The translations under genes and the position numbers were made by a program. Positions 1 through 39,727 of a stretch of 39,727 nt of DNA are shown here, in pieces. A model generated the notes under the pieces. It did no database searches and was not told the origin of the DNA. It saw nothing but the letters and a program-made list of their open reading frames with translations. Source of the DNA: a virus; the IMG/VR virus record IMGVR_UViG_3300034167_000354, positions 1-39,727 of that record. One strand, 5' to 3'. How positions within the stretch are numbered: position 1 is the stretch's first letter; each line of letters opens with the position of its first letter.

Positions 1-244
1 CGAAAAAATTAGGCACATTCAAAGGTGGTGTAATGCCACCTTCTTTTTTACTGGTACGCATATGACAAAAAAGAGACTTTCCAAACAAGAATACCACACT
101 GAATATGATAAACGTCATAGAACAGGCAAAAGATTTTCCACAAGCCACTTACCAGGTTTTAGAGAGGCTAATGACGTATATGGCATACAACGTATAAGAC
201 CATGCTTTGAATATAGCAAATTAATGATAGCATTTTTAACACAA
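1..244. repeat. Terminal direct repeat, left copy
   Basis: The first 244 bases recur at 39484-39727 with one difference: A at 117, G at 39600. The repeat holds a rho-independent terminator and most of a 67-codon reading frame. It can be the physical terminal repeat of a linear podovirus genome, or the overlap where a circularly permuted genome or concatemer was read past one unit. The mismatch argues against a simple assembler k-mer overlap. Confidence 0.95.
22..49 (+). terminator. Rho-independent terminator in the left terminal repeat
   Basis: AAGGTGG (22-28) pairs perfectly with CCACCTT (36-42) across a 7-base loop and is followed by C and six T (44-49). On the closed map it ends right-pointing transcription coming from the gene at 39178-39474. 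Confidence 0.8.
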
Positions 245-265
245 AACTATAGTATACTAAAATGA
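62..265 (+). CDS. Hypothetical protein, 67 aa
   Basis: An open frame of 67 codons just downstream of the terminator, lying mostly inside the terminal repeat. The product is basic in its first half, rich in Lys, Arg and aromatic residues; I recognise no family. There is no clear Shine-Dalgarno before the ATG, so its status as a gene is uncertain. The only base that differs between the two repeat copies falls in this frame and changes His19 to Arg in the right copy. It ends about 107 bases before the likely ligase start and points the same way. Confidence 0.4.
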   Translation: MTKKRLSKQEYHTEYDKRHRTGKRFSTSHLPGFREANDVYGIQRIRPCFEYSKLMIAFLTQNYSILK

Positions 266-372
266 ATAAATATACATTATATAAAATAACTTCAGGTAAC
301 CAAGTATACGTATGGAACATATATAGTAAAAGTAATGTTATACGTATAGTGTTCGGTATAATAGGTGGTGTA

Positions 373-1314
373 ATGCAAACTGTTGAAGAACAGGTAGAAG
401 TAAACCAATCGGGTAGAAGTCTACTAGAGCAAATAAACTCTCGTATGATGTCAAGAATAAACAAACAGATAGATAAAGGTTATAGACTATCTATAGAAGA
501 AGCCAAACTTAATATTGGTATGAACTCTATGGACTTACTAAAACCAATGTTGGCACAAAGATTTGATAAAATAAGTGGTATAGATTATTCTAACTGTTTT
601 ATACAAATGAAGTATAATGGTCATCGTTGTATAATTACCAATACTGGTGAAGAGATAATTGCATATTCACGAAATGGTAAACCAATAGAAAGCATTGGTC
701 ATATTTTAAAAGATATTAAACTCAGACCCGGCCAGACATTAGATGGTGAATTGTATATACACAATACTCCATTACAAGACCTTGGTAGTCTAATTAGACG
801 TAAACAACCAGGTAGTGCTATGTTACAATACGTAGTATATGACTACATGGCCGATATTAGTTATCAACATAGATTAGATATTTTACGATACAATGATTGG
901 GGTGATAATATAACTGTTGCACCAACTAAAATATGGACTCCTAACGTAGTACTTAAAGATGAACTAGATGAGTCTATACATGATGGCTATGAAGGTCTAA
1001 TACTTAGACATGGTGATAAAGGATATGAAACTGGTAAACGTAGTAACTCTCTAGTTAAAGTTAAGAAGTGTATGGACCAAGAATTTTTAGTTATTAATAT
1101 ACTACCATCTAAAGATGGCTGGGCAATACTAGAATGCAATGTTGGTACAAAATCATTTAGAGTTAGTGCACCAGGTACAATAGAAAATAAATACCATATT
1201 TATAACAACAAAGAAAAATATATTGGTAGATGGATAACAGTTGAGTTCTTTGAATGGACTAATGATGGTAAACCATTCCATCCATCAGCTATAGATTGGA
1301 GGACTGACATATGA
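373..1314 (+). CDS. ATP-dependent DNA ligase
   Basis: It seals nicks in DNA, presumably joining lagging-strand fragments during phage replication. Nucleotidyltransferase motifs appear in order: motif I KYNGHR with adenylated Lys80, motif III LDGEL at about 123-127, motif IV EGLIL, and motif V LVKVKK, followed by a short OB-like C-terminal part. At 313 aa it fits the minimal phage ligases. Motif I normally reads KxDG; here Asn replaces Asp. I chose ATG 373 because AGGTGG lies a few bases upstream; the frame is open back to 262, but that extension has no ribosome site. The stop overlaps the next start (ATGA). On the circular map it belongs to the replication operon. Confidence 0.9.
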   Translation: MQTVEEQVEVNQSGRSLLEQINSRMMSRINKQIDKGYRLSIEEAKLNIGMNSMDLLKPMLAQRFDKISGIDYSNCFIQMKYNGHRCIITNTGEEIIAYSRNGKPIESIGHILKDIKLRPGQTLDGELYIHNTPLQDLGSLIRRKQPGSAMLQYVVYDYMADISYQHRLDILRYNDWGDNITVAPTKIWTPNVVLKDELDESIHDGYEGLILRHGDKGYETGKRSNSLVKVKKCMDQEFLVINILPSKDGWAILECNVGTKSFRVSAPGTIENKYHIYNNKEKYIGRWITVEFFEWTNDGKPFHPSAIDWRTDI

Positions 1315-1523
1315 CAGTATTAATATTAGTAAATAAAAAAGAACTACTACCATGTCCTTTCTGTGGTAGTAGTAATATAAAAGTGCCAACTGAATATGAT
1401 ATGTACATATCTTGTAACAACTGTCTATCATATGGCCCAAGTCCAGTTATAGCTAAATTAGCGCACTCTCGTTCAAATATAGTAAAAATTATAGATTTAT
1501 GGAACTTAAGGTATGGACGTTAA
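1311..1523 (+). CDS. Lar-like zinc-ribbon protein
   Basis: A 70 aa protein with the layout of the Lar (restriction alleviation) family: LLPCPFCGSS near residues 12-21, a second Cys pair CNNC at about 35-38, then a terminal WNLR. The two Cys pairs should hold zinc. The founding member, Rac prophage Lar, modulates type I restriction-modification, but many phage members are untested, so the anti-restriction role is inference. It is coupled to the ligase by an ATGA overlap and ends one base before the converging virion gene. Confidence 0.75.
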   Translation: MTVLILVNKKELLPCPFCGSSNIKVPTEYDMYISCNNCLSYGPSPVIAKLAHSRSNIVKIIDLWNLRYGR

Positions 1524-1548
1524 TTACCATTCAAGTTCTCTTAAGTTC
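1502..1548. other. Inverted repeat at the convergent gene junction
   Basis: GAACTTAAG (1502-1510) is perfectly complementary to CTTAAGTTC (1540-1548). It spans the junction where the right-pointing Lar gene and the left-pointing virion operon meet stop to stop. There is no clean T-run next to it, so calling it a two-way terminator is a guess. Confidence 0.35.
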
Positions 1549-2894
1549 TTATTTGATAGTTCTTGAATTTTTTGCAATAATCCCTTTGGTCGTGCATCAG
1601 CGGGATTTAGTTTAAGATTATTAACTGCACGATGCACATCAACTGGATAATTTCTAAATGACTCAATTGGACTATCTAATCCGGCTTTTATTCTACGTAT
1701 AATTTGCATATCATCTGGATTATACATAACATAGTTATCTAATCCTTTACCACCTTGACCGGCAAATGAATGACCAGGTATACCCCAATCATTTAATAGT
1801 CGTGATGTCTCAGTATCGCTACCTGTCACTTTAGTTAAATTTCTATACGCATCTTTACCTTTAAGATTACTTTTTATTGCAGTAAATGCATCTTGACCTA
1901 AACCTAAATCATTCATACCTGCTACATACTTATCTAAAAAATCAGTACCATGACGTGATATTGCTGTATCATACTGTAGTAAATCTTTTTTATCTGGTTT
2001 TAAATTAAGTTGATATAAGTAACCCTTATTTGGCGATATAATAGTTGGTGCGGTATAAGCTTTAGACATGTCATATACTTCTCTATTCATATCCGTTAAC
2101 CCAGACCAAGTGTTTTTAGGATAGTTTTTAGCTAGTTGTGCATTGTTAAAGGTAAATTTTAATGTATCATTATAGTTTTTTAATTTTACAAATTTCTTTT
2201 GTGCGTCAGTAAATCCACTATAACCTGGATATGACGCAATAACAGCATTGTCAACATGACTACGCAATTTATCAAGTGCAGTTTGGTGATTAGGATCAGC
2301 TATAAATTGCTCTAGTGGGTTCTGTGCAGTGCGATGTAAAAGTTGCTTTCTATATTGGTAGTCTAACGCATTAGCATTTTCACCGGAATAGTGGCCCATG
2401 CCAAATGCCTGTACACCTTCACCAGTGCCTATAGCTTTATTTTCAAACTTAGAAAATTTATGTGGACTAGCGTGCCATGCAAGTATACTACCAAGTGTTC
2501 CACCAGCAGACTTAGGCGCAGCTCCAGAAGCAAATGCACTACCTTGTAATAACCCAGCTAGGTTTAATGCTGATTCAGCTTTTTGGTCAACACTTGGGCC
2601 ATAGGCATACATACTGGCTTCATCTTGCTGGTTAGGGTCTGTCAATCCTGTTGCTGTATTGACGTTATTTGTAAACCAATCAGCAAGTTTGCTTAGTCCT
2701 TTTTGTGGGTGCAGAAAGCTACTTGCGATAACAGATTGGTTAGGCCCAAAATTCTGATCCTGTATCTTCTGCCACTGACTATACCCTTCGCCAGCAGAAT
2801 TTAAGTTATTGATTGCACGACTACCAAATTGTTTGGTAGCATCCATCTTAGGATTATTGTTTAGTAGTTGCAAATAATCATCAAATGCACTCAT
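1524..2894 (-). CDS. Virion-operon protein with ADP-ribosyltransferase (ART-PolyVal-like) domain
   Basis: 456 aa, last gene of the left-pointing virion operon. Residues 139-173 carry WHASPHKFSKF, then GTGEGVQAFGMGHYSGEN, matching the first two blocks of the ADP-ribosyltransferase domain seen in phage polyvalent proteins (usually YHGSPH and GLYFAEN). GYLYQLNL at 291-298 and GIPGHSF...NYVMYNPDDMQII at 371-399 match the distal blocks. The N-terminal 130 residues are polar and Ala/Gly-rich, like neighbouring ejection proteins. It probably enters the cell with the DNA and modifies a host target; target and activity are unknown. AAGG lies before the ATG, and a structured element separates it from the gene upstream. 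Confidence 0.75.
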   Translation of the reverse strand: MSAFDDYLQLLNNNPKMDATKQFGSRAINNLNSAGEGYSQWQKIQDQNFGPNQSVIASSFLHPQKGLSKLADWFTNNVNTATGLTDPNQQDEASMYAYGPSVDQKAESALNLAGLLQGSAFASGAAPKSAGGTLGSILAWHASPHKFSKFENKAIGTGEGVQAFGMGHYSGENANALDYQYRKQLLHRTAQNPLEQFIADPNHQTALDKLRSHVDNAVIASYPGYSGFTDAQKKFVKLKNYNDTLKFTFNNAQLAKNYPKNTWSGLTDMNREVYDMSKAYTAPTIISPNKGYLYQLNLKPDKKDLLQYDTAISRHGTDFLDKYVAGMNDLGLGQDAFTAIKSNLKGKDAYRNLTKVTGSDTETSRLLNDWGIPGHSFAGQGGKGLDNYVMYNPDDMQIIRRIKAGLDSPIESFRNYPVDVHRAVNNLKLNPADARPKGLLQKIQELSNKNLRELEW

Positions 2895-2920
2895 GTTAGT
2901 ACCTTATAGCTATAAAAATA

Positions 2921-2999
2921 TTCGATTTAAGAAGAGATAATTTTCAATCCATAGATTGATATAAATTTTATATTATCTCTTCTCTAATGATGATTTTCG
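2921..2999 (-). other. Structured intergenic element, copy 1
   Basis: AGAAGAGATAAT (2930-2941) pairs perfectly with ATTATCTCTTCT (2972-2983). An inner stem TCAATC/GATTGA (2944-2949 and 2954-2959) lies within the loop. Flanks and loop resemble the element at 33502-33588: GATTTAAG-R-AGAGATAATTTT and ATATT-W-TCTCTTCTC are shared. Read on the sense strand of each operon, the loops share TATATCAATCTAT-R-GATT. It sits in the leader of the ADP-ribosyltransferase gene. Confidence 0.65.
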
Positions 3000-3006
3000 A
3001 GACAAT

Positions 3007-4884
3007 TTAATCATCATTCTGTTGATTCATTAATTGATTTGATGATAAATATCCAACCAACCCAGGTATTTTATTTAATATACTGTCATCCATAAAAGCC
3101 ATGGCATGTGGTCGTTTACCAACTTTGAATAATGCGGCAGTTTGTTTTGGGTCTAATAGTATATCAGCAAGTCTTGATTGTATTGCTCTATTTTGACCAG
3201 ACATTTCTGACAACAACTTAGCTGTAACGCCTTGGTATATACCAGGTATGCCAGAGGCTGCTTGTGCCACAGCACCAACTCCTCTTGACTCCATACCGCC
3301 ACCAACTTCATGTTGGAACCCAGTACCAGAAGTTAATTCTGAAGCAGCTCTACGTCTTTGACTTTCAGACACATTAGACATTAAATCTTTTTGCCTATTA
3401 GTGAATGTATTGGCAAATGTAGAACCACTAAAATCAGTACCACTTTTTACCAAGTCGTCTGGATTGGCTAATATGTCACCAAGTGTTAACTCATTAGTTT
3501 TATGTAGTGCCGCTGGGTCATTTATACCATGAGGATATGCTCTATCCATAATCGCTTGAGCCGCATTTCTTCTATTTACTGGTTTAGACAACCTTTGAAA
3601 AGTAGATTGTGCTTCAGCATATTCAGGTATATTTTTCGTTCGCCAATCTTGAAATGTACTTCTTATATTTTTAAATGCAACTTGGTCTAAATTAGCTCTT
3701 GGGTCTTTAGCAGTTTTTATAATACTATCAATACCAAGTTTAATATGATGTAGTGCGTCACCATTTATTGTGGCACCATTCTTACCACTTAACACTTGAC
3801 TAAGCATCATTCTTGTCGGAGGTGATATGCCATTATTGGCGCCTGTGTTAATAGCTTCGTTTATTGCTTTACGCATTTCTGGTCTTTTAAGCAATTTCAC
3901 TAACTCTTTATCTACTGGTACCATAATTTGTTTTGCTGCAGTATATAATGGTTCAGTTACAGCAGTTCTAAATCCAACCTTCTCAGCAAGTTTTTTAGGG
4001 TCTGCAATAGCGTTCATTAGTTTACTTTCTGCACCAATGTTGTCTAACTCCCTAGATATGTATTGACCAGGATTGACACTAGAAAAATAATCTTGTAAAG
4101 TATTTAAACCATAGTGTTGCCCTACTTCAGCTGCAGTTGGTTTATAATTAATTCCTCTTTTTACACTACTAGGTATTAATTGTTTATAGTTTTCAAGATT
4201 AGATACTACAGTCTGTATAGCATCCTCTGGTACTGCCTGTCTAACATAGTCAGCAAGTTTAGACATATGGCCAGAATCAGTAAATATATCATGTACAGTT
4301 CTTGCGGCACCACCAAGATATTTTATAACTGGTTTTGCCACTTGACCTGCAGTACTAAATGCACCAGCTCCTACAGCATCAAGGACTCCATTACTTAATC
4401 TATCCCATGCGTCACCAGGATGCGTCATAGCACCAGTTATACCACTAGTGGCCATGTCTTGGCCAATTTGCATTAACGGTTTAACTATAGCACCACCGGC
4501 CACTTCTGGTGCTGCAACCATCGCTGGTAATGCTGTAATCATATCTGCACCTGCCTTACCAATATCGGCACCAGTATTTTCAGACATCCATTGGTTCTGC
4601 CTATCAATCTTCTCTTGCCATGGCTTAGAGTTAAAACCTAACATACCAGCAACGCCTGCAGCAGCTTCTTCGCCTCTACCAGAAAAACCTAATAACATAT
4701 TTTTATCTAGTTCTTTAATACGACTAAGATTTTTAAAGAACATATTAACACTACTATTAGGTTGTTCTACAGGTGCTACTTGTTGTGCAGGTTCTGATGG
4801 TAGTGCATTAAATTCTTCTTCTGACATTTGACCATTAGAGTTAGTTGGTAGTGCATTAAATTCTTCTTCAGTCAAGTCACCCAT
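3007..4884 (-). CDS. Probable internal virion (DNA ejection) protein, 625 aa
   Basis: The large size, the place near the end of the tail genes and a hydrophobic Ala/Gly-rich stretch at about residues 109-155 suit a podovirus ejection protein that helps DNA cross the envelope. The N-terminus repeats a short motif: EEEFNALP at about 6-13 and again at 22-29. The rest is mostly polar and predicted helical by eye. A strong ribosome site (AAGGAG) precedes the ATG, which overlaps the stop of the gene upstream (TAATG). I recognise no enzymatic motif. The role rests on position and composition only. Confidence 0.6.
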   Translation of the reverse strand: MGDLTEEEFNALPTNSNGQMSEEEFNALPSEPAQQVAPVEQPNSSVNMFFKNLSRIKELDKNMLLGFSGRGEEAAAGVAGMLGFNSKPWQEKIDRQNQWMSENTGADIGKAGADMITALPAMVAAPEVAGGAIVKPLMQIGQDMATSGITGAMTHPGDAWDRLSNGVLDAVGAGAFSTAGQVAKPVIKYLGGAARTVHDIFTDSGHMSKLADYVRQAVPEDAIQTVVSNLENYKQLIPSSVKRGINYKPTAAEVGQHYGLNTLQDYFSSVNPGQYISRELDNIGAESKLMNAIADPKKLAEKVGFRTAVTEPLYTAAKQIMVPVDKELVKLLKRPEMRKAINEAINTGANNGISPPTRMMLSQVLSGKNGATINGDALHHIKLGIDSIIKTAKDPRANLDQVAFKNIRSTFQDWRTKNIPEYAEAQSTFQRLSKPVNRRNAAQAIMDRAYPHGINDPAALHKTNELTLGDILANPDDLVKSGTDFSGSTFANTFTNRQKDLMSNVSESQRRRAASELTSGTGFQHEVGGGMESRGVGAVAQAASGIPGIYQGVTAKLLSEMSGQNRAIQSRLADILLDPKQTAALFKVGKRPHAMAFMDDSILNKIPGLVGYLSSNQLMNQQNDD

Positions 4885-6227
4885 TACTTTCTCCTTGCGT
4901 TATATGCGGCAACATCTTTATAGTACACACCATTTATTGTTTTACCAGTTCTTACTTCTTTAGGTGCATTACTAGTTATAGTTGGTGCGTTAGGTACATA
5001 TCCACCATATTTACTTTCTAATGCTTTTTCTTTATAGTCTAACCCAGTTAATAACTTTTTATAATTTTCTTGTAACGTTTTCTTATCTGTATAGTAAGGA
5101 TCAAGACCACTAGTTAATTGAGCAAATTGTAAATCAGCATTAGAGTCATTACCACCAATAGCTTTAAGTGATTCTAAAACTTTACTACCTTGTATACGTG
5201 TAGCTCTATTTGCAGAAGGGTCATTTACAATATTGGTATCTAACCATCTATTAACACCAGGTAAGAATTGTTTTTGACCACCACCAGTTTTTAAATCTTC
5301 AATGGCTTGCATTATATCAGAACGCATGTTTTGTATATCATTTTTCATTACTGGTAAATCAAACGCAGCAACCCTAGCTACTTCATCATTTTTTGCTCTA
5401 CCAATATCTGTTTCTTTATTATACGAGGTCTGTCCAATTGGTTGAGTACTTTCAGAAAGCCATTTGTCTCTTGTTGGTGCATCAATCTCTCCGCTATTAT
5501 ATGACTCCCATATGGTATTAGTACTTTCTTGTTGTGCTAGTGCTTGTTTATTACTAATTGGTACAACAGCGCCACTTCCTAAAGTAACATCACGTACTTT
5601 TGGATTTTCTTTTGATGTTGCAATTTTTTCAACTTGGTCAGGGTCTTGTAAAAATTGTTGATTTTCAGTCATTGCTGACATATCTCTTATTCTATTACCA
5701 TCTGGAGTTATCCACCACCAAGTACCGGTATCTTTGTCTTGTTCATGAGTTGAACCAAATGGTATAACACCAACGCCTGCCTTAGTAGCAGTTGGTATTA
5801 ATTTATCAAATATACTAGCACCAGCTTGTTGCAACGTAGGATTGTCTAATGCCATCATTCTAGTAGCAAGCTCATTTCTATCCATATCACCATTAAGATA
5901 GCCAGAACCTTTTTGAGTAACTACATTGTGACTACTCAATGGATCGGCACTTTCACTATAACCAACTTCAGGCGTACCAATTAGTTCTTTCATTTGCTGC
6001 ATAGATGCTAAGTGCGCCTTTTGCCTCTCTTTAGCAGCTCTTTCTTCAGGACTAACTTTATACATTTCTGCATAGTTGGGCTGCTGAGGTATAGACGCCG
6101 CTTGTTGATTTTGTCCTTGAGATAAGAATGCCAACATTGAACCAAGTGCTTGGCGACTATCATCTTGAGGCGCTACTCGTGGTTTTACTATATCGCCACT
6201 TAATAAATCTTGTATTGTGAGGCCCAT
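4884..6227 (-). CDS. Probable internal virion protein, 447 aa
   Basis: A polar, Gln- and Lys-rich protein with long stretches that look helical and no transmembrane segment. It sits between the small Gln/Gly-rich protein and the 625 aa protein, so it is probably the middle member of the ejection set. The start overlaps the upstream stop (TAATG) behind GGAGGTGG. A TWWWI cluster at about residues 171-175 is the only conspicuous feature; no catalytic motif is visible. I do not recognise a named family. Confidence 0.55.
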   Translation of the reverse strand: MGLTIQDLLSGDIVKPRVAPQDDSRQALGSMLAFLSQGQNQQAASIPQQPNYAEMYKVSPEERAAKERQKAHLASMQQMKELIGTPEVGYSESADPLSSHNVVTQKGSGYLNGDMDRNELATRMMALDNPTLQQAGASIFDKLIPTATKAGVGVIPFGSTHEQDKDTGTWWWITPDGNRIRDMSAMTENQQFLQDPDQVEKIATSKENPKVRDVTLGSGAVVPISNKQALAQQESTNTIWESYNSGEIDAPTRDKWLSESTQPIGQTSYNKETDIGRAKNDEVARVAAFDLPVMKNDIQNMRSDIMQAIEDLKTGGGQKQFLPGVNRWLDTNIVNDPSANRATRIQGSKVLESLKAIGGNDSNADLQFAQLTSGLDPYYTDKKTLQENYKKLLTGLDYKEKALESKYGGYVPNAPTITSNAPKEVRTGKTINGVYYKDVAAYNARRK

Positions 6228-6754
6228 TAGCCACCTCCAGAAAGCATTTTAAGTAAAGTATCCCATGTTGCATTAGGATGAACTGCACCGGGCATTTGAG
6301 GCATTTGAAATACGCCAGCAGCACTCATTGGTTGTCTTTGTGGTTGTTGTTGTTGTTGTTGTTGTTGTGGTTGCTGCATAACCTGTTGCATCATCTGTCC
6401 GTACATAGGGTCGTTAGGTTTCCCTGCAACCAAGCCAGCAGAAGTATCTTGTGGGGTAGCCCACTTCTCCCACTCGTCCGACTTCTTAGTGCCACCACTA
6501 CCCATGCTTGGAGGAGATGCTGCAACACCAATAGTTGATGACATCATTGGATTGGTTGATGTTGGTGATCCAGTAAGTGCTTGGTTTAATTGGCTCTGTG
6601 GTAGTACAGCGCCAGGCACAGGCCCCGACATTGCGCTATTAGCACCACCCATACCACCTTTACCAAGCAAGTCCATTAGGCCACCACCAGCAGCTGCACC
6701 ACCTCCACTACTAAATAGCCCTGATAACCTTGATATTAACCCTTCAGCGCCCAT
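6227..6754 (-). CDS. Gly/Gln-rich virion protein, 175 aa
   Basis: The N-terminus alternates Gly/Ala/Ser runs (GGGAAAGGG near residue 19). A pure Gln run of eight residues within QPQQQQQQQQPQ lies around 129-140; its CAA/CAG codons show as a GTT-rich tract on the plus strand. The low-complexity composition and the place between two ejection-type genes suggest a small internal or flexible virion protein. Starts and stops overlap both neighbours (TAATG), so translation is coupled. Function is not known. The Gln codon run may vary in length between isolates. Confidence 0.55.
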   Translation of the reverse strand: MGAEGLISRLSGLFSSGGGAAAGGGLMDLLGKGGMGGANSAMSGPVPGAVLPQSQLNQALTGSPTSTNPMMSSTIGVAASPPSMGSGGTKKSDEWEKWATPQDTSAGLVAGKPNDPMYGQMMQQVMQQPQQQQQQQQPQRQPMSAAGVFQMPQMPGAVHPNATWDTLLKMLSGGG

Positions 6755-7593
6755 TATTTGCCACCACCAGCGCCCATACCCATCGCACTACTATTACCAG
6801 AACTGCTGCCTGAACTAAGTACAGTCGGTGAACCAATAGAATTAGCATAATTGCTCATGTTTTGCCAAGGCATCATGCCGGGTGCAAATGATCCCATGCC
6901 TAGATTTTGCATGTTCTGCCCTTGCCCTAATGCACCAGTCTGTACACCTTGTTGAGCGCCCAACATGCCTGACATCATTTGCTGACGTGCAAGAGTTCCT
7001 TGGTCTGCCTGTTGAGCAATTCCTAGTTTATTCTGTAGGTCTTTATCAAACGTGTTGTAACCCGTATCTGCAAGATTCTTTTGCAGATTACTGTTAATGT
7101 CGTACATACCTTGTGATGTTGCGACACCATGCCTTGAACCACCCGACATACCAGAAGCCGCAGCCCTTGAGTCAAGGTTAGCCAGCATGTTATCGGTAGC
7201 ACGATTGGCATCTGCCGTATAACCAGCCTTCATTGCATCCGCATAGTTGTTGCCATTACCGCCCATCATCTGACCATAGATGTTTTGCGTATTGGTAGGA
7301 CTATTTAAAGACTGTTGAAGTGAATTAGACAAGGCATTAGCATTATCCATACCCTGATAAACACCACCATTTAACTGGCTCTGCCACTCCGGCATTGCCG
7401 ACTGATTGGTTTGATTGATGTAATTTTGCACACCTGGCGTTTGTGCATTTATTGCATTACCAGTATTACCAAACGTTCCTGCTGCTGCTTTATACATTTT
7501 GGTAAGCGCATCAGACTGCCATTTTGGTATTCTCTGATTAAAATTACTTTGATTATTTGCACTACTTTCACTATAATTTCCACCACCTGACAT
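6754..7593 (-). CDS. Probable DNA transfer/ejection protein, 279 aa
   Basis: Asn-, Gln-, Gly- and Met-rich with a Gly-rich tail (GMGAGGGK at the C-terminus) and a helical centre at about residues 110-200. This resembles the P22 gp7-type transfer proteins and similar proteins in other podoviruses, though the likeness is in composition and position rather than a specific motif. A good ribosome site (AGGAG) precedes the ATG. It begins the set of four adjacent genes that most likely encode the internal proteins. Confidence 0.55.
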   Translation of the reverse strand: MSGGGNYSESSANNQSNFNQRIPKWQSDALTKMYKAAAGTFGNTGNAINAQTPGVQNYINQTNQSAMPEWQSQLNGGVYQGMDNANALSNSLQQSLNSPTNTQNIYGQMMGGNGNNYADAMKAGYTADANRATDNMLANLDSRAAASGMSGGSRHGVATSQGMYDINSNLQKNLADTGYNTFDKDLQNKLGIAQQADQGTLARQQMMSGMLGAQQGVQTGALGQGQNMQNLGMGSFAPGMMPWQNMSNYANSIGSPTVLSSGSSSGNSSAMGMGAGGGK

Positions 7594-7594
7594 G

Positions 7595-8023
7595 CTATTC
7601 TCCTAATTTATTGAGTGATTTACCTGTTACTACATATTTCTGTGTCATACCGTAACGGTTCCATAATCGGATGATTGACTCACGACCGGAACCCTCAAGA
7701 TAAGTTGCACCATTTTGTCGAATAATGTCCTCAAATTGCCCCCAAGTATTACGATTAGAAACACACTTGCCACCAATAGCAACCACAAAAGCCACACGGT
7801 TAGTGGGTCGATTGAAGTACGATACAACCAAAGCACCATGTACTTTCTCATTCTCGTCAGTGGCAATAATCAGTTGCCAGTTGCCTTGTGTTAGCATGAC
7901 TTTGATCTCTGCTGTATCATAGTCACCAGCTGAATAGGACAAGGCCGACTCGATAAAGTGTTCTACATAGGGCCATGTTTGATTGACGTAATTAGTATGA
8001 ATTGCCTGTACTTTTAAACTCAT
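7595..8023 (-). CDS. GNAT-like acetyltransferase-fold protein
   Basis: About 142 aa with the layout of a small GNAT-fold protein: a helical N-terminal part, QLIIATDENEKVHGALVVSYF as paired strands near 50-70, and a C-terminal GATYLEGSGRESIIRLWNRYGM segment as in the acceptor half of the fold. The pantetheine-binding RxxGxG/A loop is not clear, so activity is doubtful. Proteins of this type occur next to internal core proteins in several podoviruses. I prefer the start at 8023, which overlaps the upstream stop (ATGA); an in-frame ATG at 8038 would add five residues. Confidence 0.5.
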   Translation of the reverse strand: MSLKVQAIHTNYVNQTWPYVEHFIESALSYSAGDYDTAEIKVMLTQGNWQLIIATDENEKVHGALVVSYFNRPTNRVAFVVAIGGKCVSNRNTWGQFEDIIRQNGATYLEGSGRESIIRLWNRYGMTQKYVVTGKSLNKLGE

Positions 8024-8253
8024 CCTAGTAACGTCCATACACCAGTTGTTTTATAAATCCACGCACCCTCATCGGTGATGGTTGGTAAGATAATATTCTT
8101 GAAGTAATAGACTTTACCTACCACAGGACGTGCTGGTAGTGCGGTTAGCATTTCTAAGTTACCCAGTTGCAGTGACTTGTTTTCAAGTGCTGATAGCTGT
8201 CTAAACAGGTATTCAGTCAGTTGAGTATCGGTGTTAGCTGGGGGTTGTTCCAT
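8020..8253 (-). CDS. Small virion-associated protein, 77 aa
   Basis: The helical N-terminal half could form a short coiled coil (TEYLFRQLSALENKSL). The C-terminal half, PARPVVGKVYYF then GAWIYKTTGVWTLLG, looks like a small beta unit common in tail-associated phage proteins. It follows the tail nozzle gene with a TAATG overlap, where P22-type phages keep tail closure or needle proteins; that parallel is only positional. I do not recognise a named family. Confidence 0.45.
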   Translation of the reverse strand: MEQPPANTDTQLTEYLFRQLSALENKSLQLGNLEMLTALPARPVVGKVYYFKNIILPTITDEGAWIYKTTGVWTLLG

Positions 8254-9830
8254 TATCTAACCCCATTCACGACATACTGAATGTCGAGTCCTGTTAAGGT
8301 AAAAGGTAACGTACCGGTAGAATAAATACGCCATGAGAGTAGCTTGCCAGTCGTCCGAATATCTACTTTACGCATGGTATTAGGGTCAAATGATACAGGT
8401 GCTTTCCAAGATATGGGGCCAGCTACAAACTGCTGAGAACCAAGCTGAATCAAGACAGGCGCTTGTGAAACTATATGTGGAAACACACTCTGTGTAGTTA
8501 TCACCACCTCTTGGCCCTCTACTGGAAAACTTGTACGCTCCAGTATCGTATTTTGGGTAGTAGTCGCATCATCTAACTCTAAAGAGATAATGGCGCTATT
8601 AACATTGTTAGTTGATACGATAGTGCGAGAGAAGATTGATGTTGGGTCATACGTCCAGTTATTGGCGACCTGATTCCAATCGCCAAGAACATTGCTCCAT
8701 AGAATTGGTACTTGCAGTGTTGGCCCAAAATTAATGCCCGTTGTACTAGGGATAGCTCGCATAGATACAAGATCATCGGCTGTACTAATAACAAAAGCAA
8801 TATTTGGTAATGTATTACCTGTTTGCGGAATACAAAACCAAATCTCTTCAGTAACTGGATTAGAAAAGGCAAACGAGTTCATATAATTTGTGGCATCAAT
8901 ATTACCAACAAGTTGCGTTTGCATCTGGTTGTGTAGCACTGAGACTATTGAGTTACCATCCGTCTTTAAAATGTCACCGTCTGTTAAGAAGTAATGATAA
9001 CCCTTGCTTTCAACGATACAGTTTTTAGCTAACAACCCGTAGCTAGTGGTTAATACATTCCTAGCCCATACAAACTCACCACCTACATAAGAAAGGACGC
9101 TGATGCCTCGTTGTGAGTACAGTATGAAATTATCTCTAAGAGTCATACCATCTACTAGATCACCCATATCACCACCAACACTGGCAATGCCGGCAATGAA
9201 ACTCAGATTAGTTTCATCCCAACTGGGCGGCAGTCCGTTAATATCGGCAGGGTGTGACCATCTATAACTAGTTGACTGTACAACGCCTGACTCTTGAAGG
9301 TTGATGGCAAAAAGGAAGTTTTTATGCGCTCGTACTACTTTGGCACTTAGTCCTTTAGCTTGAAAAGTTTGCCCAGTTTTAAATAATAACGGTTGAAGTT
9401 TTTGTGCAATTTGTTGAGGCGACCAATAGGCAGGATAGTCTTGAACGTTATTAACAATGGGTATGTTACCAAGCAAACAACCTGTCCACAGTAGTTCATC
9501 ACCAACATCTATTCCTGTATAGGCTCCTACTTGCGATATATCTGTCCAAGTTGTGCCATTATAAGCCCAAGCAACTTGTGTGCCACTCGGATTATTTTGT
9601 CCGAGAAGCAGATAGAAGTTACCACTATCACCAAGAACTGGCATGATAAGTCCAGCCTTGAAGTTAGCACTAGGCGTGGCTAATGTATAAGACATATTAG
9701 TAGCTCTAATCTTACCATTAAGCAGTTTGTAATTAGTACCATAAGTTAAGGTATTAACTGGTAAATCACACGGCTCAAGATCAAAGTTTATGTTTTGAGC
9801 GCCTAAACTATTTAGTTTTAATAGTGGCAT
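8253..9830 (-). CDS. P22 gp10-like tail nozzle / stabilization protein
   Basis: 525 aa, almost all beta. The start (MPLLKLNSLGAQNINFD) and repeated blade-like segments such as LRDNFILYSQRGISVLSY at about 230-247 and YHYFLTDGDILKTDG at about 275-289 match the gp10-like nozzle proteins that cap the short tail of P22-type phages. It would sit below the adaptor and bind the fibres. The adaptor lies two genes upstream, as expected. The start lies six bases after the fibre stop with only a weak GAG ribosome site, so translation may be coupled. Confidence 0.75.
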   Translation of the reverse strand: MPLLKLNSLGAQNINFDLEPCDLPVNTLTYGTNYKLLNGKIRATNMSYTLATPSANFKAGLIMPVLGDSGNFYLLLGQNNPSGTQVAWAYNGTTWTDISQVGAYTGIDVGDELLWTGCLLGNIPIVNNVQDYPAYWSPQQIAQKLQPLLFKTGQTFQAKGLSAKVVRAHKNFLFAINLQESGVVQSTSYRWSHPADINGLPPSWDETNLSFIAGIASVGGDMGDLVDGMTLRDNFILYSQRGISVLSYVGGEFVWARNVLTTSYGLLAKNCIVESKGYHYFLTDGDILKTDGNSIVSVLHNQMQTQLVGNIDATNYMNSFAFSNPVTEEIWFCIPQTGNTLPNIAFVISTADDLVSMRAIPSTTGINFGPTLQVPILWSNVLGDWNQVANNWTYDPTSIFSRTIVSTNNVNSAIISLELDDATTTQNTILERTSFPVEGQEVVITTQSVFPHIVSQAPVLIQLGSQQFVAGPISWKAPVSFDPNTMRKVDIRTTGKLLSWRIYSTGTLPFTLTGLDIQYVVNGVR

Positions 9831-9835
9831 TAGGA

Positions 9836-10987
9836 TTACTCGTACATTACGTTAATTGTGCCGCCGTTAAAGGTATCAGTTCCTGTTGACATACACAGTT
9901 GTAATTGGCTTATATTTCCAGAAAAAGTTTTATAACCTGTTGTAAATGTTGATAAAGTAGTGTTAAATCTTAATTGTGAACAAATTGTGTAAGTAGTGCC
10001 TGTAACTTTAGTTATAACTATATTGCCCGTATAGGTGTAAGTGCTATTACCTGCAGTCACTAAATCCCAAGATGTATTTACACTTGCTGAGCTAGCAGCT
10101 GTGCTTGTTTGAATATTACTATTTATAGATTCGTATCCTGTAGCTTCATAACTTCCTGCCCCTGCTCTTATAGCAGGAGTCCCACTGGCAACAGTAGTGA
10201 TGGCACTTAAAAGCACGGTTATTCGTTTAGCCCAACTAGGAATACCTGTAAATGATACCGTTGGGCCTGACGCTGCTTGTGCTGTTCCTGATATTAAAGG
10301 CGCATAAGTAGCCGTTGCTGAGTTGCCTGTAAAACCAGTGCTATTAAACTGTCCAACGGTACTTGCATTACATCTTACATTCATTACACCATCAGATGCC
10401 CAAGAAATACCTGTGTCTTGACCACCATCAGAAGCAAACATAAACCCTGCGTCTGCAAGTAATGTTGTTCCATTAATATGTACGTTGCCGGAGGAGTCGA
10501 TGCGCATACGTTCTGTGTTGTTTGTACTGAACGCCATTGCCGCATTAGCTCTTTGTACAATTGAGGCTAAATTAGAACTATCTTGAATAATGTCGAATGA
10601 ACTGGATAAAAAGGAATTTCCATTTCCAATAACAGAGAAAAACGCATTTTGCCCTGAAGCCGCACGAACAACAGAAACAGCCGCGCCAGCGCCGCCAAAT
10701 ACATCTAATTTAGCCACAGGACTACTCGTCCCAATCCCCACATTGCCGGAAGCATCTCCATGTACATTGGTAACAAGGTTTTCAATACCACTATTATGAA
10801 GTGAATTTAACTCAGCCTCAGTTGTTGTAATTGCCGTATTAAACCCATTTCCACCAGCACCAGGGAACTGCGCTTGTAACACCGACTTTATCAATCTTAT
10901 ATGGTTATCTCCCTGATTGACTGGGTCAGATGAAGTTGGGTTTGATGTAATAAAACTTGCTATGGTTGAACCTGTCTCTAAGCCCAT
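9836..10987 (-). CDS. Tail fibre protein
   Basis: 383 aa. The N-terminus (SNPTSSDPVNQGDNHIRLIK, about 15-34) is the attachment-type sequence found in many podovirus fibres. It is followed by the GNVGIGTSSPVAKLDVFG motif typical of fibre and adhesin shafts, then a Thr/Ser-rich beta C-terminal half. It probably contacts the host receptor. The segment FFSVIGNGN near residue 123 is nearly repeated in the 720 aa spike protein (13162-15324). The start at 10987 has AGGA upstream and does not overlap the adaptor; 14 codons upstream in frame lack a ribosome site. Confidence 0.75.
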   Translation of the reverse strand: MGLETGSTIASFITSNPTSSDPVNQGDNHIRLIKSVLQAQFPGAGGNGFNTAITTTEAELNSLHNSGIENLVTNVHGDASGNVGIGTSSPVAKLDVFGGAGAAVSVVRAASGQNAFFSVIGNGNSFLSSSFDIIQDSSNLASIVQRANAAMAFSTNNTERMRIDSSGNVHINGTTLLADAGFMFASDGGQDTGISWASDGVMNVRCNASTVGQFNSTGFTGNSATATYAPLISGTAQAASGPTVSFTGIPSWAKRITVLLSAITTVASGTPAIRAGAGSYEATGYESINSNIQTSTAASSASVNTSWDLVTAGNSTYTYTGNIVITKVTGTTYTICSQLRFNTTLSTFTTGYKTFSGNISQLQLCMSTGTDTFNGGTINVMYE

Positions 10988-10992
10988 AATAA

Positions 10993-11613
10993 TTATCCTG
11001 CAAAAGTGGTTAGTGAAGTGCCTGACCAAGTGGACTTAGCATCGTTTAAAGTTATCTCTGACATTGCTTGTTGAAAGCGTCCATCCCAAAGCTGTGAGGC
11101 TTCAGCGTCTTTAACAAAGCTGTTAATCTCAACCAACAAACCAAACACATAAGCATCTGGATTAGACTCAGACAGCCAGTTAGTTGTTAAGTCAGTAGAC
11201 AGTGGAGGCAAAGTTCTAAAATAATCTATCTCTAATGAATGGTCAGAGTCATAAAAAGGTTGCACATGAATATTTCCAGAAATAACCGTATAACAAGGAA
11301 ACTGTGTCTCACCGTTATTAACTAGGTTAGCCATCTGCTCAGGATTAACTTGTAGCAAGGTCACTCGACTTGTTGAGTTAGTATTGTCAATGACCTTGAT
11401 AGATCGCATAACAGAATAGTCTGTTGGTAACGGATAATACTCAAGCGTTGAACTCATTGCAGTCTTAGCCCGACTAGACATATCTAACGTCATTAATGTG
11501 CGGTTAATTCTTGCTTCTGTAACACGCAAAAAATTATCCATACGAGAAGTTACTTCTGAATCTTGCCGATCAGCGTAGCCAAGCGTTAAGTTTATAATGT
11601 CGTTATAGTTCAT
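10993..11613 (-). CDS. Head-tail adaptor (P22 gp4-like)
   Basis: 206 aa matching the podovirus gp4-like adaptor family. MNYNDIINLTLGYADR opens the helical part, FLRVTEARINRTL follows, then YYPLPTDYSVMRSI, and later TNWLSESNPDAYVFGLLVEI near 140-160. This protein bridges portal and tail nozzle after packaging. ATG 11613 overlaps the upstream stop (ATGA) behind GGGA; a TTG four codons upstream is less likely. The gene lies within the cluster that also holds the gp10-like nozzle. Confidence 0.8.
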   Translation of the reverse strand: MNYNDIINLTLGYADRQDSEVTSRMDNFLRVTEARINRTLMTLDMSSRAKTAMSSTLEYYPLPTDYSVMRSIKVIDNTNSTSRVTLLQVNPEQMANLVNNGETQFPCYTVISGNIHVQPFYDSDHSLEIDYFRTLPPLSTDLTTNWLSESNPDAYVFGLLVEINSFVKDAEASQLWDGRFQQAMSEITLNDAKSTWSGTSLTTFAG

Positions 11614-12119
11614 TCTATTTCCCAAATAATAGGCGGCACATATTCAAACTGCCAAGTTCCCAAATACAGACCAATATCTGCATTAACACCAGTTACAGAG
11701 TAAGTTCCATAGTTAGATGAAATCAATGTGTTATGTTGCATTATTGATGTCTGTCCAGCATACGAATACACACCATTTTCAGCCAATATAACTTTGTGTA
11801 AAAATGCTTCAGCTGATTGTCCTGTGTAGGCATAAGTACCATTAGATGCAACAATTAAACTATTTTTATTGTTTAGCGCATCAACACCAACATAACTATA
11901 TGTGCCATAGTTTGTTGTTAATATTGTGCTACCTGTCTTATCTGCTGATTGCCCTGAGTAGGTATATGTACCATTATTGGCAACTAATATGGTGCTACCT
12001 ATCTTATCTGCTGACTGCCCTGTATAGGTATAAGAACCAGTTAAAGAATAATTTAAGCCTTTTATTTCAGCAGGAGAAACGCAAAATGCTGATTCAGCAA
12101 ATGATGAAAATCCAAACAT
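11610..12119 (-). CDS. Beta-repeat virion protein with 22-residue repeats
   Basis: 169 aa. After a 28-residue lead-in it holds six copies of a 22-residue unit beginning G-[TSV]-Y-[TSA]-[YV]-x-G-[QV]; the first two copies are almost identical (GSYTYTGQSADKIGSTIL and GTYTYSGQSADKTGSTIL). Similar GTYTYTGQ repeats occur in tail- and capsid-associated proteins of many marine and freshwater phages. A stacked beta fold exposed on the virion is likely. The repeats suggest growth by unit duplication. It ends with an ATGA overlap into the adaptor gene. Confidence 0.65.
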   Translation of the reverse strand: MFGFSSFAESAFCVSPAEIKGLNYSLTGSYTYTGQSADKIGSTILVANNGTYTYSGQSADKTGSTILTTNYGTYSYVGVDALNNKNSLIVASNGTYAYTGQSAEAFLHKVILAENGVYSYAGQTSIMQHNTLISSNYGTYSVTGVNADIGLYLGTWQFEYVPPIIWEIE

Positions 12120-12132
12120 CTTTTATCCACCT

Positions 12133-12504
12133 TTAGTAGCTAGGATACCATTTAGTAGTAACAGCATCGTATGTCATAATCAATGCCCTACTGACTACAG
12201 TAGTTGTAATCAAAGCTATATTGCCTGCCGTAGTCGTTGCAAAAATACCCGTAGGAATAATTGTAATCTGCCCACCCGTTGTCAGTAAGCCTGTAGGCGG
12301 TGTAATGGTTGCTATGCTGGTAATGCCTGACACAAACGTAATAAGTGCAGTAGGCGCAATAGTCGTAGCACTGGCTATGGTTGGAGCTGTTTGGATAGTT
12401 TTTAACGCACCTGATACTGGCACATCTTGATTTAAAAATGCAGCTTTGCCCAACATCCCATTGACAGACACTTGGTCGGGTGCTGTTCCAATTAGTGTAC
12501 TCAT
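12133..12504 (-). CDS. Virion surface/fibre-associated protein, 123 aa
   Basis: The N-terminus has DQVSVNGMLGKAAFLNQD, and the C-terminal half has TPPTGLLTTGGQITIIPTG, TTTAGNIALIT and ALIMTYDAVTTKWYPSY. The second block is a small beta domain that recurs in phage fibre and decoration proteins. It is probably part of the virion surface. The start overlaps the upstream stop (ATGA) with GAGGTG before it. Exact role unknown. Confidence 0.5.
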   Translation of the reverse strand: MSTLIGTAPDQVSVNGMLGKAAFLNQDVPVSGALKTIQTAPTIASATTIAPTALITFVSGITSIATITPPTGLLTTGGQITIIPTGIFATTTAGNIALITTTVVSRALIMTYDAVTTKWYPSY

Positions 12505-12911
12505 AAGATCACCTCAGGCCAGCCAGCCCAGTTGTTAGGAATATGTAAAATAGAGCCTTCAGGTAAGTAATTAATAAAGCTAGGGTCTAGTGGCTCAAGC
12601 TCAACTAATGGACTATCACTATTGCCCTCCCACTGCCACATACCCATCACGGTAAACGGTAAGCCTAATGTAGTTATAGACTCTACGGTAAAGTTGTCGG
12701 TTGTTGTTGCGTCTAAGATTGATAAGCCTGTGAATGTTTCTATTACATCAGGATCAGGTGTAGTGATTGTATAAGTTTCCGTACCATAGCTGATTGTACC
12801 CGGCATTGGCATAATATACTGAGCAAATACCGAGCTAATACCCGCTTGTTGCTCAGGTGTCAGTTGGTCAAATGTCAGCCCCGTGGGACTTGTTAGTATT
12901 AGTCTTTTCAT
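12501..12911 (-). CDS. Hypothetical protein in fibre cluster, 136 aa
   Basis: The N-terminal part reads like a short helical region (FDQLTPEQQAGISSVFAQY). The C-terminal part is an acidic beta segment ending in ILHIPNNWAGWPEVIL. No family is recognised. Overlapping starts and stops (ATGA on both sides) tie it to its neighbours in the spike/fibre cluster, so a virion or fibre-assembly role is likely from position alone. Confidence 0.45.
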   Translation of the reverse strand: MKRLILTSPTGLTFDQLTPEQQAGISSVFAQYIMPMPGTISYGTETYTITTPDPDVIETFTGLSILDATTTDNFTVESITTLGLPFTVMGMWQWEGNSDSPLVELEPLDPSFINYLPEGSILHIPNNWAGWPEVIL

Positions 12912-13165
12912 TCTGGATAACTCACTAAGATTATATGCGGTTCTTTTATTGGGCCATCATAAGTTGATATGAACTCTACCTTAAAATCCGTGAAGGGTAC
13001 TATTTCACTGTTCTCGTCATCAGGGTTTGAATACACTCTTATCTCTTCCCAATGATCTAATTTACTGAACTTTGCTGATTCTTCATCTTCAGCTACGCAT
13101 ACCCACGCTTCACCGTAAATGTCATGGCTACCAGTCCAGTCTTGAGATACTTTATATATATTCAT
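12908..13165 (-). CDS. Hypothetical protein in fibre cluster, 85 aa
   Basis: A small acidic protein with EAWVCVAEDEESAKFSKLDHW, a pattern seen in many short uncharacterised phage proteins. It follows the 720 aa spike gene with an ATGA overlap, which suggests co-translation and perhaps a chaperone or attachment role for that spike. No motif supports a specific function, and the ribosome site is weak. Confidence 0.4.
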   Translation of the reverse strand: MNIYKVSQDWTGSHDIYGEAWVCVAEDEESAKFSKLDHWEEIRVYSNPDDENSEIVPFTDFKVEFISTYDGPIKEPHIILVSYPE

Positions 13166-15324
13166 GATGTCAACGCCACAAGATTAGAAGATGAAAGAGC
13201 GACAGGGTAATAGGAGAGTTTGCGGATGTGACCGTTACAATATAACCCTTGACTTACCATATAACCTATTCCCATTTTATTAACACCTGTGGGAACTGCG
13301 TATCCTGTAAGAGTCATCATACTAGTATTATCAGAGACAACATAAGCTAAGTTTTTTGTGTAAGATATTCCAAATTTCGTAGACGTAGAGTTAAAATTTG
13401 AGGTTGTTCCATAAATACATACTGTGGCTGTATTTAAATTTGATGTAGCTGAACCTCTACCAAATTGTATTCTATTAGTATATCCCCCATCATCTAAAGA
13501 TGCCGCTAGAGGAAAATATCCTGCTCCTATATCTGCATTACAATACAAACTCCCCTGACTCTGATTATACCAACTACTAAAATTAGTCCCCGTCATACTG
13601 GCTTGGTCAGCAGCACGAGTTATCGTGGTTGCAACTGTAGGGATATACGATGTTGCAAATGATCCAGCCTCAAGTTGTGCGCCCCAAATGTAGATGCCTG
13701 AATAGCCGTTGCCTGTGTAAGTGATTGTGGTAGCGTCTGAAGCGGTGGATATGTATATTCCTGCCAGAGTAGATGCTGAATTTGTTACCCAGCTTATCTT
13801 GCATCTATACCAACCATTCCCTATTAATGTGGTAGTTGCTGTAGCTGATGCAAGTCCTCCGCCTGCTAATGCTGTAATTGTTCCAACTGCACCAGTAGAT
13901 AAATCTATAATTACTTTTGATGCAATTACAGCTCCCCCTGATTCATTTATTTGCATTGAAATAAAGGCCCTTTCAGCCGCCTTTGCATAAATAGTAAGAG
14001 AATATGCAGTAGAACCAGTACAAGTTGGGCTTTGCACTACATAGTGCTGAGCATTAACTGTATTTTCAACCAGTTTTTGAGCAGTCTGAGTTCCATCAGG
14101 TGCAACATTAGCCGCATTGGTTATAGTTGCATTTGGTTTAGTCCAAACCGCATTACTAAAGTCACTACTATAAGTAAATAGGTTGGTTCTTGATTCCTCA
14201 ATCAGTAACCCCAACGCTACACCTGTAGTAGGGTTATAGTCTAATCTAGGTACACCAGCAGGTGCAGTCATTAATACTGGGATGTAGTTGGTGATTGGTG
14301 CGGTGGTTGTGGGTGTGTAAGCTGTGGCTGTGGAGCGTTGTTCTAGTTGTGCGCCCCATGCCTGAACATCAGATGTTATTACACCTGTATAACTTGGGGC
14401 AACACCTAACGCAGGGTTGTTATTAATAAATACAACAGCAGGAAGGTTTCCACTGGTAGGTGAAGAAAGTGCTGTTGCTGTAAATATAAATCTATACCAA
14501 CCACTACCTACTGATACACTGCTAGATGAAGTAATAGTTGCGCCTACCGATATAGTTGAATACACTGTACCAGCGTTTAAATCAACATTTATGCCGCAAT
14601 TAAAAGCTGCTGAAAAAGCATAAAATTGCATGTATTGAGGAGCAGTTGCTCCAACACCTTTTTTTAAATAGACAGAAAAAGTATATGGTTGACCGGCTGT
14701 TACAGTAACATTTGATGATCCAACCAAATGATTATTAACTGTTGCGTTTTCGGTTATAGAAGATGCTGTTGTTGTGCTATCTGGGGCTGTAGTAGAGTTT
14801 AGTGTTACTATATTTGACCCAAGAACCCAACCTGTTCCACCAATAGTCTGACTACCTATAAGCAAATTCTGCTCAGCCACTGCACTGGTCTGACCGTCAT
14901 AATAAGTCGCTGTGCTGTTACGCACGAACGTAATGCGAGGGTCTACGGTTTTGCTGTTGGCAAAGTCTAGGTTGAGGGTTGGTTGGACTGTTGGATATGT
15001 GCCACCGCCCCCACCGGATACAGCGGTTTCAGCAGGGTAGGTTACAAATACGTCTTTAGTGCCAGCAGTAAAGCTAACTAGATTATTTGAATTTGATGAC
15101 TTTAAAACAGTAGTACGAACAAGTGTATTACCAGAAGATGAATAAGTACCAATACCAACTTCCCAGTTAAGACCAACTTGATCGGATATACCATAGTAAC
15201 AAGTATTACCATTACCAATTACAGAAAATGCTTGATACCCACCAACATAGCCTAATAAATTTACAGCACCAGTACCAACTACTGATGTTGTTTCACGAAC
15301 ACGATCATTAAGTACGAGTGCCAT
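13162..15324 (-). CDS. Head-spike-fibre domain protein (receptor-binding or decoration)
   Basis: 720 aa with a short N-terminal module (about 1-105) and a Gly-rich hinge GGGGG near 106. Two related beta-sandwich units follow, at about 155-335 and 385-565. Each contains an Asn-Leu-(Leu/Phe) entry (NLLIGSQ; NLFTYSSDFSNAVWTKP), a GWYR(F/C) core and a WGAQLE exit. These match the phage head spike fibre and carbohydrate-binding-like folds. A C-terminal LamG-like part (about 600-720) ends in IRKLSYYPVALSSSNL. It is likely to bind cell-surface sugars. A good ribosome site (AAGGAA) precedes the ATG. The duplicated domain may have formed by internal duplication. Confidence 0.7.
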   Translation of the reverse strand: MALVLNDRVRETTSVVGTGAVNLLGYVGGYQAFSVIGNGNTCYYGISDQVGLNWEVGIGTYSSSGNTLVRTTVLKSSNSNNLVSFTAGTKDVFVTYPAETAVSGGGGGTYPTVQPTLNLDFANSKTVDPRITFVRNSTATYYDGQTSAVAEQNLLIGSQTIGGTGWVLGSNIVTLNSTTAPDSTTTASSITENATVNNHLVGSSNVTVTAGQPYTFSVYLKKGVGATAPQYMQFYAFSAAFNCGINVDLNAGTVYSTISVGATITSSSSVSVGSGWYRFIFTATALSSPTSGNLPAVVFINNNPALGVAPSYTGVITSDVQAWGAQLEQRSTATAYTPTTTAPITNYIPVLMTAPAGVPRLDYNPTTGVALGLLIEESRTNLFTYSSDFSNAVWTKPNATITNAANVAPDGTQTAQKLVENTVNAQHYVVQSPTCTGSTAYSLTIYAKAAERAFISMQINESGGAVIASKVIIDLSTGAVGTITALAGGGLASATATTTLIGNGWYRCKISWVTNSASTLAGIYISTASDATTITYTGNGYSGIYIWGAQLEAGSFATSYIPTVATTITRAADQASMTGTNFSSWYNQSQGSLYCNADIGAGYFPLAASLDDGGYTNRIQFGRGSATSNLNTATVCIYGTTSNFNSTSTKFGISYTKNLAYVVSDNTSMMTLTGYAVPTGVNKMGIGYMVSQGLYCNGHIRKLSYYPVALSSSNLVALTS

Positions 15325-15333
15325 TTAATTTCC

Positions 15334-15750
15334 TTAAGTTACTTGAAATACGCCATTAGTGGCATCGAGTACAATCTGCACAGTTTCTCCTGCTGTTGCA
15401 GTTTGGCTTGATCCATAATCCCAAGAACCTATTGGTATATTTAAAGTTGAATTGTAAAGAATGGCATAACGATAAGTAAAACCTGCGCCTGTTGAAGTCC
15501 ATGTTGCTGGACTAGCAAGAACAAGTTTAAAAACACCACCTGTTTGTGAGGATGAAGTAGTGGTACAAGTATTACCACCTGCTGTATATCCACCGCCTGT
15601 TGCAAGATCAGTTGTACCAGCAACAAATGTTGTATTGGCTAAGTTAATAGTATTAGAAAGAGCAATCTTCCAGACATCAGTTGCAGCATTGCCGTTTTCT
15701 AAAAGTGATTCAACACCAGCGGTGTATTTTGAGTAAACAGATGTAGTCAT
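15334..15750 (-). CDS. Minor structural protein, 138 aa
   Basis: A beta-rich protein with GGGYTAGGNTCTTTSSSQ, then TWTSTGAGFTYRYAILYN and PIGSWDYGSSQTATAGET. This pattern is common in small structural or decoration proteins encoded just before spike genes in many phages. The start overlaps the stop of the holin-like gene (TAATG) behind AGGAAAG. It lies directly before the 720 aa spike and may form its base, which is inference. Confidence 0.55.
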   Translation of the reverse strand: MTTSVYSKYTAGVESLLENGNAATDVWKIALSNTINLANTTFVAGTTDLATGGGYTAGGNTCTTTSSSQTGGVFKLVLASPATWTSTGAGFTYRYAILYNSTLNIPIGSWDYGSSQTATAGETVQIVLDATNGVFQVT

Positions 15751-15932
15751 TATTTCTTTCCTATTTTATCAGTAAAAAACATACCTTGTGTACCTGCTAA
15801 AGCCATTACTAAAGAAGTTACAGCTTGCGATTGATCAGGTGATATATTGTATATACCAAATGCTCCAAGACACCAAATTAATCCTCGCATTGTGCTGCCT
15901 TCTTTTAACAACTCTTTTATATATGCTTTCAT
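15750..15932 (-). CDS. Holin-like small membrane protein
   Basis: 60 aa from the ATG at 15932, which has AGGA upstream; an in-frame start 12 codons earlier would overlap the lysozyme gene. There is a charged N-terminus (MKAYIKELLKEG), a first hydrophobic stretch RGLIWCLGAFGIY, a polar SPDQSQ turn, a second hydrophobic stretch AVTSLVMALAGTQGMFF and a basic tail. The helix-turn-helix membrane layout and the place directly after the lysozyme suit a class II type holin. No specific family motif confirms it. Confidence 0.6.
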   Translation of the reverse strand: MKAYIKELLKEGSTMRGLIWCLGAFGIYNISPDQSQAVTSLVMALAGTQGMFFTDKIGKK

Positions 15933-15942
15933 ATTTTTCCTA

Positions 15943-16374
15943 TTATTTAAGTAACAAATCAGCTTCACACTGACGTCTTCTAACGAGTCCTGCTAACACA
16001 TTACCACCTGCTTTATTCCACTTCTTAATTTCTGTTACAGCAGATGTCCAATTCTTTTGGTTAATTCTTAACTTTAATTTTGATCTATTATAATTCGTTA
16101 TTCCTAGATTGTAAACAAAATCCGCAATAGCTGCCTGTTTGCTAATATCTTCAAGTAGCAATATAGGACTTGCCTTAATAGCTTCATCTATAACCCTTAT
16201 ACAAGTTTCTAATAAGTTATCATCAGCTTCTTGTTGAGTCCATTTCATACCTTGTTTAATTCCTTTTGTCTGGCCATATCCTATTGTCCATATACCTGCA
16301 GGGCATTTATAAGCTTCTAATTTACAGCCTTCAAATTCTTTTATAAGTCTAATAAGTATTTCAAGTGTAGTCAT
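15943..16374 (-). CDS. Endolysin, GH24 (T4/P22-type) lysozyme
   Basis: 143 aa muramidase that cuts the peptidoglycan glycan chain at lysis. The catalytic set has exact T4 spacing: Glu15, then nine residues on Cys24 (Asp20 in T4), then six residues on Thr30, within FEGCKLEAY...GIWTIGYG. Cys in the second position occurs in other GH24 endolysins. There is no signal peptide, so a holin must let it out. It lies between the XhlA-like and holin-like genes, and its start overlaps the stop upstream (TAATG). Confidence 0.9.
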   Translation of the reverse strand: MTTLEILIRLIKEFEGCKLEAYKCPAGIWTIGYGQTKGIKQGMKWTQQEADDNLLETCIRVIDEAIKASPILLLEDISKQAAIADFVYNLGITNYNRSKLKLRINQKNWTSAVTEIKKWNKAGGNVLAGLVRRRQCEADLLLK

Positions 16375-16616
16375 TAAGTTTTACTCGTAAAAATATATGC
16401 TAGAAAAGCAAATATAGCACTAACACTAAAAACTACACCACCAAAAAATCCTTTATTTGAATGCGCATTTTTTTGTAATTCATCTAAAGCTGCAAAAATT
16501 CTATCTGAACGCCTTCGAGCATCTTCTCTATCACAATGTATATCTTTAACCAACCCATCTAGTCTTTCTTCTACTTTTGCTACTCTACAATTAAGGTCTG
16601 ACATAGATGTATCCAT
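16374..16616 (-). CDS. XhlA-like small membrane protein (lysis-associated)
   Basis: 80 aa: an N-terminal coiled coil (CRVAKVEERLDGLVKDIH and on to about 52), then one membrane segment (GGVVFSVSAIFAFLAYIF) and a short basic end. This is the plan of haemolysin XhlA-type proteins that assist holins, so the protein probably forms part of the lysis cassette. A spanin or second holin is possible. The ATG follows the upstream stop without a ribosome site; a second ATG at 16604 is an alternative start. Confidence 0.6.
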   Translation of the reverse strand: MDTSMSDLNCRVAKVEERLDGLVKDIHCDREDARRRSDRIFAALDELQKNAHSNKGFFGGVVFSVSAIFAFLAYIFTSKT

Positions 16617-16889
16617 TTATGCAGTAAGGGTAATGTTGATGACAGTGCCACGATTGACATTGGTATAAACTACTGTACTTTGCACTGTTACAGGGCCAGT
16701 CGTTAGTGTTACTGTTCCCAATACTAAACCAGCCGATTGCAATGCATTAGTAGCTGCTGCCAGTGTTAACCCAATGAGTTGTGGCGTAACAATCTGAGTC
16801 TTACCGAGTCCTTTTAAACCTAGACGTCCATCATCAGGATTTTTACTGCCTGCCCATACACATCGTGCTAAATCTAAGAACTTAGCCAT
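16617..16889 (-). CDS. PASTA-like domain protein, 90 aa
   Basis: Residues about 34-88 follow the PASTA pattern: TPQLIGLTLAAATNALQSAG, then LGTVT, STVVYTNVN, RGTVINITLTA. PASTA domains usually sit on bacterial cell-wall kinases and penicillin-binding proteins and can bind peptidoglycan. The N-terminal 33 residues are basic without a signal peptide. It lies directly before the lysis genes and after head genes, so it may decorate the virion and touch peptidoglycan, or take part in lysis. TAATG overlap with the upstream stop; AAGGT ribosome site. Confidence 0.6.
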   Translation of the reverse strand: MAKFLDLARCVWAGSKNPDDGRLGLKGLGKTQIVTPQLIGLTLAAATNALQSAGLVLGTVTLTTGPVTVQSTVVYTNVNRGTVINITLTA

Positions 16890-17212
16890 TAGTGTTTACC
16901 TTGTATTAGGCACATCTTGCCATCTGATGATTGCAAGAATCTATGCATTTCTTGTCCAGCAATTTGGCTATCTGGGCAATTCAAATCATAACCATCTCTA
17001 ATTGCTTTTTCAAACATAATTAATGGTATTGTTGCTACCATTCTTCCAAAAGACTCTCCACTCTGTGCGCCTAAATCATGAAGTGCACCAGGGTTCTTTC
17101 GAAGTTCAGCGTTACGTTCAAGTATCAGCTTTTCAGTAGGTTGACTAGTTTTGTGAGTAATAGTATTTGTATGTTCCTGATAATGCATTTCACTTTTAAT
17201 AACGCTGTCCAT
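16889..17212 (-). CDS. Conserved-looking virion-operon protein, 107 aa
   Basis: The core ERNAELRKNPGALHDLGAQS followed by FGRMVATIPLIMFEKAIRDGYDLN resembles short proteins encoded near the capsid gene in other marine and freshwater podoviruses. It is helical by eye and lacks a clear membrane segment. Its partner and function are unknown. It starts two bases after the stop of the 54 aa gene behind AAAGG and overlaps the PASTA-like gene (TAATG). Confidence 0.5.
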   Translation of the reverse strand: MDSVIKSEMHYQEHTNTITHKTSQPTEKLILERNAELRKNPGALHDLGAQSGESFGRMVATIPLIMFEKAIRDGYDLNCPDSQIAGQEMHRFLQSSDGKMCLIQGKH

Positions 17213-17214
17213 CT

Positions 17215-17379
17215 TTATACCTTTTGCACGTAATCAAAAAGTGCTTCTGCTTCAGCTACAGTAATAGTACCTGTTTCACCTGGAGCAATTGGTCCACTTT
17301 CAAAGTTAATAACGTCTGTCCAAATATTTTTTATTTTAACAGTTTTGGGTTCTTTGCTAGTTGTATCTTTTTCAGCCAT
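17215..17379 (-). CDS. Small acidic protein, 54 aa
   Basis: A complete short frame: MAEKDTTSKEPKTVKIKN, then FESGPIAPGETGTITVAEAEALFDYVQKV. The Pro/Gly-rich centre suggests a small beta turn unit and the end a helix. It is the first gene after the capsid terminator and the long hairpin at 17406-17511. It resembles the short proteins that follow capsid genes in related phages, but I know no function. The ribosome site is weak (GAG). Confidence 0.6.
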   Translation of the reverse strand: MAEKDTTSKEPKTVKIKNIWTDVINFESGPIAPGETGTITVAEAEALFDYVQKV

Positions 17380-17405
17380 ATTAATATCTCATATAAGGAT
17401 GATTT

Positions 17406-17511
17406 TAATAAAATCTATATCTATCTATTAATAATAAATTATCATTCAACAGGGTTGATATTTGAATGATTGATTGATAGATATTTTAATATATAGATAT
17501 AGATTTTATTA
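17406..17511 (-). other. Long AT-rich hairpin after the capsid gene
   Basis: An 18-base arm at 17407-17424 is perfectly complementary to 17493-17510, and one more T-A pair extends it. Inside, ATCATTCAA (17441-17449) pairs perfectly with TTGAATGAT (17462-17470), giving a two-tier stem-loop. It lies between the capsid terminator and the next gene and shares short AT-rich words with the elements at 2921 and 33502. Confidence 0.7.
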
Positions 17512-17548
17512 TATAAAATAAAAGATGGCCACCTTTTACAGTGGCCAT
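17512..17548 (-). terminator. Rho-independent terminator after the capsid gene
   Basis: On the minus strand ATGGCCAC (17548-17541) pairs with GTGGCCAT (17532-17525) over an 8-base loop. CTTTTATTTTATA follows. It lies five bases after the capsid stop and should lower transcription of the genes further along, which favours high capsid output. Confidence 0.8.
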
Positions 17549-17553
17549 ACTTA

Positions 17554-18615
17554 TTAAGCAGTTACAGCAGATGCAATAATAATATCACCAATAATTGCGT
17601 GAGATTTTTCAGTATTACAAATCAATGACCAATCAACTGACATTTGACGATTTTCAGCCAAACCAGTTTTAGCAAGTTCTTCTGTTCTATAGCCTTTCAA
17701 GTAAGTCATAGCTAAGTAAGAAGGGTCAAGGATAAATACGTCAGCAGACGTACCTGCAGCTGAGTAAACACCAGTTGTAGAACCCGCAGTACCAACATAA
17801 GGAATTTGTAAACGGTTAGGAACCATTTTCAAAGTACCAAAGTCAGTTACAAATACATTAACAGAACCCATCGCAGTAGCTGCAGAAGCAGATTTGCCTT
17901 GGTCAGACATCAATGTAGCAACACGCGCAGATGAGGTAAATAAATACTCACTGAACTTACGAATAGTGCCAGGTACTGACATCATGATTGATGGATCGCC
18001 ACCTTGCGTATAGACAGACTGCACTGCATCTCTAACTAATGTTTCAGTCAATGCGCGAGCAGTACCATAAGTACGTAAAGCAGTTACACCTGATGATTGG
18101 AACCCACCAACTGCGCCAGTTGCACCGGCAGAGAAGTTAGTAGTCAACCAAGATGGTAGACCGCCTACTTTACCAGCAGCAGAACCTGTATCAGCAAATG
18201 AGGCTTGGTTAGTCAGTACAATCGCTTCAACGTCACGTCTTAGCTCTTGCTGTCTACGCATCATTTGATACGACAATTCTTTTGTACGACCAATTGTATC
18301 AGCGGCATCTGCTCTGAAAGAAGTACGAACAACTTTAGTAGAGATTTGGTGATGGTTACCTACTCTCAAACCAAGAACAGTATTGTTACCTGACGCATCA
18401 GAACCGTCAATAACCGCGTTGGTTAAGTTAGGAACTGCCAAAGCATCAGTAGTCCATTCTTTGTATGGGTTCTTTGAAGTTTCAGTACCGATAGCATCAG
18501 TAAATGGTAAAGGGATTTTAGAAATATCCCAAATTTGGTTCATTACATCTTCACGGATTAAACCACCGCGGACAACACCTTTAAGTGTTGCTGCATCTAA
18601 ATTAGCTGTAGTCAT
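17554..18615 (-). CDS. Major capsid protein (SU10/DUF5309 type)
   Basis: 353 aa. The N-terminus (RGGLIREDVMNQIWDISK), the segment HHQISTKVVRTSFRADAADTIGR at about 89-111, and the helix MMRRQQELRRDVEAIVLTNQAS, followed by GGLPSWL, match the SU10 major head protein family of HK97-fold capsids. Its place after scaffold and portal is as expected. A strong ribosome site (AAGGG) and a terminator directly downstream indicate high, bounded expression. The C-terminal domain includes VFILDPSYLAMTYLKGYRTEELAKTG. Confidence 0.88.
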   Translation of the reverse strand: MTTANLDAATLKGVVRGGLIREDVMNQIWDISKIPLPFTDAIGTETSKNPYKEWTTDALAVPNLTNAVIDGSDASGNNTVLGLRVGNHHQISTKVVRTSFRADAADTIGRTKELSYQMMRRQQELRRDVEAIVLTNQASFADTGSAAGKVGGLPSWLTTNFSAGATGAVGGFQSSGVTALRTYGTARALTETLVRDAVQSVYTQGGDPSIMMSVPGTIRKFSEYLFTSSARVATLMSDQGKSASAATAMGSVNVFVTDFGTLKMVPNRLQIPYVGTAGSTTGVYSAAGTSADVFILDPSYLAMTYLKGYRTEELAKTGLAENRQMSVDWSLICNTEKSHAIIGDIIIASAVTA

Positions 18616-18632
18616 TTTTTGATACCCTTAAA

Positions 18633-19733
18633 TTAATTATATAAACCGCTTAGCAATTCTGCTACAGCGTCTGTTTCAGCATTACGTTTTTGATACCCTT
18701 GTGAAGACTTTGCAGTCTTTGTAAGTTTATCAAGTTTAGTAAGTGCCTTTGTTGTCTTACCTGTACTTTTTTGATACTTAGGAACTTGCACATCAAGTTT
18801 TGTTTTCGCAGTCTTAACACTAGATCTGTACTTCATAGCATCTTTAATTACTTCAAGCACTCTAGCATCTTGTATGTTTGAAAATTCTTCTTGTGTAAAT
18901 CCATAAGCATCTGCTACAAAATCAGTCATTTCTGATAGAGCCTTTCTAAATACTTCAGGTTTTGCCCATGAAGGATTTTTTTCTAAAACTCTATCTGCTT
19001 GACTTTTAACATACTCTTGCTGCATTGCTTGTTGCTCTGCAGTCATTTGTTGGTCAATACCATTCCTTTCTTGATTTACCGCATTAGAAATTTGTTCAAT
19101 TTCTGAATTACGAAAATTAAAGTCTTGAACAGCAGCAGCGTATTCACCTGGATTTTCTGCTCTTAGTCTATTCCAGTCAATATCTTTATAGCTACCTAGC
19201 AAGGTATCTTTAAGATGCTGTGTTAGTTTATCTACAGACTCAATTTTCTTGGTATACTCAGTAGCTACAGCAACCTTTATGTCGTCAAACTCCTTACGCT
19301 GTTCTGCGAGTTGTTTAGACTTATTAGTATTGCTTTTATTGCTTTGGTAACCTGCAATTAAATCTTTTACCCCGACAGTTGCTACTTTGCCATCAACTTT
19401 TACGTTAATGCCTGATAGATTACCATCTTCGTCTAGTACTACATTTTTTTCATCTATACCTAGTGTTTTAGCCCAGGTAACGTCTTCATCAGATTCATCC
19501 GAGTCATCATCTTCAGTTTCGTCTGTTTCTTCACCTTCTGGTTCATCATCCTCTTGGGTAGAATCGTCTGGTTGGGTATCAGCCTCCTCAGATTCTTCAG
19601 TAGGCTTCTTTTTTGTTGCAGCTGGCTTTTCTGGCTCGCCTGATAACAGGTTAGCAATTTGGTCAACCATATTTACGCTTCCAGCTTCACTCGAAAGTTC
19701 AGCCGTTGAAGTAGTATTTTGGTCATCATTCAT
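18633..19733 (-). CDS. Capsid scaffolding protein
   Basis: 366 aa. The N-terminal 90 residues are extremely acidic (long Asp/Glu runs at about 45-85). The middle and C-terminal parts are Lys/Gln-rich and helical, as in podovirus scaffolds that guide procapsid assembly and then leave. The basic C-terminal end (STGKTTKALTKLDKLTKTAK) would contact the capsid. It lies between a small helical gene and the capsid gene. The acidic start could also mimic DNA inside the procapsid, which is speculation. Confidence 0.8.
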   Translation of the reverse strand: MNDDQNTTSTAELSSEAGSVNMVDQIANLLSGEPEKPAATKKKPTEESEEADTQPDDSTQEDDEPEGEETDETEDDDSDESDEDVTWAKTLGIDEKNVVLDEDGNLSGINVKVDGKVATVGVKDLIAGYQSNKSNTNKSKQLAEQRKEFDDIKVAVATEYTKKIESVDKLTQHLKDTLLGSYKDIDWNRLRAENPGEYAAAVQDFNFRNSEIEQISNAVNQERNGIDQQMTAEQQAMQQEYVKSQADRVLEKNPSWAKPEVFRKALSEMTDFVADAYGFTQEEFSNIQDARVLEVIKDAMKYRSSVKTAKTKLDVQVPKYQKSTGKTTKALTKLDKLTKTAKSSQGYQKRNAETDAVAELLSGLYN

Positions 19734-19741
19734 ATTTTATC

Positions 19742-20005
19742 TCACTCTTCACTAAGTTGTTTAAATGCAAGTTTTCCAGTTTCTATATCTCTAAGTATAA
19801 TTTCTTCCAAAGCTTTTATTGCAGTTATTTGATATTTAATAACTAAAATATCATCACAAACAATATCATTTACATATAATTGTTTAGCAACATTACTTTG
19901 AAATTTATCAAAGTAATCCTTTAGATATATGTCATAAGCTTGCTGAGCTCTGTTGCCTATATTTACTTCTTCCTGTAATATATGGCCTATATCTTTATTC
20001 GCCAT
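19742..20005 (-). CDS. Small helical protein between portal and scaffold, 87 aa
   Basis: All helical by eye with a coiled-coil-like pattern; no Cys motif or membrane segment. Its place directly after the portal gene, with a good ribosome site (GAAGG), suggests a head assembly factor. I do not recognise a family. It starts one base before the portal stop codon region and ends nine bases before the scaffold start. Confidence 0.5.
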   Translation of the reverse strand: MANKDIGHILQEEVNIGNRAQQAYDIYLKDYFDKFQSNVAKQLYVNDIVCDDILVIKYQITAIKALEEIILRDIETGKLAFKQLSEE

Positions 20006-20006
20006 T

Positions 20007-22163
20007 TTAGTAGTTACCTTCGTCTATAGCTTCTTCATTGGCTTTAAAGTTAGTTTCCTCATTAGCTTGAGTAACAGCTTCTAGTTTAGTTAATTCAAGT
20101 GCAGTCTTTGCCTCAAGTTCATCGTATTTAAATTTAAGGTCACTTTGTTCTTTATTACTTTTACCTAATAATGTTAGTTGTTCTAGTTGCATTTTTAGGT
20201 TGGCTATTTCAGCTGATGAAGTTTGTCTTTCCATTTCACGTTGATGCTTACCAAGTTCAACTTGTCCTTTTAATTGCACATTAGCCATCTGGGCTTCAGC
20301 GGTAGTAGTAGCAGACTTTGCAATCTCAGCTTGTTGCCTTATTTGCTCCATCTCTAACTGCTGTTGCTGCTGTTGTTGTTGTTGAGAACCTTGTGATGCT
20401 TGTTGTTGTGCTTGTTGACCTTCCTGTGAAGAAGGGTCAATAAAATATTTGTTAGCACCATTAAGGCCTGAGAACTTACAGAAATCATCAAGTGTTGCAT
20501 ATATTTTAACTGGATTTGTTAATGCTTGACCAGGCATTGACATAATCTTTTCTTGAATCATTTGTATCTGCTGAATAGCAGCTAATTTAGCAGTAACGTC
20601 ACCAGTACCTGTTCCTACACGCACTGAACTCTTAGTACGTTTTGGCCATTCTGCAGGATTAACTTTAACCCATTGACCACGATACTGAAAGTCTTGTATT
20701 GTATCAACATGTTGCGTTACTATGTCACGAATCTTATTACACAGTGGTTTAATACCAGTTTCGCATATAACACGAATAATTAAGCCAATTAATTCTTCCT
20801 TGGCAGTCATCATTCTCTCAACACCCTGAGAACCTACTCTATCGCCTATATTCTCTGGTGAAGCAGTACCATCAGCAGATACTCCTATACGACCTGCCTT
20901 TACTTCATCAAGATATTGCATCATGCTAAAAGCTGCATCACCAATTTGTGGTGTAGCTAGTGGTTGTATTGCATCTAGTCGTTTAGCTCTAATGAGACCG
21001 CCAGGACGAGAGACAAGAAGATCATCAAGATTAACTTGACCTTCAAGAATAACGTTTCGTTGATTGTTTTGTAGGTACATATTATCCATAATGTTTCGGA
21101 TAATTGCTGTTTTGTTGTCTTGAATTTGTTTAAGTCTATCATATACTGACAACCCTTGAAACTTGTGTGACATTAGAATAGCAGTTGTGGCAATCCAAGG
21201 ACTACTATCAATAGACTCAATACTAAGTATTTTTGTAGGAGGCTCTACGCCTGCTACAGTTATTTTCATAAGTTCTGCTATACCTGATCCATCCATGTCA
21301 AGTTTCATATAGCATTCACCAATCTCAACTAATTTATTAGCGTCATCTTGTGAAAGTGTTGATGGTATAAGAGTTGGTTCGTTTTGATAGTTAAAACGGT
21401 ATGATGAACGTATTAAGTCAGATGATGCAATATCTTCAATTTCAGATTGTTTAAATCCTTCTTCACGTAAGTCTGATAATGATTTGTTAACTATCTGAGC
21501 TGTAAATCTAGCATTTGATAAGTCAATAGAATTATGCTGTGAATTAACCCTAAATTCTTCAGGTGCTACGCCATCAATTTTTACTCTGCCATCTCTGTTA
21601 GTAACGGATAACTTGGCATCATATATTACTTGTGGTTGTCCTTGCTCATCAATATATTGATTAGGGGTTAATTGCTTTATCTCTGTATTTTTATCAGCTA
21701 CAATTATATGCAACTGATCTTCTGTCAATCCAGTATAATTATATACTTTTGTTTCTACTGATTCTTCATAGTACACTTTAAGCATACCATTACGCTGCAT
21801 AAGGGCATCTTTTACAAATTGATGGATTAGTACAAACCCATCATTCTGCTTCATTAGCACGTCATATACATATTCAGATTCTATACTAGCTTGTAATTCG
21901 TCTGCTTCACTAATTGGGTCAAATACTACCACTTCATTGTTCTGAGTGAATGACTTCATTATTTGAGGCATTATCCACTCAATGGCGTCAGCTATATCTG
22001 TAGATACTATTGACGAACGACCTTCTTGTTCTGTACCATTTGGTAGACCAAGATAGTACATAAGCGGGTCTTGCAGCATTGCTGGACTTGAAGTAGTAAT
22101 ATTAGCATTACTAAGTTCATTTGCTATAATAGCAAGAATGTCGCTCTCAGATAGTTTTGCCAT
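20007..22163 (-). CDS. Portal protein (P22/BPP-1-like)
   Basis: 718 aa, close to P22 portal length. The dodecameric portal is the DNA entry point, binds terminase during packaging, and later binds the adaptor. The N-terminus (SESDILAIIANELSNA), WIMPQIMKSFT and VFDPISEADELQA blocks match portals of P22- and BPP-1-like podoviruses. The C-terminal 150 residues contain a Gln-rich run (at about 586-605) and a long helix, as expected for a barrel. The ribosome site is weak, and an 11-codon frame ends just before the ATG, so translation may be coupled. Confidence 0.87.
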   Translation of the reverse strand: MAKLSESDILAIIANELSNANITTSSPAMLQDPLMYYLGLPNGTEQEGRSSIVSTDIADAIEWIMPQIMKSFTQNNEVVVFDPISEADELQASIESEYVYDVLMKQNDGFVLIHQFVKDALMQRNGMLKVYYEESVETKVYNYTGLTEDQLHIIVADKNTEIKQLTPNQYIDEQGQPQVIYDAKLSVTNRDGRVKIDGVAPEEFRVNSQHNSIDLSNARFTAQIVNKSLSDLREEGFKQSEIEDIASSDLIRSSYRFNYQNEPTLIPSTLSQDDANKLVEIGECYMKLDMDGSGIAELMKITVAGVEPPTKILSIESIDSSPWIATTAILMSHKFQGLSVYDRLKQIQDNKTAIIRNIMDNMYLQNNQRNVILEGQVNLDDLLVSRPGGLIRAKRLDAIQPLATPQIGDAAFSMMQYLDEVKAGRIGVSADGTASPENIGDRVGSQGVERMMTAKEELIGLIIRVICETGIKPLCNKIRDIVTQHVDTIQDFQYRGQWVKVNPAEWPKRTKSSVRVGTGTGDVTAKLAAIQQIQMIQEKIMSMPGQALTNPVKIYATLDDFCKFSGLNGANKYFIDPSSQEGQQAQQQASQGSQQQQQQQQQLEMEQIRQQAEIAKSATTTAEAQMANVQLKGQVELGKHQREMERQTSSAEIANLKMQLEQLTLLGKSNKEQSDLKFKYDELEAKTALELTKLEAVTQANEETNFKANEEAIDEGNY

Positions 22164-22201
22164 AAGTTATTGCCAGTTTCCATTATACCATTTACCAACC
22201 A

Positions 22202-22378
22202 TTAGCATGCTCCTCTTTTCTTGCCAGGCATTGGCATAGGTTTCTTTGGTTGTGTTTTTGCTTTAGCCATTTTGTTGCCTCTAATTTTAAGTTTAATAAG
22301 TTGTTTTACCAACTCTCTTTTTTCATGAAAGGTCTTTTCTGGTTTATTCAATATCTCATACTGATAATTATAATACAC
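22202..22378 (-). CDS. Small basic protein between terL and portal, GTG start, 58 aa
   Basis: GTG at 22378 shares its first G with the terL stop and has AGGA eight bases upstream. The frame reads a helical Lys/Glu part (NKPEKTFHEKRELVKQLIKL) and then a basic Pro/Lys tail (KPMPMPGKKRGAC). An internal ATG at 22270 with a very good AGAGG site would give a 22 aa product of only the tail. Small Pro/Lys/Gly-rich proteins at this spot occur in other podoviruses without known function. An 11-codon frame (22167-22202) follows with a TAATG overlap. Confidence 0.5.
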   Translation of the reverse strand: MYYNYQYEILNKPEKTFHEKRELVKQLIKLKIRGNKMAKAKTQPKKPMPMPGKKRGAC

Positions 22379-23793
22379 TATATTATTCCTAAGTTAGAAT
22401 ACGAATAGTCAATCTTCTTATCTCCATACCCGCCAACAACTCTGTCTCCACCAACTGCGCCTAGAAACAGGTATTGCATGGCGTCACCAGCATGAGAATA
22501 CTTACCCTTGTCTGGTACGTCCTGGTATCGTTCTTGTCCTGATACCTGCATACGTTTATACTTATAACCACCGGCACATGCCTTACGAACTGTAGGTGCT
22601 GATGAATATACACAGAAAGCTGGTTTACCATTGAAGTCTAATCGCATCATGTAGTCTGCAACTGCCTCTCTACGTATAGTAAAATCGTTGGTATACGTCG
22701 GCCATGCATTAACACCTTGATTGGCAAGAATCATGAACGGTGTCATCTCGTCCGTCTGAGCTCTTTGTACACCAGCAGGGTCAGCGTACACCTCTATAGC
22801 CTTGAAGTCACGATACACTGTAGTTAGTCTCTCATGAAGCAATCTACCAAAAGACATAGCACCCATGTCGAACGTACATAGTTCATCAAAAACCACCATC
22901 CTACCAGATGCTGTAGTCTGACCAATAACTGCTGCTGGTGTTAGACCGAAGTCTATACCAATATACAATGTACGAGTAGAGTCAGGAGTAAATGTCTCAG
23001 TACATGAATGTATCTGGTCGTTATACTCTGTCCATACTGGCTTACCATCTGTTATAAAACCGTACATACCTTTAACATATACATTGATCCATTCTTGTGT
23101 TTTACCTGCCATCATGTTCTTGTAGTAGTTACGAGGCAGGTTCTTTATGTTCTCAGCTGCTTCAGATATACCTGAAGGTTGTGTAAATAGCTTATGGTTG
23201 TCTGGTTGTATCTCTTCAAAGAGAGTATACCACCAATGGTCTGAGTCAGGTGGGTTAGTGTCCAGTATCACACCAAAGAACGTAGGTTGTACACCAAGTA
23301 CTGGTGGAGGGTAGCGACCAACCCGACCTTGTACCATGTCCATAACGCTCTTAGAAATCTCACGAGCCTCATTTATCCAAGCTGCAGTTATCTCAAGTGA
23401 TAAAAGCTTCTTAATATCATCTGGCTTGTCTAACGCTCTAAACAAGAACTCTGAATGTACCATAGTACCATCAGCCAATGGTTGTTCCATTGTAAATACC
23501 ATGTTCAGACTTGAGAAGTGACCAGAGTCTTCTTGTATCCATGTAAAAAAGGTTGCTATTGTTGTATCTAATAACTCACGATACGTATTACGTATAACAG
23601 CGAACTTAGTACGCCTAATACCTTCCTTGTCAGGTTCTTGTTCCATAGCTATCATCAATAGTTCTAGAACACATGTAACTGATTTACCACTACCAATCGG
23701 ACCAAGTAGCGCTCTTACGAATCCAGTGTCTATATCTCTAGCTTCGTGGAACTTTCTTCCTGTTGTCGATGGAGCGTACCTCATTTCTGGCAT
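22378..23793 (-). CDS. terL: Terminase large subunit
   Basis: 471 aa packaging motor with ATPase and nuclease parts. Walker A is GPIGSGKSVT at about 32-41, Walker B is AAWINEA near 135-141. The RNase H-like nuclease shows YIGIDFG near 270-276, VYADPAG near 329-335, and KYSHAGDAMQYL near 440-451. It drives DNA into the procapsid and cuts the concatemer. A strong sigma-70-like promoter lies 25 to 53 bases upstream, and the ATG has AGG in front. terL is the first gene of the long virion operon. The predicted small terminase lies beyond an intervening right-pointing gene. Confidence 0.93.
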   Translation of the reverse strand: MPEMRYAPSTTGRKFHEARDIDTGFVRALLGPIGSGKSVTCVLELLMIAMEQEPDKEGIRRTKFAVIRNTYRELLDTTIATFFTWIQEDSGHFSSLNMVFTMEQPLADGTMVHSEFLFRALDKPDDIKKLLSLEITAAWINEAREISKSVMDMVQGRVGRYPPPVLGVQPTFFGVILDTNPPDSDHWWYTLFEEIQPDNHKLFTQPSGISEAAENIKNLPRNYYKNMMAGKTQEWINVYVKGMYGFITDGKPVWTEYNDQIHSCTETFTPDSTRTLYIGIDFGLTPAAVIGQTTASGRMVVFDELCTFDMGAMSFGRLLHERLTTVYRDFKAIEVYADPAGVQRAQTDEMTPFMILANQGVNAWPTYTNDFTIRREAVADYMMRLDFNGKPAFCVYSSAPTVRKACAGGYKYKRMQVSGQERYQDVPDKGKYSHAGDAMQYLFLGAVGGDRVVGGYGDKKIDYSYSNLGII

Positions 23794-23817
23794 GTAAACC
23801 TCACTTACTGTGAATTG

Positions 23818-23846
23818 ATTATATCATATATATAAGTTAAAGTCAA
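23818..23846 (-). promoter_or_regulatory. Sigma-70 promoter for terL and the virion operon
   Basis: On the minus strand, -35 TTGACT (23846-23841), a 17-base spacer, and -10 TATAAT (23823-23818). The last eight spacer bases and the -10 box (ATATATGATATAAT) equal those of the right-pointing promoter at 25748-25776, which suggests joint recognition or common descent. Confidence 0.78.
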
Positions 23847-23867
23847 GAACTATTTTACTTGTTTTGC

Positions 23868-23879
23868 GCAACTTGTTGC
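23868..23879. promoter_or_regulatory. Operator-like inverted repeat upstream of terL promoter
   Basis: GCAAC-TT-GTTGC, a perfect 5-base dyad about 22 bases upstream of the terL -35 box. It is short, so a regulator site is only suggested. Confidence 0.35.
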
Positions 23880-23896
23880 AGAATAGCATTTGTTCT

Positions 23897-23981
23897 AGGT
23901 TTGCAAAATTTTTTTTTTGAAATTGCATTTTATATCAGAGGTTTGCAAAATTTTTTTTTTTGAAATTGCATTTTATATCAG
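23897..23981. repeat. Tandem 42/43-bp repeat with long T-tracts
   Basis: Two head-to-tail copies (23897-23938 and 23939-23981) differ only by one T in the T-run (10 versus 11). The unit begins AGGTTTGCAAAA and ends GAAATTGCATTTTATATCAG; TGCAA/TTGCA make an inverted pair around each tract. A- and T-tracts in phase would bend DNA. Confidence 0.9.
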
Positions 23982-24022
23982 AGGTGGAGTGTCTGAAAAC
24001 TTTGATGCCTGATCACCCCCCC

Positions 24023-24150
24023 AGTCAACTGACTATCAACTTCGTGCAGTCACCTAGTCAACTGAACATCAACTTCGTGCAGTCAATTGAGCACCTAAGT
24101 CATTGATTCGTAAGAGAAATCTCAGCCAACTGTACGTCAACTTGACTGCA
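24023..24150. repeat. Iteron family A
   Basis: A 30-base unit beginning AGTCAACTGA and ending CAACTTCGTGCAGTCA occurs at 24023-24052 and 24056-24085 (period 33, two mismatches). A degenerate third copy lies at 24124-24150 and a lone AGTCAATTGA half at 24081. Confidence 0.85.
24096..24122. repeat. 27-bp element shared by both control regions, copy 1
   Basis: Begins TAAGTCATTGATTC and ends TAAGAGAAATCT. It matches 25413-25439 at 26 of 27 bases, in the same orientation about 1.3 kb away. The only difference is G at 24110 against A at 25427. Confidence 0.85.
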
Positions 24151-24151
24151 T

Positions 24152-24217
24152 GATGTTGAGTCGATACGAAGTGATGTCGAGTCGATACGGACTGCAATGA
24201 TGTCGAGTCGATACGGA
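24152..24217. repeat. Iteron family B (three copies)
   Basis: GATGTCGAGTCGATACGGA occurs at 24173-24191 and 24199-24217, with a variant (two changes) at 24152-24170. Spacings are 21 and 26 bases. Repeated binding of one protein, such as an initiator or small terminase, is plausible. Confidence 0.85.
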
Positions 24218-24222
24218 AATGA

Positions 24223-24250
24223 TTGATTGATCTATTTACTCTTATATATA
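24223..24250 (+). promoter_or_regulatory. Possible promoter for the gene at 24382
   Basis: TTGATT (24223-24228), 16 bases, TATATA (24245-24250). It directly follows iteron family B. The -10 match is only fair and the leader would be about 125 bases. Confidence 0.35.
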
Positions 24251-24329
24251 TAGAGAGATGTCTAACTTATTTATTTACATTTATTTGTATATAACGGTGT
24301 ACATCCTGGTTATGTATGATAAGATAGAC

Positions 24330-24349
24330 TTGGTTTCTTAGGAAGCCAA
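24330..24349 (+). other. Leader hairpin before the gene at 24382
   Basis: TTGGTTTC (24330-24337) pairs with GAAGCCAA (24342-24349) over a TTAG loop, with one G-T pair. There is no T-run, so it is more likely an mRNA 5' structure than a terminator. Confidence 0.45.
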
Positions 24350-24381
24350 CCAAATCAATCTAATCAATCAGGAGTTACACC

Positions 24382-24879
24382 ATGACACAAAGAACTAAAG
24401 CAACAGACGGTACTCAAGCTCATCGCGACCTTGCTACTATAAAGAACAACATCAATTACTGGATCAAGGTGCATGGCATGGACAGAGATGAAGCGAAAGC
24501 GAAAGTTATGCATCCTAATTATCAAATGATGGATGCAGAAACTATCAACCGTGAGGTAGCAGCTGAAGCCAAGCGTCAGGCCAATCTGAAAGCAAGACAA
24601 GAACGAGAAGCTGAAGCTGAAGCTGAAGCGGCCAAGAAGAAAGAAGAACCAAAAAAGAACGAGGAACCAAAAGCGAAGATGGTTGATAGAATAAAAGGTT
24701 CATCGGTTGCTTGGAACGGTAATGTGTACAAGAACCTGGCAGATGCAATCAGAGCTTCATCACCAAAGTATCAAGGCGCTGAAAACAGAGCAGCTGCGTG
24801 TAAGAGATGGACAGTCGTTAGAGCTGGACTATTAAAGACTGGTTCATTCCAAGACGCTCGCAATACATTCTCAATGTAA
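24382..24879 (+). CDS. Hypothetical charged protein, 165 aa, independent cassette
   Basis: Its N-terminal half is helical, with an acidic/basic coiled coil at about 60-96 (AEAEAEAAKKKEEPKK). A compact C-terminal part (about 105-165) contains VAWNGNVYKNLADAIRAS and CKRWTVVRAGLL. No family is recognised. The C-terminal pattern NGxVYx(5)AxRA recurs in the 251 aa protein at 29397. It points right between two left-pointing terminase genes, with a strong AGGAG site and a classic terminator after it. Its codons look more GC-rich than those of its neighbours. These are the marks of a separately acquired moron-like unit. A DNA-binding regulator is one possibility. Confidence 0.7.
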   Translation: MTQRTKATDGTQAHRDLATIKNNINYWIKVHGMDRDEAKAKVMHPNYQMMDAETINREVAAEAKRQANLKARQEREAEAEAEAAKKKEEPKKNEEPKAKMVDRIKGSSVAWNGNVYKNLADAIRASSPKYQGAENRAAACKRWTVVRAGLLKTGSFQDARNTFSM

Positions 24880-24911
24880 TCAACCCGGCCAAGGATGGCC
24901 ATCAATCAATC

Positions 24912-24934
24912 AGGAGCCTTCGGGCTCCTTTTTT
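24912..24934 (+). terminator. Strong rho-independent terminator
   Basis: AGGAGCC (24912-24918), a TTCG tetraloop, GGCTCCT (24923-24929) and a T-run to 24934. A second small hairpin GGCC-AAGGAT-GGCC lies just upstream. It closes the cassette at 24382-24879. Confidence 0.92.
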
Positions 24935-24970
24935 GTGTCCAAAAATCGTCAAAAAGCTCCATGGTTCATC

Positions 24971-25013
24971 GATAACCAGATGGGTATATCTCGATGAGGG
25001 CCAGATGGTTATC
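24971..25013. promoter_or_regulatory. GATAACCA inverted repeat
   Basis: GATAACCA (24971-24978) and its complement TGGTTATC (25006-25013) flank a 27-base spacer. A further direct copy lies at 25038-25045 inside the end of the probable small terminase gene. CCAGATGG also occurs twice here. It could be a regulator or packaging protein site. Confidence 0.4.
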
Positions 25014-25016
25014 TCG

Positions 25017-25334
25017 TCATGACGATGATAGCATGTCGATAACCAGGGTCGTGGCAGATGAACTCTTTTCTTTTATCTCTAGTGTCCTCAGGTCCGGCAT
25101 ACATTTGCGCAATACAGTAGTGAGTATCTCAGCTTGAAACTTTAGTCTTGCCAAGTCTTCAATATCACAACTTTTCGCTTGATGACCAAGTTCGAGCAGA
25201 CCAATGACAGCAGACTCGGGGTCGAGCTTTTCTCTTAACTCTTCTGCCCTAAGTCCTGCTTTAACTCTCTTTTCTGCCAATATACCACTGTAATAATCGC
25301 GTTCTATCTTTTGCCAATCTACCACTTCAATCAT
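25017..25334 (-). CDS. Probable terminase small subunit
   Basis: 105 aa, helical and charged. The segment LARLKFQAEILTTVLRKCMPDL near 61-82, followed by a Lys/Glu stretch, resembles the end of podovirus small terminases, which recognise the packaging site and load terL. It points the same way as terL and lies first from the strong left-pointing promoter at 25712-25740, with about 370 bases of leader full of repeats. AAAGG precedes the ATG. The separation from terL by the right-pointing cassette is unusual. A regulator role is not excluded. Confidence 0.5.
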   Translation of the reverse strand: MIEVVDWQKIERDYYSGILAEKRVKAGLRAEELREKLDPESAVIGLLELGHQAKSCDIEDLARLKFQAEILTTVLRKCMPDLRTLEIKEKSSSATTLVIDMLSSS

Positions 25335-25370
25335 AAAATACCTTTAAAAACTTCTAAAATCTGCGTAAAA

Positions 25371-25624
25371 GGTGAACAGATTGATCATTTTTGACATCAT
25401 CTGGTTCACCCTTAAGTCATTGATTCATAAGAGAAATCTGTCTCTTAGAACCGGTGAACCAATCTCTTTCGGCTCCTATCTATAAAAAAATATTTATTTT
25501 GGAGTCTATCAATATAATCAATTTGGTTCACCTGGTTCACCTAATAATATTATCTTATAAATCAATAACTTAAGTCTCTTTTAAAGAGAACCAACATTGG
25601 TACCTAACAGTCCACCTGGTTCAC
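25371..25624. repeat. GGTTCACC motif array
   Basis: GGTTCACC or its complement occurs at 25371 (GGTGAACA), 25403-25410, 25453-25460 (GGTGAACC), 25525-25532, 25534-25541 and 25618 (GGTTCACT). Two are tandem with 9-base spacing, and two are inverted relative to the others. Confidence 0.85.
25413..25447. repeat. 27-bp shared element, copy 2, with hairpin
   Basis: Bases 25413-25439 repeat 24096-24122 with one change. In this copy TAAGAGA (25428-25434) also pairs perfectly with TCTCTTA (25441-25447), making a hairpin the first copy lacks. Confidence 0.85.
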
Positions 25625-25628
25625 TACT

Positions 25629-25695
25629 AATAAATGTCAACATAATGGCTAATAAATGTCAACATAATGGCTAATAAAATGCAAATGTAATGCAA
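25629..25695. repeat. 22-bp perfect tandem repeat
   Basis: The 22-base unit beginning AATAAATGTCAAC and ending ATAATGGCT occurs at 25629-25650 and 25651-25672 without a mismatch. A degenerate third copy runs to 25695. It lies just downstream of the left-pointing promoter start. Confidence 0.92.
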
Positions 25696-25711
25696 AACAT
25701 GGTATTATAGC

Positions 25712-25740
25712 ATTATAACATCATTTGTACAGTTTGTCAA
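25712..25740 (-). promoter_or_regulatory. Consensus sigma-70 promoter, leftward
   Basis: On the minus strand: TTGACA (25740-25735), a 17-base spacer and TATAAT (25717-25712), a full match to the sigma-70 consensus. It points to the probable small terminase gene through the repeat-rich leader. The -10 context GATGTTATAAT is the same as that of the right-pointing promoter at 25825-25853. Confidence 0.85.
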
Positions 25741-25747
25741 TAAATAT

Positions 25748-25776
25748 TTGACTTAATAGTACATATATGATATAAT
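25748..25776 (+). promoter_or_regulatory. Sigma-70 promoter 1 for the early operon
   Basis: TTGACT (25748-25753), a 17-base spacer and TATAAT (25771-25776). Its -35 box lies seven bases from the -35 box of the leftward promoter, so two polymerases cannot easily bind at once. Confidence 0.82.
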
Positions 25777-25824
25777 ATGACATCTTTACATAACTAATCA
25801 CTATTGTAAAGTGATTATATCAAG

Positions 25825-25853
25825 TTGATTACTTGGTATAATGATGTTATAAT
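25825..25853 (+). promoter_or_regulatory. Sigma-70 promoter 2 for the early operon
   Basis: TTGATT (25825-25830), 17 bases and TATAAT (25848-25853). It lies about 77 bases downstream of promoter 1 and drives the primase-helicase gene. Confidence 0.78.
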
Positions 25854-25866
25854 ATCATTATAACAT
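25844..25866. promoter_or_regulatory. Palindrome over the -10 box of early promoter 2
   Basis: ATGTTATAAT-ATC-ATTATAACAT, a perfect 10-base dyad. Its half CATTATAACATCA recurs at 25711-25723 over the leftward -10 box. It is a good operator candidate for joint control of both directions. Confidence 0.65.
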
Positions 25867-25896
25867 GCAATATCTCCTGTTATACTTCACAATACT

Positions 25897-25930
25897 CTGC
25901 CTGTTACCAGCATCTTGGTCAGGCAGTTTT
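25897..25930 (+). terminator. Attenuator-like hairpin in the early leader
   Basis: CTGCCTG (25897-25903) pairs with CAGGCAG (25920-25926), and ACCA/TGGT extend the stem inside. TTTT follows. It lies between the early promoters and the primase gene. The T-run is short, so it may act only partially. Confidence 0.5.
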
Positions 25931-25989
25931 CCGTTTAGCATACCAGCGTACAACAACAATAACATAATATAACGTAACAGGACTATAGT

Positions 25990-27996
25990 ATGACTAATGA
26001 AGAGTTCTTAAGGACAATTTTTCCTAATAATAATAGTTTCCAATGTGACCAACGATTTCGCTACATACCACCATCAAAGCTTAACCCTCATAATAATGCT
26101 CTATACTATGCAATCTGTGCAGTTACAGAACAAACTCGTAAAAATGACAACTTCGTCAGTCTAAACGTATTGGTATGTGATGACGTTGGTACTAAGGCAG
26201 AAACTCCATCTCTTCCGCCATCATATATAATAGAATCAAGTCCAAACAACTTTCAATATGGCTATATACTCACTCAACCAGAAACAGACATCAATAAAGC
26301 TAAAGCACTAATAACACATCTTATAAACTCTGGGTATACAGACGCTGCAGCTCATGGTGTGGTACGTCTAGTACGGTTACCATCTGGTATAAATGGTAAG
26401 AATGAACTAGATAAGAAGGACTTCGAGGTTCATCTAACATACTGGGACCCAGCAACAACGTATTCGTACCAAGAGCTTATTTCATTCTTTGGTACAACTA
26501 GCAAATCGTCGTCGTCATCATATGAGATACCAACACATATACCGAATGGTCAACGTAACTCAGAACTGACCAAGTTATGTGGTTATCTATTTAGTCAAGG
26601 ATACACATTGGTAGAGGTTAGTGCGTTGATGTATACGTATAATAATACATTATGCGAGACACCTATACCACAAGAAGAGCTACAGGCTATCATCAGTTCA
26701 ATAGCGTCAAGAGAGGCTAATAAGTACAAAGACATATTAGATAATATCTATCATATAAGAGCAACTAACACTTGGTTCGACTTCAATGATATGACAGAGT
26801 TATCTGCCGACTCACTTAATATCTCTAACATTGTAGAGTTCCCTGGTACTAAGGATAATAAGCCCAGACTAGCAGCTTGGTTACCGAAGCAGTTAGGATT
26901 CAATCAGGTTGCCGATTATACTTGGTATCCAGTACCTCATCATCAACAGAAACGCACAGTCATGCAAGATGGTAGACGACTACTTAATACATGGCGCGGG
27001 TTTGCTGTTGAGCCATCATCTGGCTCAGTAGAACCATGGTTGGCACATCTAGCTCATGTAATACCAGAGGATGACTATAGACGAGCACTTCTTTGGTGGT
27101 TAGCGTTCACTATACAGTGTCCAGACAAGAGAACATCATGGCAGCCGATCATATTGGGTATATCTGGTGCTGGTAAAGACGCTCTGTTCAGGCCGATCGC
27201 TAATATACTAGGTTCAGCCTATAAGATAATTGGTAATAAAGACATTCAGGGTGACTATGACGATGGTCTATATCAGACCAAGCTCCTACAGATCAGTGAG
27301 GCATCAGGACTGAGAGGTAAGGCGATAGACTTCTATAAGCGCATAACAGCTGCGGAGTCTAGTTCAATGCAGATGCTTAACATAAAATGTAAAGGTAAGG
27401 TGATGCAGCATAATCTATGTAATGTATTGGTAATTACCAACAACATAGATGCTATGAAGTTTACCAAAGATGAACGTAGAGCATTCGTACTACGATCACC
27501 AAGTGTTATGACAGAGCAACAACAAACAGACTACTTTGACAATTGGTTAGATAAAGATGGTGCATCGTACTTATTTGATTATTTACTAAGATATGACTTA
27601 TCAGAATTTAAGCCAGGTATACGACCATACCGCACCAGACACTTCGAGGAATTATTGAACGTGACTCAAAGTGATAATGAGATAAAGATAGAAGAGCTAT
27701 TAGAACCATACTTGATAGCACTACCAGAATTGGTCAGAACAGTGCTTGGTGCAGACGGTGACAGATATGGTACCACCAAGATAATAATTTGGCTACAAGA
27801 TAATGGTTGGGCCAGATGGGACAATAATGAATCGGGCAGACGTATAAAACGTAAGATCAATGGCACCATTTGTACACCTAAATCACGCAATTGGTATATA
27901 AAGAAGGGTTCAGAGTTCGATGGTTCAGCATCAGCTGATATGTGCAGAGAGGTTGAGAGAGTTGAAGAGTTATTTATGAAACGACATAAGTTCTGA
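25990..27996 (+). CDS. Replicative primase-helicase (RepB-like primase + SF3-type helicase)
   Basis: 668 aa. The N-terminal 170 residues (VLVCDDVGTK, then PSYIIESSPNNFQYGYIL, then VRLVRLPSGINGK) match RepB-like primase-polymerase domains. Residues about 185-250 (GQRNSELTKLCGYLFSQG) form the primase C-terminal helical part. The helicase has Walker A GISGAGKD at 390-397, where Asp follows the Lys, and NVLVITNN near 480 as sensor. A winged-helix-like end follows. It should start phage DNA synthesis and unwind DNA. It is the first gene after the early promoters; CAGGA precedes the ATG. Confidence 0.85.
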   Translation: MTNEEFLRTIFPNNNSFQCDQRFRYIPPSKLNPHNNALYYAICAVTEQTRKNDNFVSLNVLVCDDVGTKAETPSLPPSYIIESSPNNFQYGYILTQPETDINKAKALITHLINSGYTDAAAHGVVRLVRLPSGINGKNELDKKDFEVHLTYWDPATTYSYQELISFFGTTSKSSSSSYEIPTHIPNGQRNSELTKLCGYLFSQGYTLVEVSALMYTYNNTLCETPIPQEELQAIISSIASREANKYKDILDNIYHIRATNTWFDFNDMTELSADSLNISNIVEFPGTKDNKPRLAAWLPKQLGFNQVADYTWYPVPHHQQKRTVMQDGRRLLNTWRGFAVEPSSGSVEPWLAHLAHVIPEDDYRRALLWWLAFTIQCPDKRTSWQPIILGISGAGKDALFRPIANILGSAYKIIGNKDIQGDYDDGLYQTKLLQISEASGLRGKAIDFYKRITAAESSSMQMLNIKCKGKVMQHNLCNVLVITNNIDAMKFTKDERRAFVLRSPSVMTEQQQTDYFDNWLDKDGASYLFDYLLRYDLSEFKPGIRPYRTRHFEELLNVTQSDNEIKIEELLEPYLIALPELVRTVLGADGDRYGTTKIIIWLQDNGWARWDNNESGRRIKRKINGTICTPKSRNWYIKKGSEFDGSASADMCREVERVEELFMKRHKF

Positions 27997-28102
27997 GTAT
28001 CAACGCATGTCCTGGTATAGCCCAGAGCATATATGTAAAATATTTAATGTATATCGCGGTGTAAACATTATCATATGTCTACACTGCAATAAGGAGCATA
28101 GC

Positions 28103-28222
28103 ATGAGTAAAGGTAGTGGTAGACGTCCAACAGATCAAGATAAGTACAATGAAAATTGGGAACGTATCTTTGGTGATAAAAAGAAAAATAAAAGTTTACA
28201 TCTAAGTAATAATGATTTATAA
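28103..28222 (+). CDS. Small conserved-looking phage protein, 39 aa
   Basis: MSKGSGRRPTDQDKYNENW followed by ERIFG is a signature I know from small proteins in many podoviruses; function unknown. A strong AAGGAG site precedes this ATG. The frame is open upstream to 28007, but that extension has no ribosome site. The product is basic and probably mostly disordered with one short helix. Confidence 0.7.
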   Translation: MSKGSGRRPTDQDKYNENWERIFGDKKKNKSLHLSNNDL

Positions 28223-28223
28223 T
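28195..28223 (+). promoter_or_regulatory. Sigma-70 promoter before the small early genes
   Basis: TTTACA (28195-28200), 17 bases and TATAAT (28218-28223), preceded by AAAAG. The same AAAAGTTTACAT context occurs in the promoter at 39123. It overlaps the end of the 39 aa gene. Confidence 0.68.
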
Positions 28224-28224
28224 G

Positions 28225-28252
28225 AATCAGCACCGATAATTTGGTGCTGATT
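28225..28252 (+). other. Perfect 10-bp hairpin at the start of the small-gene transcript
   Basis: AATCAGCACC (28225-28234) pairs with GGTGCTGATT (28243-28252) over 8 bases. No T-run follows. The expected transcription start falls in its left arm, so readthrough RNA has the full hairpin and new transcripts only part. Confidence 0.7.
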
Positions 28253-28273
28253 CTAATCAATCGGAGCAATTAA

Positions 28274-28540
28274 ATGAAAAAAGAAGTTATAACATTAGAG
28301 GTAAATGGTTTAAAGCTGTATGGTGCATATGGTAGAGAGACCAATTTAAAAGATTGGCTTGAAGGTTTAGATTTTAAAATACTTGGTGGACCATATTGTA
28401 GTATACGAGACATACCAACTATGGCAAGACAATTTGATGTGCTAGAGTTCATATCAAGAAATGGTGAGATTATATACACCGAGATAATAAGTGAAGACTT
28501 ATTAGAATTAATGGGTGGAGGTGAAAGATGTCTACACTAG
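28274..28540 (+). CDS. Hypothetical early protein, 88 aa
   Basis: A mixed alpha/beta small protein: VITLEVNGLKLYGAYGR as strands, NLKDWLEGLDFKI as helix, then a hydrophobic EFISRNGEIIYTEII strand pair. No family recognised. Good ribosome site (GGAG). It is the first of a set of overlapping small early genes where phages often keep host-takeover or anti-defence proteins. Confidence 0.6.
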   Translation: MKKEVITLEVNGLKLYGAYGRETNLKDWLEGLDFKILGGPYCSIRDIPTMARQFDVLEFISRNGEIIYTEIISEDLLELMGGGERCLH

Positions 28541-28719
28541 AAAAGATAATGGCGTTAATAGAGTTCTTAGGCGATGACATGTCTGACATACAAGCTGAAA
28601 GAATTGGTGATATGGCAAGAGACCTGACTGAGTACGACATATATAAGTTAGAAGAGCTTGCCAATGGTACGTTGTACTATATCTTAAGACAAATATGTGC
28701 TGAAAAGAGGTGGATGTAA
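28528..28719 (+). CDS. Hypothetical early protein, 63 aa
   Basis: All helical by eye (TLEKIMALIEFLGDDMS, then ARDLTEYDIYKLEELANG) with mixed charge. It overlaps the gene before by 13 bases and the next start by one. A GGAGG site lies before the ATG. No known family. Confidence 0.6.
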   Translation: MSTLEKIMALIEFLGDDMSDIQAERIGDMARDLTEYDIYKLEELANGTLYYILRQICAEKRWM

Positions 28720-28976
28720 TGGGTAAATTAATTATAATAGCTATATTGATAGTAATAGCGCCAAAACTACATGCTGATGAAGATACCAGATGGCTACGAG
28801 AAGAACTAAGACATCAACATAATATGGATGAATATCAACATCGACAAGAGTTGGCAAATGAATACAATCAAGAACAAAGCCAACTACAATGGCAAAGAAC
28901 ATTGATAAACCAAGAACGTATGCTATACCCCGACACGGTACTAATGCCGCCTCCTGCGATAAACACACCCTGGTAA
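28719..28976 (+). CDS. Exported helical protein with signal peptide, 85 aa
   Basis: The start overlaps the upstream stop (TAATG) with GAGG before it; an earlier ATG at 28710 would put a charged prefix on the signal. MGKLIIIAILIVIAPKLHA is a typical signal peptide with a likely cut after Ala19. A Gln/Glu/His-rich helical stretch follows (about 20-65), then a Pro-rich end (MPPPAINTP). There is no lipobox Cys, so it is not a classic Rz1. A periplasmic early protein could act in superinfection exclusion or envelope protection. Confidence 0.65.
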   Translation: MGKLIIIAILIVIAPKLHADEDTRWLREELRHQHNMDEYQHRQELANEYNQEQSQLQWQRTLINQERMLYPDTVLMPPPAINTPW

Positions 28977-28980
28977 TTAT

Positions 28981-29157
28981 ATGAACGAGATACAAAGCAA
29001 TCAGTTTAACAAAATAATAACTGAGTTTAAAGAAAGAGTACGTACTCTTGAGCGAAGAGTATACTTATGGCAATATGCAGCTTATTTTATTTTTATATCA
29101 GGTATAATACTTGGTATAATGATACATGAAATAGGAGTAAAGATATGGTCCTTATAA
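28981..29157 (+). CDS. Small single-pass membrane protein, 58 aa
   Basis: A helical charged N-terminus (about 11-26, KIITEFKERVRTLERR) precedes one hydrophobic span (YAAYFIFISGIILGIMI) and a short end. It follows the signal-peptide gene by four bases, so the two may work together at the inner membrane. The ribosome site is weak. It overlaps the next gene by 13 bases. No family recognised. Confidence 0.55.
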   Translation: MNEIQSNQFNKIITEFKERVRTLERRVYLWQYAAYFIFISGIILGIMIHEIGVKIWSL

Positions 29158-29291
29158 CTGAAGTAGATGACAATAAAGAGCCAGGTGATGACGAAGATAA
29201 AGAAACTAATCCTGACTTGATAGTATTGGACATATCTAATACTGAACCAGAGGACATATATGATGCTTTATTTGACATTTTCGGTGAATAA
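29145..29291 (+). CDS. Very acidic small protein, 48 aa
   Basis: By count it has 17 Asp/Glu and only 2 Lys in 48 residues, with no Arg or His. The acidic start (EVDDNKEPGDDEDKE) leads into a hydrophobic acidic end (PEDIYDALFDIFGE). AGGAG seven bases before the ATG is among the best ribosome sites in the window. Small early acidic proteins often mimic DNA or bind host polymerase or restriction enzymes, but I see no family match. Confidence 0.6.
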   Translation: MVLITEVDDNKEPGDDEDKETNPDLIVLDISNTEPEDIYDALFDIFGE

Positions 29292-29319
29292 AAAAGATTA
29301 AAAATATCGAAAATAAAAG

Positions 29320-29348
29320 TTTCTATTACAGTCTTTATGATATATAAT
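29320..29348 (+). promoter_or_regulatory. Possible promoter before the gene at 29397
   Basis: TATAAT at 29343-29348 with weak -35 TTTCTA (29320-29325) at 17 bases. The wider context, AAAAGTTT...AGTCT...TGATAT, matches the promoter near 39123. Confidence 0.45.
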
Positions 29349-29396
29349 GGAATCTCATTAATAAGAAGTTTAACTTAAACACATTAGGAGGCCATC

Positions 29397-30152
29397 ATGG
29401 CTAAAAACAAATTTGAATCAAACGAAGAAGTAATTATAGAAGATCGTGAAGAAGTGGCTCTAACTGAAGAACAACATTTATTGATTGCAGCATTGGAATC
29501 AGATGACGTTATTGGTAACCTTTCAGTACTGAAAGATGACGAAGGTACTACTGAAAAGTTGGCCACATTGATTACTGTTTATATTGCATTACAAAATGCA
29601 CTAGGTGATGATGCTGGCGCAACAATTAATGCACGTCAAAACTTGGTTAATTATAAACCTGCTAAAGTTAAGGCTGCTAAGAAACCAAAAGAACCTAAGG
29701 CTCCTAAAGAACCTAAGTTCAATGAACGTAAAGCATTAGCTGAAGCACTAGAAACTGATTCATTGGACACATTGGTTGAAGATGGACGTATTAGCGAAGA
29801 CTTGATGAATGCTATTATTACTTATACTACTTTACGTGATTTAGATTTACCAGAGGCCATCGTTGATGCTGCTAAAGCAACATTGGCATCTTTTGGTCGT
29901 AAAGGTACAACTAGAACACAAAATACAGAAGCTTACTCTGTAGAAGTTAATGGTGTAGTGTATAGTACAAGATCAAAAGCTGTACGTGCACAAGGTTTTG
30001 GTACTGAATTAGTTATGGTAGGCGATAAAGAACGTAAAGCTGAAGATTTAGCTTGGCGCTCAATATCATCACAATTTAACAAGAATGACACTGCAGTTTA
30101 TGACAATGTTACTTATACAAAAGTAACTAAAGTTGAAGATATAGCTGCATAA
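29397..30152 (+). CDS. Abundant early protein of unknown function, 251 aa
   Basis: An acidic helical start (about 1-75), a Lys/Pro/Ala linker (about 90-112, AKKPKEPKAPKEPKF), and a second helical unit (113-165) similar in layout to the first. The C-terminal part holds YSVEVNGVVYSTRSKAVRAQG. A strong AGGAGG site and a promoter-like sequence indicate high expression. The basic linker suggests nucleic-acid or protein binding. The end shares NGxVYx(5)AxRA with the 165 aa cassette protein at 24382. No known family. Confidence 0.65.
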   Translation: MAKNKFESNEEVIIEDREEVALTEEQHLLIAALESDDVIGNLSVLKDDEGTTEKLATLITVYIALQNALGDDAGATINARQNLVNYKPAKVKAAKKPKEPKAPKEPKFNERKALAEALETDSLDTLVEDGRISEDLMNAIITYTTLRDLDLPEAIVDAAKATLASFGRKGTTRTQNTEAYSVEVNGVVYSTRSKAVRAQGFGTELVMVGDKERKAEDLAWRSISSQFNKNDTAVYDNVTYTKVTKVEDIAA

Positions 30153-30164
30153 TAAAATAGAATG

Positions 30165-30197
30165 ACGGTCATGGTGCTCTACCGTAAATGAGCACCA
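30165..30197 (+). other. H-type pseudoknot in the leader of the gene at 30222
   Basis: Stem 1: ACGGT (30165-30169) with ACCGT (30181-30185). Stem 2: TGGTGCTC (30172-30179) with GAGCACCA (30190-30197). The order is a-b-a'-b' with loops of 2, 1 and 4 bases, and both stems are perfect. It is followed by 24 A/T-rich bases to the ATG. Confidence 0.6.
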
Positions 30198-30221
30198 CTA
30201 ATCAATAGATAGAGAACTAAA

Positions 30222-30962
30222 ATGGAAAATGAAATAATAAAAACTAGTGACATAACTGGTTTAGATGCCGAAACTATGGCACTTATCGCTCAAGCAGCGC
30301 AGATTCAAGGTGAAGAAGAAACTTCATCAATACCATTCTTATCTGTCAAAGGTAAGAAGTTTACTCTTGGTGAAGAGAAACTTGGTATTATTCTAAATGT
30401 AGTTATATTGGCTGATGTATTTGACCATGCATACTATGACCGTCCTTATGACCCAGACGTAATATCACCTCCTGCATGTTTTGCAATAAATACATCTAAT
30501 AATGACCTAGCACCAAGTAATACATCACCAACACCACAAGCAGAGAATTGTAGTGTATGTCCTATGAATGAATTTGGTTCATCACAGAATGGTAAAGGTA
30601 AAGCTTGTAGAAATGGTAGACGCTTATTGATCGCTGCAACAACTAATGGTGTGCCAGATTTGGACAATTTAGCTATCATTAATTTAGCACCAACATCATT
30701 AAAAGCTTATGCTAGATATGCTAAAGGATTGGCAACTGTTAAGAAACTACCTATATGGGCAGTTATTACTACATTATCATTTGATGATGACAGCACATGG
30801 CCACAGATAGTGCCTACATTTAATGGCGTATTAGATGGTCAATATATTAATTCTATAGCACCAATGTTACCAGAGATGGCTAATGCAATATCTGTACCTT
30901 ATGATATATCAGGTTACGTACCAATGGAAGCGTCTACGACAAAGAAAAGCAAAATGTCGTAA
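30222..30962 (+). CDS. Conserved-looking phage protein, possible single-stranded DNA-binding, 246 aa
   Basis: The layout YDRPYDPDVISPPACFA, then NCSVCP, then NGKGKACRNGRRLLI (about 70-135) is one I know from uncharacterised phage replication-region proteins. The Cys pair plus nearby Cys could bind metal. The rest is a beta domain. Its place between the primase and polymerase genes and the pseudoknot leader, like that of T4 gene 32, suggest a single-stranded DNA-binding role. Unlike gp32, the tail is basic rather than acidic, so this is tentative. The ribosome site is weak (GAGAA). Confidence 0.55.
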   Translation: MENEIIKTSDITGLDAETMALIAQAAQIQGEEETSSIPFLSVKGKKFTLGEEKLGIILNVVILADVFDHAYYDRPYDPDVISPPACFAINTSNNDLAPSNTSPTPQAENCSVCPMNEFGSSQNGKGKACRNGRRLLIAATTNGVPDLDNLAIINLAPTSLKAYARYAKGLATVKKLPIWAVITTLSFDDDSTWPQIVPTFNGVLDGQYINSIAPMLPEMANAISVPYDISGYVPMEASTTKKSKMS

Positions 30963-31013
30963 CACTTAACAATAGTTAGTCATCCATACCATTTTGGATG
31001 CACAATAATAAAT

Positions 31014-31046
31014 GGGTCATAATCGTAAAGGTTATGGCCCTTTTTT
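31014..31046 (+). terminator. Rho-independent terminator before the DNA polymerase gene
   Basis: GGGTCATAA (31014-31022) pairs with TTATGGCCC (31032-31040) with one G-T pair, followed by six T (31041-31046). The polymerase gene starts 16 bases later with no room for a promoter, so downstream genes depend on readthrough. Confidence 0.8.
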
Positions 31047-31062
31047 ATGCCTAGGAGAAATT

Positions 31063-32874
31063 ATGTACACAATAGATTTTGAAACAGCAGGAATAGTTAA
31101 TGGCAGTAACAAGTCACCAGAGCCATGTGGCTTTGCATTAAAACAAGATGACAAAAAGTCAATATACATATCATGGAACCATACTGGTACTAATGAGTAT
31201 TGTAAATTAGACGCACAAAATATATTAAATGAAGTATGGCTATCTGATGAAAAGATTATGTGCCATAACTCTAAGTTTGACTTAAGAATAGCATTAGAGT
31301 GGTTTGATCTACCAATACCAGAACCATCAAGAATTGTAGATACAATGATAATGGCCTACTTAATTGACGCTCGTGAAGCATCATTAAGTTTAAAACCATT
31401 GGCAGAGAAATATTGTAATATGCCACCAGACGATCAGTCTAGACTAAATAATTGGTTGATAAAGAATGGACACAAGCCTGGTCGTGATATATGTAAAGCA
31501 CCAGCAGACTTAGTTGGTCCTTATGCGTGTTCAGACGTAGACATGACATATGCACTATATAAATACTTAGAACCACATGTAATAAACGGCGAACCTATTG
31601 AGCAAGCGTTCAATAGAGAAATGGCTATATTACCAATTGTGATAGACTTAGAAATGCGAGGTTTAACAATAGAACCTAATATACATAAGTTATTATCTGC
31701 ATTACAAACCAAATTTGATTTATTAGATTTACAATTAACAGCATATGGTAATGGAGAAAAACCTGGCTCAAAAGCTATGTTTAATGTATTACGCAATAAA
31801 GGATTGATTGACGAATCAAAAATACAATACACTGCCAAAGGTAATCCACGCTATGGTAAAGACTTTATAAATGATATAATAGCTGATAAAGAGTTAGTAG
31901 AAATACTGGCTATGCGTGGTAAGCTACAGAAATTTATTGGTACATATTTAAAACCATTTTCAGAATCAGCTAGACTATACAATGGTAAATATTATCCATA
32001 CTATAATCAAACTAGATCAGAGGATGACTTTGGCACAAGAACAGGTAGATTCTCTAGCAATATTCAACAGCTACCAAAAGATGTAGTTGCCAATATAAAT
32101 TTTAAGCATTATGGCTTAGAAGGTGAAGCTATACAAGGTTTACCTGCTATAAGAACTATGATATTGCCAAGTGCCGATAAGATATTAATAAAACGAGATT
32201 TTTCTGGCCAAGAACTAAGAGTAGCAGCTCATTACGCTGAGGGTTCTATTCTTAAAGCTTATCAAGACAATCCTAAAATGGATGTACATGATTTTGTTGA
32301 TAAACTTATACAAGAAAAAACAGGTATGCACTTATCACGAGTACCAGTTAAGACAATTAACTTTTTAAAATTATATGGTGGCGGTCCTAGTGTATTATCA
32401 CAAAGACTTGGTATATCAATGGAACAAGCTAAGATGTTCTTTTCAGCATATGATGAAGCCATACCAGAATTTAAAGGTCTAATGAAAGACATAGAAAATC
32501 TAGCACGATCTGGTAAAAAAATTCGTACTTGGGGAGGCAGATCATATTCAGTAGAACCATCATCACATGACCCAAAAACTGGCAGACGTAGAGAGTTCTA
32601 TTACAAACTTGGTAATATACTTATTCAAGGTTCTTCTGCAGATATGACTAAAGAAGCAATGATAAGATATTATTACCATCCTGATCGCAAAGGTGATTTA
32701 TTAATGACTGTTCATGATGAAATAGTTGTTGAAGTACATCCACAATATAAAGACTCAGAAATGAAAATACTTAAATGGGCTATGGATGACGTACCAGGTT
32801 GGGATGTTCCATTATGCTCAGATGGTGCTACAGGTATTAATTTAGGCAAGATGGAGGCATACGAAGATGAGTAA
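31063..32874 (+). CDS. DNA polymerase, family A, with 3'-5' exonuclease
   Basis: 603 aa replicative polymerase. Exonuclease motifs: DFET (Asp5, Glu7), NSKFD (Asp73) and YACSD (Tyr154, Asp158). Polymerase motif A is RDFSGQELR with Asp379; motif B runs Lys430 to Tyr438 (KTINFLKLYG, Phe at the usual F762 place); motif C is HDE (551-553). All key residues are present and there is no 5' nuclease domain. I chose ATG 31063 because AGGAG precedes it; an in-frame ATG at 31012 lies within the terminator stem and has no ribosome site. Confidence 0.93.
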   Translation: MYTIDFETAGIVNGSNKSPEPCGFALKQDDKKSIYISWNHTGTNEYCKLDAQNILNEVWLSDEKIMCHNSKFDLRIALEWFDLPIPEPSRIVDTMIMAYLIDAREASLSLKPLAEKYCNMPPDDQSRLNNWLIKNGHKPGRDICKAPADLVGPYACSDVDMTYALYKYLEPHVINGEPIEQAFNREMAILPIVIDLEMRGLTIEPNIHKLLSALQTKFDLLDLQLTAYGNGEKPGSKAMFNVLRNKGLIDESKIQYTAKGNPRYGKDFINDIIADKELVEILAMRGKLQKFIGTYLKPFSESARLYNGKYYPYYNQTRSEDDFGTRTGRFSSNIQQLPKDVVANINFKHYGLEGEAIQGLPAIRTMILPSADKILIKRDFSGQELRVAAHYAEGSILKAYQDNPKMDVHDFVDKLIQEKTGMHLSRVPVKTINFLKLYGGGPSVLSQRLGISMEQAKMFFSAYDEAIPEFKGLMKDIENLARSGKKIRTWGGRSYSVEPSSHDPKTGRRREFYYKLGNILIQGSSADMTKEAMIRYYYHPDRKGDLLMTVHDEIVVEVHPQYKDSEMKILKWAMDDVPGWDVPLCSDGATGINLGKMEAYEDE

Positions 32875-33505
32875 ACCCAAGACTTGGTCATATTCTCAAC
32901 TATCTGGTTATGAGAAGTGTGCGCATGCACATATGTACAGAAAGGTTATTAAATTGCCAGAACCACCATCTTACCACATGACTAAAGGTAATGCGGTTCA
33001 TTCCTTGGCTGAAGACTATTTACTTGGTAAGCATGAAACATTGCCACCAGTTCTTGGTAAATTTAGAAGAGAGTTTAAATCTTTGCTAGATAAAGGTGCT
33101 ATACCAGAAGAAGAAATTGTACTAGATAAAGAATGGCAACTAATAGAAAATGGTTGGGCACATAAAGATGCTTGGTTAAGACTTAAACTAGATGCCAGAA
33201 TAGGTAACTATATAGTAGACTTCAAAACTGGTAGGGTATACGAAGAGCACATAAACCAAGGTAGATTGTATGCCAATGTTTGTATGATGCTTAACCCAGA
33301 GTATGACGAAGTAGACGTAGAATTTTGGTACTTAAATTCTGGCGTTGTTCTTGGCCATACTTTCTATCGTAAGGATTTATTTGACGATATTGGCAATTGG
33401 ATTAATAGAGTTAATAAACTTCATACAGATACTGATTATACTCCTACTCCGCATGAGTACTGCAAGTATTGCTATGTAAAACATTTATGTAATTCTTACG
33501 AATAA
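32867..33505 (+). CDS. RecB/Cas4-like PD-(D/E)XK nuclease with iron-sulfur cluster
   Basis: 212 aa. Core: GNAVHSLAED with His45, KLDARI with Asp109, and IVDFKTGR with Asp118 and Lys120. Cys18, Cys199, Cys202 and Cys208 are placed as in AddB/Cas4 nucleases that hold a 4Fe-4S cluster. It probably trims DNA ends during recombination, replication or host DNA breakdown. It overlaps the polymerase gene by 8 bases. No Cas genes or array occur nearby, so it is not a CRISPR adaptation protein. Confidence 0.82.
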   Translation: MSKPKTWSYSQLSGYEKCAHAHMYRKVIKLPEPPSYHMTKGNAVHSLAEDYLLGKHETLPPVLGKFRREFKSLLDKGAIPEEEIVLDKEWQLIENGWAHKDAWLRLKLDARIGNYIVDFKTGRVYEEHINQGRLYANVCMMLNPEYDEVDVEFWYLNSGVVLGHTFYRKDLFDDIGNWINRVNKLHTDTDYTPTPHEYCKYCYVKHLCNSYE

Positions 33506-33588
33506 AATATTTGATTTAAGGAGAGATAATTTTTTATCTATATCAATCTATAGATTTTATATTTTCTCTTCTCAGATCAAATCCTCGT
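33502..33588 (+). other. Structured intergenic element, copy 2
   Basis: Three nested stems: ATTTGAT/ATCAAAT (33509-33515, 33576-33582); AAGGAGAGATAAT with ATTTTCTCTTCT (33518-33530, 33561-33572, minor mismatches); ATCTATA/TATAGAT (33536-33542, 33549-33555). The sequence is related to the element at 2921-2999. It lies in front of the VRR-NUC gene. Confidence 0.65.
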
Positions 33589-33606
33589 AACTATTTGGAT
33601 AATATT

Positions 33607-33882
33607 ATGATAGAATCTAAGATAGAGAAATATTTATTTGATGAAATAAAAAAGGTTGGCGGAATTTGCCCTAAATGGGTAAGCCCAAACATGAAAGGTG
33701 TACCAGATAGGATAGTTTTTCTAAACAACCAAGTTTGGTTCATAGAATTAAAATCCACAACTGGTATACGTTCTAAAATACAAGAACACTTTGAAAAGAT
33801 TTTATTGCTATACACTAGAAATTATAAAGTAATAAGTTCAAAAGAACAAATAGATACATTTATAAAGGACATATTAAAATGA
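33607..33882 (+). CDS. VRR-NUC domain nuclease
   Basis: 91 aa, close to the minimal size of this family. Motifs in order: ESKIEKYL at the N-terminus, GGICPKW, GVPDRIVF with the catalytic Asp, WFIELKS with Glu and Lys, then a Gln in KIQEHF. Standalone phage VRR-NUC proteins act on branched DNA or substitute for Holliday junction resolvases. ATG 33607 has GGA upstream; the frame opens at a TTG four codons earlier. It starts just behind the structured element and overlaps the helicase gene by four bases. Confidence 0.85.
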   Translation: MIESKIEKYLFDEIKKVGGICPKWVSPNMKGVPDRIVFLNNQVWFIELKSTTGIRSKIQEHFEKILLLYTRNYKVISSKEQIDTFIKDILK

Positions 33883-35222
33883 GTAACTTTAAGCCACATG
33901 ACTATCAGCAAGATGGTATAAATTGGGTACTATCACACCAAGGTGCAGGATTATTCTTACCACCAGGCTTAGGTAAAACTAGTATAACACTTAGTGCGAT
34001 ATTAAAACTAAAACAAGCTAATGTAATAGATAGAATATTAATAATAGCACCTTTAAGAGTATGCTATATGGTATGGCGGCAAGAGTCAGAAAAGTGGAAT
34101 TTTCCATTTACTATAGGTCTATTGCATGGCAAAGATAAAGACACAGTGGTAAGACAAAAGCATGACATATACTTAATAAATCCAGAAGGTATAAATTGGT
34201 TAGTTAATAATCATTTACAACTATTTAGTAGATATAAATTTATGCTTGTATGTGATGAATCAACACTGTTTAAAAATCATTCATCACTAAGATTTAAGAT
34301 GTTAAAACATATACTACCAATGTTTAAAAGAAAACTTATATTGACTGGTACACCTGCACCAAATGGCTTATTGCAACTATGGTCACAAATATTTATATTA
34401 GATAGTGGTAAAAGACTTGGTAAAAATATATCAGCCTTTCGCAGACAATGGTTTATGCCAAGTTATGATGGATTTAGTTATATAATGAGAGATGGCGCCG
34501 ATGACCAAATCTATGCGGCTATAGACGATATAGTAATGCATAAAAGCACTGATGAATTAGAATTACCAGAGAGATTATATAATAGCATATTGATACAACT
34601 ACCAACTACAGCATTAAAGCTATATAAAGAAATAAAGAATGACTTTATATCTCAAGTGGAAGATGAAACTTTAATTACAGCAATGAACGCGGCATCACAG
34701 GCTTCTAAATTAAAGCAAATAGCCAATGGTATGCTATACAATGACGACAAAGAAGGCATAAACATACATGATGAAAAATTATCTGCATTAGAAGAATTAG
34801 TGGACTCACTTGGTGGCCGACCATTGTTGGTTGTATATGAGTTTAATCATGACCTACATAAACTACAATCAACATTTAAAAATGCACCACGTGTTGGTGG
34901 AGGAGTAACAGGTATAGAACTAGAGACTATAGTATCAAAATGGAACAAAGGTGAATTACCAGTTCTATTAATTCAACCCAAAGCTGGTGGACATGGACTA
35001 AATATGCAAGATGGTGGCTGTCATGACATAGTTTGGTATAGTATAACTTTTGATTTAGAACTATATGACCAAGTTAATGCCAGAGTACATAGACAAGGTA
35101 TAAAAAATACTGTTACTATACATCATATAGTTGCAGAAAATACTGTAGATAAAAAAATAATGAGGGTACTTGAAGGTAAGGCAAAACTACAAGATGCATT
35201 ACTAGACAGTCTATTAAAATAA
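33879..35222 (+). CDS. SNF2-type (SF2) helicase
   Basis: 447 aa ATP-driven DNA translocase. Motif I is PPGLGKTS (Lys33), motif II CDES (126-128), motif III LTGTPAPN (155-162), motif V AGGHGLNMQ and motif VI NARVHRQG (Arg402, Arg405). The DExx box reads DES instead of DEAH. Small SNF2 helicases next to VRR-NUC genes are frequent in podoviruses and siphoviruses, where they likely act in replication or recombination. AAGGA precedes the ATG, which overlaps the VRR-NUC stop. Confidence 0.9.
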   Translation: MSNFKPHDYQQDGINWVLSHQGAGLFLPPGLGKTSITLSAILKLKQANVIDRILIIAPLRVCYMVWRQESEKWNFPFTIGLLHGKDKDTVVRQKHDIYLINPEGINWLVNNHLQLFSRYKFMLVCDESTLFKNHSSLRFKMLKHILPMFKRKLILTGTPAPNGLLQLWSQIFILDSGKRLGKNISAFRRQWFMPSYDGFSYIMRDGADDQIYAAIDDIVMHKSTDELELPERLYNSILIQLPTTALKLYKEIKNDFISQVEDETLITAMNAASQASKLKQIANGMLYNDDKEGINIHDEKLSALEELVDSLGGRPLLVVYEFNHDLHKLQSTFKNAPRVGGGVTGIELETIVSKWNKGELPVLLIQPKAGGHGLNMQDGGCHDIVWYSITFDLELYDQVNARVHRQGIKNTVTIHHIVAENTVDKKIMRVLEGKAKLQDALLDSLLK

Positions 35223-35225
35223 ATG

Positions 35226-35254
35226 TATTATTATAAGTAAAAAAATGATATAAT
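35226..35254 (+). promoter_or_regulatory. Possible promoter before the nucleotide-metabolism cluster
   Basis: TATAAT at 35249-35254 in the TGATATAAT context shared with other promoters here, but with a poor -35 (TATTAT at 35226-35231). Confidence 0.38.
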
Positions 35255-35258
35255 AGAC

Positions 35259-35276
35259 CATCATCATAAGATGATG
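35259..35276 (+). other. Hairpin at the expected transcript start
   Basis: CATCATC (35259-35265), ATAA loop, GATGATG (35270-35276), directly after the -10 box at 35249. It repeats the promoter-then-hairpin plan seen at 28195-28252. Confidence 0.55.
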
Positions 35277-35293
35277 TCAATATAGGAACTAAA

Positions 35294-35494
35294 ATGTTAA
35301 TAACTAGAACATCACCAGTAACTAAAATAACTGCTACATTAGACATTGATATAACAGAAGAGCAAATGTTTCAATGGTTGCATGGCACAATGATACAAGA
35401 TGCTATGTCAAATATTAGTGCAGATGAAAGAGAATTTATAAAGACTGGCCTACAACCAGATGATTGGGAATACTTAATGGGAGAAGAGTTATGA
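35294..35494 (+). CDS. Conserved-looking phage protein, 66 aa
   Basis: The pattern ATLDIDITEEQMFQWLHG, then SADEREFIKTGLQPDDW, is one I know from many phage small proteins of unknown role. It is helical and acidic. AGGA precedes the ATG and the stop overlaps the next start (ATGA). It leads the nucleotide-metabolism cluster. Confidence 0.65.
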   Translation: MLITRTSPVTKITATLDIDITEEQMFQWLHGTMIQDAMSNISADEREFIKTGLQPDDWEYLMGEEL

Positions 35495-35925
35495 GAGCAT
35501 ATATAGCAGCACCATGGTTTACACCAGAACAAATGAATTTACTTGAACTAGTAAAAGATACTGTAGTACAATTAGACATAGATATATTCTCACCAAAAGA
35601 TGAAAATATGTACACACCGGGTGAAACATCTGCCATAGACGTTTTACTTGGTAACTGTAATGCTATTGAATCAAGCGATTTGATAGTAGTAATAACCAAT
35701 GGAAAAGATGTTGGTACTATGTGGGAAGCTGGTTATGCATTTGCCATAGATAAACCAATAGTATACATATGGGTAGATAGACTACCAGGTCAGAAGTTTA
35801 ATTTAATGTTAGCAGCCTCTGGTGCTGTAGCATATAGTATGATTGAACTAGATGAGCTATTAAAAAACTTTATAGAATATGGCGACTTCTTAGATGACGG
35901 TCTTAATCGTGGTGAAATAGAATGA
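35491..35925 (+). CDS. Nucleoside 2-deoxyribosyltransferase-like enzyme
   Basis: 144 aa. AYIAAPWF at 3-10 forms the first strand and substrate loop; DVGTMWEAGYA (73-83) carries the family's DxGTxWExG signature with Glu79 as the probable nucleophile; SSDLIVVITNG (61-71) precedes it. The family moves deoxyribose between bases or hydrolyses (deoxy)nucleoside monophosphates. Its place with a 5'-nucleotidase, ThyX and dCMP deaminase points to deoxynucleotide salvage or base exchange. ATG 35491 overlaps the upstream stop; nine upstream codons from a TTG lie inside the previous gene. Confidence 0.82.
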   Translation: MRAYIAAPWFTPEQMNLLELVKDTVVQLDIDIFSPKDENMYTPGETSAIDVLLGNCNAIESSDLIVVITNGKDVGTMWEAGYAFAIDKPIVYIWVDRLPGQKFNLMLAASGAVAYSMIELDELLKNFIEYGDFLDDGLNRGEIE

Positions 35926-36446
35926 AGTCAGTACAAGAATTTTATATGCAAATGTTAAATTTAGCGCATATAAAAAGATACTCAGTAATACCAAGAATAC
36001 ATGATGAAAGCATTGCAGAACATTCTTTTTTTGTTGCTGCAATAGTTATGAAGTTATATGATGACTATGAGTTTGATATAGGTCATGCCACTTGTATGGC
36101 CATATCACATGATTGGACTGAGTCTTATACAGATGACATTACTGTGGCAACCAAAAGAGCCTATCCTAGTATAGCCAAGGCAGTAGAAGCAGTAGAAGCA
36201 AAGATTGCAAAAACTGAGTTTTCATCTATAGCATATGAGCTATGGAAAGAGTATAAAGATGCAACATCTGTAGAATCAAAAATTGTAAAGTACGCAGATA
36301 CGCTGCAAGTAATACAATATGCACAAGGTGAAGTAAATATGGGCAATAATGCATATTTTAAAAGTGTAGTAGAAGATGCCACATATAGAACTTATAAATT
36401 AGAAGGTGAGTTACATGAGTATAAAAGAGTTAATAAACAAAAATAA
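35922..36446 (+). CDS. HD-domain 5'-nucleotidase (YfbR-like)
   Basis: 174 aa. RIHDESIAEHSFFVA (about 25-39) with His34, SHDWTE with His63-Asp64 and Glu67, and KYADTLQV with Asp126 give the metal-binding H..HD..D set of HD phosphohydrolases. The arrangement is that of YfbR, which removes phosphate from deoxynucleoside monophosphates. With the deoxyribosyltransferase upstream it could supply deoxynucleosides. GGTGA precedes the ATG, which overlaps the previous stop. Confidence 0.82.
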   Translation: MKSVQEFYMQMLNLAHIKRYSVIPRIHDESIAEHSFFVAAIVMKLYDDYEFDIGHATCMAISHDWTESYTDDITVATKRAYPSIAKAVEAVEAKIAKTEFSSIAYELWKEYKDATSVESKIVKYADTLQVIQYAQGEVNMGNNAYFKSVVEDATYRTYKLEGELHEYKRVNKQK

Positions 36447-37086
36447 AAAAGAACGTGATATAGCTAAAGATATTGTACTTAATATAATAGATACGTACTC
36501 TTTAAAAGGACCAAATAACTATGGTGCTACTTTTGAAGGTATGACTGTAGCCAAATGGAAACCTTGGTTAGATGAACCATGCTATACAAGTGCGCTATCT
36601 ATGGATAGACTCTATATGATAAAACAATTTTTAAATATTGCTCCACCAGGTATATGTTATGAATGTGGTGTATACACAGGTGGTGTAACTAGAATGATGC
36701 TAGATATGGGTAGGCATGTTAAAGCTTTTGATACGTTTGAAGGTTTAACAGGTTCTGGCGAATTTGATTTAATGGAAAATGGTGACTATAATGGTGGTGA
36801 TGTATCTGAATATATAAAAGGAGCAGAGATAGTTAAAGGTTGTGTACCATATACTTTTAAAGACCATGAAGATGATAAAATAGCTTTTGCACATTTAGAC
36901 ATGGATTTATATGAACCAACTGTACACGCATTAAAATTTATATACGATAGATTGTACGATAATGGTATAATAATACTTGATGACTATGGTGTATGGATGA
37001 CGCCAGGCATAAAGAAAGCTGTCGATGAATTTCATTGTGAAAAAAAGATTTATTTACCAACAGGTCAAATGGTGATATTAAAATGA
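36415..37086 (+). CDS. TylF/macrocin O-methyltransferase-like protein
   Basis: 223 aa. YECGVYTGGVTRMML at about 79-93 is the SAM-binding loop; VKAFDTFEGL at about 99-108 is the acidic strand end and TylF signature; AFAHLDMDLYEPT and IIILDDYG carry the metal-binding Asp residues. The family methylates sugar hydroxyls. Such genes in phages may modify glycans, capsid sugars or DNA sugars. A place among nucleotide enzymes makes a modified nucleotide conceivable. ATG 36415 is preceded by AAGGTGA; it overlaps the HD gene by 32 bases. Confidence 0.8.
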   Translation: MSIKELINKNKKERDIAKDIVLNIIDTYSLKGPNNYGATFEGMTVAKWKPWLDEPCYTSALSMDRLYMIKQFLNIAPPGICYECGVYTGGVTRMMLDMGRHVKAFDTFEGLTGSGEFDLMENGDYNGGDVSEYIKGAEIVKGCVPYTFKDHEDDKIAFAHLDMDLYEPTVHALKFIYDRLYDNGIIILDDYGVWMTPGIKKAVDEFHCEKKIYLPTGQMVILK

Positions 37087-37370
37087 TCGTAAGAGATATA
37101 AAAATATCAGTAAGAAATAAAGAATGGTTAGGATTTGCAGATGAAGTAAGTTCTCATATAGAGTCTTATACTATACCACAATATGGCGACAAAGGAGAAG
37201 ATATTGCATCAGACTATAATTTAGAAGATTGTGTTCGTAGCATGAAAAAATACTTAGCTAGAGCTGGTAAAAATAGCAGACCTGGCCAAGAACAATTAGA
37301 TTTAATTAAAATAGCACATTACGCACAAATGGCGTATACAATAATCGGAGAACAAGATGCCAAAAAATAA
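37083..37370 (+). CDS. Conserved-looking phage protein, 95 aa
   Basis: YTIPQYGDKGEDIASDY, LEDCVRSMKKYLARAGKNSRPG and DLIKIAHYAQMAYT form a pattern I know from small proteins in many phages, next to nucleotide-metabolism genes. The YGDKGED and KIAHYA parts look like substrate or partner contacts. No biochemical role is known to me. ATGA overlap with the methyltransferase stop. Confidence 0.65.
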   Translation: MIVRDIKISVRNKEWLGFADEVSSHIESYTIPQYGDKGEDIASDYNLEDCVRSMKKYLARAGKNSRPGQEQLDLIKIAHYAQMAYTIIGEQDAKK

Positions 37371-38247
37371 CAATATAGAACATGAGCCAATGTATGTTTC
37401 ACCTAAATGGAACGAACCTGGTAATTTAGTATTTGTAGACCATTTAGACGCTATAAATGTAAAAATAGTACATGCACCAAGCGTTGAAGAAGTAAAAAAT
37501 ATGGTAGGTGTTTTTATGACAAACACTTGGAATGATAGACTTAACTATGGTCCATTTGATAGCATAGATAAAGTTTTAAAAGAATTGTTTGCCGGTAATA
37601 TATTACCAACTGGTATGGAAATTGTTAATCTTACTTTCACTATTGAAGGTATGGATATGATTGACACAACACATCTTATTAGGCATCGTATGTTTTCTTT
37701 TTCTGCACAGACACAAGCAGATAGAGATATGCGTAATGATAGAATATTGGTATCACCTCAAATAGCAGAATCAGACTTCCTAGATGAGTATTTAGATATA
37801 TGCCAGAAGGCACATGACTTATATATGAAAATGGTTGATTGTAAACAAATTGATATGCTAGAAGCCAGAACTATAATGCCGGCAGCATATGAAAAATTCT
37901 ACATATGTAGAGGTACCATAAAAGATGTTATAGCTTATTGTAATCTAAGATGCGATGAGCAAATACAACCATGGTCAGACGTAATTATAGCTATGAAATT
38001 ATGGTTTGAAGTAGTAAAAATCTATCCATTCTTGAAAAACTTAATTGATTTCACTGCTCCAGATTGGTTTTATGTTAAGCAATGCTCCAATGGTAAAACA
38101 AATATATTTCCGCCTTTACCAAAGAATGATACGTTTGAATGGAGTGAATCACAGTTTCTGTATGACAAACCAAGAAGTGAATTTCTTGGCTATGAGCAAT
38201 ATGAAGCTCTAAGACAATCAATAATAGCAGATATACTAAACGTATAA
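37357..38247 (+). CDS. thyX: Flavin-dependent thymidylate synthase ThyX, divergent
   Basis: 296 aa. It makes dTMP from dUMP with FAD and methylene-tetrahydrofolate. The ThyX signature RHRxxSxNxxSxR appears as RHRMFSFSAQTQA (109-121): the RHR and first Ser are kept, while Asn, the second Ser and the last Arg are replaced. The C-terminal half carries EARTIMPAAYEKFY and LRCDEQIQPWSDVIIAMKLW, which match the ThyX AR...LP and R..AQ.EI blocks in form. GGAG precedes the ATG. The next two genes make and protect its substrate pool. A related reaction such as hydroxymethylation cannot be excluded. Confidence 0.8.
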   Translation: MPKNNNIEHEPMYVSPKWNEPGNLVFVDHLDAINVKIVHAPSVEEVKNMVGVFMTNTWNDRLNYGPFDSIDKVLKELFAGNILPTGMEIVNLTFTIEGMDMIDTTHLIRHRMFSFSAQTQADRDMRNDRILVSPQIAESDFLDEYLDICQKAHDLYMKMVDCKQIDMLEARTIMPAAYEKFYICRGTIKDVIAYCNLRCDEQIQPWSDVIIAMKLWFEVVKIYPFLKNLIDFTAPDWFYVKQCSNGKTNIFPPLPKNDTFEWSESQFLYDKPRSEFLGYEQYEALRQSIIADILNV

Positions 38248-38254
38248 TATCAAC

Positions 38255-38274
38255 TGCCAAGGATGGCAATTTTT
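38255..38274 (+). terminator. Weak terminator-like hairpin after thyX
   Basis: TGCCA (38255-38259), AGGA-type loop, TGGCA (38264-38268), then ATTTTT. The stem is short. It fills most of the 37-base gap to the next gene and probably acts only partly. Confidence 0.4.
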
Positions 38275-38284
38275 ATGGTGATTT

Positions 38285-38683
38285 ATGAACACAATACTAT
38301 ATAAACAACAAGAATTACAAAAACTAATAGCCGAAGTACAAAATACTCCAGAAATAAACATATCTGATTTTCCATCAGTGCCAAATGGTGCGCTATGTGA
38401 GCATATAAAAAGTCATGCATTCAGTATGCAAGAAGAAGTAGTAGAATTATTAATAGCCATAGGTGGTGGTGATAGAGCTATACTTAAACCATGGTCTAAA
38501 AAATATACTGCAATATATTGTAAAGAATTTATATCAACAGATGCTATAAAATCTGAAGCTATAGATATGCTATGTTTTTGCCTAAACATATGTTTAGCAG
38601 TTGGTATAACACCAGAAAATATAGACAATGAATATAATAAAGTACTTAACAAAAATATAATAAGACAAACTAAAGGCTATTAA
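38285..38683 (+). CDS. All-alpha NTP pyrophosphatase (MazG/dUTPase-like)
   Basis: 132 aa. MQEEVVEL with Glu50, Glu51 and Glu54, and SEAIDML with Glu91 and Asp94, form the ExxE...ExxD metal site of all-alpha NTP pyrophosphatases. The ending KNIIRQTKGY fits this group. Next to dCMP deaminase and ThyX the likely substrate is dUTP (giving dUMP), but dCTP or another nucleotide is possible. GGTGA precedes the ATG. Confidence 0.75.
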   Translation: MNTILYKQQELQKLIAEVQNTPEINISDFPSVPNGALCEHIKSHAFSMQEEVVELLIAIGGGDRAILKPWSKKYTAIYCKEFISTDAIKSEAIDMLCFCLNICLAVGITPENIDNEYNKVLNKNIIRQTKGY

Positions 38684-38684
38684 T

Positions 38685-39119
38685 ATGAGGCCATCAAAAA
38701 TTAAAACATTTTTAGAAATGGCCAAATTATTATCAAAACTATCTACATGTAGTAGACGTCAAGTAGGTGCTATTATAGTAGACGACCATTGGCGAATAAT
38801 TGGTTCTGGCTATAATGGTAATGCAAAAGAACTAATACATTGTATAGATGAACCATGTAAGGGCGCACTAAGTCCATCTGGTACAAGACTAGACTTATGT
38901 GAAGCTATACATGCAGAACAAAATGCACTAATGCAATGCTCAAACATAGATAGTATAGAGGCAATATTTGTAACAACCTCACCATGTATGCACTGTTTAA
39001 AAATGCTAATGAATACCAATTGTAAACATATATATTTTAGCGAAGAATACGTAGATGTATATAGAGCAGAAGATTTATGGATAGCAAATGGCGATAGGTA
39101 TTGGACACAAATAAAATAA
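38685..39119 (+). CDS. Deoxycytidylate (dCMP) deaminase
   Basis: 144 aa zinc enzyme that turns dCMP into dUMP for ThyX. The zinc site is complete: HAEQN with His76 and Glu78, and PCMHC with Cys101 and Cys104. VGAIIVD and GSGYNG near 27-45 are the substrate-side blocks of the family. AAGG precedes the ATG. It follows the pyrophosphatase gene by one base, so both probably feed the same pathway. Confidence 0.9.
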   Translation: MRPSKIKTFLEMAKLLSKLSTCSRRQVGAIIVDDHWRIIGSGYNGNAKELIHCIDEPCKGALSPSGTRLDLCEAIHAEQNALMQCSNIDSIEAIFVTTSPCMHCLKMLMNTNCKHIYFSEEYVDVYRAEDLWIANGDRYWTQIK

Positions 39120-39122
39120 AAG

Positions 39123-39150
39123 TTTACATATAGTCTATTTTTGATATAAT
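39123..39150 (+). promoter_or_regulatory. Sigma-70-like promoter before the gene at 39178
   Basis: TTTACA (39123-39128), 16 bases and TATAAT (39145-39150), in the AAAAGTTTACAT...TGATATAAT context shared with 28195 and partly with 29320. Confidence 0.62.
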
Positions 39151-39177
39151 AAATTTCAATAATAATACAGGTGACTT

Positions 39178-39474
39178 ATGAATACATTAGATGTGGTAGT
39201 AGCAGGAGTTGACATGGAAGTTGATTTTGATTATTCGGCAGCAGTGGTAGGAGTATACAGTGGCCCATGGGAGGACTCATACCCTGACGAACCAGAAGAG
39301 ATAGAGATACTAGCAGTACGTTGCCCAATGCCTGCAGATAAAAATGATAAGCCAGAATATGTAGACTTACTTGGTGTACTATCTGTAGACGCATTAAACG
39401 ATATAGTAGATTCAATTAGTGATTACCATAACTCTATAAGATGGGATAATCAATTTGAACAACACGTTGCCTAA
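39178..39474 (+). CDS. Hypothetical acidic protein, 98 aa
   Basis: An acidic small beta protein with DVVVAGVDMEVDFDYSAA, an Asp/Glu/Pro-rich loop (WEDSYPDEPEEIEIL) and a helical end. The pattern is shared by uncharacterised small phage proteins. It has its own promoter, a GGTGA ribosome site, and a terminator starting 31 bases after the stop, so it can be expressed alone. No function known. Confidence 0.65.
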   Translation: MNTLDVVVAGVDMEVDFDYSAAVVGVYSGPWEDSYPDEPEEIEILAVRCPMPADKNDKPEYVDLLGVLSVDALNDIVDSISDYHNSIRWDNQFEQHVA

Positions 39475-39504
39475 TCGTGTCTTCGAAAAAATTAGGCACA
39501 TTCA

Positions 39505-39532
39505 AAGGTGGTGTAATGCCACCTTCTTTTTT
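39505..39532 (+). terminator. Rho-independent terminator in the right terminal repeat
   Basis: Second copy of the terminator at 22-49: AAGGTGG, 7-base loop, CCACCTT, C and six T. It closes the right-pointing transcript after the gene at 39178. Confidence 0.8.
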
Positions 39533-39544
39533 ACTGGTACGCAT

Positions 39545-39727
39545 ATGACAAAAAAGAGACTTTCCAAACAAGAATACCACACTGAATATGATAAACGTCG
39601 TAGAACAGGCAAAAGATTTTCCACAAGCCACTTACCAGGTTTTAGAGAGGCTAATGACGTATATGGCATACAACGTATAAGACCATGCTTTGAATATAGC
39701 AAATTAATGATAGCATTTTTAACACAA
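39545..39727 (+). CDS. Partial second copy of the 67 aa frame
   Basis: The same frame as 62-265, cut by the end of the window after 61 codons. It has Arg instead of His at residue 19. If the genome is circular the two are one gene. Confidence 0.4.
   Translation, partial: MTKKRLSKQEYHTEYDKRRRTGKRFSTSHLPGFREANDVYGIQRIRPCFEYSKLMIAFLTQ

Follow-up and report, generated by a model that had tools for sequence, protein, structure and literature searches.

Between the genes for a primase and a DNA polymerase, the viral record studied here (IMG/VR record IMGVR_UViG_3300034167_000354, positions 1 to 39,727; this whole stretch of 39,727 nt is called the window) carries a gene for a 246-aa protein. Its leader raises the question of whether an RNA structure in it serves the gene product as an operator. 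An earlier note, made from the letters alone, had described two perfect interleaved stems (5 and 8 bp, loops of 2, 1 and 4 nt) lying 24 nt before the ATG at 30222, had likened their plan to the leader of T4 gene 32, and had proposed an autoregulated single-stranded DNA-binding protein (SSB). Both stems can be read in the sequence as described, and the features of the locus are as follows.

30165 to 30169, + strand: 5' arm of stem S1 (ACGGT), pairing with 30181 to 30185; covaries in relatives
30170 to 30171, + strand: loop L1 (CA), which would span the deep groove of S2; 1 to 3 nt in relatives
30172 to 30179, + strand: 5' arm of stem S2 (TGGTGCTC), pairing with 30190 to 30197; covaries in relatives
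30180, + strand: loop L2 (T), the stem-stem junction; 0 to 1 nt in relatives
30181 to 30185, + strand: 3' arm of S1 (ACCGT), pairing with 30165 to 30169
30186 to 30189, + strand: loop L3 (AAAT), which would span the shallow groove of S1; 2 to 6 nt in relatives
30190 to 30197, + strand: 3' arm of S2 (GAGCACCA), pairing with 30172 to 30179
30198 to 30221, + strand: A-rich leader from the pseudoknot to the start codon, with a weak ribosome site
30222 to 30962, + strand: 246-aa protein with a predicted SSB-like OB-type fold; invariant C86, C110, C113 and C129
31014 to 31040, + strand: intrinsic terminator in the gap between the 246-aa gene and polA, from a terminator scan

When the 80-nt leader was dinucleotide-shuffled 4000 times, no shuffle reached the score of the pseudoknot. 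Across the entire window, the pseudoknot tied for the top detector score with one site on the opposite strand, so the score alone is not decisive and conservation decides. Nested folding retained the 8-bp hairpin alone, because such programs cannot draw knots. Only one weak small hairpin was predicted in 30198 to 30221, and the ribosome site there is weak, as had been noted (AGAGA; GGAG or AGGA in most relatives). A motif starting at 30197, ACWAATMAAT, is common to most of the clade defined below, including L012, whose leader has no pseudoknot.

Homologs of the 246-aa protein were gathered from viral contigs (numbered with L), and the interleaved a-b-a'-b' plan was found in the window, L003 to L011 and L013, with differing letters. 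The pseudoknot ends 20 to 24 nt before the start codon, the exception being L008 (32 nt). It also occurs in three isolated Acinetobacter phages (Effie, HHU4 and MD-2021a), 36 to 37 nt from the start, ahead of genes whose products (271 aa in Effie) are about 31% identical to the 246-aa protein. The arms (capitals) and loops read:

L007: ACGG tac GGTACAT g CCGT ctc ATGTACC
L008: ACCG a GCCTAGG CGGT aa CCTAGGC
L009: ACTC cta GCCACAGT GAGT at ACTGTGGC
L010: AGCC aaa GAGTCTCA GGCT ttgta TGAGACTC
L011: CGGC gta GGGTGGC t GCCG atatgt GCCACCC
L013: TGGC aa GGCACCA GCCG catt TGGTGCC
Effie, HHU4 and MD-2021a: GCGT ta(a) GCCTTAGT ACGC ttaa ACTAAGGC

In seven distinct leaders, all 77 of the compared cells pair, and double-sided changes occur at 11 of 11 pairs; with Effie added, 88 of 88 cells pair and double-sided changes are again seen at 11 of 11 pairs, in what is, at eight distinct leaders, a small sample. 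When the 3' arms were re-dealt among these eight, pairing was equally good in 4 of 40,320 arrangements for S1 and in 1 of 40,320 for S2. Each pseudoknot-bearing leader had its score reached by 0 to 6 of 4000 shuffles. With a detector whose loop ranges were set after several leaders had been inspected, a score of at least 28 was obtained for 7 of 9 distinct leaders of the clade and for 4 of 140 other leaders of the same contigs (Fisher p 4e-8). The window and L005 do not differ over 50 nt around the pseudoknot, against 77% identity in the gene and 62% in the upstream 300 nt. On the strength of this covariation, the H-type pseudoknot predicted in the leader mRNA of the 246-aa gene is shown to be a real element with a conserved place. 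Pseudoknot-like matches in L015, L023 and L040 were discarded as G-U-rich, at chance level or at other distances.

The expectation that homologous leaders keep the a-b-a'-b' pairing was thus borne out, with compensatory changes, in all but two members of the clade. In the protein tree, the pseudoknot-bearing contigs, L012 and L014 form one clade of 10 rows (99/95). L012 and L014 (proteins 47-48% identical) have no pseudoknot; the L012 leader retains the tail ACAAATAAATCGGAG, and that of L014 shows, by eye, a promoter-like TTGACA/TATAAT pair and two palindromes. The pseudoknot is also absent from most of the remoter homologs examined, so the protein does not need it. Searches extended from L008, L010, L011, L013, L014 and Effie brought few additional close relatives, and the genome collection yielded distant ones only. 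At the pseudoknot's place in L014 (5680 to 5950), TTGACA and TATAAT are 15 nt apart and the palindromes ATGTGCCGCACAT could form 14 bp between them; transcriptional control may have taken the place of translational control in this contig.

What kind of protein follows this leader? It had been described as lacking an assigned role, and its only matches are indeed PHROGs of unknown function (PHROG 27714); nothing relevant came from sequence searches of Pfam, NCBIfam and PDB. C86, C110xxC113 and C129 are kept in all aligned homologs, and a basic GKGKACRNxRR segment in nearly all. No Pfam match to the gp32 family (PF08804) was found in 24 of the homologs or in five related records, and hhalign detected no relation to gp32 (probability 0.1-0.2%) or to phiC31 gp3. 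Nor does the protein match the bacterial-type SSB profile (PF00436), and it has no acidic C-terminal tip. An acidic C-terminal tail is usual in SSBs; the C-terminus here, KKSKMS, is basic and conserved in close relatives. The protein resembles both families in its predicted OB-type fold and its place in a replication module, but differs from them in the missing profile matches, its own PHROG (27714) and its four-cysteine pattern. Because the sequence test failed, we do not file it as a member of the gp32 family; what we propose is that it functions as gp32 does.

The AlphaFold model (pLDDT 82.6, pTM 0.76; 71 in pLDDT for the L018 homolog) has an OB-type fold, as the earlier note's suggested structure prediction had envisaged. 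RB69 gp32 ranked first among PDB entries in Foldseek (E 0.034, prob 0.84, TM 0.35). VIA-align placed gp32 at Z 6.3 over 149-153 residues, below the value of 8 under which a match may mean a mere common arrangement. Its best match was 9teh_I, from the phiC31 integrase-RDF synapse (Z 7.8, 147 residues), and BRCA2, RPA and MCM OB folds were among others listed below gp32. A search of viral models found the KPP25 homolog as best match and one SSB-named protein further down. These scores, moderate in the case of gp32, support an OB-type nucleic-acid-binding fold in the model; they do not by themselves prove an SSB. Chain I of 9teh is presumably the phiC31 RDF gp3. The gp3 gene (L068, 1099 to 1833) sits in a replication gene cluster, and gp3 may be a repurposed SSB-like OB protein.

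The reported position between primase (25990 to 27996) and DNA polymerase A (31063 to 32874) was confirmed. Relatives preserve the order primase, X, 246-aa gene, polA, PD-(D/E)XK exonuclease, small endonuclease and SNF2-type helicase. Stenotrophomonas phage AXL_3, in whose annotation no SSB is named, has its homolog one gene upstream of DNA polymerase I. No PF00436 SSB was found in six related records, and no other SSB candidate in the window genome. Fold, gene position and the lack of another SSB together make it quite probable that this OB-fold protein serves as the phage SSB. The terminator before polA, whose stem changes in a compensating way between the window, L003 and L007 (by eye), allows the 246-aa gene an expression level of its own.

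As a positive control, the same detector was applied to gene 32 leaders. It recovered the known pseudoknot of a T4-like phage (4 and 7 bp, loops of 1, 0 and 5 nt; TGCC a GCTATGA GGTA aagtg TCATAGC; 33 nt from the start; score reached by 5 of 300 shuffles) and one in Klebsiella phage KP185 (GTCC a GTTGCAA GGAC ccatg TTGCAAC; 1 of 300), the two lying 30-33 nt from the start. No convincing pseudoknot appeared in seven more distant gp32 leaders. The T4 operator consists of a pseudoknot for nucleation and an open A+U-rich segment that carries cooperative gp32 binding (PMC535899, PMC3014915), and RB49 has no gene 32 pseudoknot (PMC535899). As in T4, T2 and RB69 gene 32, an H-type pseudoknot precedes a gene whose OB-fold product contains a cysteine-rich segment, the stems measure 4-5 and 7-8 bp, L1 and L2 are very short, and open A+U-rich RNA extends over the ribosome site; in T4-like phages, too, the pseudoknot is missing in some relatives. 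In contrast, the pseudoknot here mostly lies 20-24 nt from the start (about 33 in T4), the open leader is shorter, the proteins have no detectable sequence homology, the C-terminus is basic, and the genome is one of about 40 kb with an SU10-type portal instead of that of a T4-like myovirus. The UUAAA/UAAA repeats of T4 are absent from the window leader, though it is open and A-rich. The parallel to gp32 holds for the plan of the leader, for which the same detector recovers the T4-type element, and for the predicted OB-type fold, but not for gp32 sequence homology, an acidic C-terminal tail or UUAAA repeats. An octamer, CAACTGTT, stands just 3' of the pseudoknot in the T4-like, KP185, Effie and HHU4 leaders (L058, L066, L070, L071); the Effie-type proteins are not related to gp32 by sequence. 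The pseudoknot operator of E. coli rpsO acts by ribosome entrapment. This translational operator is bound by its gene product, S15 (PMC3014915), which differs in being a ribosomal protein.

Taken as a whole, the best explanation is that an SSB-like protein represses its own translation through this pseudoknot, to which we give a probability of roughly 55%. The leader mRNA would fold into the H-type pseudoknot, with some 20 nt of open, A-rich RNA behind it that includes the ribosome site; the OB-fold protein, with a probable zinc site, would coat single-stranded DNA from the neighbouring primase/polymerase module. Once free protein exceeded the available single-stranded DNA it would, by analogy with T4 gp32, nucleate on the pseudoknot; spreading from there over the open leader, again as gp32 does, it would block the ribosome and thereby repress its own translation. 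That the free protein acts in this way, coating the open leader and the ribosome site, has in our view somewhat better than even odds. We infer the binding of single-stranded DNA, zinc and RNA, and the repression itself.

The pseudoknot might instead be a real RNA element with another role, namely protecting the mRNA from decay after processing, keeping the ribosome site open or being the target of another phage or host protein. A structure kept while its sequence changes fits any structural role, many homologs have no pseudoknot, and L012 has kept the A-rich tail without it. However, the pseudoknot stands just before the gene in two branches that have about 31% protein identity and otherwise little in common in their leaders, which ties it to the protein, and in geometry it agrees with the only SSB operator of this type that is known; we consider such a role rather unlikely. 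It is more doubtful still that the protein, possibly still autoregulated, has an OB fold and binds nucleic acid but is not an SSB, being for example a recombination-directionality or replication-loading factor. VIA-align gave its highest Z (7.8) to the chain taken as RDF gp3, whose gene also lies in a replication cluster, and the C-terminus is basic; against this, gp32 came first in Foldseek, gp3 shows no sequence relation, the scanned window proteins included no recognized integrase and no other SSB was found.

A reading of S2 as a DNA operator or transcription terminator, with S1 as a chance pairing, appears highly improbable. S2 is by itself an 8-bp inverted repeat, and L014 has its two palindromes beside a promoter at the same place. 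Yet no T-run follows S2, the terminator scan made no call there, no S2 sequence motif is common to the phages, S1 covaries in eight leaders while interleaved with S2, and L011 and L013 have U-G pairs that fit RNA of the + strand only. Stimulation of stop-codon readthrough or frameshifting in the upstream 251-aa gene, whose stop codon (30150 to 30152) lies 12 nt before the start of the pseudoknot, is scarcely credible: the stop is a double TAATAA, a further in-frame TAG at 30210 precedes the ATG, and the distance from stop to pseudoknot varies among relatives.

Self-repression of an SSB through a pseudoknot is already known in T4-like phages, and according to PMC535899 no answer is known to the question whether any SSB besides T4 gp32 acts as an mRNA-specific repressor. 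Rfam gave nothing at gathering score in the window or in the T4-like and related loci, and its two weak matches in the leader region were far below the cut-offs. A covarying pseudoknot before a sequence-unrelated OB-fold family was not found in Rfam or in the limited literature searched. We tentatively raise the possibility, which we doubt more than we believe, that SSB genes acquired pseudoknot-based self-repression on two or more occasions, once in T4-like phages and once in this OB-fold family. The pseudoknot would then be a general solution to recognition for SSBs that have to distinguish their own mRNA from every other single strand. This second, sequence-unrelated family with a covarying leader pseudoknot includes isolated Acinetobacter phages and hence is testable, and the unannotated protein family of many phages (PHROG 27714) gains a likely function.

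The gap between the 246-aa gene and polA holds a second pseudoknot-like stretch at 30981 to 31015 (CATCCA ta CCATTT TGGATG cacaataat AAATGG). It overlaps the 5' arm of the terminator, and its pairing letters are invariant in L003 to L007, so it shows no covariation. After the SSB-like gene of L008, L009 and L010, a TATAAT-like box directly abuts the terminator hairpin, and therefore a transcript from there would begin inside the hairpin.
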